A DNA stretch of 64,000 nt from contig JADGPF010000078.1 in assembly GCA_017882585.1 (NCBI GenBank), positions 1-64,000 on the forward strand, given 5' to 3'. Under the pieces are notes generated by a model, which did no database searches, had not been told where the DNA came from, and saw only the letters and a program-made list of their open reading frames with translations. Shown piece by piece: positions 1 to 64,000 of this stretch (its first letter is position 1; the number at the start of each line of letters is the position of its first letter). A program made the translations under genes and the position numbers. Source of the stretch: Thermoleophilia bacterium (lineage in GTDB: Bacteria; Actinomycetota; Thermoleophilia; Miltoncostaeales; Miltoncostaeaceae).

Positions 1-1257
1 CAACCGGGCACTTTCGAACTCCATCAGGCCGAGGCATTCCTCCCGATGCTTCGTAGCCACGCCGCCGCCTTGCAGAAGCGCCAACAGACCCTTGATCGCG
101 GCCAGCGGCGGCTTGAGCTCATGTGACACGTTGGCCACCAGATCCCGGCGGGCCCGCTCGAGCCGGCGCTGCTCGGTGATGTCGCGCGGCGTGACCACCA
201 CGCCCGCGCCGGGATCGGCGACGCGGGCGATCGCCAGCTGCAGCTCCTTCCCCCCGTCGAGGGCAATCTCGCTCTCCCGCACCTCGTCAGTGTCGACGGG
301 CGTCGCGGCGGCGATCGCGGCACCGATGGGTGCCGGCAGGTCGGTGATCTGACCGACCCCATAGGCGTGCTCGAGGCCCAGCAGGCGGCGCGCGGCGGGG
401 TTGATCAGCATGACCTCGCCTCGATCGCTGACGGCGATCACGCCCTCGACAAGCGACGAGATCAGGACCCGGGCGCGGTCGCGCTCCCCGGTAATCTCGT
501 CGACCTGTTCCTCGATGCGCCCCGCCATCCGGTTCAGGCTGTCGCCGAGCACCGCAAACTCCCGGATCCGCTGACTCGGCGCCCGCGCGTGCAGGTCGCC
601 CCGGGCGAGTGAGGCCGCGGTCGAGGCGAGCACCGAGATCCTGCGGCCGACGAGCAGGCTCAGCCCGTAGCCGGCGAGCGCGGCGAGCGTGAGCACGGCC
701 GCGACGGCGAGCACCAGCCGTGCCTGGATCGTCGCCAGCTCGTCACCCGAGAGCCCGCCAACCCGTGAGGCGGCCTCGACGGTGAAGACCGCCGGAGCCG
801 GACTCTGGAACGGATTGTTGGAGCCGGGCGTCAACACGAGCTGCGCGTACACCACGCGGCTGCTGTCGGCGACCCTGTACGAGTTCGGAGAAAGGCCCGT
901 GCCGTATTCGCGGTGAAGCGAATCGATCAGCGCGCAGCACCCGGTCGACCTCGTGGTGATCGTCTGCGTGCCGGATTCGATGATGCGGATCTGTGCCTGG
1001 GTGGCGCCCGCGATCTGGTTGGCGGCGTCATTGAGCTGCGCGCTGCTGTCCAGATCGCTGAGAGCTTGGGGTGCGCTGGTCTGCAGCTCGGCGTTCAGCT
1101 GGCGCGCGGTGGCGGTGGCCCGCGCCTGGCGCAGACTCGACTGGAATGTCGGCACGATCGACAGTACGACGGCAAGGCTCGCCAAGGCCCCAACCGCGAT
1201 GAGGATCGCGACCAGCCAGACCTGCAGCCCCGGCCCCCGTCGCAACGAACGCCTCAC
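1..1257 (-). CDS. Sensor histidine kinase (partial, runs off the left edge)
   Basis: Open minus frame starting GTG at 1257: VRRSLRRGPGLQVWLVAILIAVGALASLAVVLSIV (TM helix); H-box SHELKPPLAAIKGLLALLQGGG near 50-125; overlaps the response regulator stop. Confidence 0.85.
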   Translation of the reverse strand, partial: MRRSLRRGPGLQVWLVAILIAVGALASLAVVLSIVPTFQSSLRQARATATARQLNAELQTSAPQALSDLDSSAQLNDAANQIAGATQAQIRIIESGTQTITTRSTGCCALIDSLHREYGTGLSPNSYRVADSSRVVYAQLVLTPGSNNPFQSPAPAVFTVEAASRVGGLSGDELATIQARLVLAVAAVLTLAALAGYGLSLLVGRRISVLASTAASLARGDLHARAPSQRIREFAVLGDSLNRMAGRIEEQVDEITGERDRARVLISSLVEGVIAVSDRGEVMLINPAARRLLGLEHAYGVGQITDLPAPIGAAIAAATPVDTDEVRESEIALDGGKELQLAIARVADPGAGVVVTPRDITEQRRLERARRDLVANVSHELKPPLAAIKGLLALLQGGGVATKHREECLGLMEFESARL

Positions 1258-1949
1258 GTGCGGGTGACGTCGGCTCCGAAGGCGTACCCCACTCCGCGCA
1301 CGGTGCGGATGAGCGTCGGGTTGGCGGCGTCGGTCTCCACCTTTTGCCGAAGGTGACGCACGTGCACGTCGACGCTGCGCAGGTCCCCGAAGAACGACCC
1401 CTGCCACAGGTGGTTCATGAGCTCCTCGCGCGTAAACACCCGCCGCGGCGCCGAGGCCAGTTTGTGCAGGATCTCGAACTCGCTAAACGTGAGGTAGATC
1501 TCCTCGCCGTCCCGCGCGACCGTGCGGGCGACCGGATCGATCTCCAGATCGTCGGCCCGCAGCAGTTGGCCCCGTTCGGGTTCGCTGCGCGCACGTCGAA
1601 GGTTCGCGCGGACGCGCGAGACGAGCTCACGCGGCGAAAAGGGCTTGGTCACGTAGTCGTCGGCCCCAAGCTCGAGCCCGAGCACCTTGTCGAGCTCCTC
1701 ACTGCGGGCCGACAGGATGATGATCGGCGTCAGTCGGTCCGCGCGGATCTGTTTGCACACCTCCAGGCCGTCGACCCCGGGAAGCATGAGATCGAGGACC
1801 ACCAGATCGATCTGCTCATCGGCGATGACCCGCAGCGCATCGTCACCCCGCGCCACCGAGACAACATCGAAGCCCGCGTCCTTGAGGGCGTATTCGATGA
1901 CCGCCCGGATCGCCTGCTCGTCTTCAACCACCATGATTCGCTCAGCCAT
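1254..1949 (-). CDS. OmpR/PhoB-family response regulator
   Basis: Receiver domain (VVEDEQ, VLDLMLPGVDG, KPFS) plus winged helix (RTVRGVGYAF). Confidence 0.95.
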   Translation of the reverse strand: MAERIMVVEDEQAIRAVIEYALKDAGFDVVSVARGDDALRVIADEQIDLVVLDLMLPGVDGLEVCKQIRADRLTPIIILSARSEELDKVLGLELGADDYVTKPFSPRELVSRVRANLRRARSEPERGQLLRADDLEIDPVARTVARDGEEIYLTFSEFEILHKLASAPRRVFTREELMNHLWQGSFFGDLRSVDVHVRHLRQKVETDAANPTLIRTVRGVGYAFGADVTRT

Positions 1950-2054
1950 GCCGTAAAACGTAGCGCGCAGAGCGGACCGTGCGGGGGACGGTTCATGCGG
2001 CCTTCACCCGGGCCGCACAATCTTCATATTCCGCTGAAGCACCGCGAAACGCGC

Positions 2055-2582
2055 TCAGGCATGCGGACCAGGCGCGCCGGCGACCGGAACCATGTGCGGT
2101 CCGCCGAGCAGCGCAACGCAGTGCACCGCCGCCTGTATCACCGCGCCCAGGCACTCCGCCGCACCCGCCGGCGTGCCCGGAAGGTTGATGATCAGGCTGT
2201 TTCCGCGGATGCCGGCGGTCTGGCGCGAGAGCATCGCCGTCGGGACGCGGCCGGCGGAGGCGGCACGCATCGCCTCACCGAGCCCCGGCAGCTCGCGTCC
2301 GCAAACTTCCCGTGTGGCCTCCGGTGTGATGTCGCGCGGGGTTGGCCCGGTCCCGCCGGTCGTCAGCACCAGCGCGCACCCCGCGACGTCGACGAGCTCG
2401 ACGAGCGCCGCCGTGATGGCCCCGGCATCGTCCGGCACGACGCGCGTGATGGGCTGCCACACAGATGTCAGCAGCGCGTCCAGCGCAGCCGCCACCGCCG
2501 GCCCGCCGCGGTCCGCGTACTCCCCGCCACTCACGCGATCAGAGACGGTGAGGATCCCGACGCGCGGGGCCGGCTCATCCAT
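2055..2582 (-). CDS. mog: Molybdenum cofactor biosynthesis protein MogA/MoaB
   Basis: ILTVSDRVSGGEYADRGGP and TTGGTGPTPRDITPEAT motifs. Confidence 0.92.
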   Translation of the reverse strand: MDEPAPRVGILTVSDRVSGGEYADRGGPAVAAALDALLTSVWQPITRVVPDDAGAITAALVELVDVAGCALVLTTGGTGPTPRDITPEATREVCGRELPGLGEAMRAASAGRVPTAMLSRQTAGIRGNSLIINLPGTPAGAAECLGAVIQAAVHCVALLGGPHMVPVAGAPGPHA

Positions 2583-3012
2583 CGGCCGTCGCGCGGGTCT
2601 GGGTGACCACTTGACGCTTGATGCGCGCCAGGATCGCGCTCATCCCCCTGAGCCGCAACGGCGAGACGAGCTCACCGAGCCCCATCGACAGGGCGAAATC
2701 CGGCGACGTCTCAAGAATCTCGCTGACCGACGCCCCGTCCAACCCCGCGGCGAGGATGCCCGCGTAGCCGCGCGTCGTCGGGGCTTCCGGTGGCGCGTCA
2801 AAAAACAGATGCACGCGGTCATCGTGGATCTCGACGCCGACAAAGAACGGCGTCTGGCACTCCTCGACGCGCTCGAGCGCCTCAGGGGCATCGGCGTACC
2901 GATCCGGGAGCGGCGGCAAGCCCCGGGAATAGTCGAGCAGCATCTCCAAGCGCATCTGCTTGGGCGAGAGCCGGAAGTCCTCGACAATCTCCTCGAGCGC
3001 GGCGGGCAGCAT
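2575..3012 (-). CDS. sufE: SufE-family Fe-S cluster assembly protein
   Basis: MLPAALEEIVEDFRLSPKQMRLEMLLDYSRGLPPLP...VEECQTPFFV (SufE Cys region); ATG at 3012 overlaps the upstream rhodanese stop. Confidence 0.88.
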   Translation of the reverse strand: MLPAALEEIVEDFRLSPKQMRLEMLLDYSRGLPPLPDRYADAPEALERVEECQTPFFVGVEIHDDRVHLFFDAPPEAPTTRGYAGILAAGLDGASVSEILETSPDFALSMGLGELVSPLRLRGMSAILARIKRQVVTQTRATADG

Positions 3013-3014
3013 CG

Positions 3015-3923
3015 TCAGGCCGCCGCACCGGACGTGGGCGTCGGATACCCGGGCCGCTCGATGGGGACCCGCACCGCGTTGCCCCACTCGACCCAGGACC
3101 CGTCGTAGTTGCGCACGTTCGGTAGCCCCAACAGGTGGGTGAGGACGAACCACGTGTGGCTCGATCGTTCACCGATGCGGCAGTACGCCACGACATCGTC
3201 GCCGGGCCGGATCCCGAGCTCCTCGAGGTAGATCGCCTGCAGCTCATCGAGTGGTCGGAACGTGCCATCGTCGTTGGCGGCACGACGCCACGGGACGCTG
3301 TGCGCGGTCGGGATGTGGCCGGCGCGGAGTGCGCCTTCCTGCGGGTAGTCGGCCATGTGGGTGAGCTCGCCGCTGTACTCCCCCGGGGACCGCACATCGA
3401 CGAGCGGGCCCGTGCCGATGTGGGCCAGGACGTCATCCTTGAAGGCACGGATCGTCGTATCGTCGCGCGGCACGACGGGGTACTCGGTCGGCGTCGGCGT
3501 CGGCACCTCGGTCGCCATCGGCCGACCCTCGGCGATCCAACGCTGGCGACCGCCGTCGAGCAGCCGCACGTCGGCGTGGCCGAACAGGCTGCAGACCCAC
3601 AGCGCATAGGCCGCCCACCAGTTGAAGTTGTCGCCGTACAGCACGACGGTCGTGTCACGGGCGATGCCTTTGGACGACATCAGCCGCGCGAAGCCCTCCG
3701 CGTCGACGTAGTCGCGAGTGAGCTGGTCGTTGAGGTCGGCGTGCCAGTCGATCTTGACCGCTCCGGGGATGTGGCCGGTCTCATAGAGCAGCACGTCCTC
3801 GTCGGACTCGGCGATCACAATCCCGGGGTCGCTGGCATGTTCGGCCAGCCATGCGGTCGTCACCAGGCGCTCGGGATGAGCGTAGCGGGCCAGTTTTTGA
3901 TCGTTATCGAGCGGTGCGGGCAT
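3015..3923 (-). CDS. sseA: Thiosulfate/3-mercaptopyruvate sulfurtransferase (tandem rhodanese)
   Basis: Two rhodanese domains; active-site-like [29 protein letters not shown]. Confidence 0.92.
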
Positions 3924-4079
3924 GCCGGCTCCTCACGTCTGCGGGGTGGTGGCGGCGCAACCCGTCAGGCCCGGCGTAGCCCGCGACCATCGAGCGGCGA
4001 TCCGGATGGTGCGCGCTCCGCGGGCCCACGACGCCCCTGCGCTTGCGCTGGTTCGACTATGCCACACTAGTGAAACCAC

Positions 4080-4625
4080 GTGTCCGGACCGCTCGAGATC
4101 CATATCGCCCGCCCTGACGACGCCACGTTCATCGGGCGCATCTACGACGAAGGCATCGCCGACGGCAACGCGACCTTTGCCACCGGTCCGCATCCGGGTG
4201 AGGAACGCGAGCGCTGGTTGGCGGCCCGTCCGGCCAATGCACCGGTGTTCTGCGCACACCGGGCCGGGACGCCGATGGGCTGGTCGGCGCTGGCACCGTT
4301 CTCACACCGGCCGTGGTACGCCGGGGTTGCCGAATACACCGTCTACGTCGCGCGGGAGGCGCGCGGCGCGGGCGTCGGCGGACAGCTGCTCGCGCACTTG
4401 CTCGCGGCGGCACCCGGGTACGGGTACTGGAAGCTGGTCGGACTGATCCTCGCCGAAAACGAGCCGGGCCTGCGGCTGGCGCACGCCCACGGGTTCCGTA
4501 CCGTCGGCACCCACCTGGCGCACGGGACCCTCGGCGGCCACTGGCGGGACGTGACCCTGGTGGAGCGCCACCTCGCCATGCCGGATGACGCCGGGTCGAT
4601 CGAGGAGTTACGGGCGCCGCGGTGA
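4080..4625 (+). CDS. GNAT N-acetyltransferase (phosphinothricin acetyltransferase-like)
   Basis: IHIARPDDATFIGRIYDEGIADGNATFAT ... YVAREARGAGVGGQLLAHLL; GTG start. Confidence 0.88.
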   Translation: MSGPLEIHIARPDDATFIGRIYDEGIADGNATFATGPHPGEERERWLAARPANAPVFCAHRAGTPMGWSALAPFSHRPWYAGVAEYTVYVAREARGAGVGGQLLAHLLAAAPGYGYWKLVGLILAENEPGLRLAHAHGFRTVGTHLAHGTLGGHWRDVTLVERHLAMPDDAGSIEELRAPR

Positions 4626-4683
4626 TGTCGGTGGTCCAAAGGTGCGAGAATCGCGGTACATCCACCCCGCTGCGGAGGGCTCG

Positions 4684-5742
4684 ATGGCCGAGGAGGCGCC
4701 GGTAGTCAAGGACACGACGGTGACGCCCCCGGGCGCGGACGCCGAACTCATGCAACGCATGTTCGCGACGATGCACCTGATCCGTACGTTCGAGGAGCGT
4801 GCCGCCGAGGAGTACATGCGCGGCAACATCGGGGGCTTCCTGCACCTGGCAATCGGTGAAGAGGCAGCCGTGGTGGGGTCCGTCCTGGCGCTGCGGCCCA
4901 CGGATCCGATCACCTCGACCTACCGCGAGCACGGCCAGGCGCTTGCGCGCGGCAGCGAACCGCGCGCGGTCATGGCCGAACTGTTCGGCCGCGAGACGGG
5001 CTTGTGCCACGGGCACGGGGGATCGATGCACCTCATGGATCGCGAGCGGTTTTTCTTCGGCGGGTACGGCATCGTCGGTGGCTCGATTCCCCTCGCCGTC
5101 GGGCTCGGGTTCGCCATCTCCTACCGCCAGGAGGACGGCGTCGCGCTGGTGATGTTCGGCGATGGGGCGACGAATCAGGGCGTACTGGGCGAGTCGATGA
5201 ACATGGCCAAGCTGTGGAGCCTGCCCGTCATCTTCTTCTGCCTGAACAACCAGTACGGGATGGGCACCGCCGTCGATCGTGCGTCTGCCGACACCCAACT
5301 GACCAAGCGTGCCGACGCCTTTGGTATCCCGGCGCACCGGATTGACGGGATGGACGTGCTCGCGGTCCAACAGGCGGTCAGCGATGCGGCCCATCATGCG
5401 CGCACCCAGCACGATCCGGTGATGATCGAGGCCATCGCGTACCGATACCGGGGCCATTCGATGAGCGATCCCGACCGCACTCGGCCCGAGGACGAGAAGG
5501 CGCGCTGGCGCGCGCGCGATCCCCTGGTGACCTTCGAACGCATCCTTTTGGGTGAAGGACTCGTCACCGCCGAGGAACTCGCCGCCGTCCGCGACGCAAA
5601 CCAGGCCGCCGTCGATGATGCGGTCGCGTTCGCCAACGACTCCCCGCCGGTCCCGGAGACCGCACTCGCCGACGACGTCTATACGGATCCGTGGAGCGAC
5701 GATTCGCGCGGCAGTGCGCGCATGCCCAGGAGGTCCGAATGA
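4684..5742 (+). CDS. pdhA: Pyruvate dehydrogenase E1 component, alpha subunit
   Basis: THDP motif GDGATNQGVLGESMNMA; GHGGSMHL; start chosen at internal ATG MAEEAPVVKD. Confidence 0.95.
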   Translation: MAEEAPVVKDTTVTPPGADAELMQRMFATMHLIRTFEERAAEEYMRGNIGGFLHLAIGEEAAVVGSVLALRPTDPITSTYREHGQALARGSEPRAVMAELFGRETGLCHGHGGSMHLMDRERFFFGGYGIVGGSIPLAVGLGFAISYRQEDGVALVMFGDGATNQGVLGESMNMAKLWSLPVIFFCLNNQYGMGTAVDRASADTQLTKRADAFGIPAHRIDGMDVLAVQQAVSDAAHHARTQHDPVMIEAIAYRYRGHSMSDPDRTRPEDEKARWRARDPLVTFERILLGEGLVTAEELAAVRDANQAAVDDAVAFANDSPPVPETALADDVYTDPWSDDSRGSARMPRRSE

Positions 5743-6740
5743 GCACCGAGGCGGCCGCGGTATCGACGTCCTATCGCGAAGCTCTCACGCAAGCCATGCG
5801 CGAGGAGCTTGAGCGTGATCCCGACGTCTTCCTGATCGGCGAGGACATCGGCCTGTTCGAGGGATCGTTCAAGGTCACCCGCGGCCTGTTAGGCGAGTTC
5901 GGTCCAGACCGCGTCATCGATACCCCGATCTCGGAAGCCGGCTTCGTGGGGCTGGGTATCGGCGCGGCGATGGCCGGTCTGCGACCCGTCGTGGAGCTGA
6001 TGACGGTCAACTTCGCCATCGTGGCGATGGATCAGATCGTCAACAACGCCGCCAAGATCCGGTACATGTTCGGCGGCCAGGTCTCGGTGCCGCTGGTCAT
6101 CCGGATGCCCGGCGGCGCGGGTCACCAGCTTGGCGCGCAGCACTCGCACTCGTTGGAGGCGTGGTTCACCCACGTGCCCGGCCTGAAGGTCGCGTGCCCG
6201 TCCACCCCGTACGACGCCAAGGCCCTGCTCAAGACGGCCATTCGCGACGACGACCCGGTCATCTTCCTCGAGAGCGAAGGGCTCTACGCCAAGAAGGGTC
6301 CTGTGGGGGGGCCCGACGACCTCGTCCCGTTCGGCCAGGCTGCGATCCGGCGAACCGGGCAGCACTGCACGGTTATCGCTGTCTCGCGCATGGTGTGGAT
6401 TGCCCTTGACGCCGCCGACACGCTCGCCGCCGAGGGCATCGAGTGCGAGGTCGTCGATCCGCGCACCACGCGCCCACTCGACATGGACGCGATTGCCGAC
6501 TCGGTGCGTCGCACCAACCACTGCGTGGTGGTGGACGAAGGGTGGCCGGAATGCGGCCTCGCATCCAACATTGCCACGCGCGTGTATGAGGAATGCTTCG
6601 ACTGGCTCGACGCGCCGGTGCAGCGTGTCAACGCCGCCGATGTCCCGATCCCCTATGCCCGCAACCTGGAGCAATCCGCACTGCCGCACGCGCACGACGT
6701 CGCGGCTGCCGTCCGAGCGACCCTGGCACGAGGTGCGTAG
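5739..6740 (+). CDS. pdhB: Pyruvate dehydrogenase E1 component, beta subunit
   Basis: YREALTQAMREELERDPDVFLIGEDIG; MTVNFAIVAMDQIVNNAAK; ATGA overlap with pdhA. Confidence 0.95.
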   Translation: MSTEAAAVSTSYREALTQAMREELERDPDVFLIGEDIGLFEGSFKVTRGLLGEFGPDRVIDTPISEAGFVGLGIGAAMAGLRPVVELMTVNFAIVAMDQIVNNAAKIRYMFGGQVSVPLVIRMPGGAGHQLGAQHSHSLEAWFTHVPGLKVACPSTPYDAKALLKTAIRDDDPVIFLESEGLYAKKGPVGGPDDLVPFGQAAIRRTGQHCTVIAVSRMVWIALDAADTLAAEGIECEVVDPRTTRPLDMDAIADSVRRTNHCVVVDEGWPECGLASNIATRVYEECFDWLDAPVQRVNAADVPIPYARNLEQSALPHAHDVAAAVRATLARGA

Positions 6741-6743
6741 CCG

Positions 6744-8051
6744 ATGAGCGAACTGTTGATGCCCAAGCTCAGCGACACCATGGAGGAGGGCACGGTCCTC
6801 GGCTGGCTCGTCCCGGACGGCGCGGTCGTGACACGCGGCCAGCCGATCGTCGAGATTGAAACCGACAAGGCCGACATGACCGTCGACGCGCCGGAGAACG
6901 GGCCCTTGCGCATCCTGGCGTCCGAGGGCTCGGTGCACCCCGTCGGCGCGCCCATCGCCTGGATCGGGGAGGGTGCACCCGCAGGCGCGCCGACGGGGTC
7001 ATCCCCGAGCGAGGCTGCGGCGCCGGCGGCGTCCGACGAGGTCGCCACCAACATTCCTGTGGGCGGTGATGGAACCCCCCAGGAGATCGGTATGGCCGTG
7101 ACGCCCGCGGCCGCCCCGACGGCGGCGGCGTCCGCCACGGGTCCCGACCGGAGCAGGATCATCGCATCGCCGCTGGCGCGACAGGTCGCCCGCGACGTCG
7201 GGATCGATCTGGCCAACGTCCACGGCACGGGACCCGGCGGTCGCATCGTTCGCGCTGACGTCGACGCCATCGCCGGGGCTCCCGGGGCGCCCGCCCCGAC
7301 GGCCGCGGCACCCTCCGTGTCCGTCGCCCCGTCGCGCGCGCCAACCCCCGCAACCCCCATGACCTTCGGCCAGCGCGTCCCGGCGACCCGCCTGCAACGC
7401 ACGATCGCGCGCCGCATGCAGGAATCGGTCGCGACCGCACCCCATTTCGCGCTCCAGCGCGATGTCGATGCGTCCGAGTTGATCGCCGTGCGACGACAGC
7501 TCGCCGCCGCCCGGCCCGACACCCCGACACCGAGCGTCACCGACCTGATCATCCGTGCGATGGCGGTGGCCGCCGCCGAACGACCCGACGTCCTGGCGCG
7601 ATGGGACACGGATGCGTTCGTGGTGCCCGACGGCGTCCACGTCGGCGTCGCCGTCGCCGTCGAGCGCGGGCTGTTCGTTCCTGTCATCCGCGATGCCAAC
7701 ACCAAGTCGGTCACCGAGATCGCCGTACAGGTACGCGATCTGGCCGCGCGCTGCCGGGATGGAAGCATCACGCCGGCCGAGCTCGAGGGCAGCACGATCA
7801 CCGTGAGCAACCTCGGCATGTACGGCATCGACCGGTTCACCGCAGTGATCAATCCACCCGAGGCGGCGATCCTCGCTGTCGGGGTGGCACGTCCACAGCC
7901 CGTGGTTCGTGACGGCAACGTCGTCGTGCGCGACATGATGACGTTCACGCTGTCGGTCGACCACCGCAGCCTCTACGGCGCCGAGGGTGCCACGTTCCTC
8001 GCCCGGGTCGTTCAGCTCGTGGAGATGCCCTACAGCCTGGTCGCGGGCTGA
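6744..8051 (+). CDS. pdhC: Dihydrolipoamide acetyltransferase (E2)
   Basis: Lipoyl domain ETDKADMTVDAP; peripheral subunit-binding domain; catalytic SVDHRSLYGAEGA. Confidence 0.95.
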   Translation: MSELLMPKLSDTMEEGTVLGWLVPDGAVVTRGQPIVEIETDKADMTVDAPENGPLRILASEGSVHPVGAPIAWIGEGAPAGAPTGSSPSEAAAPAASDEVATNIPVGGDGTPQEIGMAVTPAAAPTAAASATGPDRSRIIASPLARQVARDVGIDLANVHGTGPGGRIVRADVDAIAGAPGAPAPTAAAPSVSVAPSRAPTPATPMTFGQRVPATRLQRTIARRMQESVATAPHFALQRDVDASELIAVRRQLAAARPDTPTPSVTDLIIRAMAVAAAERPDVLARWDTDAFVVPDGVHVGVAVAVERGLFVPVIRDANTKSVTEIAVQVRDLAARCRDGSITPAELEGSTITVSNLGMYGIDRFTAVINPPEAAILAVGVARPQPVVRDGNVVVRDMMTFTLSVDHRSLYGAEGATFLARVVQLVEMPYSLVAG

Positions 8052-8773
8052 TGGCCGGGGCGCAGCCGGGCCTTCTCGTGCGGACGGGGCGCATCGGCTA
8101 TGTCGATGCCTGGCGGCTCCAGCGGGAACTCGCGACCGCACGCGCGGCGGAGACGATCCCCGACGTGCTGTGGCTCTTGGAGCATCCTCCCGTGTACACG
8201 GTCGGCCGGCACGGGACCCGTGCCGACTTGTTTCTGTCCGACGAACAGCTCGCGCTGATGGGCGCCAGCGTCCACAGCGTCGACCGCGGCGGCCAGATGA
8301 CCTGGCACGGCCCCGGCCAGACCACTGCCTATGCGATCCTCAACCTGCGGCCTCAGCGGCGCATCAAGCGGGTTGTCGGGGATCTGGTGGCGGCGATGGC
8401 GGACGCCTGCGCGGGTGCAGGACTCACTGGTGCGGTCGCCGACGACGCGTCGGTCGGGGTCTACCGGCAGGGCCGCAAGCTCGGCAGCGTGGGCATCCGC
8501 GTGCAGCACGGGATCACCACCCACGGGGTCGGCCTCAACCGCGATCCCGATCTTGAGTGGTTCGCCCTGATGACCGCGTGCGGCGCGCCGGGGGTGCCGG
8601 CGACCTCGATCGCCGCCGAGGGCGGGGATCCGGATCGCGAACGCGTCGAGCAGGTTCTCGCGGCGTCGCTGGCCGGACGGTTCCGGCTCGAGATTACGGA
8701 CATCTCCCTCGATGCGCTGTGCGAGCGCGCGCGGATCGCGGCACCCGCGGTCACAGTGGACGCGGCCGTCTAG
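8051..8773 (+). CDS. lipB: Lipoyl(octanoyl) transferase
   Basis: LEHPPVYTVGRHGTRADL; GGQMTWHGPGQTTAYAILNL; KLGSVGIRVQHGITTHGVGLN. Confidence 0.95.
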   Translation: MAGAQPGLLVRTGRIGYVDAWRLQRELATARAAETIPDVLWLLEHPPVYTVGRHGTRADLFLSDEQLALMGASVHSVDRGGQMTWHGPGQTTAYAILNLRPQRRIKRVVGDLVAAMADACAGAGLTGAVADDASVGVYRQGRKLGSVGIRVQHGITTHGVGLNRDPDLEWFALMTACGAPGVPATSIAAEGGDPDRERVEQVLAASLAGRFRLEITDISLDALCERARIAAPAVTVDAAV

Positions 8774-8949
8774 GAACGGCGCAACTCCCAGGCGGCCAAG
8801 GTTGCGCTGACCAGTGCATCGTCCTGGTCGGCGACGCCGACCTCCGTCAGCCAGGTCTCAAGCTCGGGGCCGGGCACTTCGAACGGCTCGGCGTCGGGAT
8901 GGGCCGACAGGAGCGCATCGGCGATGAGCTCCGGGTCCGGCGGCAGCAT
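8770..8949 (-). CDS. Small acidic protein resembling IscX (Fe-S assembly)
   Basis: MLPPDPELIADALLSAHPDAEPFEVPGPELETWLTEVG...LVSATLAAWELRRS; pattern like IscX (ALYDAYPDLDP...W...LLVWLDE). Confidence 0.5.
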   Translation of the reverse strand: MLPPDPELIADALLSAHPDAEPFEVPGPELETWLTEVGVADQDDALVSATLAAWELRRS

Positions 8950-8951
8950 GC

Positions 8952-9152
8952 CTAGAACAGGTTGACGCCGGCCGCGAGCCCGACGATCACGATCAGGATC
9001 CCGTAGCCGAGATAGCCCATGCCCAACAGGCTGGCGCCGAGTGCAATCGCGATGACCGCAAGGACCAGCCACGCGGCCTTCGGCAATCCGCCGGCGCCGA
9101 GCGCCCAGCCCGACCCGGGATCTTGCGGCTGATGGTTGGCAGGCTCGTCCAT
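8952..9152 (-). CDS. Small two-TM membrane protein, function unknown
   Basis: Hydrophobic segments AWLVLAVIAIALGASLLGMGYLGYGILIVIVGLAAGVNLF; tightly linked to the downstream IscX-like ORF. Confidence 0.7.
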   Translation of the reverse strand: MDEPANHQPQDPGSGWALGAGGLPKAAWLVLAVIAIALGASLLGMGYLGYGILIVIVGLAAGVNLF

Positions 9153-9226
9153 GGCCCTAACTTATCCGACCCAGCCGGGCGCAGTCCTCCGTGGTGCGCG
9201 GCGCGCCCCCGCGGGCGCGGGCCCGG

Positions 9227-10237
9227 CTAAGAGCGTGCGGTCACGAGCTGGCCGCACGCCGCCGCGACGTCTGCACCGCGCGATCGCCGCACCGACGCCT
9301 CGAGCCCGGCCCGCTCGAGCGCAAGCAGGAATCGCTCCCGGCGTTCGGGCCGTGAGGCCCGGAACTCACCGCCGGTCGCGTTGTACTCGATGAGGTTCAC
9401 GTGGAAGCGGCCGTCGCGCAGCAGGCGCGCCAGCCGCTTTGCGTCATCGACGCTGTCGTTGACGCCGTCCAGGAGCACGTACTCGATGAACACGCGGCGG
9501 CCGGTCTTGTCGCAGTAGCGTCGGCACGCCGAGAGCAGGCTGGCGATGGGGTAGCGCTGGTTGACGGGCATCATCCGACTCCGGGTCTGATCATCGGCAG
9601 CATGCAGCGACACCGCCAGGCGCACCGGCAACGGGAAGTCCTGCATGGCGGCGATCCCCGGAACCCAGCCGACCGTCGATACGGCAATCTGGCGCGCCGA
9701 GATTCCGAGGCCGGGTGCCGGCCGATGCAGCTCCTCGATCGCGCCGAACACCGCGAGTAGATTCTGCATGGGCTCACCCATGCCCATGAACACGACGTTC
9801 GACAGGCGCGCACCTTGGCTGTCGGCCTCCTGCGCGGCGATCAGGGCCTGCTCGACGATTTCCCAAACGGTCAGGTCGCGCCCGAAGCCCATCGTGCCGG
9901 TCGAACAGAACGTGCATCCGAGTGCGCATCCGACCTGGCTCGAGACGCACAGCGTGCGCCGGCCTTGGGCGTGGGCGATCAGGACCGCTTCGATCTGGCG
10001 CCCGTCGGCGAGCCCGAGCCGCCACTTGACCGTGCCGTCGACCGACACGAGGCGCTCCTCGGGCACCGCCGACCAGAGCGGGGCGTGCCCGGCGAGTTCC
10101 GCGCGCAGTGGCTTGCCGAGGGTCGTGACCTCATCCCACGAGCCCGCGCCCGCGCGCTGGGCGCGCACAATCTGGTCCATCCGGTAGCGGGGCTCGCCAA
10201 GCTGCTCGAGGACAACGGCGACGGCGTCACGATCCAT
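9227..10237 (-). CDS. rlmN: 23S rRNA (adenine(2503)-C(2))-methyltransferase
   Basis: Radical SAM CALGCTFCSTGTMGF; NVVFMGMGEPMQN; SLHAADDQTRSRMMPVN. Confidence 0.95.
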   Translation of the reverse strand: MDRDAVAVVLEQLGEPRYRMDQIVRAQRAGAGSWDEVTTLGKPLRAELAGHAPLWSAVPEERLVSVDGTVKWRLGLADGRQIEAVLIAHAQGRRTLCVSSQVGCALGCTFCSTGTMGFGRDLTVWEIVEQALIAAQEADSQGARLSNVVFMGMGEPMQNLLAVFGAIEELHRPAPGLGISARQIAVSTVGWVPGIAAMQDFPLPVRLAVSLHAADDQTRSRMMPVNQRYPIASLLSACRRYCDKTGRRVFIEYVLLDGVNDSVDDAKRLARLLRDGRFHVNLIEYNATGGEFRASRPERRERFLLALERAGLEASVRRSRGADVAAACGQLVTARS

Positions 10238-11273
10238 CGGGCGACCGTAGCAGTCCTGCCGAGCGGAACGCGGTGGCCAAACGGCGAAGTTCGTCGGCGA
10301 CGTCACCGCCCGGCTGGATTACCAGCTCGTTCACCCCGTCGACCGCCAGTGCATGCACGCGTTCGACCAGGTCGTCGGCGGTCCCGGTGACCGAGAAGCG
10401 TCGGATGTGCTCGGGAGTGATCAGCTCGCGGTCGGCCTCGTGGACGAGCTCCACGAGGTGGCCGCGATGGAGTTCCTGGTGACGCCGGTTGGCCTCGAGA
10501 TCGCGGTGGATCCGTGCCAGGTGGGCGTTCGCGCGCGCGAAGCTCCGGCTCGAGGCCGTCAAGCCGCCACGGCTGCTCGGCGAATTGGTGGAACGCGACG
10601 GCCACCACAGGGCCGACCGTGGCCTGCAGCCGCGGGGAATCCCACGGTTCGTCATCACCACGGACCGCGCCAACGGCGTGCACCGCGAGCGGGATGTCGT
10701 TCCCAAGCGCCTCCCGCACGACCCCGAGACCGCCCGGAGAGAAGATCCCCGTCATGGCGCCGTCACCCGCCGCGCAAGCGAGCGCCTGTGCACGCGGGCC
10801 GCGACACGACACGTAGATTGGCACGGGCCAGGGTCCATCAGCGCCGGACACACGGATCAAGAGCACGGACGCCCCCCTTCCGCATGGGCGACCTCCCCGC
10901 CGGCGAGCAGCGTGCGCAGATCAGCGATCTCGCCCGCAAGGCGCGCGATCCGTACCGGCGGCAACGCGAGCGTGAAGCGCCCCGTGAACCCGGCCCCGAC
11001 CGCGACGGCGACCCGCCCCGGGGCCAGCGCGGCAACGGTGTTCAGCGCGCTGGCGGTCACGACCGGCGCCCGCAGGCCGGGAACGAGGACCCCCACCCCG
11101 AGGCCAATCCGCGAGGTCCGCTCAGCCGCCCGCGCCAGCGTGGCGAACACGTCGTCGTACAACAGCGGCGAGTCGTAGCACCACGCGCGGGCGAACCCGA
11201 GCTCTTCGGCAAGCCGGATGTGCAGCGGGATCTCCCGCGTCGGTGCGAAGAACGCCGAAATCTCGATGGCCAT
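10227..11273 (-). pseudogene. LLM-class flavin/F420-dependent oxidoreductase interrupted by two compensating frameshifts
   Basis: MAIEISAFFAPTREIPLHIRLAEELGFARAWCYDSPLLYDDVF in one frame, continues WPVPIYVSCRGPRAQALACAAGDG in another, then returns (ANAHLARIHRDLEANR...FSVTGTADDLVERVHALA); total span 1047 nt is divisible by 3. Confidence 0.8.
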
Positions 11274-12496
11274 CAGGCGCCGTCCCCGACCAGCTGGTCC
11301 GGCCGGATCTCCTCGATCTCGCGATACGGCAGCACCTCCCGGTACACGCGGCCGCCGACGAAGATCACCACGGCCGCGAGCGCGAGCGCCGCCGCCGAGA
11401 AGATCGCCAGCGCCTCGGTGATCCCGATCGCCTGTGAGAGGTACCCCAAGCCGATCGTCGGAATCGTGCCGGCATAAGCGCACATGTACAGGGCCGAGAT
11501 CAGCTTGCCCCGCTCAAGGATCGGCACCGAGACCCCGCAAATCGCCGTCCCGCCCTGGAGGGTCAGGCCGTTGAGCAGGCCAATCACCGCTGCCGCGACG
11601 AGCACCAGCGCGACCGAATGAACCTGCGAGGCCGTCACGACCAGCAACGAGGCGACCGCGCCGCCGCCGACGCCCCACATCACCGCCGGACGCGGGGCCA
11701 CGGACCGAGCAAACAGCGGGGTCACGCCGCCGAGCCCGAGCTCGAGGAATCCAACGAGCCCGACCACCGCCAGGTTCTTGACCCCGAGCACGGCCACCAT
11801 GTAGAGCGGCACGATCGACAGGAGGGTGGCGTCGAGGAACCCGAGGGTGAACGCGGCGGGCGCCAGAAACGTCGCAAACCCCGCCATCTGCCCGGCGGGT
11901 ACGCCCACCTGGATCCGCCACGGTCCACGCGAAGACTTGTGACGGCGAATCGTCTCGGGAGTGATCAGGAACGCGCCGAATGCGATCACCAGGAGCCCGA
12001 GGTAGATCTCGAATGGCGCGCGGATCGGCTGGCTCGAATTCTGGGCGACGACTCCGGCCATCCCGGGCCCGAGACCGAATCCCAGGCGGAAGGCAAGGCC
12101 CGCCACGATCGCCGCCCACGCCTTCTCGGCGACTCGCGCATGGTCGACGATGAAGGCCGTCCCCACGCCAAGGAACATCCCGATCGCGAGCCCCTGCAGC
12201 ACACGGCCGGCGAACAGCATCTCGACGTTCTGGGCAAACCCGAGCACGACGGACGCGAGCGTGATGCTGACCAGCGCCGGTCCCATCACCTTCTTGCGCC
12301 CTACCCGGTCCGACACCCCGCCGAAGATCAGCATCGTCGGGACGACGGTGAGCGTGTACGTCGCGAACAGGAGCGTGACCTGGCCGTTGGTGAGATGGAA
12401 ATCGGCCTGATACAACGGCAACAGCGGCGTCACGATGCTTGTGCCCATCGTGAAGATCAGCAGCGCGATCGTCGCCGTCCATGACGAGCGGGTCAT
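11273..12496 (-). CDS. MFS transporter
   Basis: 12-TM-like protein; FGGVSDRVGRKKVMG signature; start at MTRSSWTATIALLIFTMG. Confidence 0.9.
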   Translation of the reverse strand: MTRSSWTATIALLIFTMGTSIVTPLLPLYQADFHLTNGQVTLLFATYTLTVVPTMLIFGGVSDRVGRKKVMGPALVSITLASVVLGFAQNVEMLFAGRVLQGLAIGMFLGVGTAFIVDHARVAEKAWAAIVAGLAFRLGFGLGPGMAGVVAQNSSQPIRAPFEIYLGLLVIAFGAFLITPETIRRHKSSRGPWRIQVGVPAGQMAGFATFLAPAAFTLGFLDATLLSIVPLYMVAVLGVKNLAVVGLVGFLELGLGGVTPLFARSVAPRPAVMWGVGGGAVASLLVVTASQVHSVALVLVAAAVIGLLNGLTLQGGTAICGVSVPILERGKLISALYMCAYAGTIPTIGLGYLSQAIGITEALAIFSAAALALAAVVIFVGGRVYREVLPYREIEEIRPDQLVGDGA

Positions 12497-12611
12497 TGCC
12501 CTCCCTCGATTGGCGCCCCCATCCAGTCCCGCATCAAACCACGTGCCCGGTCGGGATGCGTGCGACCCGTCCACCGGCATCCGGGGTCTACACGCGCTAG
12601 CCTCGCCCACT

Positions 12612-13184
12612 GTGACCAACGAGAAACTCTGGCGCTACACGCGGCTTTCGCGGATCTGGGCACGTACGCTCGTCGTGGTCGGTGCCCTCGTATTCGCGAT
12701 CGGGTTCGCCATGCAGATCGGCGACAGTGCCGACGCCTTCGAGAGCTGGGTGATCACGGCGTTCGCAACCGTCATTCCGAGCATCCTCGTGTTCTGCTTC
12801 CTGCTGCGGGGATGGATGGGCAACGGCGGCCTGCCGAGCGCGCGCTTGGCGGACGCACCCGCCGACCCCGGCGTCGTCCGACGCAGCGAGCCGACCTCAC
12901 GGAACTGGCTGACCTGGACGCTCGCGCTGGGCACCGCCCTGCTCATCTCCAGCGTGCTGATCATGGGTTTCTTGATCGGCGTGCTTGGTGGTGGCGGAGT
13001 TGCGGAGGGTGTCGTGGCCGGCGTGCTGATCGCCTGGGGACTGGTCACCACCCAGGATGTGCGTCGCGTCGAGCGGATCGAGGCCGACCAGCATCGGGCC
13101 TACTTCGCTGCCTGCCGGCGGCCGGTGAGCGTCGGTTCGGTCCTGGTCTGGCGCCCGATGGCCACGGCCGAGCGCGGCGGATGA
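12612..13184 (+). CDS. Membrane protein of unknown function
   Basis: VTNEKLWRYTRLSRIWARTLVVVGALVFAIGFAMQI with several TM helices; GTG start just after TAGCCT. Confidence 0.65.
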   Translation: MTNEKLWRYTRLSRIWARTLVVVGALVFAIGFAMQIGDSADAFESWVITAFATVIPSILVFCFLLRGWMGNGGLPSARLADAPADPGVVRRSEPTSRNWLTWTLALGTALLISSVLIMGFLIGVLGGGGVAEGVVAGVLIAWGLVTTQDVRRVERIEADQHRAYFAACRRPVSVGSVLVWRPMATAERGG

Positions 13185-13232
13185 ACGATCAGGGCACGGT
13201 GCACGCGGACGGGCATCCCGATCCCGGACTGC

Positions 13233-13238
13233 TAGAAT
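13233..13238 (+). promoter_or_regulatory. -10-like hexamer TAGAAT upstream of trxB
   Basis: TAGAAT overlaps the AATACCC operator half-site; no clear -35. Confidence 0.5.
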
Positions 13239-13253
13239 ACCCCGCAGGGTATT
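13236..13253. promoter_or_regulatory. Candidate CsoR/CstR-family operator: AATACCC-CGCA-GGGTATT
   Basis: Perfect 7-bp inverted repeat with 4-nt spacer; resembles the TACCC(N4)GGGTA class bound by CsoR-family repressors; a CsoR-family gene lies in the same operon. Confidence 0.7.
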
Positions 13254-13255
13254 GA

Positions 13256-14230
13256 TTGATCGTTCGTATCGGGGGCAGCGTGTCACAGGTGCACAACGTC
13301 ATCATCATCGGCGGGGGGCCGGCGGGCTTGACCGCGGCGATCTATGCGGCCCGCGCAAACGTCGGCCCGGTCATCATCGAGGGCTACGCGGCCGGCGGCC
13401 AGCTGATGATCACGACCGAAGTCGAGAACTACCCGGGTTTTCCCGAAGGCATCCAAGGGCCCGAACTGATGCAGATGTTCCGGGGCCAAGCCGAACGCTT
13501 CGGCGCGAAACTCATCACCGCCGACGTCACCCGCGTCGACCTTTCGTCCCGACCGTTCGGCGTGTGGACCGACGCAGATGAACTGCGTGCGCACTCCCTG
13601 ATCATCTCGACCGGCGCATCCGCGCGCTGGCTGGGCCTCGACAGCGAGACACGCCTGCGCGGGTTTGGGGTGAGTTCGTGCGCCACCTGCGACGGGTTCT
13701 TCTTCCGTGATCGCGAGCTGGTCGTCGTCGGTGGCGGCGACACGGCCATGGAGGAGGCGCTGTTCCTCGCGCGTATCGCCTCCAAGGTGACCGTCGTCCA
13801 TCGGCGTGACGAATTTCGCGCCTCACGGATCATGGCCGACCGCGTCCTGGGTCATCCAAAGATCGCCGTCCGCTGGAATGCCGAAGTCCAGCAGGTCATC
13901 GGCGACGGCGTCGTCGACGGCGTAGAGGTGCGCGACGCGGTGACGGGCGCCGTCGAGGTCATCCCGGCCGCCGCGGTCTTCGTCGCGATCGGGCACGATC
14001 CCAATACCGAACTGTTCGTCGATGAGCTCGATCTCGACCCGTCCGGGTACATCCTCACGGACGGCACCAGGACCAGCGTCGAAGGCGTGTTCGCCTGCGG
14101 CGATGTGCAGGACACCGTGTATCGCCAGGCGATCACGGCCGCCGCGAGCGGATGTATGGCCGCAATTGACTCCGAGCGCTGGCTCGAGGCCGCACTCCAT
14201 CAAGCGTCCACATCTGGGCAGCATGCATGA
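13256..14230 (+). CDS. trxB: Thioredoxin reductase (start may be GTG at 13280)
   Basis: [20 protein letters not shown]; redox motif [15 protein letters not shown]. Confidence 0.95.
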
Positions 14231-14262
14231 CATCGCCGTCGCAACGAAAGGACTGACCGCAA

Positions 14263-14586
14263 ATGGCCGACGTGCTCGAAATCACCGCAGATAACTTCCA
14301 GGCAGTCGTGCTGGAGAGCGAGCGCCCCGTGCTCGTGGACTTCTGGGCCGAGTGGTGCGGTCCGTGCCGGATCATCGCCCCCGTTGTCGAGCAGATCGCA
14401 AGTGAGCGGGCGGACAGCCTGGTCGTCGGCAAGCTCGACGTGGACAAGCATGGCCCGATCGCCGCCCGCTACGGCGTTCAGGGGATTCCCTTCCTCGGCC
14501 TGTTCGAGCATGGGAAGCTGACCCGACAGGCGGTCGGCGCGATGCCCAAGGCACAGCTCGAAAAGCAGCTCGGCCTGGCGAGCTAG
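14263..14586 (+). CDS. trxA: Thioredoxin
   Basis: VLVDFWAEWCGPCRIIAPVVEQIA. Confidence 0.97.
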   Translation: MADVLEITADNFQAVVLESERPVLVDFWAEWCGPCRIIAPVVEQIASERADSLVVGKLDVDKHGPIAARYGVQGIPFLGLFEHGKLTRQAVGAMPKAQLEKQLGLAS

Positions 14587-14603
14587 GACCGAAGGAGCAG
14601 CAC

Positions 14604-14834
14604 ATGCCGACCTATGACCTTGCGTGCACCGCGTGTGACACCAACTTCGAGCGGTACCGCCAGGGGTTCCTGCGCGACGAAGACCGCGTGTGCCCGGACT
14701 GCGGATCGCACGACATCACCCAGCGGTTCACCGGCTTCGTCATGACGCGCCCGGCGCGTGCCGACGCGGCCCCGACGGTAACCAGCTTCGGTGGCGGGTG
14801 CTGCGGGGGATCCTGCGGCTGCGGCGGCCACTGA
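14604..14834 (+). CDS. FmdB-family zinc ribbon protein with Gly/Cys-rich tail
   Basis: MPTYDLACTACDTNFERYRQG...CPDCGSHDITQRF; C-terminus FGGGCCGGSCGCGGH. Confidence 0.85.
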   Translation: MPTYDLACTACDTNFERYRQGFLRDEDRVCPDCGSHDITQRFTGFVMTRPARADAAPTVTSFGGGCCGGSCGCGGH

Positions 14835-15115
14835 TGGCAACCGCTCCCGCACCGACGACCCGGGAGCAGCTCCTGGTGCGGCTCCGGCGTGCCGAGGGTC
14901 AGCTGCGGGGTGTCCAACGCATGCTCGAGGAGGACGCCGACTGCCGGGAAGTCCTCACGCAGCTCTCCGCCGTCAAGGCCGCCCTCGACCAGGTTGGGCT
15001 GCATCTGATCACCGATCAGATGCGAGCCTGTGTCGCGGATGGCCAGGGCGATTGCGTCCAGCAATTCGAGGATGCCGTGGCGACATTCCTCCGGTACGCC
15101 ACGCTCGCCCGCTAG
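14834..15115 (+). CDS. CsoR/CstR-family transcriptional regulator
   Basis: LVRLRRAEGQLRGVQRMLEEDADCREVLTQLSAVKAALDQVGLHLITDQMRACV. Confidence 0.93.
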   Translation: MATAPAPTTREQLLVRLRRAEGQLRGVQRMLEEDADCREVLTQLSAVKAALDQVGLHLITDQMRACVADGQGDCVQQFEDAVATFLRYATLAR

Positions 15116-15798
15116 ATCCAATCCGACAGGTCGTCCAGTGTGACGACGCGCGAGCCGCGGTCCGGATACCGCCCCTCGCGGTCGATCAGCACGCTGCGAA
15201 TTCCCGCGGCGTGGGCGCCGGCCATATCCCGCACCGGATCGTCGCCGCACACGACGGCGAACTCCGGCGGAACGCCGAGGCGTTCAAGCGCGGCGGCGAA
15301 GATGCGCGGATCCGGCTTTGCGACACCGACGACCGCACTGACGACAACCTCTTCGATCCACGCGCCCACGCCCAACCGGTCAAGGTGCTCGGCGAGCGTG
15401 CAGTCCCAGTCGCTGACCACCGCGATCCGCATGGACCGGTTACGCAGCCTCCGCAACAGCGGCAGCGCATCGGGAAACACCTCGAACTGCAGCGCGTCAA
15501 CCAAAAGTTGAGTCAGTTCGGGTACCGGTGGCGCGAGCTCGAGACCGTTGGCCAAAACCCCCGCACATGCGGCGCGGAGTCGCCGCACCGCGGCCGGCGT
15601 TCCTCCCTCGAGATGATGCCGTCGGTAGTACGCGATCTCATCCCGCATCGCCGCCGCCACCCGCTCCTCGGAGTTCGGGTATCCGGCGCATGCGAGCGCG
15701 CGGGCCAAGTCGGGCACCGGGGGCACCAGGCGCACCAGCGTTCCCATCGCGTCGAGCAGCAGCGCACGCGTGCCTTCGGGATTAGGGAGGGCTGACAT
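15112..15798 (-). CDS. HAD-superfamily hydrolase
   Basis: LLDAMGTLV; VVSDWD; GVAKPDPRIF; VVCGDDPVRDMAGAHAAG. Confidence 0.88.
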   Translation of the reverse strand: MSALPNPEGTRALLLDAMGTLVRLVPPVPDLARALACAGYPNSEERVAAAMRDEIAYYRRHHLEGGTPAAVRRLRAACAGVLANGLELAPPVPELTQLLVDALQFEVFPDALPLLRRLRNRSMRIAVVSDWDCTLAEHLDRLGVGAWIEEVVVSAVVGVAKPDPRIFAAALERLGVPPEFAVVCGDDPVRDMAGAHAAGIRSVLIDREGRYPDRGSRVVTLDDLSDWI

Positions 15799-15834
15799 CC
15801 GGGTCTATACTGCCGCGCGCAACAAGGAAGGTCG

Positions 15835-16320
15835 ATGACAACACGACGCCTAGGCCGGAGATGGCTCCTCGGGGCAGCTGTTCTGGGTGCCGTGTGCCTG
15901 ATCTGGGTACCGGCACTGATCGCGATTCCGTACACGCAGGGTCCCGGAGCGGCGCACGACGTCTGGAAACGACCCGATCAAGGCTGGGAATTCATCGTTG
16001 ACGCAATCACCGAGTCGCGAAACACGCAGCTGGGCACATCGCAGGCCGCCCTGCAGCGCGCCCAGGAGCTCTGGGCGGGACCCCCGGCGACCGCGGTGAG
16101 CGTCACCCTGACATGGACCAACGGGCCGTTCCTCGTGCCGGTTCCGCCGGGAGGCCGGCGCCCGGCGTGGAATAACGTGCGTGCAACCCCGACGGCGGCG
16201 CTCGAGTGGATCGTCGACGGTCATGTCAACTCCGGTCCGGCCCAGATGATCGGCATGCTCGACTACACGCACGGCCGCGCTACATGGGATATCCGCAATC
16301 GCGTGAGCGTCGCCTCATGA
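15835..16320 (+). CDS. Membrane-anchored hypothetical protein
   Basis: N-terminal TM segment WLLGAAVLGAVCLIWVPALIAI; preceded by AAGGAAGG and TATACT. Confidence 0.6.
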   Translation: MTTRRLGRRWLLGAAVLGAVCLIWVPALIAIPYTQGPGAAHDVWKRPDQGWEFIVDAITESRNTQLGTSQAALQRAQELWAGPPATAVSVTLTWTNGPFLVPVPPGGRRPAWNNVRATPTAALEWIVDGHVNSGPAQMIGMLDYTHGRATWDIRNRVSVAS

Positions 16321-18449
16321 CCTACCTCCAGGCGAAGCGGCTCCGCAAGAAGCGTCGCCGCCAACAGCGCCGCACGGCGCGCCTGCGCGTCACGCTGCTT
16401 GTGGTCCTTGGGCTGATCGGCGGCATCGTGGTGCTCGGCGGGCTCGCCTTGAACCGCGAGATCCGCACGGTGGCCCAGGAGACCGCGCGCCTGAACATCA
16501 AGACCCTTGGCCAGAACACCGCGATCTACGACCGCTACGGACACCTGCTCGGTATCGTGGCCGGCGAGCAGAACCGCACGATCGTCGCAAGTTCCCAGAT
16601 CCCGCCGGATCTCAAGCAGGCGACGATCGCCATCGAGGACAAGCGGTTCTACCAGCATCACGGCATCGACTATGTGCGTCTCGCCGGTGCCGCGTTCCAC
16701 GACGTCGTGGGCGCCGGCGGACTGCAGGGCGCCTCGACGATCACCATGCAGCTGATGAAGGTCCTGGCGCTCAACGGAACCGACCAGTCGCTCAACGGCA
16801 AGCTCAAAGAGGCCTACCTGGCGGTGCAGTACGAGAAGTCGCACACCAAGGACCAGATCCTCACCAATTACCTCAACAGCGTGTTCTACGGCCACAACGC
16901 GGTGGGCGTTGAAGCGGCATCGCTGACCTACTTCAACCGGAACGTCAAGGACATCAGCCTGGCCCAGGCCGCACTGCTCGCCGGACTTCCGCAGGCGCCG
17001 ACCGAGTACGACCCGTTCCGAAACGGACAGGTCGCCCGCCAACGCCGCAACGAGGTCCTCCAGCAGATGGCGGACCAGGGCTTTATCTCCCAGCAGACCG
17101 CCGCTCACGCCGAACTGGCCGGGCTTGGCCTGAACCCCGGCAACGCGTACAGCGCGGTGCCGAAAGAAGGCTACTTCTTCCAGTACGTCAAGCAGAACCT
17201 CGAACGGACCTACGGCCAGGCCCGCCTGGCCGACCAGGGACTGAAGGTCTATACGACCATCGACCCGAACCTCGACGCGCAGGCCAAGTCGGCGATCAAC
17301 CAGGTCCTCGGTCAGCCGAGCGATCCCGAGGCGGCAGTCGTGATGATCGACTCACGCACGGGCGCGATTCGCGCGATGCAATCGACCCAGTCGTTCAGCA
17401 TCGACAACCAGTTCAACTTCGTCACTCAGGCGCTCAGGCAGCCCGGCTCGACATTCAAGCCATTCGTGCTGACCACCGCGGTCAACCGGGGCATCAACCC
17501 GTACACGACGGACTACACGTCCAGGCCGCTCAACTTCGTCTCCCCGATCTGGGGCCCGATCGCCGTCCAGACCTACAGCAACTCCTACCCGGGCCGGATC
17601 AGCATCCTCAACGCCACGCTGCAGTCGGACAACTCGGTCTACACGCAGATGACGCTCGACCTCGGACCGCAGGCCGTCGTCAACACCGCCTACCTGATGG
17701 GGATCCCCCGCGCCCGCGGCCTTCCGGTGTACCCCTCGGTCGGCCTCGGCTCCGGCGTCGTGACGCCCCTGGACATGGCGACCGCGTACAGCGCTCTGTC
17801 CAACCAGGGCAAACACGTGGTCCCGCTGTCGGTGACCAAGATCGTGCCGCCGACCGGCCCCGTTGTCCTCAGCAGGCCCGTCCTGCGCCGCGTGCTGTCG
17901 GACGGCGTGGCCTACGAGGTCACCAAGGTCCTGCACGAAAACGTCTTGGCGGGTACGGGTACGGCTGCCAACATCGCCCCCAGCATCGCCGGCAAGACCG
18001 GCACGACCAACAACTACGTCGACGCCTGGTTCATGGGCTACACCCCGTGCTACGTGACTGCCGTCTGGATGGGGTACCCGAACGCGAGCGGGGCACCCCG
18101 GTACATGACCGACGTCCACGGCATCCAGGTCACCGGCGGAAGTTTCCCGGCGCGCATCTGGGCCACGTTCATGCGCAACGTGCTCAGCAACCCCGCCTAC
18201 GCCTGCCCGATCGCGGACTACCCGCTGCCGAACAATCCCGTCGTCTGGAAGCCGTTCTCAAGCGCGTTCACCCAGTACGTGGCCCCTCCGACGAAGACCA
18301 GCACGTCGACCTCGACGACCGGCACCACGACAACCGCGCCGGGCAAGAAGCCCCATACCACCCCGACGACGCCTAAACCGCCGCCAACGACCACTCCGAC
18401 GACAAAGCCGTCGACCGGGACCGGCCCGGGCGCGACACCGCCCGGCTGA
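16317..18449 (+). CDS. Class A penicillin-binding protein (PBP1A-like)
   Basis: Glycosyltransferase domain EDKRFYQHHGIDYVRLAGA; transpeptidase STFK, SDN, KTGTT motifs; Thr/Pro-rich C-terminal tail. Confidence 0.96.
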   Translation: MTYLQAKRLRKKRRRQQRRTARLRVTLLVVLGLIGGIVVLGGLALNREIRTVAQETARLNIKTLGQNTAIYDRYGHLLGIVAGEQNRTIVASSQIPPDLKQATIAIEDKRFYQHHGIDYVRLAGAAFHDVVGAGGLQGASTITMQLMKVLALNGTDQSLNGKLKEAYLAVQYEKSHTKDQILTNYLNSVFYGHNAVGVEAASLTYFNRNVKDISLAQAALLAGLPQAPTEYDPFRNGQVARQRRNEVLQQMADQGFISQQTAAHAELAGLGLNPGNAYSAVPKEGYFFQYVKQNLERTYGQARLADQGLKVYTTIDPNLDAQAKSAINQVLGQPSDPEAAVVMIDSRTGAIRAMQSTQSFSIDNQFNFVTQALRQPGSTFKPFVLTTAVNRGINPYTTDYTSRPLNFVSPIWGPIAVQTYSNSYPGRISILNATLQSDNSVYTQMTLDLGPQAVVNTAYLMGIPRARGLPVYPSVGLGSGVVTPLDMATAYSALSNQGKHVVPLSVTKIVPPTGPVVLSRPVLRRVLSDGVAYEVTKVLHENVLAGTGTAANIAPSIAGKTGTTNNYVDAWFMGYTPCYVTAVWMGYPNASGAPRYMTDVHGIQVTGGSFPARIWATFMRNVLSNPAYACPIADYPLPNNPVVWKPFSSAFTQYVAPPTKTSTSTSTTGTTTTAPGKKPHTTPTTPKPPPTTTPTTKPSTGTGPGATPPG

Positions 18450-18455
18450 TCACGG

Positions 18456-20126
18456 ATGGCTCGCGCCGTGAGCCTGCAGCCCGTGCGTGAGTGGGATCTG
18501 CGCGTCGAACGGATCACCCGGCCCCTGATCATGGGGATCGTCGCGGGGGTCCTCGGCTTGTGCCTGTTCGCGTTCGGACCGCCGGGCGGCGACGCCGCCA
18601 CGCACCTCTACCAGACCCAGCTGGTGAGCCGCGGCGGACTCCAGTTCTGGGACAACCTCTGGTACTCGGGGCGCTACAGCCTCGTCAACTACACCGTCCT
18701 GTACTACCCGCTCGCGGTTGCCGTCGGGCAGGCGATCGTGGTCGCCACGTCGGTTGGGGTGGCCGCCGGCGCATTTGCGCGCCTGGTCCGTACCGCGTGG
18801 CCTCCGATCGCCACGGCGCCGGTCGTCGTCGCCACACTGGTGTTTCCGCTCTCGGTGATCGCCGGCGTCTATCCGTTCCTGCTGGGCCTGGCCCTCGGCC
18901 TTGCGATGCTCGCGGCCGTCCAGGCCCATCGGATCTGGGTCGCCTCGATCCTCGCCGTGCTCGCCGTGGCCGGGCACGTCCTCGCCTTCGGATTCGTGGG
19001 ACTGTTTCTGGTCGCATGGGCCCTCGCCGACCGCACCTGGGTGCACGATCGCGCCTATCGGGCGTTCGCGATCGTGATCGTCGCGATCGGGGTCATCCAG
19101 CTCCTGCTCATGCGTGCCTTCTCGCTGCCCGGTGGCCGCTATCTGTTCGACCCCAAGGATCTGGCGGCCATTCTGGTGTTCTGCGCCGCGGGCGCGGCGC
19201 TGTCGTACCGGCAACCAACGATGCGTGGGATGTGGAACTTCTTCTGGCTGTTCGCGCTGGTCGCACTGATCGACTTCGCACTCCCCAACCCAGTCGGTGG
19301 CAACCTGGTGCGGTTGGTCGCGCTCGCCGGACTTCCGCTGCTGCTGATCCCGCTGGGCGCGCACGCGTACCGCCCCCGCTGGGTCGCCGCTGCCTGCATC
19401 GTGCTCATCGCGGCCTGGCAAGGGATCTCGCCCGTCACCGAGTGGCAGGCCTCTGCTGCGTCGCCGGGTCAGAACGCCGCGTTCTGGGCACCTGCGTTGG
19501 CCTTCTTGAAGGCCCATCAGGATCCGGACTACCGGGTCGAGGTGGTGCAGTCGAAACGATACTGGGAGGCGTACTACATCGCCGGTAACGGCTACGCGAT
19601 GGCCCGCGGCTGGTACCGGCAGGACGACTACCCGACCAACGCCGTGCTCTACAACAACCCGACGCCGACCAGCTACCGGGCGTGGCTGCGGGCTGTCGGT
19701 GTCCACTACGTGCTGTTGCAGTCCGGGACCCTCGACTTCACCTCCGACGCAGAGGCGGCGCTCCTGCGCAGCGGACGGTCCGGACTGCGCCCGGTCGCGC
19801 ACGCCGGCGCCTGGACGATCTACGCGCTGGACAACCCGACGCCGATCGTGACGCCGTCCACAGCGGCGCGCATCACGGGCATCACCCCCACATCGATCAC
19901 GATCCAAGCCAACCGTCCCGCGGTGCTCACGCTGCGGATCCACGACACGCCGTACTGGACGGTCGCCGGCCCCGGCAGCTCGGCGTGCGTTGCGGCGGGC
20001 ACCGCACAAACGACCACCGTCGTGATGCGACGGCCGGGTGCCGCCGAGCTGCGGTTCCGGATCGCGCCCGCAAGTGTGCTCCAGGCGCTCACGGGCGCGA
20101 CCACCTCATGCCCGTCGGCACCCTAG
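18456..20126 (+). CDS. Polytopic membrane protein, glycosyltransferase-like
   Basis: Multiple TM helices followed by an extracytoplasmic C-terminal domain; adjacent to other polyprenyl-sugar genes. Confidence 0.6.
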   Translation: MARAVSLQPVREWDLRVERITRPLIMGIVAGVLGLCLFAFGPPGGDAATHLYQTQLVSRGGLQFWDNLWYSGRYSLVNYTVLYYPLAVAVGQAIVVATSVGVAAGAFARLVRTAWPPIATAPVVVATLVFPLSVIAGVYPFLLGLALGLAMLAAVQAHRIWVASILAVLAVAGHVLAFGFVGLFLVAWALADRTWVHDRAYRAFAIVIVAIGVIQLLLMRAFSLPGGRYLFDPKDLAAILVFCAAGAALSYRQPTMRGMWNFFWLFALVALIDFALPNPVGGNLVRLVALAGLPLLLIPLGAHAYRPRWVAAACIVLIAAWQGISPVTEWQASAASPGQNAAFWAPALAFLKAHQDPDYRVEVVQSKRYWEAYYIAGNGYAMARGWYRQDDYPTNAVLYNNPTPTSYRAWLRAVGVHYVLLQSGTLDFTSDAEAALLRSGRSGLRPVAHAGAWTIYALDNPTPIVTPSTAARITGITPTSITIQANRPAVLTLRIHDTPYWTVAGPGSSACVAAGTAQTTTVVMRRPGAAELRFRIAPASVLQALTGATTSCPSAP

Positions 20127-20144
20127 GGCACCGTCCACGGCGCG

Positions 20145-21389
20145 CTACGGGCTTGTGACCTGCAGCTGCATGATCAGCACGACGTCCAGGAGGACCGTGG
20201 TCATGAGCACCCACACCACCCGCCGGCGGGAGCCCTCGTCGAGCCATGCGGCGACCGGCCACACCAGTGGGAAGGCCACCAGCCCGAAGCGCATCATCGA
20301 CGAGTAACTGCCGCTCAACAGCGGGACGCCGAGCGCGAGGATCGTAAACAGCATCCACGGACTGCGCCAGCCGCCCTCCTGATGCCACAATGCGACCGCG
20401 ACGATGACCATCACGATCGTAAACAGGAAATCGCGCTCGCTGCCCGTCCACACCAGGTGCCGGAACAGCCCGTGTTGGAATGGCGGAATCACGTAGTTGA
20501 TGACGTGCCAGGTCGCCTGCGGGAGGCCGGTGACGAAGCTCACACCGAGCGGTCCTCGGTGCCACGCGCCTTGGGCGTTCAGCGGCAGTTGCCAGGAGCC
20601 CCGCGCGACCTGCATCCAGCCGAGGAAGCCGGCAAGGGTCAGCACCGCGGGAACGAAGCCGACCAGCGCGTGTCGGACGCGCAGCTTCCATGTCGTGTCG
20701 GTCTCGAGCAACGCGATCATGACCACCAGCACTGCGATGAAGATGCCCTGCGGACGGGTCAGTGACGCGAGCGCTGCCGCCAAGGCGGCCAGGTACCAAC
20801 GCCCGCGCGTAGCCGCCAACGCGGCGCCGATCGCCAGGGCCACGAGGATGCCGTCGGTGTATGCGAGCGACGCGTAGATGGCCGGAGGAGCAAGCGCGAA
20901 GACCCACGTCGCCCGATTCGCAAAGGCCAGCCCACGGCGGTCCCAGGTCAGCCGGTGCAGTCCGAGCACCGCCCCGAAGAAGGCCAGGTTGCTGACGACG
21001 AAACCCCACATGAACGGGTTTGTCGACGTCCGGATTCCGAGCCACATGACCGCGGGCAAAAGCGGGAAGAACGCGAGGTTCGTGAACACGACACCGACCA
21101 GGCCGGTGTAGTGGTCGTAGCCGTGACGGGCAATGTCGATGTACCAACTGGTGTCCCACGAACCGAGGAGCGTCAACGGCCCCGGTACGGACCGGTCATT
21201 GCTGAGGGACGTCGGCCCGAGCCACCATTTGACCAGGATCGCGAGGCCGATCACCAACACCCGCGACATGCCCCAGGCCAGCACGGGCACGCGCCAGCGC
21301 GGCCACCACGCGTCGCGAGGAGCCGCGGCGGTCGGCGCGTCCGACGCCGCCCGTCCTCCCGTACTGCTGGCCGACACGCTACCGATCAC
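20145..21389 (-). CDS. PIG-V/mannosyltransferase-like membrane protein (start uncertain)
   Basis: GSWDTSWYIDIARHGYDHYTGLVGVVFTNLAFFPLLPAVMWL. Confidence 0.75.
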   Translation of the reverse strand: MIGSVSASSTGGRAASDAPTAAAPRDAWWPRWRVPVLAWGMSRVLVIGLAILVKWWLGPTSLSNDRSVPGPLTLLGSWDTSWYIDIARHGYDHYTGLVGVVFTNLAFFPLLPAVMWLGIRTSTNPFMWGFVVSNLAFFGAVLGLHRLTWDRRGLAFANRATWVFALAPPAIYASLAYTDGILVALAIGAALAATRGRWYLAALAAALASLTRPQGIFIAVLVVMIALLETDTTWKLRVRHALVGFVPAVLTLAGFLGWMQVARGSWQLPLNAQGAWHRGPLGVSFVTGLPQATWHVINYVIPPFQHGLFRHLVWTGSERDFLFTIVMVIVAVALWHQEGGWRSPWMLFTILALGVPLLSGSYSSMMRFGLVAFPLVWPVAAWLDEGSRRRVVWVLMTTVLLDVVLIMQLQVTSP

Positions 21390-21486
21390 CGCCCCCTGGC
21401 CGTGGGACCCGCGCTGCAGCGGGTCGTCCCGGCGATTATCCGCGATCGAGGGCGCAAAGTGGTCGATGCCGGGGAAGTCGCACGCA

Positions 21487-22995
21487 CTATTTCGACGTCT
21501 TCCGTCGGAAGACGTCGACCCCGTACCCGTAGTAAACGAGATCGAACTGCCCGGTGCGCTCGAGCGCCTCGACATACGGGACGTTGATCCACGGCTTGAC
21601 GCGGTTGTCAATCAGCCACGGGTTGGCCGTGTCGACGACCACCCATTGGGCATCGCCGATGACCGGCCAGGTGTAGATGCGCAGTCGATCCGACAACCGC
21701 CCGCCGGCGGGGTCCGTCGCCGACACCGGCACGCCTGCCGGAATCATCGCGATCGCACGAGCCATCGCCAGATCGTGGGCCGACACCGTGTACTGGTCCG
21801 ATGCGCGGGTCGACCCGCCCGGAATCAGTTTCCCGATCGGTACCGGGCCGTGGAGGAAGCCTGCGATGAGCGACGTCGCCAGCAGCGCGCTGATGATGAT
21901 CCCCGGGCGGGCGGAAATTCGTCCCTGAGCGCCGGCAAGCCGACGGGCACGGGCTATCCCGCCGATCATCGCGACGATGAGAAATGGGGTGATCACGGCC
22001 GTGTACTGGTAGTAGATCGAGTACTGGGTCGCATCGTTGGAGAGCATGTTCAGCAGCAGCTCCGGGACGATCGCGATCAGGATCGCCGGGGCGAGGACTG
22101 GCAACAGCGCCAGTGGGTAGAGCAGCTGCCACAGGTAGTCCAGCCGCGACGTCGAGAACAAGAGCCTGAGCGAGTGGCCCGGATGGGTAACCAGCGTCTT
22201 GATGATCGAGCTGGGGCTCGCACCAAGATCCCCGTAGCGGCTGATGAATGGGCTCGCTCCGCCCGGCGCGAAGTGCGGGAGGATGATGCCGACGCAGATT
22301 GCGGTCCAGACGAGCCCTCCGACGATCAGACACAGCGCGGTCCGGGTGCGCCGGTGGTGGAACAGGACCCACAGACCGAGTCCGGCGACCGCGATGCCGA
22401 CCTCTTCCTTGGTCATCACGCTGAGGGTGGCGAAGATCCCAATCAGGACCGGCCGCCGCGATTCGATCGCCCACACGCACCACAGCAAAAGCGGCGTCGC
22501 GAGCGTGACCGGATGGAAATCGAACACGACCGACCAGTGCAAGGCCGGGTAGAGCAGGTACGCCGCCGCGCACGCGGCGGACGTGCGCCAGTCCCAGAGC
22601 CAGCGCCGGGCGATCCAGTACGTCGGCAGCGCACCGGTCGCCACGATCAACGGCTGGGCGACGAGCAGGAGCTTGGGCGTCGGGAAGATCCACCACAGCG
22701 GGATGAACGCACCGAGGATGGGATCGACGTGGCTGCCAAGGCGGCTGATCTGGCGACCCGAGCTGTCGGTGACCACGAAGAGGTGGCCGTGCGCGGCGCT
22801 CCACAGCGCCTGGACCATGTTCCCGAGGTCGAATCGCGCGGTGGAGAACGCCTCGTAACGCCGCAGGGCCAGGAAGATGAACACCCCGGCGAACACCGCT
22901 GCGGCGGCGAGGACCACAACCAGACCCGGGTCCCACTCGGAGACCCGCAGCCGCTGCCGGACCGACGCGATCGTGGAGTGTGATGCGACGGTCAC
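21487..22995 (-). CDS. DUF2079 membrane protein
   Basis: RYEAFSTARFDLGNMVQALWSAAHGHLFVVTD...SRLGSHVDPILGAFIPLWW. Confidence 0.8.
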   Translation of the reverse strand: MTVASHSTIASVRQRLRVSEWDPGLVVVLAAAAVFAGVFIFLALRRYEAFSTARFDLGNMVQALWSAAHGHLFVVTDSSGRQISRLGSHVDPILGAFIPLWWIFPTPKLLLVAQPLIVATGALPTYWIARRWLWDWRTSAACAAAYLLYPALHWSVVFDFHPVTLATPLLLWCVWAIESRRPVLIGIFATLSVMTKEEVGIAVAGLGLWVLFHHRRTRTALCLIVGGLVWTAICVGIILPHFAPGGASPFISRYGDLGASPSSIIKTLVTHPGHSLRLLFSTSRLDYLWQLLYPLALLPVLAPAILIAIVPELLLNMLSNDATQYSIYYQYTAVITPFLIVAMIGGIARARRLAGAQGRISARPGIIISALLATSLIAGFLHGPVPIGKLIPGGSTRASDQYTVSAHDLAMARAIAMIPAGVPVSATDPAGGRLSDRLRIYTWPVIGDAQWVVVDTANPWLIDNRVKPWINVPYVEALERTGQFDLVYYGYGVDVFRRKTSK

Positions 22996-23972
22996 TGGCG
23001 CCTCGCGATCAGGCCAAAGGCCCCGACCGCCAGCAATTCCACCACCGTGATCTCCAACCGCGAGACCACCGCCAAGGCGACGGCCACGCTCCCCGGCACG
23101 TGCTGGGCAAGCGCAAGCGCAAAGGCTCCTTCCCGAATCCCCAGGCCCGACGGGACGATCACCACGAGCATCGATACGGCGAACGAAAACAGGAACGCGC
23201 CGGCAACGAACGCCACCGACCCGACTGCCGGACCGCCAAGCGCGCGGACCCCAAGCCAGACGCCGACGCCGAGCACGAGCTGCGCGGCCAGGTACCAGAT
23301 CGCCAGCACGCCCACGCGCCGCAGCGGGATCACCTGCGGCAGCGGCTCGCGGCCGATCCGCCGCAAGGCATGTCCGAGCGTGGGGCCGATCACCCGGGGG
23401 TGCAGGACGATCAGCCCGAGCGGCAGAAACGCAACCAACCAGGTGAGCCAGCGAGGCCCCAGGTCGCCGTACACCAGAACGAACGCGGCGCCGACCGCCG
23501 CCGCGACACCGACCGACAGCACCTGTTCATAGATGGTCGCCGCCACCGTTGCGCGGCGCGGCACCCCATACTTGCGGGCCATTTCCATCCGACCGGCCAC
23601 CATGACGACCGACCCGGGCACGTAGCGACCGATCAGCGACACGCCCCAGACCGCCAGCATGCGACGGTGACTCGGAGTCGGCGTCACCAGCGAGTCGACG
23701 ACCGCGACGTACGCCCCGCCGGTCACGAAGTACGACACGAAGATGACGACCATCGAGACGACCAGCAGGCCCCAATTCGGGTGCCAGGCGTAGTTGGCGA
23801 TCTCCGACCATCCGCTGATCAGCGCATAGGCGAGAAAGCCGATCGCGAGCGTGCCGGCGACGATCCCGAGGTTGCGCCGACGATTGCCGCCGCGCGGCCT
23901 GTCCAGCTCGGTCGTCACCGCGCCGTGACCGTCCGCGGACCCGACCGCTTGGTGCGTGTGTCCCGCTTCCAC
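22992..23972 (-). CDS. Lysylphosphatidylglycerol synthetase-like flippase-domain membrane protein
   Basis: GRYVPGSVVMVAGRMEMARKYGVPRRATVAATIYEQVLSVGVAAAVG. Confidence 0.75.
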   Translation of the reverse strand: MEAGHTHQAVGSADGHGAVTTELDRPRGGNRRRNLGIVAGTLAIGFLAYALISGWSEIANYAWHPNWGLLVVSMVVIFVSYFVTGGAYVAVVDSLVTPTPSHRRMLAVWGVSLIGRYVPGSVVMVAGRMEMARKYGVPRRATVAATIYEQVLSVGVAAAVGAAFVLVYGDLGPRWLTWLVAFLPLGLIVLHPRVIGPTLGHALRRIGREPLPQVIPLRRVGVLAIWYLAAQLVLGVGVWLGVRALGGPAVGSVAFVAGAFLFSFAVSMLVVIVPSGLGIREGAFALALAQHVPGSVAVALAVVSRLEITVVELLAVGAFGLIARRQ

Positions 23973-24035
23973 GTCATCCGCATCCCCGATCGAGTTGCGC
24001 CCGCGCGCGGGACCCCGTCCACGCGATCGGGGTGA

Positions 24036-25166
24036 TCATTGCGCAGACGCGCTCGCCAAACCTGGCAGCCGGGCGACGACGCCGGCGATGAACCGGTCGG
24101 CTACCGGCGACGGCGCACCCGCCTCCTCATATCGACGGCGCGCCTGGGTCCCCAGCCGTGCCCGCAGGTCCGGGTCCTGGACCAGCCGCGCAAGCGCCGC
24201 CGCGAGTGCAGCCGCATCGCCCGCCGGCACCAATAGCGCGTCCCGCCCATCGCGAAGCACCTCACGCGCACCTGGGGTATCTGCGGTAATGATTGGACGT
24301 CCGACCGCCATTGCCTGCCAGACCTTGTTCGGGACGACGCGGCTGGCCTTGCCGCTGCCACCGAAGATCCCGAGGCAGATGTGGGCCGCCGCCAACTCGT
24401 CGCCGAGCTGGTCATACGGCACCCACGGAATGTGCTCCAGGCCCGGAGGCCGGTTGCGCGCGAGTTCGCCATCGAGCCATTCGCGAAGCTGGCCGTCCCC
24501 GATGATGCGGATCGGGGGCACGCCCGGATACCGCGCTGCCTCCAGCACGACCCCGAGGCCGTGCAGGGGGGCCAGCTTGCCGACGAACAGCGCACGCACC
24601 GGCGGCGCCGGCTGGGGTCGCCGCGGGAAACGCTCCGGCTCGGCCCCGACGGGAACCACGATCACGCGCCCGCGGGCGCGCGGAAAGGTCGTTTGGATCC
24701 ATTCGGCGTTGGCCGTCGTGTCGGCGACGACGACATCGGCACTCCGGACCAGCTGCGCGTCCATCCACTCCAACAGCCGGGTCACGCGCGCCCCGGACCT
24801 GCCGCGGTCCCCGCCGAGCGTGTCACTAAACGAGATCATCATGTCGACGACGAGTGGCACCCGCCGCCGCCGCGCAATGACCCATGTCAGCGGCGCGTCC
24901 AGTTGCGCCGGATACCCGGCCATCACCGCGTCGACCGCGTCGATGCGCCGCTCGCGCGTCAGGATCTGGACCCATGCACCGGCCGCTCGCACCAGACTCC
25001 CGATCAGGGCGAACGAGCGCAGGAAACCTCCCGCCTTGTGCGGGGTGCGTTCCCACACCGGGACGTGGCACTCGATGACCGTGTGGCCGCGCTCGACCAA
25101 CCCGGTGCGGAGTACCTGGATGCGCGGGTACGACCGCTCGTACGTTCCGGCGAGAAGCAGCCTCAC
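24036..25166 (-). CDS. Glycosyltransferase family 4
   Basis: FPRRPQPAPPVRALFVGKLAPLHGLGVVLEAARYPGVPPIRIIGDGQL...GIFGGSGKASRVVPNKVWQAMAVGRPIITADTPGAREVL. Confidence 0.9.
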   Translation of the reverse strand: MRLLLAGTYERSYPRIQVLRTGLVERGHTVIECHVPVWERTPHKAGGFLRSFALIGSLVRAAGAWVQILTRERRIDAVDAVMAGYPAQLDAPLTWVIARRRRVPLVVDMMISFSDTLGGDRGRSGARVTRLLEWMDAQLVRSADVVVADTTANAEWIQTTFPRARGRVIVVPVGAEPERFPRRPQPAPPVRALFVGKLAPLHGLGVVLEAARYPGVPPIRIIGDGQLREWLDGELARNRPPGLEHIPWVPYDQLGDELAAAHICLGIFGGSGKASRVVPNKVWQAMAVGRPIITADTPGAREVLRDGRDALLVPAGDAAALAAALARLVQDPDLRARLGTQARRRYEEAGAPSPVADRFIAGVVARLPGLASASAQ

Positions 25167-26134
25167 GCAGCCGGATCCGTGGATCGTCCGATGACTTCTT
25201 TGACGCGCGACGCGGCCTCCTCGGACCGTGGACGCAAATGGTGGCGTTGGATCATCTCGCTGACAAGACCGATGGTCAGGAACTGCATCCCGACCAGAAT
25301 CAGGAGCACGCCGAGCAGCAGCAACGGGCGGTTGCCGATCCCGTGGCCGAGCAGGCGCAGCACCGTGAGATACGCGGAGATCAGGACACCGATGACGACC
25401 GCCGTGACGCCAAGCCCGCCAAACAGGTGCATCGGACGGTGCCGGTACCGACCGAGGAACGTGATCGTCAACAAGTCGAGAAACCCACGCGAATAGCGCT
25501 CGAACCCGTACTTGCTGGAGCCGTGCTCGCGCGGACGATGATTCACGGCGAGCTCGCCGACATTGAAGCCCTCGTGGGCAGCCAGCACGGGGATATACCG
25601 GTATTGGTCGCCTGCAATGGCGAGGGAGTCGACAACCTCCGAGCGGTATACCTTGAACCCGCAGTTCAGGTCGTGCAGCGGAACGCCGCTGGCCCAGCCG
25701 GTCACGCCGTTGAACACTCTCGAGGGCACGCGTTTGGAGATCGGGTCCTTGCGGTCGACCTTCCAGCCGGAGACCAAATCGAAACCCTTGTCGAGCTCGG
25801 CGAGCATGCGGGGGATCTCCCGTGGGTCGTCCTGGAGGTCGCCGTCGATCGTGATCAGGATGTCGCCACCGGCGACATTGAACCCCGCCATCAAGGCCTC
25901 GGCCTTGCCGAAGTTCCGACGCAGGCGGACGACGCTAATCTCCGGAACCTCCGCCGCGAGCTGGTCGAGCAACTCGGCCGTCCCGTCGCGCGAGCCATCG
26001 TCGACGAAGATGACCTCGGACCGCTGGGGGAGCCCCCGGAGCACGGGCATCAGCTCGTCTGTCAGGGGGCCGACGTTGTCGCGCTCATTGAAGACGGGCA
26101 CGATGACCGAAATCATTTGGTCGGGTTGTGGCAT
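25163..26134 (-). CDS. Glycosyltransferase family 2 (polyprenyl-phosphate sugar synthase-like)
   Basis: SVIVPVFNERDNVGPLTDELMPVL; DGDLQDDPREIP; C-terminal TM helices. Confidence 0.93.
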   Translation of the reverse strand: MPQPDQMISVIVPVFNERDNVGPLTDELMPVLRGLPQRSEVIFVDDGSRDGTAELLDQLAAEVPEISVVRLRRNFGKAEALMAGFNVAGGDILITIDGDLQDDPREIPRMLAELDKGFDLVSGWKVDRKDPISKRVPSRVFNGVTGWASGVPLHDLNCGFKVYRSEVVDSLAIAGDQYRYIPVLAAHEGFNVGELAVNHRPREHGSSKYGFERYSRGFLDLLTITFLGRYRHRPMHLFGGLGVTAVVIGVLISAYLTVLRLLGHGIGNRPLLLLGVLLILVGMQFLTIGLVSEMIQRHHLRPRSEEAASRVKEVIGRSTDPAA

Positions 26135-26147
26135 CCGAGTGCGGATG

Positions 26148-27935
26148 CTACCGGTCCGCCCAAACGTCCCGCGCCCGCGTCGTCACAACGTCCCAGACGG
26201 GTGGACGCGGGATTTGCGGGACGTTGCGCAAGCGTCGATCGGCAACCGTGACCACCGACCCGGCGCAGATGACCAGGACGATCGCAACCACGGGTCCGAT
26301 TGCCCCGCGCCCGCCCTGCAGGGTCGTCACCAGCAGGTACCACGCCGTGTAGGCGAAGCCCCGGTGCAGCTGGTCGGCCACCGACCAGCACAGCAGCACG
26401 GCGGGCACCACCGCGATCACCGTGGCAATACCCAGCTGCCATCGTCGCGACGCCGTCAGCGCAAGCACCGCCGCATGGGCCGCGACGACGACCATGACGA
26501 TCATGAATGGGCGGAAGGCAAACGCCGCGACCAGCATGACGCCAAGACCCCCGAGGCTCGCAGCAACGTCAGAGGCGGGAATCAGCGTGAGTCGCGCGAT
26601 ATGGGACGCGCTCCAGATACTCATGACGAGACCGACCACCACGACCGTGGCGAGCGCGACCAGGCTCCGCACCAATACCGGCGCATCGCCCGGCTGGGGC
26701 ACCTCGCCGGCCGACATCCCGGGCATCAGTCCGGCACGAGCCAAGGCCATGCCCGTGCCCGCGGCGACGAGCCACGGCAGCACGCGCCAGCCCAGCGCGG
26801 TCAACCCCGGCCGCCAGCCGATGTGTGCGCGGCGCAAGCGCAACCCGGTGTCGATCGCGACGGCCAGCACCGGCATGATCACCAGGAACAAGATGATCAT
26901 CATTGCCACGGCGTCCAGCTGCCGTCCGACGACGAAGACGGCCGCCGAGGGACCGGGGATCGCGGTCATCCCGTCAAGCGAGCCGGCGAGCCCGAGCACT
27001 GTGTTGCCGAACACCGCCAGCTGGCTCGCCCCGGCTGAGGACGGCCCGTACACGGGCGTGTCCGGACGCCCGGCGACCGTGACCGCCGGAACCCCCTCGG
27101 CAATCGCGGGTGCCTGGTCGCCGAAGGTCTGCGGGACCGCGAGACGCAGCAATTGCGTCACAACCCCGGGCTGCGGCGCGGCGGTGCCACCCGCGCGCGT
27201 GATCGCGGTCCGTGCCATCTGCTCCAAGTCGAGCGCCTGGCGGTTGTCGCGGCCCGCCGGCCAGACCCACACGGCACCGGCCGGCGGCGATTCATCAGGC
27301 GCGTCGATGTTGATCACGGCGCCAACCTTCACGCCGTGCACCTTCGGCAGGAACCACCGCATGCCGGCGTTGCCCACCGTGCTCGCGTCGGCCGAGACGA
27401 AGATCAGCGAGCGCTGGTGGGTGGTGTTCGCCGACAACTGCGCAAGCGCGACGAGCATCCCGGTCGCACTTGCATCCGCCGCCACGCCCGGCGGCGCGTC
27501 ACGCGGGGCCGCAATGACGATTGCCGGCAGCTGCGAGGCACCTGTGAGTGTGCCCGGGAGACTCAGGTAGACATTGGTGCCGTGGATCAACCGGCCCTGC
27601 CAGCGCGCGGCGAAGTCTTGTTCGCCAACGCGCGCGGCTCCGGTGACCGAGCTCTGCGAACCCGAACTCGCCAGGAACTGCTGCTGCACCCAGGCGGCGA
27701 CCGCCTGGTCGCCCGCCGATCCGGGGGCCCGTGTGGGGGCCAGTGCGTCGACTGTCGCCGTCGCGTTGACGATCGCGACGCCGTTGATCGCGGGGGGTAC
27801 GGCGGGCGACGGTACGACTCCCGGACTCTTGAGCGTGAGCAGCACTAACAGGATCCCGACGATCGCCAAGATCCAGGCGATGCGGTACACCCGGACGTTC
27901 AACACCGGGCGAGCTCCGCCATAACATGCGGGCAC
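26148..27935 (-). CDS. Multi-TM protein with degenerate M28 peptidase-like N-terminal domain
   Basis: M28-like layout (PAIVIAAPRDAPPGVAADASATGMLVALAQLS...SLIFVSADASTVGNAGMRWFL) without canonical metal ligands. Confidence 0.55.
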   Translation of the reverse strand: MPACYGGARPVLNVRVYRIAWILAIVGILLVLLTLKSPGVVPSPAVPPAINGVAIVNATATVDALAPTRAPGSAGDQAVAAWVQQQFLASSGSQSSVTGAARVGEQDFAARWQGRLIHGTNVYLSLPGTLTGASQLPAIVIAAPRDAPPGVAADASATGMLVALAQLSANTTHQRSLIFVSADASTVGNAGMRWFLPKVHGVKVGAVINIDAPDESPPAGAVWVWPAGRDNRQALDLEQMARTAITRAGGTAAPQPGVVTQLLRLAVPQTFGDQAPAIAEGVPAVTVAGRPDTPVYGPSSAGASQLAVFGNTVLGLAGSLDGMTAIPGPSAAVFVVGRQLDAVAMMIILFLVIMPVLAVAIDTGLRLRRAHIGWRPGLTALGWRVLPWLVAAGTGMALARAGLMPGMSAGEVPQPGDAPVLVRSLVALATVVVVGLVMSIWSASHIARLTLIPASDVAASLGGLGVMLVAAFAFRPFMIVMVVVAAHAAVLALTASRRWQLGIATVIAVVPAVLLCWSVADQLHRGFAYTAWYLLVTTLQGGRGAIGPVVAIVLVICAGSVVTVADRRLRNVPQIPRPPVWDVVTTRARDVWADR

Positions 27936-28015
27936 CGGGTACCGCGCCGGTTAGGATCTTGGCAACGTCGGGTCAGGAGTCGTCCGGATCCCGTACCGCT
28001 CGTACCCGCGAAGGG

Positions 28016-29263
28016 GTGACGTTCGTGCTTCGCCAGATCAATGTCGGCGTCAAGTCGCTCGCCGACTACCACTCGATCATCGCCCGCGACTTGATGACCG
28101 AGATCCGCGAACTGGCACACGATCTCGGCGATCTGCGGGTGTGCCACGTCAACGCCACCAGTTTCGGCGGAGGGGTCGCGGAGATCCTCTACAGCCTCGT
28201 CCCGCTGATGAACGACATCGGCCTGCACGCCGACTGGCGGGTGATGTTCGGCCGCGAGGAGTTCTTCAACGTCACCAAGGCGATGCACAACGCGTTGCAG
28301 GGGTCCCCGCGCATCATCACCGCCGAAGAACAGCGCACCTTCGAGCGCTACAACCTTGTCAATGCCGGGGGGCTCGACGGTGACTACGACGTCGTGATCA
28401 TCCACGACCCCCAGCCGATCGGCATTCGCGGAAACACATCCGGGCTGGACTCGGCCAAGTGGATCTGGCGCTGCCATATTGACCTCTCGGATCCCAACCC
28501 CCAGGTGCTGGAGTACCTGCGGCCGATGATCGCCGGCTACGACGCCACCGTCTTCCATATGCCGCAGTACGTCCCCCACGGGACGATTGCGCCGGCGGTG
28601 ATCATCCCGCCCGCGATCGACCCGCTGACACCCAAGAACATGGCGCTCTCGACCGAGGACGCAGAGTACATCGTGCATCAGTTTGGTCTCGATATCGAGC
28701 GTCCGCTGCTGTTGCAGGTCTCGCGGTTCGACCCGTGGAAGGATCCGCTGGGGGTCATCGACGCGTACCGCATCGTTGCGGAACAGGTCCCCGGCGTGCA
28801 GCTGGCGTTGGTGGGTTCGATGGCGACCGATGATCCGGAGGGGTGGGAGTTCTACAACCGCACCGTCGACTATGCCGACGGGGACCCGAACATCTACATC
28901 TTGTCCAATCTCAACAACGTCGGCGGGATCGAGGTCAACGCGTTCCAAACGCAGGCCAACGCCGTGATCCAGAAATCCATACGCGAAGGCTTCGGTCTGA
29001 CCGTGACCGAGTCGCTATGGAAGGCACGCCCGACCATCGGCGGGAACACCGGCGGGATCCCCCTGCAGATCACCGACGGCAGCACCGGCTACCTCGTGGA
29101 TTCGCCTGCCGAATGCGCAGAACGCGCATTGGAGATCTTGCGCGCCCCGGATGCCGCGCGTGCGATGGCGCGGCGCGGGAAGGAACATGTGCGCGCAGAA
29201 TTCCTGACCCCGCGCCTGCTCAGGGACTGGCTGCGTTTGTTCACCCATCTTCGACAGGCATAA
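28016..29263 (+). CDS. TreT-like trehalose synthase, GT4
   Basis: ATSFGGGVAEILYSLVPLMNDIGLHADWRVM; QVSRFDPWKDPLGVIDAYRIV; start placed downstream of TAGGAT at ~27951. Confidence 0.82.
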   Translation: MTFVLRQINVGVKSLADYHSIIARDLMTEIRELAHDLGDLRVCHVNATSFGGGVAEILYSLVPLMNDIGLHADWRVMFGREEFFNVTKAMHNALQGSPRIITAEEQRTFERYNLVNAGGLDGDYDVVIIHDPQPIGIRGNTSGLDSAKWIWRCHIDLSDPNPQVLEYLRPMIAGYDATVFHMPQYVPHGTIAPAVIIPPAIDPLTPKNMALSTEDAEYIVHQFGLDIERPLLLQVSRFDPWKDPLGVIDAYRIVAEQVPGVQLALVGSMATDDPEGWEFYNRTVDYADGDPNIYILSNLNNVGGIEVNAFQTQANAVIQKSIREGFGLTVTESLWKARPTIGGNTGGIPLQITDGSTGYLVDSPAECAERALEILRAPDAARAMARRGKEHVRAEFLTPRLLRDWLRLFTHLRQA

Positions 29264-29264
29264 C

Positions 29265-30764
29265 GTGGCCGATCGCGATCCGTCTACCCGCGATGAGCAG
29301 GTCATCCTGGTCTCGAACCGCGGCCCTGTGACCTTCGACACGGACGACAACGGGGATCAGGTCGTGATCCCGGGTGGTGGTGGCCTGGTAACCGCACTGT
29401 CCGGACTGGTTGATCTCACACCGGTCGTCTGGATATCGGCGGCGATCTCCGACGAGGACACCCGGCTGCAAAATGATGCCGGCGAGACGACCATTCGCCT
29501 TCCCGATATCGGCATGCGAACGTCCGGCCGCTTCGTCCTGATCGACGCCGAGGTCTACGACCGGTACTACAACGTGATCGCGAACCCGATGCTGTGGTTC
29601 ATCCAGCACTACCTCTGGAACCTCTCACGCGCGCCGGATATCCGCCAGAACGAGCTCGACGCGTGGGAGCTCGGGTATCTAGTCGCCAACCAGCGCTTCG
29701 CCGAGGTCGTCTCCCAGGAACTCGCACGTCGCCCGGACGCCACCGTCATGCTCCACGACTACCACCTCTACACGGCCCCCGGGGTCATCCGACAGGCCCA
29801 CCCCGATGCGTTCCTGCACTTTTTCGTGCACATTCCCTGGAGTCAGCCCGACTACTGGCGAGTGGTCCCGAACCACATCCGCGAGGCTGTACTCGAGGGG
29901 CTCTTGGCCAATGACATCATCGCGTTCCACACGGCCCGCTACGCCCGCAATTTCCTGTTGTGCTGCGAGGACCTTCTGGGGTTGCGCGTCGACTATGAAC
30001 AGCGTCACGTCCAGTGGCAGGGCCGCGACGTCTGGGTGCGCTCGTACCCGATATCGGTCAACGCGCCCGCCTTCGAGACGATCGCCGCCTCGCCGGAGGT
30101 CCTCGAAGAGGAGGGGCCCATCATGCGGCGGCGGCGCGCGCACTTGATCGTCCGTGTCGACCGTGCCGACCTGTCGAAGAACGCGATCCGTGGCTTTCTC
30201 GCGTTCGACGTCTTTCTCGACCACTACCCGGAGTTCGCCGAGGAGATCACCTTCTTCGCGCTGCTGCAGCCCTCCCGCCAAGACGTGCCTGAATACGTCG
30301 AGTATCTGGAGGCGATCAAAGACGTCGTCTCCCACATCAACACCAAGCACGGCAACACGGATTGGATGCCGATTGACCTTCGCATCGAATCGAACATGGC
30401 TCGCGCGGTCGCCGCATACAAGCATTACGACGTCCTAATGGTCAACGCGATCTACGACGGCATGAACCTCGTCGCGAAAGAGGGGCCGCTGATCAACGAG
30501 CGCGATGGGGTCATGATCCTCAGCGAGAACACCGGTGCGCACGAGGAGCTCGGCTCGTTCGCACTGTCGGTCAACCCGTTCGACATCGAGAATCAGGCGC
30601 AGGCCATCCACCAGGCGCTGACCATGCCGATCAATGAGCGCCGGGAACGCCTCGAGCACATCAAGCGGATCGTTCGGGAGAACGACATCGAAAAGTGGCT
30701 GTCCGCCCAACAGACCGACATCGCGGCCAAACGCAGCCACGACCACGGCGAGACCGGTGGCTGA
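29265..30764 (+). CDS. otsA: Trehalose-6-phosphate synthase-like, GT20
   Basis: VILVSNRGPVTF; GGGGLVTALSGL; VMLHDYHLYTAPGVIRQ; LVAKEGPLINERDGVMILSENTGAHEEL. Confidence 0.87.
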   Translation: MADRDPSTRDEQVILVSNRGPVTFDTDDNGDQVVIPGGGGLVTALSGLVDLTPVVWISAAISDEDTRLQNDAGETTIRLPDIGMRTSGRFVLIDAEVYDRYYNVIANPMLWFIQHYLWNLSRAPDIRQNELDAWELGYLVANQRFAEVVSQELARRPDATVMLHDYHLYTAPGVIRQAHPDAFLHFFVHIPWSQPDYWRVVPNHIREAVLEGLLANDIIAFHTARYARNFLLCCEDLLGLRVDYEQRHVQWQGRDVWVRSYPISVNAPAFETIAASPEVLEEEGPIMRRRRAHLIVRVDRADLSKNAIRGFLAFDVFLDHYPEFAEEITFFALLQPSRQDVPEYVEYLEAIKDVVSHINTKHGNTDWMPIDLRIESNMARAVAAYKHYDVLMVNAIYDGMNLVAKEGPLINERDGVMILSENTGAHEELGSFALSVNPFDIENQAQAIHQALTMPINERRERLEHIKRIVRENDIEKWLSAQQTDIAAKRSHDHGETGG

Positions 30765-31251
30765 CCTCACGCACCTCAACGACCGCGGCGAAGCGCATAT
30801 GGTCGGCGTGGGCCACAAGCCGATCGTCGCTCGCACGGCGGTCGCTCAGGCCCTCGTCCGCGTTCAACCGGCCACGGCGGCTGCGATCCTCGAGGGCGCG
30901 GTACCCAAGGGTGATGTCGGCGCGGTGGCGCGCCTCGGTGGCATCGCGGCGAGCAAGCGGACGCCCGAGCTGATCATGCTGTGCCATCCGCTGCCGATCG
31001 ACGGCGTCAAGCTGGAGATCGCGATCGATCCCGGCGGCCTTGTGACCCTCACCGGACATGTGCAGACGACGGCTCGCACCGGGGTCGAGATGGAGGCGCT
31101 GACGGCGGTCGCGATCGCCGCGCTCAACGTCTACGACATGGTCAAGGGCATCGACGCGGGGCCGGTGATCGAGTCGATTCGGCTGCTGTCCAAGTACACT
31201 GCCCCGGCCGCAGGTGACGCTCCGGGTGACAACGAGCCGGGGCGAAGTTGA
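30757..31251 (+). CDS. moaC: Cyclic pyranopterin monophosphate synthase
   Basis: LTHLNDRGEAHMVGVGHKPIVARTAVA; CHPLPIDGVKLEI; TGVEMEALTAVAIAALNVYDMVKG. Confidence 0.96.
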   Translation: MADLTHLNDRGEAHMVGVGHKPIVARTAVAQALVRVQPATAAAILEGAVPKGDVGAVARLGGIAASKRTPELIMLCHPLPIDGVKLEIAIDPGGLVTLTGHVQTTARTGVEMEALTAVAIAALNVYDMVKGIDAGPVIESIRLLSKYTAPAAGDAPGDNEPGRS

Positions 31252-32378
31252 GCGCGACGGGGCTCGAGATTTCTGCGGCAGCGCCGGCCCGCCCGCCGAT
31301 CGACGGCGTACTCGCCGCCGTCGCGCGGCGCCAAGAACAGGGCTTCGACGCCGTGTGGTGGGCCGACCACCTGTTGCACTGGTTCCCAACGTCGATCTGG
31401 CAACCGGATCTCGTCCCGCAGGCGGCGGCTCAGGCGAGCCCGCACGTGTGGATGGATCCGTTTGCGCTTGTCGCAGCGAGCGCCTCGGCCGCCGATCGCC
31501 TGCGCTTTGGCGTCGGGGTGACCGATCTCGTGCGTCGGCACCCGGCCGCACTCGCCCAGACCGCTTTGACGCTCGATCACGTGACCAAGGGCCGGTTCAT
31601 CCTCGGAGTCGGTGCCGGGGAGTCGCTCAATCTCAGCCCGATCGGCATGGCGAACGAACATCCCGTCTCCCGTCTCGAGGAGGGCCTGACGGCGATGCGA
31701 CTGCTGTTCGACACCCCGGACGAGGTCGACTTCGACGGCCACTACGTCACGTTGCGCGGCGTGGCGCTCGGGCTGCGGCCCTACGGCGACGCCCCGCCGC
31801 CGATCTGGGTCGCCGCGCACGGTCCGCGCGGCCTCGCCCTCGCCGGGCGGCTCGCCGACGGATGGTTGCCCCTGTGTCCGGACGCGGACACCTACGCCAC
31901 GATGTGGGGCACCGTCCAGGACGCCGCCCGCGCCGCCGGCCGGCCGCCGGATGCCATAGTGCCTGCGTGTTACACACGTGTCGTCGTCGCCGACGATGAT
32001 GCGGCGGCCGCACGGACTGCACTCAACTCGCTGCTGTTGCGCTTCATCGCGCTGACCGGTTCCGCATCCGACTTCGCCCGCCACGGTCATGTGCATCCTC
32101 TCGGCCCCAGAGTGGTCGGCCTGACGAGCTTCGTACCAACCGGACTCGGGCGGGACGAGGCCTTGCGTCTCGCTGCCGCAGTTCCCGACGCCGTCGTACT
32201 TGACACCGTCGTCGCCGGCAGCCCGGCAAGCGTCGGGGCACGGCTGGCGGCAATCGTGCGCGCCGGGGCGCGCCACCTGCAGATTGTCAACATGACCCCG
32301 CTCGCCGATCCGCGTCAGGCCGTTGCCAGCGAGCTGCTGCTCGCTGAAGCGCTCGGCGAGCTGCGTCGGGCCGCCTGA
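31248..32378 (+). CDS. LLM-class flavin/F420-dependent oxidoreductase
   Basis: RRQEQGFDAVWWADHLLHWFP; FGVGVTDLVRRHPAALAQTALTLDHVTKGRFILGVGAGE; TTG start. Confidence 0.9.
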   Translation: MSATGLEISAAAPARPPIDGVLAAVARRQEQGFDAVWWADHLLHWFPTSIWQPDLVPQAAAQASPHVWMDPFALVAASASAADRLRFGVGVTDLVRRHPAALAQTALTLDHVTKGRFILGVGAGESLNLSPIGMANEHPVSRLEEGLTAMRLLFDTPDEVDFDGHYVTLRGVALGLRPYGDAPPPIWVAAHGPRGLALAGRLADGWLPLCPDADTYATMWGTVQDAARAAGRPPDAIVPACYTRVVVADDDAAAARTALNSLLLRFIALTGSASDFARHGHVHPLGPRVVGLTSFVPTGLGRDEALRLAAAVPDAVVLDTVVAGSPASVGARLAAIVRAGARHLQIVNMTPLADPRQAVASELLLAEALGELRRAA

Positions 32379-32578
32379 CCGTCCGAGCCCGGTCCATCAC
32401 GAAATCCTGCACAGCAGCGCGCGCCCAGACAGGCCCAGCTGCGTCCCGCGCGCCCGGAACCCGCGATCCATACCTACCCAGCTGCGCGCGTCCGCGCGGC
32501 GGGCCGCCGGTTAAGCTGCACGCCGTGCATTCGATCCGCCCCGATCAGCACGCGCCCGTCACCCTCGGCGATCGCGCA

Positions 32579-32615
32579 CGTCCGACATCCGCCCGTTCCT
32601 GGGTCGTGTCGGACG
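32579..32615. repeat. Inverted repeat CGTCCGACA ... TGTCGGACG upstream of the exopolysaccharide cluster
   Basis: Perfect 9-bp arms at 32579-32587 and 32607-32615. Confidence 0.7.
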
Positions 32616-32637
32616 CCCCCTCATACGACGGTGGCCA

Positions 32638-33678
32638 GTGACCGCGACGGTGGTGGGTCCCGGTCGGCGGCAGCGGGCGGGGATCGGCATCGGCTTTCTA
32701 GTCCTGTTCTTGTTTGCGCTCGGGGTCTTCCTCCTGCCGTTCGCTTTTCCGACCGAAGGGGCGATCGTGGCACGCTTCGCCTCGACCGCCGAGTTCAGCC
32801 CCAACACCCCGGGCGGTCGCGCGACGGCCGGGGTCGCAATCCAGATGCGCGATCCGGGCCGACTCACGCTGACGGTCATGCAGGGATCGCAACTGGTCCG
32901 CACGTTGATTCCGACTCGCTCGGTGCGCAAGGGGTGGATCACGACCGCGTGGGACGGGACCAACCAGCAGGGCCTTGCGATGCCGGACGGCGTGTACACG
33001 CTCCACCTGATGGCGAGCTCAGGCAAGAAGGGCTACAACGTCAGCCGCAGGGCGACGATCGACCGCACCCGGCCGGCCGCCCCGACGGTCATCGCGACGT
33101 CGGCAGATCCCACGAGCCTTGCGCCGGGCGCCCAGTGCGCCATCACCGTGACCCCGAGCACGTACGCACGATTCAGCTTCGGTGTCGGCAACGTCCCACA
33201 CGCGCAACCGATCGGCGGACCCCAGTTCGTTGACCAGGGAACCGCGTTCGTCTGGAACTGGAACGGGCGGACCGCACACGGGGGTCTCGTCACGCCCGGC
33301 TTCTATCCGGTTGCCGTCACGGAAGTGTCGGTAAATGGCTTCACCTTCACCGCCGCGCGGGAGTGCTGGATCGGCAACCTGCTGGGCTCTGCAACGCCCA
33401 CCAATCTTGCCCCGGGCGACATCGCCCAGCTCAAGCTGACGACGCCGACGAGGGTCGCCGTCCCGGCAGCGACACCGGTGACCTTGGGCCTGTACCGGCG
33501 CACCGGCACTCCCGGGGCACCCGGTCACGTGATCGGGCCCGAAATCGGTGCACCCGTGGCGACCACCGCAGGTAGCGCACGCATCCAGCTGCCGGTGGGG
33601 ATTCCGGTCTCCGACGTGTGGATCGAGGCCCGCGCTGGAACAGGCGCGGCACTCGTGGCCGCCGGAGCCCGACCGTGA
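32638..33678 (+). CDS. Membrane-anchored surface protein with FlgD-like Ig domain
   Basis: N-terminal TM; ITTAWDGTNQQGLAMPDGVYTLHLMAS (FlgD-Ig-like). Confidence 0.65.
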   Translation: MTATVVGPGRRQRAGIGIGFLVLFLFALGVFLLPFAFPTEGAIVARFASTAEFSPNTPGGRATAGVAIQMRDPGRLTLTVMQGSQLVRTLIPTRSVRKGWITTAWDGTNQQGLAMPDGVYTLHLMASSGKKGYNVSRRATIDRTRPAAPTVIATSADPTSLAPGAQCAITVTPSTYARFSFGVGNVPHAQPIGGPQFVDQGTAFVWNWNGRTAHGGLVTPGFYPVAVTEVSVNGFTFTAARECWIGNLLGSATPTNLAPGDIAQLKLTTPTRVAVPAATPVTLGLYRRTGTPGAPGHVIGPEIGAPVATTAGSARIQLPVGIPVSDVWIEARAGTGAALVAAGARP

Positions 33679-35240
33679 GCGCGCTGACACTCACGCGCGA
33701 CGTCGGTGCCCTGTTCGGGGTGGCCGGGATTGCCGCACTGTTCCTGCCGATCCCGCGTGTCGCACCGACGACCCGGCGCGCCGCTGGGCTCGCGTTGAGC
33801 ACGATCGGCTGGCTCGTGCTCGCCGCGTCCCTGACGCCGAGCTCAGAGATGGCACGCGTCCGCCACCACGCCCACACGGCGGTCGGGGTGGCCGAGCTTG
33901 CCGTCGGCGCGGTCCTCGTGGTCGTCTTGGTGATCGTGTTACTCGCGATCGGGACGTGGATCACGATGCGCTGGCCGCGGGCGTGGCTGATCGCGCTGAC
34001 AATCGCGCTTCCAATCCGCATTCCGGTACCGATCGGTGGGGCGTCGCGAGACCTGCTGATACCGCTCTACTTCATCGGAGCGTGCGGCATTCTCGGGTTC
34101 GTCTGGGCGCGTCTGCATGGACGGTTTGGGCCCGACGACGAACCCCACACGCCGCTCGACATCCCCATCGCGGCGTTCATGTGCTTCACGATGCTGTCGA
34201 TGCTCTGGGCGATCGACACCAAGGATGCGGCGATCCAGATCGTGTTCTTCTACCTGCCGTTCCCGCTGCTGCTGCTGGCCGTCATCGCCTGGTGGTCGTC
34301 GATCCGGCAGGCGCTTCCGATTCTCGCCGGCGTCACGATCGCATTCGCAACCGCGATCGCCGTGCTCGCGCTGGTCCAGTATGAAAGCCACTGGATCTTC
34401 TGGAACGCGAAGCTGCAACAGGACGACATCTACAGCCAGTTCTTTCGGGTCAACGGAATCTTCTTCGATCCGAACATCATGGGTCGCTACCTTGCCGTCG
34501 GCATCCTGGCGACGCTCGCGTGGATCTGGCTGCGACCTGGCAGACGCGAACTGATCGTCGGCTCGGCGGCGATCGTGCTGATGTCCGGGGGTCTGTTGGT
34601 GAGCTTCTCCCGGTCGAGTTGCCTGATGCTGATGGTCGGGATTGCCCTCCTGGCATGGCGCGCATTCGGAGCACGGCGCACCCTGGCGGTCGGGGGCATC
34701 GCGTTCGTGATACTCGCCGGGGGCGCAATCGCGTCGAGCCACAACATCCGCCATGCGCTGACCAGCTCGCACCGGCTCTCGGGCGTCAGCGAAGGGCGCT
34801 TTAGCCTGATGAGTGGAGGGGTTACGATCTGGCGCAAGGAACCGATCGGCGGCTCCGGGGTTGGCAGCTTCCAAACCCGCTTCACCGAGACCGAGACGGC
34901 GTACCAAATTTCACACAAGAAGGTGTCGATCAGCCACAACACGCCGATTACGGTCCTCGCCGAGCTGGGCGTGATCGGCGCCGCGTTGTTCATCTGGCTG
35001 TGTGTGGCCGTATGGCTCGTCATCGCCCGCTCATCGCGCGCGGTGACGGGCGCGCCAAGCTGGGAGCAGTGGAGCCTGCTGGCGGTCGTTACGGGAATCT
35101 TCGTCCATTCACAGTTGTACGCCGACCTGTTCGAGGACCCGATGCTCTGGACGGCGCTGGCGGCCGCCCTCGCGATCGGCATCGCCGCAGGAGTCTTGCG
35201 GCCGGACGCCAGCGCCCCCTCGGCCACCGACCCGGACTGA
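33675..35240 (+). CDS. O-antigen ligase family membrane protein
   Basis: Polytopic; FFDPNIMGRYLAVGILATLAWI; IGGSGVGSFQTRF; SHNTPITVLAELGVIG. Confidence 0.85.
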   Translation: MSALTLTRDVGALFGVAGIAALFLPIPRVAPTTRRAAGLALSTIGWLVLAASLTPSSEMARVRHHAHTAVGVAELAVGAVLVVVLVIVLLAIGTWITMRWPRAWLIALTIALPIRIPVPIGGASRDLLIPLYFIGACGILGFVWARLHGRFGPDDEPHTPLDIPIAAFMCFTMLSMLWAIDTKDAAIQIVFFYLPFPLLLLAVIAWWSSIRQALPILAGVTIAFATAIAVLALVQYESHWIFWNAKLQQDDIYSQFFRVNGIFFDPNIMGRYLAVGILATLAWIWLRPGRRELIVGSAAIVLMSGGLLVSFSRSSCLMLMVGIALLAWRAFGARRTLAVGGIAFVILAGGAIASSHNIRHALTSSHRLSGVSEGRFSLMSGGVTIWRKEPIGGSGVGSFQTRFTETETAYQISHKKVSISHNTPITVLAELGVIGAALFIWLCVAVWLVIARSSRAVTGAPSWEQWSLLAVVTGIFVHSQLYADLFEDPMLWTALAAALAIGIAAGVLRPDASAPSATDPD

Positions 35241-35250
35241 TCCCACCGCC

Positions 35251-36330
35251 GTGCGCATCCTCTGCCTGACCAACATGTACCCCGGGCCAAGGGAGCCGGA
35301 CTACGGCGCCTTCGTCCGGGACATGTGTGATGCACTCGAGGACCGCGGTCACGAGGTCCGGCGTGCGGTCATTGACTCACGGGCCAGCGGCCCAGTGCAC
35401 ACCCCACGCAAGTACGGCAGGCTGGCCACCGGCGCGATGGCGAGCGCGCGCTGGGCCGATGTCGTCTATGCGCACTACCTGTTCCCGACCGGGGTCATCG
35501 CCGCGGTCGCCGGCCGGATCGCGCGCCGTCCATGGGTGGTAACCGCCCACGGCGGTGACGTTGCGAACCTGCACCGGGCCACCGTACGCAACGCGACGGC
35601 AGCCGGACTCGCCGGGGCATCCGCCGTCATCGCCGTCAGCCAGTACCTCGCCGATCGCCTCGCGGCGTCCGGGTTGCGCCTCCCGCCGGTGTTCGTGGCC
35701 AACATGGGCGTGGACATGGCCAGCTTCACCATCCGCGACCGTGCGGCGGCGCGGGCGCGACGGGGACTGGCGCCGTCGGGGCCGGTCATTGTCGCGGTCG
35801 GCGGGCTCACCGCGCGCAAAGACCCACTGACCCTGCTCCTGGCATTTGCACGGCTCCGCGCCACCCTCCCGGACGCCCAACTCGTCTTCGTCGGCGACGG
35901 GCCGTTGCGCCGCAGCCTTATGGGCGGCGCGCAACGTCTGGGGGTCGCAGAGGCAGTGACACTGACCGGCGCACTCCCACACGATGACGTCGCCGACTGG
36001 ATCGCCGCCGGCGATCTGCTGGCGCTCGTCAGCCGGATAGAGCCGCTCGGGGTCGTGATTCTGGAGGCGCTCGCCTCCGGCCGGCCCGTCGTGGCCACCG
36101 AGGAAGGCGGGGCGCGTGAGGTCATTCCGACCGAGTGCGGCGTCCTCGTGGCGCCCGGCAATCCGGTGGCCATCGCCGATAGCCTGCTGAACGTGATCGC
36201 CCACCATCCATCCCCAGCTGCCTGCCGGATGGCAGCCGGCCGCTTCGCGCTTACTCGACAGGCGGCGATCGTCGACGACGTGCTTGCCGGCGCAGTGAGC
36301 GGCACACTCCCGGACGTCAATCGGGCATGA
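35251..36330 (+). CDS. Glycosyltransferase family 4
   Basis: MRILCLTNMYPGPREPDYGAFVRDM; VAVGGLTARKDPLTLLLAFARLR; EPLGVVILEALASGRPVVATEEGGAREVI. Confidence 0.95.
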   Translation: MRILCLTNMYPGPREPDYGAFVRDMCDALEDRGHEVRRAVIDSRASGPVHTPRKYGRLATGAMASARWADVVYAHYLFPTGVIAAVAGRIARRPWVVTAHGGDVANLHRATVRNATAAGLAGASAVIAVSQYLADRLAASGLRLPPVFVANMGVDMASFTIRDRAAARARRGLAPSGPVIVAVGGLTARKDPLTLLLAFARLRATLPDAQLVFVGDGPLRRSLMGGAQRLGVAEAVTLTGALPHDDVADWIAAGDLLALVSRIEPLGVVILEALASGRPVVATEEGGAREVIPTECGVLVAPGNPVAIADSLLNVIAHHPSPAACRMAAGRFALTRQAAIVDDVLAGAVSGTLPDVNRA

Positions 36331-37793
36331 TCGCTCGGACCGGCAGCCTCGACCCGAAGCTCCCGCGCTGGCCGCTCGTCGCAGGCGCAGCGGCACTCAC
36401 GGTGCTCGGGGCGATCCTCGCTGTCGTGAGCCCGAAGGCGGCCATCGCCTTGGTCGTCGTGGTCGGCCTGGTCGCGTTCGTCGCGCGGATCAGCGATCGC
36501 CCGATCGCGCGTCTGATGGTCCCGTTTGTTGGCACGACGGTTGTCGCCGCCATCCTGGGACCGAACCTCGCGATCCCACAGGCCCCCGGGGCATTTCTGT
36601 TCAGAATCATGATCGTTGCCCTCGTGCTGGGCGCGGTCGGGTACATGCTCATGGGCGGCCGGCTTCGCTTTCCGGCGGCCCTCAGCATCCCGGCAGCCCT
36701 CCTGGCGGCAATGATCGCGTGGGCGACGATGTCGATCGCGTGGTCCCAGAATACGGGCGCCGCCGTCCGGTGGACCGCGTTCTTGGCGATGATGGTCGTC
36801 CTCGCAGTCGCGATGCCGATGGTCTTCACGACGCGGCAACGGGTGACGACGATGCTCAAAGTCCTTGGCTGGACGTTCGCGGCGGTCACAGGGTTCGCAT
36901 TCGTCGAGATCGCGACCGGATACCACCTGCCAACCTCACGCCTGACCCAGATGGTCGGTGGGTCCGCGTTCGCGGCGACCTCGGTGTTCGGCAACCAGAA
37001 CAACTTTGCGACGTTTCTGACGCTCGCCCTGCCGTACCTGGTGACACTCCCGCTGGTGTTCCGGCAGCGTCGGATGCTGCTCATCGGTATCGCCGGCACC
37101 GTCCTCGACCTGGCCGCGCTGTTGCTCACGGGCAGCAAAGACAGTCTGCTCGCCGCAGGACTGGTCTTCCTCGCCCTGCTGCTGTTTCTCGCGACCGACC
37201 CCAAGCAGCGCTCAAAGTTTGTCGGAGCAGTGGTGATCGCGATCGTGGCGATCATTGTCGTGGTCCCGTCGCTCAACGGCTCGGGCCTCATCCCGCTTCC
37301 GCAGCGCGCCGTGAACAAGTTCAGCTTTTCGCTCCTGGAGAAGGAGATCGCCAGCGGCCAGGGCTCCGGGGCCGCACGGGAGAGCCTGCTCGGCGACGGC
37401 ATCACGTTTGTCGGCCAGACGGGCGGTATCGGCGTCGGCGCGGGTAACGCCGAAACGCACGTCCTGGAACTGGCCGACTTTCCCGGGGTCAGCAACCTGC
37501 ACGACTGGTGGCTCGAGATGGTTGTCGACCTTGGACTGATCGGCCTGGCGCTGTACGTCACCTACTATCTACTGCTGTTGACGCGCCAACTGCGATGGGC
37601 ACGCCGGTCGACGGACCCTCTCGTGCGCTATCTGTGCCTGGCCGGCAGCGCCGCCATGGTCGGCTTCGTACTCGGCAGTCTCGCACCCTCGACCATGATC
37701 GCGTTCTCCCCCATGTGGGTGATGTTTGGTCTCTCGATGACGGCAATCGCTGTCGCCGAAAGGGCCCGGCGGCACGGCGGCTATCTGCCATGA
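36327..37793 (+). CDS. O-antigen ligase family membrane protein
   Basis: Polytopic; GNQNNFATFLTLALPYLV; NLHDWWLEMVVDLGLIGLALYV. Confidence 0.85.
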   Translation: MIARTGSLDPKLPRWPLVAGAAALTVLGAILAVVSPKAAIALVVVVGLVAFVARISDRPIARLMVPFVGTTVVAAILGPNLAIPQAPGAFLFRIMIVALVLGAVGYMLMGGRLRFPAALSIPAALLAAMIAWATMSIAWSQNTGAAVRWTAFLAMMVVLAVAMPMVFTTRQRVTTMLKVLGWTFAAVTGFAFVEIATGYHLPTSRLTQMVGGSAFAATSVFGNQNNFATFLTLALPYLVTLPLVFRQRRMLLIGIAGTVLDLAALLLTGSKDSLLAAGLVFLALLLFLATDPKQRSKFVGAVVIAIVAIIVVVPSLNGSGLIPLPQRAVNKFSFSLLEKEIASGQGSGAARESLLGDGITFVGQTGGIGVGAGNAETHVLELADFPGVSNLHDWWLEMVVDLGLIGLALYVTYYLLLLTRQLRWARRSTDPLVRYLCLAGSAAMVGFVLGSLAPSTMIAFSPMWVMFGLSMTAIAVAERARRHGGYLP

Positions 37794-40159
37794 ACACGCC
37801 CCCGGTGCGCGTGCATATCGGGCCGTGCCGTGCCGGGTTCCGGCCGCGCGCCGAGTGGGTACTGGGCATCATCGTGGGCGCTTTGGGCCGCACGATGCAC
37901 GTCACGGACGGTCCCGCCGACCTCGTGTACTCGCCGGACGCGCCGGAGACGGGAGTCTGGATCCCGGCCGACAGCCGCGCGCAGGAGTTTTTTGAACAAT
38001 CCACAGCCTTTTCCACAAAACGAGCCCATTTTGTGCACGGAGCGCCAAGTCTGTTCGGCCCCTGCGCTCCCTCGGCGGCGATCGATGCCGACATCGTGGC
38101 GAGCGCGTTCCACCTTCTGGTGCGCTGGGACGAGTACCGCGTCGACACGCGCGATCGCTTCGGCCGACTGCCGTTCGGCGCGTCAACCTTTGGCCAGGTT
38201 GCCGGCCTTGACCCGCTCGACCCCCCTGTCGAGCGCTATATCGGGCTGATCGCCGACGCGCTGGGGATCGATCGGCCGACCGGCTGGCAGGTCTACCTGA
38301 CCAACGACATCGACGACCTGCGTATGCGCACGCCCCATATGCTGACCAAACTGGGCAAGCAGACGCACTCGCTGCCACCCGGCGGAGCTGCCGCGCTGGT
38401 CGGCACCGATCCGTGGAACAACGTCGCAGATCTGCTGTGGAGTCTGTCGCGGCGCGGACTCGCCTCGACGGTCTTTCTGATCGGCAGGCATACGGATCCG
38501 CACGACGGCAGCCCCGCTCGGGCCTACCGCCTCCAGCGTGCCCGTATGGCACGGGCCGTCCGGGGCGCCGGCGGAGAGGTGGCCCTGCACACGTCGTTTG
38601 GCGGTGCCGACGCCCGCGATGCGTTCATGGCGGAACTGTCAGGTTTCGAAGCGGAGATCGGGGGCATCGTCCAGGGGGCCCGAGCGCATTACCTGCGATT
38701 CCGCTATCACGAGACGCCGGCCTGGATCGAATCCGCCGGGCTGAGTTACGAGGCGTCGTCGGGATGGCATGAGCGACCGGGTTTCGCATGCGGTATCGCA
38801 CGCCCCTTCTCGCCGTGGATTCTCGGCGATGAGCGCCCCGCACGAATTGAGCTCATCCCACTCGCGCTGTCGGACTGGAACCTTTGGGCCGCCCAGGGTC
38901 TGAACGCCGACGACGGGCTCGACGCCGCCAAGCGAACGGTCGAGGTCGTCCGCCGTCACGGCGGGGCCGCGGCCGTGCTGTGGCACAACAGTGCGCTCGC
39001 CGACCCTCGGGCGCCCGGATACGGGCAGGTGTGGAACGACTTGCTGGATTCGCTGATCGACGACGGCGCACGCCTGGGGCCGATCTGGCCCCAACCGATG
39101 CCCGCAGGCGCCGACCTCACGGGGCGGCGGATCTTGCATCTGACCAGCGTTCATCGCCCGCGCGATGTCCGAATCCTGCACAAACACGCCAATGCCGCCG
39201 CACGCGCGGGAGCGCAGGCCGAAGTACTGGGACTGCGCGAGCCTGCCGGGCGCGCAGCGCGCATCGGGGCCGGTTGGCGGCTGGTCCGGCTCGCGCGCCG
39301 CGCGCGGGCCGATCTTTACCACGTCCACGATCCGGAACTGCTTCCCGCAGCGCTGTGGCTGCGAATGACCTCCGGCAAGCCGGTGGTGTACGACGTCCAC
39401 GAGTACTTGGGCGAGACCGTCCGCACCAAGCAGTGGCTGCCGGCACCGATCCGGCGCCCGCTGGCCGCCATCGTCAGCCGTCTCGAACGGACCGCCGGTG
39501 CGCACTGCGATGCGGTCGTCGGCGTCAATGAGGACCTCGCCGCCCGCTTTGCCCTCGCCGGTGCCCACCGGGTGCGAGCGGTGACCAACGCCCCCTGGGG
39601 CGAGGACTTCCCCGTGCCAGGCCCGTGCCTGGAGCCCGTCGTGCTCTACGTGGGCGGGCTGGCACCGCTACGCGGCCTCGAGGTGATGCGCACCGCGTCC
39701 GGACTCCTGACGACCCCGGGTGCTCGGGTGCTGCTCGCGGGACCGGGCGATCCGGGCGAGCTGCCCGACGCCGTGACGTACCTCGGTGTCGTCGACCACT
39801 CCGAGGTACCCGAACTGCTCGCGCACGCCGCGGTTGCCTGGATCCCACTTCAGGTGCACGAGAACTACGCACGCGCAGTTCCGACAAAGCTCGTCGAAGC
39901 GATGGCCGCCGCGCGCCCTGTGGTCGCAAGCGATTTCGGCCGCATGGGGGCGATCGTCCGCCAGAGCGGCTGCGGCATTCTGGTGCCTGCAGCAGACCCG
40001 GCGGCCCACGCGGCAGCCATCGATCGTCTCTTGGGGGACCGGGCGCTGGCGGCCGAAATGGGGGCCGCGGGTCGACGCGCGTTCGACGCCGGTCTCTCGT
40101 TTGAGCGCCAAGCCGACCGCCTCACAAGCCTCTACGCTGAGGTGCTCGAGGACCGCTAG
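37790..40159 (+). CDS. Fusion protein: polysaccharide deacetylase-like N-terminus plus GT4 C-terminus
   Basis: YLTNDIDDLRMRTPHMLTKLG, GGEVALHTSFGGADARDAF, ARAHYLRFRYHETPAWIESAGLSYEASSGWHERPGFACGIARPFSPW; then ILHLTSVHRPRDVRILHKHANAAARAGAQAEVLGL...VVYDVHEYLGETV...KLVEAMAAARPVVASDFG. Confidence 0.85.
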   Translation: MNTPPVRVHIGPCRAGFRPRAEWVLGIIVGALGRTMHVTDGPADLVYSPDAPETGVWIPADSRAQEFFEQSTAFSTKRAHFVHGAPSLFGPCAPSAAIDADIVASAFHLLVRWDEYRVDTRDRFGRLPFGASTFGQVAGLDPLDPPVERYIGLIADALGIDRPTGWQVYLTNDIDDLRMRTPHMLTKLGKQTHSLPPGGAAALVGTDPWNNVADLLWSLSRRGLASTVFLIGRHTDPHDGSPARAYRLQRARMARAVRGAGGEVALHTSFGGADARDAFMAELSGFEAEIGGIVQGARAHYLRFRYHETPAWIESAGLSYEASSGWHERPGFACGIARPFSPWILGDERPARIELIPLALSDWNLWAAQGLNADDGLDAAKRTVEVVRRHGGAAAVLWHNSALADPRAPGYGQVWNDLLDSLIDDGARLGPIWPQPMPAGADLTGRRILHLTSVHRPRDVRILHKHANAAARAGAQAEVLGLREPAGRAARIGAGWRLVRLARRARADLYHVHDPELLPAALWLRMTSGKPVVYDVHEYLGETVRTKQWLPAPIRRPLAAIVSRLERTAGAHCDAVVGVNEDLAARFALAGAHRVRAVTNAPWGEDFPVPGPCLEPVVLYVGGLAPLRGLEVMRTASGLLTTPGARVLLAGPGDPGELPDAVTYLGVVDHSEVPELLAHAAVAWIPLQVHENYARAVPTKLVEAMAAARPVVASDFGRMGAIVRQSGCGILVPAADPAAHAAAIDRLLGDRALAAEMGAAGRRAFDAGLSFERQADRLTSLYAEVLEDR

Positions 40160-40178
40160 GCGGGGGGACGGCCCCGCC
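40159..40178 (+). terminator. GC-rich hairpin GGCGGGG-ggacgg-CCCCGCC followed by TT
   Basis: 7-bp perfect stem at the stop codon of the fusion gene; very short T tract. Confidence 0.45.
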
Positions 40179-40236
40179 TTGGCCCGTGCCGCGCGCGCGC
40201 GCACGTCAAGCGAAAAGTGGGTAGCATCGCTCCGAC

Positions 40237-41076
40237 GTGGATCGGGAAATCACCATTCGCGACTACTTGAAAGTCGCGTGGAGCGGACGCTGGCTCATCC
40301 TCGCCACGACGGTGATCGGAATCATCATCGGCGTCGTCGTGTCGATTGCCCATAACGCGGCCTACAGCGCCACGGCGCGTGTCGGCCTCGGTCAGCCCAC
40401 GAGCGTCCAGGGCGTCCCGCTGCAGTCGCCGTTCACCAGCTCGCAGACGGTCGCCTCCGCAATCGACGTCACCGGGCTCGCGGACCAAACCGCGTTGGTA
40501 CTCGGAATTCCCCAATCCGAGGTCCGCGGCCACGTCCACGTGTCGACCCCGATCGGGGTAAGCCCGACGATCGTCGCGCCGCCGGTCGTGATCATCGCGG
40601 CCTCGAACGCCCACGCGAACACGGCCATCAGCATCGCCAACGGGTTTGCCAACCAACTCGTCCAGTCGACGAGCACACAAGTCGTGCAGGTAGAACGCAC
40701 CCTGACCAGCCAGGCCGCGCAGGCGCTTGTCCAACAGCACCAGCTGTCGGCCCGCATCGCCGCGCTGCAAGCCGGAGGGTCATCGAACCCCGGCGATGCG
40801 GTCGCGCTGGCCACGGACACGCAGTTGTTGGGCACCGCACAGACCAACGCCGCCAACGCACAACTTGCGCTCGCCCAGGTGCGGGCAACCGAAGCCCCGC
40901 AGATCCTGGCGCAGGCATACAGCGCAACGTCGTCGAATACGGCCCCAAAGCGCCTCCAATCCATCGTGCTCGCCGGGCTGATCGGGTTCCTGTTGGGCCT
41001 GATCGCAACATTCATCTGGCGCGGGAGCCCGGCTGCCCGCGCGGCTGAGCCTGAGGCAGGCCGGGACTCGTCGTAG
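40237..41076 (+). CDS. Wzz-like chain-length/polysaccharide co-polymerase
   Basis: ITIRDYLKVAWSGRWLILATTVIGIIIGVVVSIAHNAAYSATARV; C-terminal TM; no kinase domain. Confidence 0.8.
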   Translation: MDREITIRDYLKVAWSGRWLILATTVIGIIIGVVVSIAHNAAYSATARVGLGQPTSVQGVPLQSPFTSSQTVASAIDVTGLADQTALVLGIPQSEVRGHVHVSTPIGVSPTIVAPPVVIIAASNAHANTAISIANGFANQLVQSTSTQVVQVERTLTSQAAQALVQQHQLSARIAALQAGGSSNPGDAVALATDTQLLGTAQTNAANAQLALAQVRATEAPQILAQAYSATSSNTAPKRLQSIVLAGLIGFLLGLIATFIWRGSPAARAAEPEAGRDSS

Positions 41077-41174
41077 GGACACCACCCGGATCCTGGTATC
41101 GACGACGCACTCGCCATGCCGATCCGCACCCGAACTCCCCGGCAGTACCTCGATCGCGAACCGACCCCAACGCC

Positions 41175-42473
41175 ATGGACGCAACCCGACGTACCGACCG
41201 ACAGCGCCCGACACACAGGCGGCGCAACGTCGTGCTGGCGGTCGCAGGGGTACTGATCGTCGCCCTCGCGGTCGCCGCGTGGGCGCTCGTCGCCGGTTGG
41301 TTCGACCAAGGCTCCGTGCGCGGGACCACCAAGGGGTTCGTCCCGGCGGCGGTACCGGCGGCAAGCGCGAGCGCCCCGGCATGGCCGACGTTTGGAAACG
41401 CCCCGGAATCCACGCGATCCAACACCGCACTCAACGTGGCGTTGCCGTACACCACGCGCTGGGACGTCAATACCGGCTCGCTCGTCGAGCTCCCGCCGGT
41501 CATTGGGGGCGGCCGGGTGGTCGCCGGCACAAACCATGGCGTGGCGATCGCGCTCGATCTGCGCTCCGGCACGATCGACTGGCGCCACAAGCTCGGAGGG
41601 ACGGTCGCCGCCTCACCGGCGCTCACCGGGCTTGCAGGCACGGCAAGCGCGGGACAGCCGCAGCTTGACCTGTTTGCGACGATCGCGGGCGATCTGATCG
41701 CACTCGATCCCGCGTCAGGTCAGCAGGTTTGGAGCCTGTCGCTCGGGTCCTCCATCGAGACGTCCCCCCTGGTAGTCGGTGACGGCGTCTATGTCGGCAC
41801 GCGATCCGGCAAGGTCGTACGCGTGTCGCTCGCGACCCACCAGCCCGTGTGGACCGACACGGTCGCGGGCGCGGTCAAGGGCGCGATCGCCCGATCCGGC
41901 AGCAATGTGATCGTGGGCGACTACGGCGGCCATGTCAGCGCGCTCGCGCAATCCACGGGCCACGTCGTCTGGCGGACGACGAGCCCCGGCAAGGCCTTCC
42001 AGGGCCCTGGACGCTTCTACGCAGGACCGGCCGTCGCGTACGGAAGGGTGTACATCGGCAACGTCAACGGCCGGATCTTGGGTCTTGACGCGACGACCGG
42101 CGCGATCAACTGGGTCCGCGTCGTCAGCGACTGGGTGTACTCGAGCGCGGCGGTCGCCGACCGCGTGGTGTTTGAGGGCAGCTACAACCACAACCTCTAC
42201 GCTCTCGATGCGGTGACCGGGGACGTGATCTGGCACCGCGACCTCGGCCAGAAGATCTCCGGCTCTCCGTCGGTGCTCGGCGATCTCGTGTGGATCTCGA
42301 CGCTCGGCAAGCCCGTCAGCGCCGGCCACAGCTACGCCTTCGACATTCATACCGGGCGGCAAGTCGTCTTACGCCCGCTCGGCCGGTACGCCGCCGCGAT
42401 CGGGGTCGACGGCACCATCGTGGCCACCGGAGTCGACACCATCGCGGCGCTCACCCCGCACACCGCCCCGTGA
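41175..42473 (+). CDS. Membrane-anchored PQQ-like beta-propeller repeat protein
   Basis: Repeated blades: ALDLRSGTIDWRHKLGG, ALDPASGQQVWSLSLG, GLDATTGAINWVRVV, ALDAVTGDVIWHRDLG. Confidence 0.88.
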   Translation: MDATRRTDRQRPTHRRRNVVLAVAGVLIVALAVAAWALVAGWFDQGSVRGTTKGFVPAAVPAASASAPAWPTFGNAPESTRSNTALNVALPYTTRWDVNTGSLVELPPVIGGGRVVAGTNHGVAIALDLRSGTIDWRHKLGGTVAASPALTGLAGTASAGQPQLDLFATIAGDLIALDPASGQQVWSLSLGSSIETSPLVVGDGVYVGTRSGKVVRVSLATHQPVWTDTVAGAVKGAIARSGSNVIVGDYGGHVSALAQSTGHVVWRTTSPGKAFQGPGRFYAGPAVAYGRVYIGNVNGRILGLDATTGAINWVRVVSDWVYSSAAVADRVVFEGSYNHNLYALDAVTGDVIWHRDLGQKISGSPSVLGDLVWISTLGKPVSAGHSYAFDIHTGRQVVLRPLGRYAAAIGVDGTIVATGVDTIAALTPHTAP

Positions 42474-44029
42474 CGACAACGCGCCTCGCCCGCGCCGCTA
42501 CGGCGGTCGCGGTATTCACCATGATCTCCCGCCTGCTCGGCCTCGCCCGCGAGATCGTCATGGCGGGCTCCTACGGCACCACCGCCGCGACCGACGGATT
42601 CGTCGACGCACTATTGCTGGTAAACCTCGTCGCCGCGGTCGTACTGTACGCCGTCATCACGGTGGTGATCCCGACGTTCGCCGCCGAACGCGAGCGCACG
42701 AACGAGCAGTCCGCTTGGCAGTTGGTCTGGGCCTACGCGGCCTGGGTCTCGCTGGCGCTGATCGCGATGACGGCATTCATCGCGATCTTTCCCCAGGTTC
42801 CAACCGCGCTGTACCACCTCGATCCGACCCGCGCGGCCATTACCGCACAGCTCGTACGGATCATGGCGCCGGCGCTGCTGCTGCAGGGCATTGCCGCGCT
42901 TCTGACCGCGCTGCTGCAGATCTACAACAAGTTCGCCGTCCCCGCCGCCGTCGGCATCGCCTTCAACGTCGGCATCATCGTCGGCATCATCGTCGGGCGC
43001 GGGAGCATCGGAATCGAGGCAGCCGCGTGGGGTGTGTCCATCGGCGCTCTGTTGCAGGTGCTCCTGCAAATGCCGCAGTTTCTTCGCCTCCGCCGCGGAG
43101 TCCAGCTCAAACCGGTCTTCACGCACCCCGGCCTGACGGCCGTGCTCATCACGTCCATCCCCGTGGCCGTCGCATCGGTGTTGCAGCAGATCAATTCCTT
43201 CACGGACAAGCTGTTTGCGTCATCGCTCGAAGCCGGGCGCGTCACCGCACTCCAGTACGCCAATAGCCTCGGCGCGGCGCCGCGCGCAGCATTGCTCATG
43301 CCGGTCCTGATGCCGCTGTTCCCGTTCGTCGCCAAGCTCATCGCCGAGGGCCGGGACGATGAGGCCCTGCGGGGCATCGACCGCATCAACGGGCTGCTTG
43401 CGCTGACTGCGGTCCCGGCAGGCTTTCTCATCGCGCTGTATGCGACCGAGACCACACAGCTGCTGCTCGGCCGAGGCCAATGCGGCGAGGTCTGTGTTCA
43501 CCAGACCGCGACGCCCCTTGCCTGGTACGCGCTCGCGACGCTCGGAGCCTTCTTGACGATGTTCCTCAATCGCGCACTGGCCGCGGCACACCTGCAGCGT
43601 GAGATCCTCGTCGCGACGGTCGTCTCGGTCGTCGTGACGATCGTGCTCGACCTGATCCTGCTCCAGCCCCTTGCCCAGGGCGGAATCGCCCTCGCGTCGC
43701 TCCTCGGCATCTACCTGAACGTCGCCATCTACCTGTGGTATCTGCGCCGGCGCTTTCCGGGATTCAACCTCAAGGGCTTGGCGCGACAGCAGGGCCGCAT
43801 CATCCTTTGCGGAGTGATCTGCGTCATGGTGGCGCTCGGGGCCAACCAGATCTGGCCGACAGACGGCTTGAAGTCGCCTGCCCTGATCGCGCCATTGCTG
43901 ACCAAGGTGGCGCTGGCGCTGGTCGCATACGTCGTCGCCGCCCGGTTCTTCGCGCGACCCGAGCTCCGTGATGTCGTACGCATCACCAAGGCCCTGTTCC
44001 ATCGACAGCGGCCATCGATTCCCGCGTGA
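42470..44029 (+). CDS. MurJ/MviN-like lipid flippase
   Basis: AVFTMISRLLGLAREIVMAGSYGTTAATDGFVDALLLVNLV. Confidence 0.88.
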   Translation: MTTTRLARAATAVAVFTMISRLLGLAREIVMAGSYGTTAATDGFVDALLLVNLVAAVVLYAVITVVIPTFAAERERTNEQSAWQLVWAYAAWVSLALIAMTAFIAIFPQVPTALYHLDPTRAAITAQLVRIMAPALLLQGIAALLTALLQIYNKFAVPAAVGIAFNVGIIVGIIVGRGSIGIEAAAWGVSIGALLQVLLQMPQFLRLRRGVQLKPVFTHPGLTAVLITSIPVAVASVLQQINSFTDKLFASSLEAGRVTALQYANSLGAAPRAALLMPVLMPLFPFVAKLIAEGRDDEALRGIDRINGLLALTAVPAGFLIALYATETTQLLLGRGQCGEVCVHQTATPLAWYALATLGAFLTMFLNRALAAAHLQREILVATVVSVVVTIVLDLILLQPLAQGGIALASLLGIYLNVAIYLWYLRRRFPGFNLKGLARQQGRIILCGVICVMVALGANQIWPTDGLKSPALIAPLLTKVALALVAYVVAARFFARPELRDVVRITKALFHRQRPSIPA

Positions 44030-44970
44030 TGAGCGACACGCGCCCTGCGGGAGTCGCCGCATCGGCCCGCAACGTGGTCAAGCGCTACGGACGGCGGCTG
44101 GCGGTCGATGGCATCAGCTTCGACATCGCCGTGGGTCAGTGCTTCGGTCTGCTCGGCCCCAACGGAGCCGGCAAATCGACGACGATGCGCATGATGTCCT
44201 GCCTGACTTCCCGCGACGGCGGCGACCTGCAGGTACTCGGGCGCGACCCCGATCGTGAGCCGCGGGCACTCAAGCAACGGCTCGGTGTCGTCGCCCAAGA
44301 CATCAACCTCGATCTCGAGCTGACCGTCCGCGAGAACCTGTTGATCTACGCGCGCTACTTTGCGCTCTCCCGGACCGATGCGCATCGTCGTGCCGCCACG
44401 CTGCTGGAGTTCGTTCAGCTCACCGAGCGCAGCGATGAGGCCGTCGAGCGGTTGTCCGGGGGCATGCAGCGCCGCCTGCAGATCGCGCGCGCCCTGATCA
44501 ACGAACCCGAGCTCATCCTGCTCGACGAGCCAACGACCGGACTCGATCCTCAGGCGCGTCACGCCGTCTGGGACCGACTTCGCCAGTTGCGCCAGCGCGG
44601 TGCAACATTGGTACTGACCACCCATTACATGGATGAAGCCGAGCAGCTGTGCGACCGCATCGTGATTATGGACGAGGGCCGCATCATTCGCGACGGACCG
44701 CCCGCAGAGCTGGTACGGAGCGACGTCGGGCGCGAGGTGCTCGAGCTGCGCATGTCCTCCGAGAACCGGGCACGCCTCACCACGCTCAACATCCCGGATG
44801 CGACCGTTCAGATCGACGGCGACCTGGTCCAGATCGCGGGGCAGGACGCGGAGGCCCTGCACGAGCGGCTGCGCCGTGAGGGCATCGCGGGCGACCTGCA
44901 GTCAGCGCGCCGAGCGACGCTCGAAGACGTCTTCCTGCGGATCACCGGACGGCACCTGCGCGACGACTAG
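44026..44970 (+). CDS. ABC transporter ATP-binding protein
   Basis: Walker A GPNGAGKST; LSGGMQRRLQIARALI; Walker B LILLDEPTTGLD. Confidence 0.96.
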   Translation: MMSDTRPAGVAASARNVVKRYGRRLAVDGISFDIAVGQCFGLLGPNGAGKSTTMRMMSCLTSRDGGDLQVLGRDPDREPRALKQRLGVVAQDINLDLELTVRENLLIYARYFALSRTDAHRRAATLLEFVQLTERSDEAVERLSGGMQRRLQIARALINEPELILLDEPTTGLDPQARHAVWDRLRQLRQRGATLVLTTHYMDEAEQLCDRIVIMDEGRIIRDGPPAELVRSDVGREVLELRMSSENRARLTTLNIPDATVQIDGDLVQIAGQDAEALHERLRREGIAGDLQSARRATLEDVFLRITGRHLRDD

Positions 44971-45797
44971 GCCGGTGGCGCCAGCGAGTCGTCAGATTGG
45001 TTTGGCGGCGTGCCCTCGAGCCACGCCCCGCGCTGCCAGACCAGCGGACGGCCGAACAACGACGCCAACCAGATGCCGATCACATACAGGCCGATCATCG
45101 GCATCATGATCAGCAACATGCTGAACGGGTCGCCGGTCGGCAAAAATGCTGCAATCGCTGCAATTCCGACGATAGCCAGTCGCCAGTGCTTGCGATACAT
45201 GGCGGGCGTGACGAGGCCCATCCGTGCAAACGCCGCCATCGCCAGCGGAACCTCAAAGGTCAGGCCCGCCATCAAGAGCAACGTGGCGACGAAGCCGAAG
45301 TAGTCTTGGGCGCGCACCTGGCTGGTGAACTGGCTGCCGCCGAAACCCAGGAAGAACCGCAGGGCGATCGGCAAGACGATGTAGTAGCCAAACAGCACGC
45401 CGCCGAGAAACAGCGCCGACACGGCCGCCACGACGGCGAGCATGCGGCGGCGGCTATGCCGCCCGACCGCGGGAATCACAAACGCATAGACCTGGTAGAG
45501 CCACACCGGCAGCGTGATCAGGATCGACGCCCACAGGCAGACTTCCATGATCGTGATGAATGGCTCGGTCGGGGCAAGCGTGATCAAGCCAAAGTGACGC
45601 TGTTCCGGAGGCAGCGGGCGGATCAGCAGGTGCAGGATCTCCGTACGGCGGACGTACGCCACGATGAAGGCGACGACCAGCGCGGCGATCGAGACGATCA
45701 GGCGGCGGCGGAGTTCGCTGAGATGGTCGACGATCGACAGTCGCTCATCGGGCGCCACCGTTCGCAGCCCGAGTGGCATGCGAAAACGTGAGTTCAT
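44967..45797 (-). CDS. tatC: Sec-independent protein translocase TatC
   Basis: SIVDHLSELRRRLIVSIAALVVAFIVAY; APTEPFITIMEVCLWASILITLPVWLYQVYAFVIPA. Confidence 0.96.
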   Translation of the reverse strand: MNSRFRMPLGLRTVAPDERLSIVDHLSELRRRLIVSIAALVVAFIVAYVRRTEILHLLIRPLPPEQRHFGLITLAPTEPFITIMEVCLWASILITLPVWLYQVYAFVIPAVGRHSRRRMLAVVAAVSALFLGGVLFGYYIVLPIALRFFLGFGGSQFTSQVRAQDYFGFVATLLLMAGLTFEVPLAMAAFARMGLVTPAMYRKHWRLAIVGIAAIAAFLPTGDPFSMLLIMMPMIGLYVIGIWLASLFGRPLVWQRGAWLEGTPPNQSDDSLAPPA

Positions 45798-46011
45798 CGG
45801 TTGCTCATGATGTGTGTGCCAGCAACGGCGCGCGCGACCCAAACGACGCTATCGGCACGAGGATCGAATGCAGGGCCAGGCCTCCAACGGTCGCGGCCGC
45901 GAGGTGTGCCGACAACGCAGCATAGGGTAGCCCGTGCGGGGCCCACAGACCAACGTGGGAATCGGCTGGTACTGTCGATCACGGTTACGAGGGACTACCT
46001 GACGAGGGCCG

Positions 46012-46296
46012 ATGACTTCCGATCCACAATCGGGCTACGTGATCCGCCAGATGCGCGACGCCATTCTGGATACGGATTTGAAATTAATGCAACTGATCAA
46101 CCAACGGCTCACCCTGGTCCGGCGTCTGCGCACGTACAAGGAAGACCAGGGCATCCCCTTCGTCGATCCCGAGCGCGAGCGCTGGATGCACCAGTACCTT
46201 CAGGGCGCCAACCGTGGTCCGCTCTCCGCGACGGGCCTGGACGCGATCTACGACCAAGTGCTTGAGCTGACCAAGCAGGAGACCGCCGACGATTAG
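46012..46296 (+). CDS. Chorismate mutase type II domain protein
   Basis: MRDAILDTDLKLMQLINQRLTLVRRLRTYKEDQGIPFVDPERERWM. Confidence 0.82.
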   Translation: MTSDPQSGYVIRQMRDAILDTDLKLMQLINQRLTLVRRLRTYKEDQGIPFVDPERERWMHQYLQGANRGPLSATGLDAIYDQVLELTKQETADD

Positions 46297-46766
46297 GCGG
46301 CGAAGTCGTCCGGCGTCACGTCGTCGAGGAATTCCTTAAAGCGCTCAACCACCTCGTCCGTGTCGTCGACGTCTTCGTCGAACTCGAGCGCGCTGTCCTC
46401 GATGACCTTGTCATCGACGAAGATCGGCGCGTCGACGCGGACCGCGAGCGCCAGGGCATCCGACGGGCGGGAATCGATCTCGATCTCGCCCGACTCCGCG
46501 CGGAGCGTGATGAGCGCCATGAACGTGTTGTCCCGCAGCTCGGTCACGGTGACCCTCGAGACTTCCGCGTTGAGCTGGCGCACCATGTCCGACAGCAGGT
46601 CGTGGGTCATCGGGCGCGGCGTCTCGACGCCTTGCAGCTTCATGAGGATGGCCGTCGCCTCGGTGCTGCCGATCCAGATGGGCAGGAACTTGTTCCCCGC
46701 CTGGGTCTTCAGGAGCACAATCGGCTGTTTGCCGACCATGTCGAAGCTCACACCGTAAATGCTCAT
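46293..46766 (-). CDS. Bifunctional nuclease family protein (DUF151)
   Basis: LPIWIGSTEATAILMKLQGVETPRPMTHDLL; SRPSDALALAVRVDAPIFV. Confidence 0.93.
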   Translation of the reverse strand: MSIYGVSFDMVGKQPIVLLKTQAGNKFLPIWIGSTEATAILMKLQGVETPRPMTHDLLSDMVRQLNAEVSRVTVTELRDNTFMALITLRAESGEIEIDSRPSDALALAVRVDAPIFVDDKVIEDSALEFDEDVDDTDEVVERFKEFLDDVTPDDFAA

Positions 46767-46936
46767 CTCCTGCACAACGCCTCGCTTTGATCGGTCCGTG
46801 GCAACCCTCCAGACCACCGGACTCATGATAATCCCACCGCACCGCACCGCGTCCGACACCCGTCACTACTCGCGGCGTGGCAGTCGGCATGGCCGTTCCC
46901 CTCACTGGTTGCTAGGATCGCCAACGCCGCGCGCGT

Positions 46937-47010
<74 letters not shown>

Positions 47011-47045
47011 CTCATTCGCGGTTCCACGGTCACCTCGGAGGCCGC

Positions 47046-47732
47046 ATGAACCACGCGGCGCAACCGCTGCCTTCCCGAGACGACAGCCGCCCGGAATCCG
47101 GCGCGCGGCGGCGTATCAGCGTGCTGCTCGTTGACGACTACGCGGTCGTCCGCGAGGGGCTCCGTCGCATCCTGTCCCAGCGCCGCGACATGGTCATCGT
47201 CGGCGAGGCGGCCGACGGCGACGAGGCGCTCGCATTGGTGAGCCGTCGACGACCCGACGTGGTCGTCATGGATGCCGGCCTGCCGGGCGTTGACGGATTC
47301 GAGGCGACCCGACGGATTTGTTCCGCCCATCCGGGGGTGCGGGTCGTAATGTTCGTCGACGGGATCGACGAAGAGACCGATCGGACGGCGCGGGCCAACG
47401 GAGCGACGGGAGTGCTGTGTAAAGACGCGGCGGCGGCGGCTGTCGCCACGGCGATCGCGCAGGTCGCCGCCGGTCGTCTGTATGCAGACCCCCGTGTCGA
47501 TCCCTCGGTTCTGGCCACCCGGGTTGCCCCGACACAACGCGTACTAAGCGGCCGTGAGCAGCAGATTCTTCAACTGCTGGCGGAAGGCTGCACGAACCGC
47601 GAAGTCGGCGAGCGGCTGGTACTCGGCAGCGAGACCGTCAAGACGCACGTCGCACACATCTTGACCAAACTCAAGGCCGGGCACCGCTCGCAGGCCGTGG
47701 CCATCGGCCTCCGCGACGGGCTGATCCGCTAA
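47046..47732 (+). CDS. LuxR/NarL-family response regulator
   Basis: ISVLLVDDYAVVREGLRRIL; VVVMDAGLPGVDGFEA; HTH LSGREQQILQLLAEGCTNREVGERLVLGSETVKTHVAHILTKL. Confidence 0.94.
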   Translation: MNHAAQPLPSRDDSRPESGARRRISVLLVDDYAVVREGLRRILSQRRDMVIVGEAADGDEALALVSRRRPDVVVMDAGLPGVDGFEATRRICSAHPGVRVVMFVDGIDEETDRTARANGATGVLCKDAAAAAVATAIAQVAAGRLYADPRVDPSVLATRVAPTQRVLSGREQQILQLLAEGCTNREVGERLVLGSETVKTHVAHILTKLKAGHRSQAVAIGLRDGLIR

Positions 47733-47756
47733 CGGACAGACGTACCGCGCGCACCA

Positions 47757-48656
47757 TTAGCGGGCCACCGCGCCCAGGCGCGCCAGCGCGGCCTGCAGGG
47801 CCTGCTCGCTGGCGAACCGTAACTCGACCACGACGTCGCCGCGGGCTGAGGCCCGTACACGTACCGGCGCGTCGAACGCTGCCGTGAAGGCGTCGATCGC
47901 CTCGTCGGCGACGGACAGGGGTTGCCTGGACGCCGCTGGCCGGGCCTGCTGCGCGGAGCGACGCGCCAACTGCTCGGTCTGCCGCACGGTCAGGCCATCG
48001 CGGCGGACGCGCTCGGCAAGTAGGCGCTGGGCGCGGGGGCCATCGGCCATCAGGATCGCGCGGCCATGCCCCTCCGACAGCTCGCCGCGATCGATCATGT
48101 CCTGAATTTCCTCGGGGAGCTCAAGCAGGCGGATCAGGTTTGACACCGCCGGTCGGGATCGGCCAAGGCGAGTGGCGACATCCTGGTGCGTTTGGCCGAA
48201 GTCCTCGATCAGCGTCGCGCAGGCCTGCGCGACTTCGATCGGCGAGAGGTCCTCGCGCAGCATGTTCTCGACAAGTGCCAGCTCAAGTCGGTCGCCGAGG
48301 TCGGCATCACGGACGATCGCCGGGATCTGACCCAGTCCCGCCCGGCCCGCCGCCCGCCAGCGACGCTCCCCGGCGATCAGCTCGTAGCCGCCCGCCTCGC
48401 GCGGACGCACAACGATCGGCTGGACCACGCCATGGCGCTGGATGGATGCAGCAAGGGCATTCAGGGCGTCGTCGTCGATCCGCTGCCGAGGCTGGTGCGG
48501 GTTCGGATGCACCTCGTCTGTCGCCAGCGAGCGCAACGTTTCGTCGGCGACGATGGCGGCCGCCTGATCGCCAAGCAGCGACGCCAGACCGCGACCCAGG
48601 CGGCGACGATCAGGGGAATCAGCCACGGGCAACAACCTCCTTCGCGACATCGACAT
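47757..48656 (-). CDS. parB: Chromosome partitioning protein ParB
   Basis: RRLGRGLASLLGD; HPNPHQPRQRIDDDAL; LIAGERRWRAAGRAGL; ALVENMLREDLSPIEVA. Confidence 0.96.
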   Translation of the reverse strand: MSMSRRRLLPVADSPDRRRLGRGLASLLGDQAAAIVADETLRSLATDEVHPNPHQPRQRIDDDALNALAASIQRHGVVQPIVVRPREAGGYELIAGERRWRAAGRAGLGQIPAIVRDADLGDRLELALVENMLREDLSPIEVAQACATLIEDFGQTHQDVATRLGRSRPAVSNLIRLLELPEEIQDMIDRGELSEGHGRAILMADGPRAQRLLAERVRRDGLTVRQTEQLARRSAQQARPAASRQPLSVADEAIDAFTAAFDAPVRVRASARGDVVVELRFASEQALQAALARLGAVAR

Positions 48657-49371
48657 ATGCCTGCGCACCGGCACAATTTGGGTCGTAGCGTGTGACGGGC
48701 TCGCCGTATGAGGGAGCCTCAGTGATGCGAACGTTGCGCGGCACCACGGTGGCAAATACCGCATCAGGGAAGTGGCGGCGCACTTCCGCAACAACGTCGC
48801 CGCTGACCCGAGTCCGGCTGTCGTGCATCGTCAGCAACAACCCTCCCAGCCCGAGCCGCGGGTTCAGGTGCGTTCGTACGCCGATGATCGTGTCCATCAG
48901 GCGCGACAGCCCCTCCAGCGCGTAGTACTCGCACTGGACGGGGATGATCAGGCGATCCGCCGCGGTCAGCGCATTGACCGCCAGGAGATCGAGCGATGGC
49001 GGACAGTCGATGACGATGTAGTCATACTCGTCACGAACCTCCGCCACGGCATGCTCGAGGATGCGCTCCCGCCCGTCGCGCCCCGGAAGCTCGACTGCGG
49101 CGCTCGAGAGGTCAGGATGCGACCGGACGATGTCGAGGTTCGCGACCTTGGTGGCCCGAATGGCAGCACGCAGGGGAGCCCCGTCGAGGATGACGTCGGC
49201 GATCGTCGGGCCGTCGTCGCCCCGAAACCCGAGCCCGCTCGACGCATTCGCCTGCGGATCGAGGTCGACGAGCAGTACGCGGAATCCCATGTCGGCAAGG
49301 CATGCGGCGACGTTGACGGTCGTTGTCGTCTTACCGACACCGCCCTTCTGGTTGGCCACGGCGTAAATCAC
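48619..49371 (-). CDS. parA: Chromosome partitioning ATPase ParA/Soj
   Basis: IYAVANQKGGVGKTTTTVNVAACLADMGFRVLLVDLDPQANASSGLG. Confidence 0.97.
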   Translation of the reverse strand: MIYAVANQKGGVGKTTTTVNVAACLADMGFRVLLVDLDPQANASSGLGFRGDDGPTIADVILDGAPLRAAIRATKVANLDIVRSHPDLSSAAVELPGRDGRERILEHAVAEVRDEYDYIVIDCPPSLDLLAVNALTAADRLIIPVQCEYYALEGLSRLMDTIIGVRTHLNPRLGLGGLLLTMHDSRTRVSGDVVAEVRRHFPDAVFATVVPRNVRITEAPSYGEPVTRYDPNCAGAQAYVDVAKEVVARG

Positions 49372-50093
49372 CGCTCACCCTTCGGGCCAACCGGCGCGAT
49401 CAGCGGGCGCGACGTCGCACGCCCGGGCCGTCGCGGAAACCGATGGGGAGTCGGGTCGACCTTGCGGAACGTCAGAATGCGGCGCCGTGCACCGGGAAAG
49501 GGGTCTACCCGGTGCGCAACCGGGGCGGCGAGGCCCACGAGCTCGGCGGCGGCGCTCGCCGACGCGTCGTCGGCCTGGGCCTCGGAGGTCCACAGCACGA
49601 GATGGCCGCCCAATGCCACGAGGGGCGCGGCCAATTCGATCGTCGGAACGACGGGCGCGACCGCTCGCGCGGTGACCGTGGTGTGCGTCTCGCGCTCGCG
49701 CACCGCGAACGACTCGGATCGATCAGCCACGACCCGAACGTTACGCAGATCAACGGACGCCCTGGTGAGCCATTCCGCCTTGCGGCGCTCGCTTTCCAGC
49801 AAGGTCACGGCGATGTCGGGACGCACCATTGCGATCACCAATCCCGGGAACCCCCCGCCACTACCGAGGTCCACCAGCGTCGGCCCGGCGAGCTCGGGGA
49901 CCGTCAGTCCGGCAAGCGAATCGGCAAGGTGCCGCTCGACGGCTTCGGCGACATCCTCGATCGCGGTCAGGTTCTGCGGCTCGTGCAAGACGCGGTCGAT
50001 CAGCGCGACCAGGTGGCCCGCCTGGTCGAGCGACACCTCCAGCCCCATCGACGATGCCAGGTCTGCGACCTGGCGCGCCGGCCCATGTTTCAC
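49368..50093 (-). CDS. rsmG: 16S rRNA (guanine(527)-N(7))-methyltransferase
   Basis: RVLHEPQNLTAIEDVAEAVERHLADSL; LVDLGSGGGFPGLVIAMVRPDIAVTLLESERRKAEWL. Confidence 0.96.
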   Translation of the reverse strand: MKHGPARQVADLASSMGLEVSLDQAGHLVALIDRVLHEPQNLTAIEDVAEAVERHLADSLAGLTVPELAGPTLVDLGSGGGFPGLVIAMVRPDIAVTLLESERRKAEWLTRASVDLRNVRVVADRSESFAVRERETHTTVTARAVAPVVPTIELAAPLVALGGHLVLWTSEAQADDASASAAAELVGLAAPVAHRVDPFPGARRRILTFRKVDPTPHRFPRRPGRATSRPLIAPVGPKGER

Positions 50094-50101
50094 GTGAAAC
50101 G
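50086..50101. promoter_or_regulatory. parS site TGTTTCACGTGAAACG
   Basis: 15/16 match to consensus TGTTTCACGTGAAACA; contains the rsmG GTG start. Confidence 0.95.
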
Positions 50102-50106
50102 TCCGG

Positions 50107-50583
50107 CTAGTCGGCGGGCTCGACGACGATGCGCCGGCGCGGTTCGTCGCCTTCGCTCCTCGTCACGACGTCGGTGCGATCCTTGAGGGCCATGTGCACG
50201 ATGCGCCGGTCGTGGGGCGTCATGGCGTCAAGCTCGATCTCTTCGCCGAATTCGACGGCCTCGGCGGCGGCCCGATCCGCCAATGCGATGAGGGCGGCCT
50301 CGCGACGGGCACGGTATCCGCCGGCGTCCAGGAAGACGCGGTATCGGCCCCCACCTTCGGCGCGGCTCACAATCTGGGACGCGAGGTACTGGAGCGCATC
50401 GATGACGGCCCCGCCACGCCCGACGAGCGCGTCGGCGCCGTCGCCGTCCATCGTGGCCGCAATCTCGCCATCATCGCCGCTGGCCACGTGCACCCCGCAC
50501 GCCACGCCGAACCCCGTCGCAACCTTCTCGAGAACCTCTACGAGGGCCTTGCCGCCGGGAGTCAGCTCCTGATCGGTACCCAT
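50107..50583 (-). CDS. jag: Jag/KhpB RNA-binding protein (KH plus R3H)
   Basis: ALVGRGGAVIDALQYLASQIV; LDAGGYRARREAALIALADRAA; MTPHDRRIVHMAL. Confidence 0.93.
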   Translation of the reverse strand: MGTDQELTPGGKALVEVLEKVATGFGVACGVHVASGDDGEIAATMDGDGADALVGRGGAVIDALQYLASQIVSRAEGGGRYRVFLDAGGYRARREAALIALADRAAAEAVEFGEEIELDAMTPHDRRIVHMALKDRTDVVTRSEGDEPRRRIVVEPAD

Positions 50584-50589
50584 GTCCGC

Positions 50590-51576
50590 TTACCTGCGCT
50601 TCTTCGGCTGTCGACGTTGCTTGTTCTGCCCGCTCGGGCCCCCGCGCTGACGTGGTTTGCGCCGCGGTTGGCTGCCCTGAGATCGGGGGGCCGAGGCGGC
50701 TGGAGCCGGGGCTTCCTCGACGGTGTCGTCCTCCACGTCAGCGATCGCGGTAACGTCTTCGGCGTCCGGGACCGCGGTGTCCGTGGTCTCGGACGCAAGC
50801 TCCAGCGGCGATGCGTCGTCGTCGACCGGGCCCTCCAGCACCACCTGCTCGGCCTTTGGCGCGGTCCGGGACGATCGCGAGGTCGACGGCCGGTCCTCCT
50901 CCTTCAGATGCAAGCCGATGCGGTGCTTGATGATCAACATCTGGCCGGCGGTCCACATGTTGGTAGTGACCCAGTAGATCGCCAAGCCTGCGGGAAACGG
51001 AAACTGGAACGCAAATAACACGATCGGGATCGGGATCAGCCGCATGATCCGGCGCTGGAGATCGGGGGTCTGCGGCTCGAACGAGAGCTCGGTTGACAGC
51101 AACTGTGAACCGCCGTAGACGATCGCCAGGATGATGGCCGATGACGTCGGCAGGCTGCTGACGTGGTGGGTGATGTTCGGAATGATGTGCATGAACGACA
51201 AATCCGAGTTCGTTCCCGCGGAATTCGAGAACCGCTTCAGGCCGTAGTAGAGGCCAAGGAACACCGGGATCTGTGCGACCAGGGGAAGGCATGACGCGAA
51301 CGGGTTGGCGTTGTTCTCCTGGTAGAGCCGCATCAGCTCTTCCTGCTGCTTCTTCTTGTCACCCTTGTACTTGCGCTGCATCTCCTTGATCTGTGGCGCA
51401 AGCACCTGCATCTGGCGCATCGAGCGGTACTGCTTGATGACCAGCGGGAGCAGCGCGGCGCGGATCAACAGCGTGAGCACCACGATCGACCACCCATAGC
51501 TCAGGTAGAGGTCGTTGTGCAGGTGGTTGAGGATCCACAGGACTGCGGTTTCGAGCGGATTGAGCGGATTGATCAC
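50590..51576 (-). CDS. yidC: Membrane protein insertase YidC
   Basis: YGWSIVVLTLLIRAALLPLVIKQYRSMRQMQVLAPQIKEMQRKYKGDKKKQQEELMRLY. Confidence 0.97.
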   Translation of the reverse strand: MINPLNPLETAVLWILNHLHNDLYLSYGWSIVVLTLLIRAALLPLVIKQYRSMRQMQVLAPQIKEMQRKYKGDKKKQQEELMRLYQENNANPFASCLPLVAQIPVFLGLYYGLKRFSNSAGTNSDLSFMHIIPNITHHVSSLPTSSAIILAIVYGGSQLLSTELSFEPQTPDLQRRIMRLIPIPIVLFAFQFPFPAGLAIYWVTTNMWTAGQMLIIKHRIGLHLKEEDRPSTSRSSRTAPKAEQVVLEGPVDDDASPLELASETTDTAVPDAEDVTAIADVEDDTVEEAPAPAASAPRSQGSQPRRKPRQRGGPSGQNKQRRQPKKRR

Positions 51577-51830
51577 GAGCGACTCCGGAACACCCGCTGC
51601 TCAGCTGGGTAGTCAACCCCGCCGGCGCTCCAGGGATTACAGCGCAGCAGCCGCCACGCGGCCAACACAACGCCCCGCGTCACTCCGTACTGGCGGACCG
51701 CGCCAACCGCGTACTCGGAACAGGTTGGGTGGTACTTGCAGCGACGGCCGAACATCGGCGAGATCACCCGCTGGTAGGCCCGAATCGGTGCAATCGCGAT
51801 TCGTTGGGCTGGAACGTCGGTCGCCTTCAT
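51573..51830 (-). CDS. yidD: Membrane protein insertion efficiency factor YidD
   Basis: AYQRVISPMFGRRCKYHPTCSEYAVGAVRQYG...CNPWSAGGVDYP. Confidence 0.97.
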   Translation of the reverse strand: MKATDVPAQRIAIAPIRAYQRVISPMFGRRCKYHPTCSEYAVGAVRQYGVTRGVVLAAWRLLRCNPWSAGGVDYPAEQRVFRSRS

Positions 51831-52240
51831 GCGACGTCGGGCTGACGCGGTTCCGGCGCCGTCGCGCTGATCGCTCGTGCCAGCAGTTCGCCGAGACGGG
51901 CCCCGAGTGCGGCCGACCCGTGCTCATCCACATACGCCGCGCATCCGGCCCGGGCGATCACGACCACGTCGAGCCGCGCGGGAACCGTCGCGGCGACCCT
52001 CGCGAACTCCTCGCGCAATACACGCTTGACACGATTGCGCGTCACGGCATCTCCGACCTTGCGCGACACAGACAGGCCCAGGCGGGCCGGCGCTTCGTCG
52101 TCGGCATCTTCACGTGGAAAGGCATACACCACAAGATGACGTCCGGCCGCGGACCGACCGCTCCGATACACGGCGTCGAAATCACGCGAACGGCTGATGC
52201 GTCCTCGACGACCTCGCGCCGGTCGCTCGGCTGACGACAT
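51827..52240 (-). CDS. rnpA: Ribonuclease P protein component
   Basis: RISRSRDFDAVYRSGRSAAGRHLVVYAF; LGLSVSRKVGDAVTRNRVKRVLREEF. Confidence 0.95.
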   Translation of the reverse strand: MSSAERPARGRRGRISRSRDFDAVYRSGRSAAGRHLVVYAFPREDADDEAPARLGLSVSRKVGDAVTRNRVKRVLREEFARVAATVPARLDVVVIARAGCAAYVDEHGSAALGARLGELLARAISATAPEPRQPDVA

Positions 52241-52250
52241 CGCGGGTACG

Positions 52251-52385
52251 TCAGGCCGAGATCCGCGCGCGGCCCTTTGCACGGCGGCGCTTCAGGATTG
52301 CCCGACCGGCACGAGTGCTCATGCGCTTACGAAAACCGTGGGTCTTCTTGCGCTTACGCTTGTTTGGCTGGTATGTGCGCTTCAC
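52251..52385 (-). CDS. rpmH: 50S ribosomal protein L34 (too short for the supplied ORF track)
   Basis: GTG start; [44 protein letters not shown]. Confidence 0.97.
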
Positions 52386-52499
52386 GGGCCGTTCTGCTCC
52401 TTGGCCTCAGCCGCGGCGGTCTGAGGGCGGACCACAGCGCGCCCCGGTTTCTCGGGTCAGGAATGATACCAGGAGGCGCCGTGTCGGGGGCTCGTGACG

Positions 52500-52636
52500 T
52501 TTTCCCCATGTGTGGAAAGGTCTGTGGAAAACCCCGAGAGTCCGGCCGCGAGACGGGATCGCGGATGGAACGATCGTTGTCGATGTGACATCCCGTAACG
52601 GTTTTTGCCGCTTGCACCCGTCGAACGTTTTCCACA
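52500..52636. promoter_or_regulatory. DnaA-box cluster, rpmH side
   Basis: TTTTCCCCA 52500-52508; TGTGGAAAG 52511-52519; TGTGGAAAA 52523-52531; TTTTCCACA 52628-52636. Confidence 0.75.
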
Positions 52637-52718
52637 GGGGATCCCAGGGGGTCCTATCGCGACCTGGCCCCGATTAGAGTTGCCGCGGTGGCCAGTGCCG
52701 CTGCTGTACCCGTCCAAT

Positions 52719-53441
52719 ATGAGCACACTCGCCTACTCACATCCCAGCCCCGCGATGTCATCTACGCGATGTGCGCGCCTCGCCGTCTACCACGAGCCGA
52801 CCGAGCCTCCGACGGTGGCGGAAATCGCCGGCGATGACCCGGGAACCCTGATCGAACGGCTGTTTGAGGCGGTTGCTCGCTGGGCTCGCCTGCCCATCGT
52901 GGCCATACGCGAGATCATCGAGAACCTCGTCCACGCGGACTTCCGGGATGCCCTGGTAAGCGTCCTGGCCAATGGGCACGTCGTACGCGTGTCCGACTCC
53001 GGCCCGGGGATCGACGACCCAGGCCAAGCGATGCAGCCCGGCTTCACGACCGCCGGCGCTGACGAGCGCTCGATCATCCGCGGGGTTGGCTGCGGCCTGC
53101 CCCTGGCGGCCAGCGTCATGGATGCCGAGGGCGGAACGATCGAGTTCGCGCGAAATCTCGCGGGCGGGACGGTCGTGACGCTGACGACCCCGAACCAGAC
53201 CATCGAGGATGACTCCGAGAACGCCGCGATGCCCGCCGAGGACGACCGACTCGTGATGGCGCTCTTATTGGAGATGGGGCCGTCGCTGCCCGAACATGTG
53301 GCGGCAGAACTTTCCTGGACCGTCGGACGCTGCGGACGCGAGTTGGTCGTCCTCGAGAGCCGCGGGCTCGTCTCGCGGGACAGCGACGGTCGTCGCTCCC
53401 TGACCCCGAACGGGTCGCGCTTGTTGTCAACGTTGTTCTAG
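52719..53441 (+). CDS. GHKL/HATPase_c ATP-binding protein with C-terminal winged-helix-like domain
   Basis: N box AIREIIENLVHADF; VRVSDSGPGIDD; GVGCGLPLAASVMDAEGG; C-terminal DRLVMALLLEMGPSLPEHVAAELSWTVGRCGRELVVLESRGLVSRDSDGRRSLTPNG; start uncertain (52695/52719/52755). Confidence 0.8.
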   Translation: MSTLAYSHPSPAMSSTRCARLAVYHEPTEPPTVAEIAGDDPGTLIERLFEAVARWARLPIVAIREIIENLVHADFRDALVSVLANGHVVRVSDSGPGIDDPGQAMQPGFTTAGADERSIIRGVGCGLPLAASVMDAEGGTIEFARNLAGGTVVTLTTPNQTIEDDSENAAMPAEDDRLVMALLLEMGPSLPEHVAAELSWTVGRCGRELVVLESRGLVSRDSDGRRSLTPNGSRLLSTLF

Positions 53442-53450
53442 GGTCGTCGC

Positions 53451-54833
53451 GTGAACGAAACGTCAATTACCCCACCCCCCGGCATCGATGTCGCGTCGGT
53501 GTGGACCGAAGTCTGTGACCGGCTCCAATCGACACTCAACCCGTCGACGTTCACGTTCGCATTCGGCCACGCCCAAGCGCTGGCGCTGAAGTCGGACGTA
53601 TTGACGATTGGCGTTGACACCGAATTCGCACGCAATTGGGTCCAGCAGCGATACATGACCCTGCTCAAAGACGCACTGTTCGAGGTGACTGGGTCGGATC
53701 TCGAAGTCGAGGTCATCATCGCTCCCTCGGACGACCAGCCCGCCCTGGAATCGCACACGGACGAGGCGACGGCGCGCGTTGAGATTCCTCGGCGTCATCA
53801 AGGACGGCTTCAGCCGCGCTTCACCTTCGACGCGTTCGTAACCGGACCGTCGAATCGCTTCGCCCATGCCGCGGCGCTCGCGGTGGCGGAGGCTCCGGCG
53901 CGCGCGTACAACCCGTTTTTCATCTATGGCGGTGTCGGCCTTGGCAAGACCCACCTCCTCCATGCGATCGGGCATTTCGTCGACAGCAACTACCCCGAGT
54001 TGGCGTACCTGTATGTCTCGGTTGAGACGTTCACCAATGAATTCATTAACGCCCTGCGTGACGGCAACATCCGCACGTTCAAGGACCGCTACCGCAGCGT
54101 CGACGTGCTGCTGATCGACGACATCCAGTCGCTGCAAGGGCGCGAGCAGACCCAGGAAGAGTTCTTCCACACCTTCAATGCGCTCCACGACAGCGGCAAA
54201 CAGATCGTGATCTGTTCCGATCGTCCCCCGAAAGCGATCGCAACACTCGAAGACCGCCTGCGCTCACGATTCGAGATGGGACTGATTACCGACATCCAGC
54301 CGCCCGACCTTGAGACCCGCATCGCCATCCTCCGCAAGCGCGTCCAGTACGACGCGTATCAAGTGCGCGACACCGAAGTGCTCTCGTTCATCGCATCCCG
54401 CGTGTCGACAAACGTGCGTGCGCTCGAAGGTGCGCTGACCCGCGTCATGGCGCATGCGTCGATTTCCGGGCGCCCGGTCAGCGTCGAGCTCGCTCAGGAG
54501 GTCCTCCAGGACCTTTATCCCCCCGACGACGGCATCGTCACGATCGAGAATATCCAGCGTGAGACCTGCCGCTACTTCGATATCGGGTTTGATGAGTTGA
54601 TCGGACACAAGCGGACCCGCCGCCTGGTCACCCCCCGTCAGGTTGCGATGTACCTCAGCCGCGAACTCACCGATGGGTCGCTCCCGAATATCGGCAAGGC
54701 GTTTGGGAACCGCGACCACACGACGGTGATGTACGCCGTCCAGAAGGTCGCCCAGCAGATGAGCGACGAGGGTGAGGTCTACTCGGCCGTGCACACCCTC
54801 ACCACCCGCCTCACCGGCACGCCGCGCCGCTGA
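53451..54833 (+). CDS. dnaA: Chromosomal replication initiator DnaA
   Basis: [45 protein letters not shown]; domain [43 protein letters not shown]. Confidence 0.99.
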
Positions 54834-55215
54834 CGCGCACAACGGGCTCCCACCCATCGGCGTGTGCTGCGCCGCTTCTCTGGCGAAGCGGATCTCGCCG
54901 CCCAACGACGACCTCGCACTGCTGCGCCCGTTGCCCTCTGGGGATGACTCGCCGACAACCTCTCAACGGGCTGCGCCCGCGTCCACAGAGTGCGCCGGCG
55001 CCGCGTCCCCTGCTGCCACACCGTGGAACCTGGGGAGCGCCCGACACCGTCCTGCACATCCCGCGCCGCCACCAAAACCCTCATGGTTATGGGCATTACG
55101 GACAGCCGTCCACATATCCACAGCGCCTATGGTTACTACGAGAATTCTTTCTTAGGTCTTCTTACTTCAACATCGTGGGCGACATATCTGGCCGCTGCCC
55201 GGTAGGGTCGTCGTC
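54834..55215. other. Putative oriC core between dnaA and dnaN, with AT-rich DUE candidate
   Basis: CCGTCCACA 55106-55114 and ATATCCACA 55114-55122 next to AT-rich GGTTACTACGAGAATTCTTTCTTAGGTCTTCTTACTTCAACATC. Confidence 0.7.
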
Positions 55216-56316
55216 ATGCGATTGACGTGTGCGAAGGAAGATCTCGCCGCCGTGCTCTCGGTGGTTGGACGGGCAACCTCCACCAAGAGCACGGTGCCTG
55301 TTTTGGGCAACGTGCTCATCGAAGCGAAGGACGGCAGCGTCATCGTCGCGGCGACCGATATGGAGCTGTCGCTACGTGCTCCGCTGATCGCCACCATCGA
55401 GGAATCCGGCAGCGTCGTGCTGCCTCGCCTGGCGACCGACATCGTCCGCTCGATGTCGGTCGGCCCTGTGGTCATCGAGCACCGGCCCGGAGAGGGCGTT
55501 GTGTCGCTCTCGAGCGGAGCATCCGCGTTCACGCTCAACTGCCATCAGGCGTCGGAGTTTCCGGAGCTGCCGTCCGACGTCGGCGAGGGGATCAGGTTGC
55601 CGGCCGCCACGATTCTCGCCGCGACCGAGCGTGTGACCAAGGCCGCATCCCGGGACGACACCCGTCCGGTGTTGACCGGCGTCCTGGTGCGTCTCGAAAC
55701 CGATTCGCTGACCATGGCTGCAACCGACTCGTATCGGCTCGCGGTCCGGCGAGGTGCGATCACCGGTGGACCGTCGGAGCCCGTCGAAGCACTGATCCCC
55801 GCACGTGCGCTCGCCGAAGCGCAGCGGGTACTGGCGTTGGCGGGTGCCGATGAGGCCGAACTCGTGTTGACCGAGACGCAATGCACGCTACGCGCGGGCG
55901 ACGTGCGACTAACCACGCGCCTTATCGATGGCCAGTTTCCCGACTACCGACAACTCATCCCGGAGCGGTTCGAACACGAGTTGCAGTTCAACCGCGTCGA
56001 GTTACTTGGCGTCTTGACGCGGATTGGTGTGCTGGCGCAGCGCAACACCCCGGTGCGGATGTCGTTTAGTGACGGCCAACTCACAGTGTCGGCGGTCAGT
56101 GACCAACTCGGCGAAGGTCGGGAATCGTTGCCCGTCGCATTTTCGGGTGACCCGCTGGAGATCGGGTTTAACGTCGAGTTCCTGCGGGCCGGCGTGGACA
56201 GTATTGAGGGCGACACTGTGCGGCTGGGCATCATTAGCCCGCTGCGCCCGGGGCTATTGAGAGGCGAAAGCGACGATTTTCGCTATCTCCTGATGCCCAT
56301 ACGTCTTAGCGGCTGA
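55216..56316 (+). CDS. dnaN: DNA polymerase III beta sliding clamp
   Basis: MRLTCAKEDLAAVLSVVGRATSTKSTVPVLGNVLIEA; C-terminal YLLMPIRLSG. Confidence 0.98.
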   Translation: MRLTCAKEDLAAVLSVVGRATSTKSTVPVLGNVLIEAKDGSVIVAATDMELSLRAPLIATIEESGSVVLPRLATDIVRSMSVGPVVIEHRPGEGVVSLSSGASAFTLNCHQASEFPELPSDVGEGIRLPAATILAATERVTKAASRDDTRPVLTGVLVRLETDSLTMAATDSYRLAVRRGAITGGPSEPVEALIPARALAEAQRVLALAGADEAELVLTETQCTLRAGDVRLTTRLIDGQFPDYRQLIPERFEHELQFNRVELLGVLTRIGVLAQRNTPVRMSFSDGQLTVSAVSDQLGEGRESLPVAFSGDPLEIGFNVEFLRAGVDSIEGDTVRLGIISPLRPGLLRGESDDFRYLLMPIRLSG

Positions 56317-56331
56317 GTCAGGGCGACGCGC

Positions 56332-57465
56332 GTGCCGGACGGTCGGCCGTGGCGGATTCGATCGCTTGCGATCAGCGATCTGCGCTGTTGGCGGCGTCTT
56401 GGACTCGAGTTGCCGGGTGGACTTACGGTGATCAACGGGCCTAACGGCGCAGGCAAGACCTCGATCATCGAGGCCATTGTCCTGGCGACACTCGGGGTCT
56501 CGCCCCGCACCGCGCAACTGGCCGAACTGGTCCGTACCGGCGCACCGGCGGTGCGGGTGGCTGGAGACTTCGACGATCCCGCGAATCCCGGCCTGCATGT
56601 CCGTCGGGAGATTGGCTACGCGGTGGGAATCGGGCGCCGCCTGTCTCTTGACGGCGCCGGTGTGCGCCAATTGATGCTGTGGCGTCGGCCCAGCGCCGTG
56701 CTGGTGTTCGTCCCGGAGGAGTTGCGGGCGGTGAAAGGGCCGCCGGCCGCACGTCGGCGGGGTGTTGATCGGCTTCTGGAGGCCACGACCCCCGGGTTTT
56801 CCGATGAATTGACCGGCTTTCAGGACGCGCTGAGCCAGCGCAATGCGCTGCTTCGTCGGGCGCGCTCGGGGGCTGTGGATGTCCGTACGGCGTTCCCCTG
56901 GGAGGCCCGCATGGCCGCCCATGGCGCGCGGGTCGCCCTCGCTCGCCGTACCGTGACGAGGGCCCTCGCGCCCCGATACGCCTACTGGCTCGACCGTCTG
57001 GGCGGCGGCCCCGACGGGACCTTGAGATGGGAACCGTCGCCGGCGAGCCTGACCGACGTCCCCGGCGATGCGCTGGAGGATCGGTTGCGCGAGCGGCTTG
57101 AGTCGCAGCGTGCGCGGGACCTGGCCGCTGGCCTGACGACCTCCGGGCCCCACCGCGACGATTTGTGGGTCGGGTCCGGTGACCGGGACCTGCGTCGCTT
57201 GGGGAGCCAGGGCGAGCAGCGGACGGCGGCCCTCGCAATGCTCTTGGCACATCGTGACCTGATGCGTGCCGCCGGTGGGGGGCCCATACTGCTGTTGGAC
57301 GACGTGCTCTCGGAACTCGACCCGGACCGGCGCGCGGCGCTGCTTGCCGCACTCGACGGTCAGGAGCAGGTTGTGCTGACGTCCGCGGACCCGGCGGCCT
57401 CGTTGGCCGGGACGTCACGGGAGGTCACGATCTTTCAGGTGCGCGACGGTGTCTGCACCCCGTAG
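56332..57465 (+). CDS. recF: DNA replication and repair protein RecF
   Basis: VINGPNGAGKTSIIEAI; TSGPHRDDLWV; SQGEQRTAALAMLLAHRD; LLLDDVLSELDPDRR. Confidence 0.97.
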   Translation: MPDGRPWRIRSLAISDLRCWRRLGLELPGGLTVINGPNGAGKTSIIEAIVLATLGVSPRTAQLAELVRTGAPAVRVAGDFDDPANPGLHVRREIGYAVGIGRRLSLDGAGVRQLMLWRRPSAVLVFVPEELRAVKGPPAARRRGVDRLLEATTPGFSDELTGFQDALSQRNALLRRARSGAVDVRTAFPWEARMAAHGARVALARRTVTRALAPRYAYWLDRLGGGPDGTLRWEPSPASLTDVPGDALEDRLRERLESQRARDLAAGLTTSGPHRDDLWVGSGDRDLRRLGSQGEQRTAALAMLLAHRDLMRAAGGGPILLLDDVLSELDPDRRAALLAALDGQEQVVLTSADPAASLAGTSREVTIFQVRDGVCTP

Positions 57466-57940
57466 GACACGCCGCCGTCGGGACGCGGCACCTGCGTCGC
57501 GGTTCCTGCCGAAATACGGCGTGGCGTCGGCGGCAGTCGGCAAGGTCGACCTCGCCGCCGCGTGGCGCGAACTTGGTCCACGCGGTGCGGGTGCGATTCC
57601 GATCCGCGTTTCACGCAACGGCGTCGTGACCATCGCGTGCGCCGACGCGATGCGCGCGCAGCAGATACTGTCCGACGCCGACGACCTTTGTGCCGAATTG
57701 GGACGCCTTGCAGGTATTTCTCTGACGCGACTGGACCCCGTCATCGCCGATCACGCCGTTGCGTTGCCCGAGTTTGACGCGCCCGCGCCGAAGATAATCT
57801 CGCCAGCCGCACAGAAGGCGGCCACCGAGGCGGCACAGGGGATGACCGAGGGGATCGAGGATCCGGCGTTACGCGACGCGATCGCGCGCGCGGCCGCCGG
57901 GGCGATCGCGCGCCGGTGGGACCAAACGCGTACCACATGA
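57449..57940 (+). CDS. DciA/DUF721 family protein (putative replicative helicase loader)
   Basis: DUF721-like AAWRELGPRGAGAIPIRVSRNGVVTIACADAMRAQQIL, located between recF and gyrB. Confidence 0.8.
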   Translation: MSAPRRTRRRRDAAPASRFLPKYGVASAAVGKVDLAAAWRELGPRGAGAIPIRVSRNGVVTIACADAMRAQQILSDADDLCAELGRLAGISLTRLDPVIADHAVALPEFDAPAPKIISPAAQKAATEAAQGMTEGIEDPALRDAIARAAAGAIARRWDQTRTT

Positions 57941-58000
57941 ACAGGATTCCCCTGCAATTTCCCGGACTCGAGGCGTCAGGGCGCCGACCGTGATTGCTAG

Positions 58001-60442
<2,442 letters not shown>

Positions 60443-60480
60443 AGGTCGTGATGGCCGGGAGCCGGGCAGGAGGGAGCTAG

Positions 60481-62997
60481 GTGTCGACGCTCGATCGCAA
60501 CGGACGCATTGAACTGCGCGAGCTTGAGCTGGAGATGCGCTCGAGCTACCTCGACTACGCGATGAGCGTGATTGTCGGGCGCGCGCTGCCGGACGTCCGC
60601 GACGGGCTCAAGCCGGTACACCGGCGCGTGCTCTTCACGATGGACGACATGGGCTTGCAGCCCGAGCGAGCGCACGTCAAGAGCGCCAACATCGTCGGTC
60701 GCGTGATGGGTGAGTTTCACCCCCACGGCGACCAGGCGATCTACGACGCACTCGTGCGGCTTGCACAGGATTTCGCATCCCGGTACCCACTGGTCGACGG
60801 GCAGGGCAACTTCGGCTCGACCGAGTTCCCGGCCGCTGCGATGCGGTATACCGAGGCGCGTCTGTCGCGGATCGCCGTGGAGATGCTGCGAGGTATCGAC
60901 GAAGACACCGTTGACGTCATTCCGACGTACGATGACCGGCGCACCGAGCCGGTCGTGCTCCCGGCACGCCTCCCGAACTTGCTCATCAACGGGTCCTCTG
61001 GGATCGCGGTCGGGATGGCCACCAACATCCCGCCGCACAACATCGGTGAAGTCATCGACGCGGTCGTCGCCCTGATCGACAACCCCGACCTGACCGTTGA
61101 AGAGCTGATGCGCCACATCCAGGGACCGGACTTCCCAACGGGTGGGCTGATCGTGGGTCGCCAGGGCATCGTTGACGCCTATCGCACCGGTCGTGGTCGT
61201 GTTGTCGTTCGTGGGCGCGCTCACAACGAGCAGCTTCGCAACGGCCGCAACGCCATCGTGTTCACTGAGCTCCCGTACCAGGTCAACAAGTCCGAACTGG
61301 TGCGCCGCATCGCGGAGCTGGCCGAAGAGAAGGTGGTTCCTGAGGTCAGCGACGTCAACGACGAGAGTGGCCGCGACGGCACCCGCGTCGTGGTTGTCCT
61401 GCGTCGTGGCGCGGTCCCACTCGTGGTGCTCAACAAGCTGTTCAAGCACACGTCTGCGCAAAGCACGTTTGGTGTCAACGCCATCGCGCTCGTCGAAGGC
61501 GTCCCACGCACGCTTGGTCTCCAGGCGATTCTCGGTCACTACCTCGAGCACCAGCGGGAAGTGGTGGTCCGGCGCTCGCGATACAGGCTCTCGCGCGCCG
61601 AGGCGCGCGCACACATCCTCGAGGGCCTGCTCATCGCGCTGGCCAATATCGACGAGGTCATCGCATTGATCCGGGCTGCCGCCGACCCCGAAGAGGCGCG
61701 CACCGGCTTGATGACGAGGTTCTCGCTGACTGAAGTCCAAGCCCGTGCGATTCTCGACCTGCGCCTGCAGCGACTCACCCAGCTCGAAGGCACCACCATC
61801 CGCAACGAGCACGAGCAGCTTCAGTCGGAGATCGGGAGCCTCCGGGCCATCCTCGGCGACGAGGCCCGTGTGATGGCGGTCATTCGGGAGGAGATCCTCG
61901 CGCTGCGGGAGCGGTTCGCCGATGAGCGTCGTTCGGAAATCATCCCGGGCGAGGGCGAGATCGACCTCGAGGACCTGATCGCCGAGGAGGAGATGGTGGT
62001 TTCCATTTCCCGCGGCGGCTACATCAAGCGGCTGCCTGTCTCGACGTACCGTGCCCAGCGCCGGGGGGGCAAGGGGCTTCGCGGTGCGAGGCTCAAGGAC
62101 GACGACTACATCGAGCATCTGTTCATCGCCTCCACGCATGCATACCTGCTGTTCTTCACGAATCGCGGACGCGTCTACCGCCAGAAGGTCTACGAGTTAC
62201 CGCAGGGTGCGCGGGACGCTCGCGGGCGTCACATCAGCAATGTGCTTGCGCTGGTCGAGGGCGAAGAGGTGCGGGCGGTATTCGCGACGCGCGATTACAA
62301 CGAAGCCAAGTACCTCGTGCTGGCGACGCGCGACGGCATGGTCAAAAAGACCGAGCTCACTGCCTATGACACCATCCTGCGCGAGGCCGGGCTCTTTGCG
62401 ATCAGCCTCACCGATGACGACGAGCTGGTCGGCGTGCAGATGACCGATGGCGAGGACGATATCCTGATCGTCTCAGCGCGGGGGCAGGCCGCGCGCTTCA
62501 ACGAGGCCGCGGTGCGGCCGATGGGGCGACAAACCCGCGGCGTCAGGGCAATGAACCTCGACCCGGGCGATCGGGTCTTGGCGCTGTGCGTAGCCCGCGA
62601 TGACGAGGATCTGCTCGTGGTGACCGGTAACGGCTTCGGCAAGCGGACGCCAATGTCGGACTACCCGCGCAAGGGCCGCCCGACCAAGGGCGTTCGCACG
62701 ATCAAGGTCACCGACCGCAAGGGCGAACTGGTGACGGCACGGCCTGTTCGGGAGAACCACCAACTGCTGCTGGTGTCGTTGGGCGGTCAGGTGATTCGCA
62801 TCAATGTCGGATCGGTGCGGCGTACCGGTCGCTCGACCGAGGGCGTGCGCCTGATGGTGATGTCGGACGACGACCAGATCGCAACGGTGGCCGCGGTGCT
62901 CGACAGCGAGGATGCTGACGAGACCACAGGCGAGGAGCTCGACCCCGGAGTCGACGTCGACGCGTCGGCGGCCGAGCCCGAACCAGAGGTCGGGTAG
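60481..62997 (+). CDS. gyrA: DNA gyrase subunit A
   Basis: [40 protein letters not shown] blades; GTG start. Confidence 0.99.
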
Positions 62998-62998
62998 C

Positions 62999-63952
62999 TC
63001 AGACGGGCGCGGCGCCTGATGGCGCCCGCAGGCGGATCGCGTCGGCGAGCGCCGTCGGGTCGTTGAGCAGCGAGAACACCCCGGCGCCGAGCTCCATTCC
63101 CGCCAACGTGGCGCGCCGGGGGACAATCTCCAAGTGCCAGTGGAAGGCGTCGGAGCCTCCCGGGTGACGCTGGTGGAGCCACAGGTTCATGGCGGTCGTG
63201 CCGACCAGCGCGGCGAGTGCTGCGCTGAGCGGACGCACGATGCGCGCGAGGTGCTCGCCGGGGTGCGCAGGCCACTCGGGGGCATGATGGCGCGGAGCGA
63301 TGCGCACCGTGCCGGAAAGCGGCGGTGCGTGCGGGCACCACGCGGTCAGCGGGCCGGTGTCGACGATCCGGGCAACGTGAGGATCCGCGAGCTCGGCGCA
63401 GATCGGGCAAGCCAACGCGCTGCGAAAGGCGTCCTCGCGGGCCACGAGCAGGGGCGGCGCGAACGGGAGTCCGATCAGCTGAGCGTGCGAATGCTGCAGT
63501 GATGCCCCTGCCGCGGCCCCTTGATTGAGAAACAGAAATGGCCAAAGGCCACGAGGATCCTCGCGTACGGCGATCTCACGGACAGCCCAGCCGTCGATGG
63601 CAGCCGTCATTTCACTTGGGGACAGGTCCCAAAGATCCGTCACGTGGCGTGGCGTGTTGATGATCACCTCATGGACGCCCTCCTCCGGGGGCAAGACCGG
63701 GAACCGGTTCGGCACCGCCCGCACGCGCCAACCCGGGCGGTTCGCCAACGTGTGGTCGGCGCGCTCAGCCCAGACCTCGGGTGGGGTCGCATCCTCGGAC
63801 CCGGGGCAAAAGGGGCATGCCGACTGTTCGGGCCCGGGTGTCGGGCCCGGATCCCCGGGCGCCACTGGGCCCGTGTCGTGCGGCCGGGCCATCCGGGCGG
63901 GCGCGACGAGCAGCGGCGCGCCGGTCAAGGGGTCCCAGCGCACCGGAGTCAT
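62999..63952 (-). CDS. galT: Galactose-1-phosphate uridylyltransferase
   Basis: CPFCPG; VPNRFPVLPPEEG; active-site HSHAQLIGLPFAPP; HWHLEIVPR. Confidence 0.93.
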   Translation of the reverse strand: MTPVRWDPLTGAPLLVAPARMARPHDTGPVAPGDPGPTPGPEQSACPFCPGSEDATPPEVWAERADHTLANRPGWRVRAVPNRFPVLPPEEGVHEVIINTPRHVTDLWDLSPSEMTAAIDGWAVREIAVREDPRGLWPFLFLNQGAAAGASLQHSHAQLIGLPFAPPLLVAREDAFRSALACPICAELADPHVARIVDTGPLTAWCPHAPPLSGTVRIAPRHHAPEWPAHPGEHLARIVRPLSAALAALVGTTAMNLWLHQRHPGGSDAFHWHLEIVPRRATLAGMELGAGVFSLLNDPTALADAIRLRAPSGAAPV

Positions 63953-64000
63953 CGTGTGCCCTGGTGGGGAACGGGGGGCGCCGGGATCATCTGCGGAACG

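Follow-up and report, generated by a model that had tools for sequence, protein, structure and literature searches.

Few gene orders in bacteria are as well conserved as the rnpA-rpmH-dnaA-dnaN block, and the locus described here raises the question of what a protein encoded inside this block, immediately ahead of the gene for DnaA, the master switch of chromosome replication, could be doing there. In the window, which is the whole 64,000-nucleotide stretch of DNA that was analysed, this gene, called gene X below, is arranged with its neighbors as follows:

52251 to 52385, minus strand: rpmH, divergent from X
52719 to 53441, plus strand: gene X, encoding a 240-aa protein with a GHKL ATPase domain and a winged helix; first gene of the X-dnaA pair
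53451 to 54833, plus strand: dnaA (Pfam Bac_DnaA, E = 2.3e-72; Bac_DnaA_C; DnaA_N)

The original prediction had placed a protein of about 240 aa between rpmH and dnaA, in the same direction as dnaA and ending 9 nt ahead of it. This arrangement was recovered: the reading frame stops at 53441, leaving 9 nt to the GTG codon of dnaA at 53451, and its likely start, the ATG at 52719, gives 240 aa on the strand that also carries dnaA. A longer reading frame beginning with TTG at 52605 (278 aa) is unlikely to mark the true start, because the alignment of relatives begins further in, about 20 residues before a conserved R-x-A-x-Y...EPP motif. The comparison of X with its nearest relative gave a dN of about 0.16 and a dS of about 1.9, the latter near saturation, which shows that the protein is under purifying selection.

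The N-terminal part of X was predicted to be a GHKL ATPase, and the following elements were located in it:

52767 to 53192, plus strand: GHKL ATPase domain (residues 17-158; its two strands at the N-terminus are particular to the family; from Pfam and the AlphaFold model)
52908 to 52943, plus strand: N box REIIENLVHADF (residues 64-75), in which E65 and N69 take the positions of the E-x-x-x-N motif in MutL and GyrB
52995 to 53009, plus strand: G1 box DSGPG (residues 93-97; D93, G95 and G97 in 74/74 sequences)
53079 to 53099, plus strand: G2 box RGVGCGL (residues 121-127; G122 and G126 in 74/74 sequences)

The data agreed with this assignment. Pfam HATPase_c matched residues 62-159 with E = 1.8e-9 and a score of 38 bits (cut-off 26) and was found in all 37 family members that were searched, while the N, G1 and G2 boxes lie within a HATPase_c fold according to Pfam, the AlphaFold model and Foldseek. 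N69 and H72, together with the five box residues listed above, were invariant among the 74 aligned sequences, and the putative catalytic residue E65 was kept in 73 of them. In the profile alignment E65 and N69 coincided with the E-x-x-x-N motif of MutL from E. coli (21 bits) and, weakly, with that of GyrB. The glutamate of this motif is the catalytic base in the MutL and GyrB ATPases. The domain probably binds ATP, and hydrolysis is also probable, because its N box is of the MutL and GyrB type. MutL and GyrB differ from X in possessing a transducer domain, which the protein of only 240 aa does not have.

The C-terminal part of the protein consists of two elements:

53193 to 53237, plus strand: linker between the ATPase domain and the winged helix, in which the pLDDT dips to 55
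53238 to 53438, plus strand: C-terminal winged helix-turn-helix (residues 174-240; from the AlphaFold model and from Pfam models in relatives)

Structure prediction had been proposed as a check on both folds, and both were present in the model. AlphaFold, run with 37 relatives, returned a model with a pLDDT of 90.3 and a pTM of 0.68, in which a short loose linker joins the ATPase domain to a winged helix made of helices 174-186, 191-198 and 202-214 and a wing at 218-228. By Pfam the winged helix was weak in the window protein alone and clear in its relatives (TrmB, IclR and MarR models; best E = 4e-9), so that the originally suspected C-terminal winged helix is upheld by model and profiles together. 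R207, in the presumed recognition helix, was kept in 71 of 74 sequences. The linker is expanded and rich in glutamine and proline in Coriobacteriia and some Bacillota, which shows that the two halves of X are separate modules. A conserved C-terminal TLF was considered as a sliding-clamp motif and dropped, as its conservation is confined to the family of the window genome.

The comparison with known families showed that X is composed of familiar folds, whose combination in a fixed place before dnaA seems not to have been described. No curated family covered the full length of X, all NCBIfam matches of the window protein being far below cut-off, and the open-access (PMC) literature yielded neither a description of any member nor experimental work on one. 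In sequence as well as in fold, including the Foldseek comparison, the ATPase domain was matched best by the catalytic domains of histidine kinases (KinB 3d36, EnvZ, CpxA). In contrast to these kinases, X has no sensor, DHp or phospho-accepting histidine region and carries a winged helix at its C-terminus; Pfam HisKA matched no member, and the model contains no helical hairpin before the ATPase domain, in keeping with the earlier statement that X is not a classical sensor kinase. The likeness to the COG2865-type regulators (AlbA_2, HATPase_c_4 and winged helix) that had also been put forward stood only as a resemblance. Like X, these proteins place a GHKL ATPase before a winged helix, which in X is seen in the AlphaFold model and in the Pfam matches of relatives, and 3lmm (Corynebacterium DIP2311), presumably a COG2865-like protein, was at ranks 2-3 of the Foldseek matches, aligned over both domains with a TM of about 0.5. 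However, HATPase_c_4 (PF13749) was matched by no member at E ≤ 0.01, and neither was AlbA_2 (PF04326), only about 55 residues preceding the ATPase core. We know of no tie between COG2865 genes and dnaA.

The coupling of X to dnaA, proposed from the window locus, was borne out in relatives. In 168 of 176 loci, a set in which some genomes are counted twice, dnaA was directly downstream of X, and in the other 8 the contig ended just after X. For four chromosomes in which the record ended right after X, dnaA was found at the start of the record. Such records, cut between X as the last gene and dnaA as the first, came from genomes G014, G025, G333 and G346 (loci L010, L020, L260, L261 and L263-L266), and the same placement at record ends was seen in L178 and L204. 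The two genes thus stand at opposite ends of the file in several complete chromosomes, a likely explanation for the pair having gone unnoticed. The distance from the X stop codon to the first in-frame dnaA start had a median of 15 nt and was within 30 nt in 94 of 138 cases, with 12 overlaps. Almost every genome had one copy of X, and a full-length relative away from dnaA was found in none of the genomes searched. Pairwise distances of X and DnaA were correlated (r = 0.66, a value reached in 0 of 500 permutations; r = 0.41 between groups). A mobile or phage origin of X was rejected, as the plasmid and phage records searched gave no match.

A synteny survey rejected a recent insertion, for which absence of X from close relatives would be expected. 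In the family of the window genome (f1), which appears to be Miltoncostaeaceae, rnpA and rpmH were upstream of every X, and dnaA came next wherever the contig continued (30/30 loci). The ten genomes of this family that lacked X had no dnaA above threshold either, except for one truncated dnaA at a contig end. Metagenome-assembled genomes labelled Bifidobacterium breve or Acidobacteria (L067, L075, L104, L069) carried X-dnaA loci of the Miltoncostaeaceae type, and these labels are probably wrong. Elsewhere in Thermoleophilia, X was present in families f2 and f4; in f2 rpmH is gone from the neighborhood, and X-dnaA-dnaN is kept. Families f3, f5, f7 and f8 had an empty rpmH-dnaA gap of 138-367 bp, and f6, also without X, had parA upstream of dnaA. 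This ParA/Soj-type ATPase gene was directly upstream of dnaA and divergent from it (L143, L145, L146), and one origin regulator may possibly have replaced another there. On the DnaA tree, from which the X-less lineages outside Thermoleophilia are absent, the presence of X required 3 changes, which fits three losses within Thermoleophilia.

In a phylum-wide sample X was found in 158 of 397 genomes, nearly always as a single copy, and the X-dnaA pair occurred in about 140 genomes from several phyla. The lineages with X were part of Thermoleophilia, Rubrobacteria, Coriobacteriia, Bacillota-like genomes, a few Armatimonadota and, rarely, Chloroflexota-like genomes, and the X tree grouped largely by lineage. 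The counts were 11/12 genomes in the class of a Bacillota metagenome-assembled genome, 26/250 in the phylum of a Bacillota-labelled one, 5/201 in the phylum of an Armatimonadota one and 2/301 in the phylum of an Anaerolineales one, and 0/297 in the class of Paractinoplanes, where the search had no positive control. X was present in Eggerthella lenta (PMC3035228), Atopobium parvulum (PMC3035223) and Cryptobacterium curtum (PMC3035227), and these three genomes, together with the trees, are the basis for assigning families f24, f31 and f45 to Coriobacteriia.

The DNA upstream of X was scanned for TTNTCCACA with at most one mismatch, and the sites found are listed here with the other noncoding elements of the locus:

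52500 to 52508, plus strand: DnaA-box-like TTTTCCCCA, 1 mismatch
52511 to 52519, minus strand: DnaA-box-like CTTTCCACA, 1 mismatch
52523 to 52531, minus strand: DnaA-box-like TTTTCCACA
52628 to 52636, plus strand: DnaA-box-like TTTTCCACA; TCCACAGG is conserved in f1
52675 to 52680, plus strand: -10-like TAGAGT, a putative promoter element 38 nt before the X start codon, moderately conserved in f1
54834 to 55215, no strand: dnaA-dnaN gap, candidate oriC, with one DnaA-box-like site at 55114 and the GC-skew minimum nearby

The four sites in the 333-bp rpmH-X gap compare with 0.07 expected at the density of the window and with a mean of 0.13 and a maximum of 2 in shuffled sequences. The cluster noticed originally is thus well above chance, and the TAGAGT was found where it had been reported. 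Of 142 loci, 138 had at least three DnaA boxes upstream of X, and 134 had no box between X and dnaA. X thus stands between the DnaA-box region and dnaA, where the leading gene of an operon under DnaA control would be expected. The cumulative GC-skew minimum at about 54-58 kb of the window is consistent with an origin at dnaA. A search for 7-mers in 115 upstream regions with DnaA boxes masked found no operator common to the lineages; apart from -10-like A/T words and words rich in G/C, nothing exceeded shuffles, and none of these words recurred in the majority of lineages. In Rubrobacteraceae CTGCAAAA is conserved twice near the DnaA boxes upstream of X (L087, L088, L097, L196) and is a candidate operator seen in this family only. 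The dnaA-dnaN gap of Rubrobacteraceae (L086-L101) contains 17-19 DnaA-box-like sites, in addition to 3-4 upstream of X, and is likely oriC.

The recurrence of the X-dnaA pair in several phyla makes it probable that X serves DnaA or the origin as a dedicated regulator, a role read from genomic linkage. The original suggestion that X may regulate dnaA expression or initiation agrees with all the observations made here. A more specific form, to which we give an even chance, is that X rides on the dnaA transcript and uses an ATP-switched winged helix for autogenous control. From the spacing we infer that X and dnaA would share one transcript. The GHKL domain would bind and probably hydrolyze ATP, and nucleotide binding could switch the dimer state or domain arrangement of X, which in turn would control binding of the winged helix to its presumed target, the DnaA-box-rich region before the operon. 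The most likely outcome would be ATP-responsive autogenous control of X-dnaA transcription, set against the autoregulation that DnaA exerts through the boxes. Several points speak against this reading: the upstream regions revealed no operator common to the lineages, many lineages do without X (among them the Thermoleophilia families and the class of Paractinoplanes mentioned above), and a regulatory role does not follow from linkage in the genome by itself.

The main rival to operon autoregulation is a direct action on initiation: bound to oriC or to DnaA, X would serve as an ATP-gated clamp or adaptor, promoting or blocking DnaA assembly with little effect on transcription, in the part played by Soj, DnaD or SirA in Bacillus. 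It could draw on the ATPase-type GHKL N box joined to a winged helix, the production of X together with DnaA and the DnaA boxes in the adjoining DNA, but no DnaA-interaction motif or oriC binding site was identified, and we consider it rather unlikely. Still less credible is an unrelated housekeeping role for X, kept in place because the rnpA-rpmH-dnaA-dnaN block is seldom rearranged. The high conservation of this gene order would allow such hitch-hiking, but f2 has lost rpmH from the neighborhood and still keeps X beside dnaA, the spacing of X to dnaA is tight and at times overlapping, and a neutral passenger should have turned up away from dnaA in some genomes, where no full-length relative was found. 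Finally, it is very improbable that X works on a protein partner as a GHKL kinase or a switch of the anti-sigma type, linked to dnaA for timing: SpoIIAB and RsbW are small stand-alone GHKL proteins with a weak sequence match to X (TIGR01925, E = 2.5e-5; 1th8, E = 0.0017), but the TIGR01925 score was 24 bits against a cut-off of 135, X has a fused winged helix, and its constant neighbor is dnaA and not an anti-anti-sigma or sigma gene.

Detailed knowledge of DnaA regulation comes from few model organisms, and this regulation varies between phyla. The role proposed for X resembles that of Soj/ParA, Spo0J, YabA, SirA, DnaD, Hda, SeqA, MtrA and AdpA, some of which are encoded near origins; to our knowledge, none of these is a GHKL ATPase, and no known regulator of DnaA or initiation is fixed directly before dnaA across phyla. 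A single-copy gene that is fixed before dnaA over such a range and has predicted ATP-binding and DNA-binding halves stands out as a strong candidate for a general regulator, which could have been overlooked because E. coli, Bacillus, Streptomyces and Caulobacter appear to lack it. We propose, tentatively and with slightly less than even confidence, that X is the founding member of a new class of initiation control: a GHKL switch that is gated by ATP, binds DNA, is made from the dnaA operon and was inherited from an early ancestor of several Gram-positive-type phyla. Through such a switch the supply of DnaA or the firing of the origin would be coupled to cellular ATP. As X occurs in the cultured species E. 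lenta, A. parvulum and C. curtum, its role can be tested now.

The wider neighborhood of the window locus contained parB, parA, rsmG, jag, yidC, yidD and rnpA on one flank and dnaN, recF and a DciA-like reading frame on the other, the latter flank being assigned mostly by eye. The DciA-like frame (57449-57940, after recF) was recognized by eye and had no Pfam match at E ≤ 0.001. A parS-like site, TGTTTCACGTGAAACG, at 50086-50101 of the window overlaps the rsmG start, and in the genome taken as Eggerthella lenta a parS site is located in the interval from X to dnaA (L214, 1261-1274).
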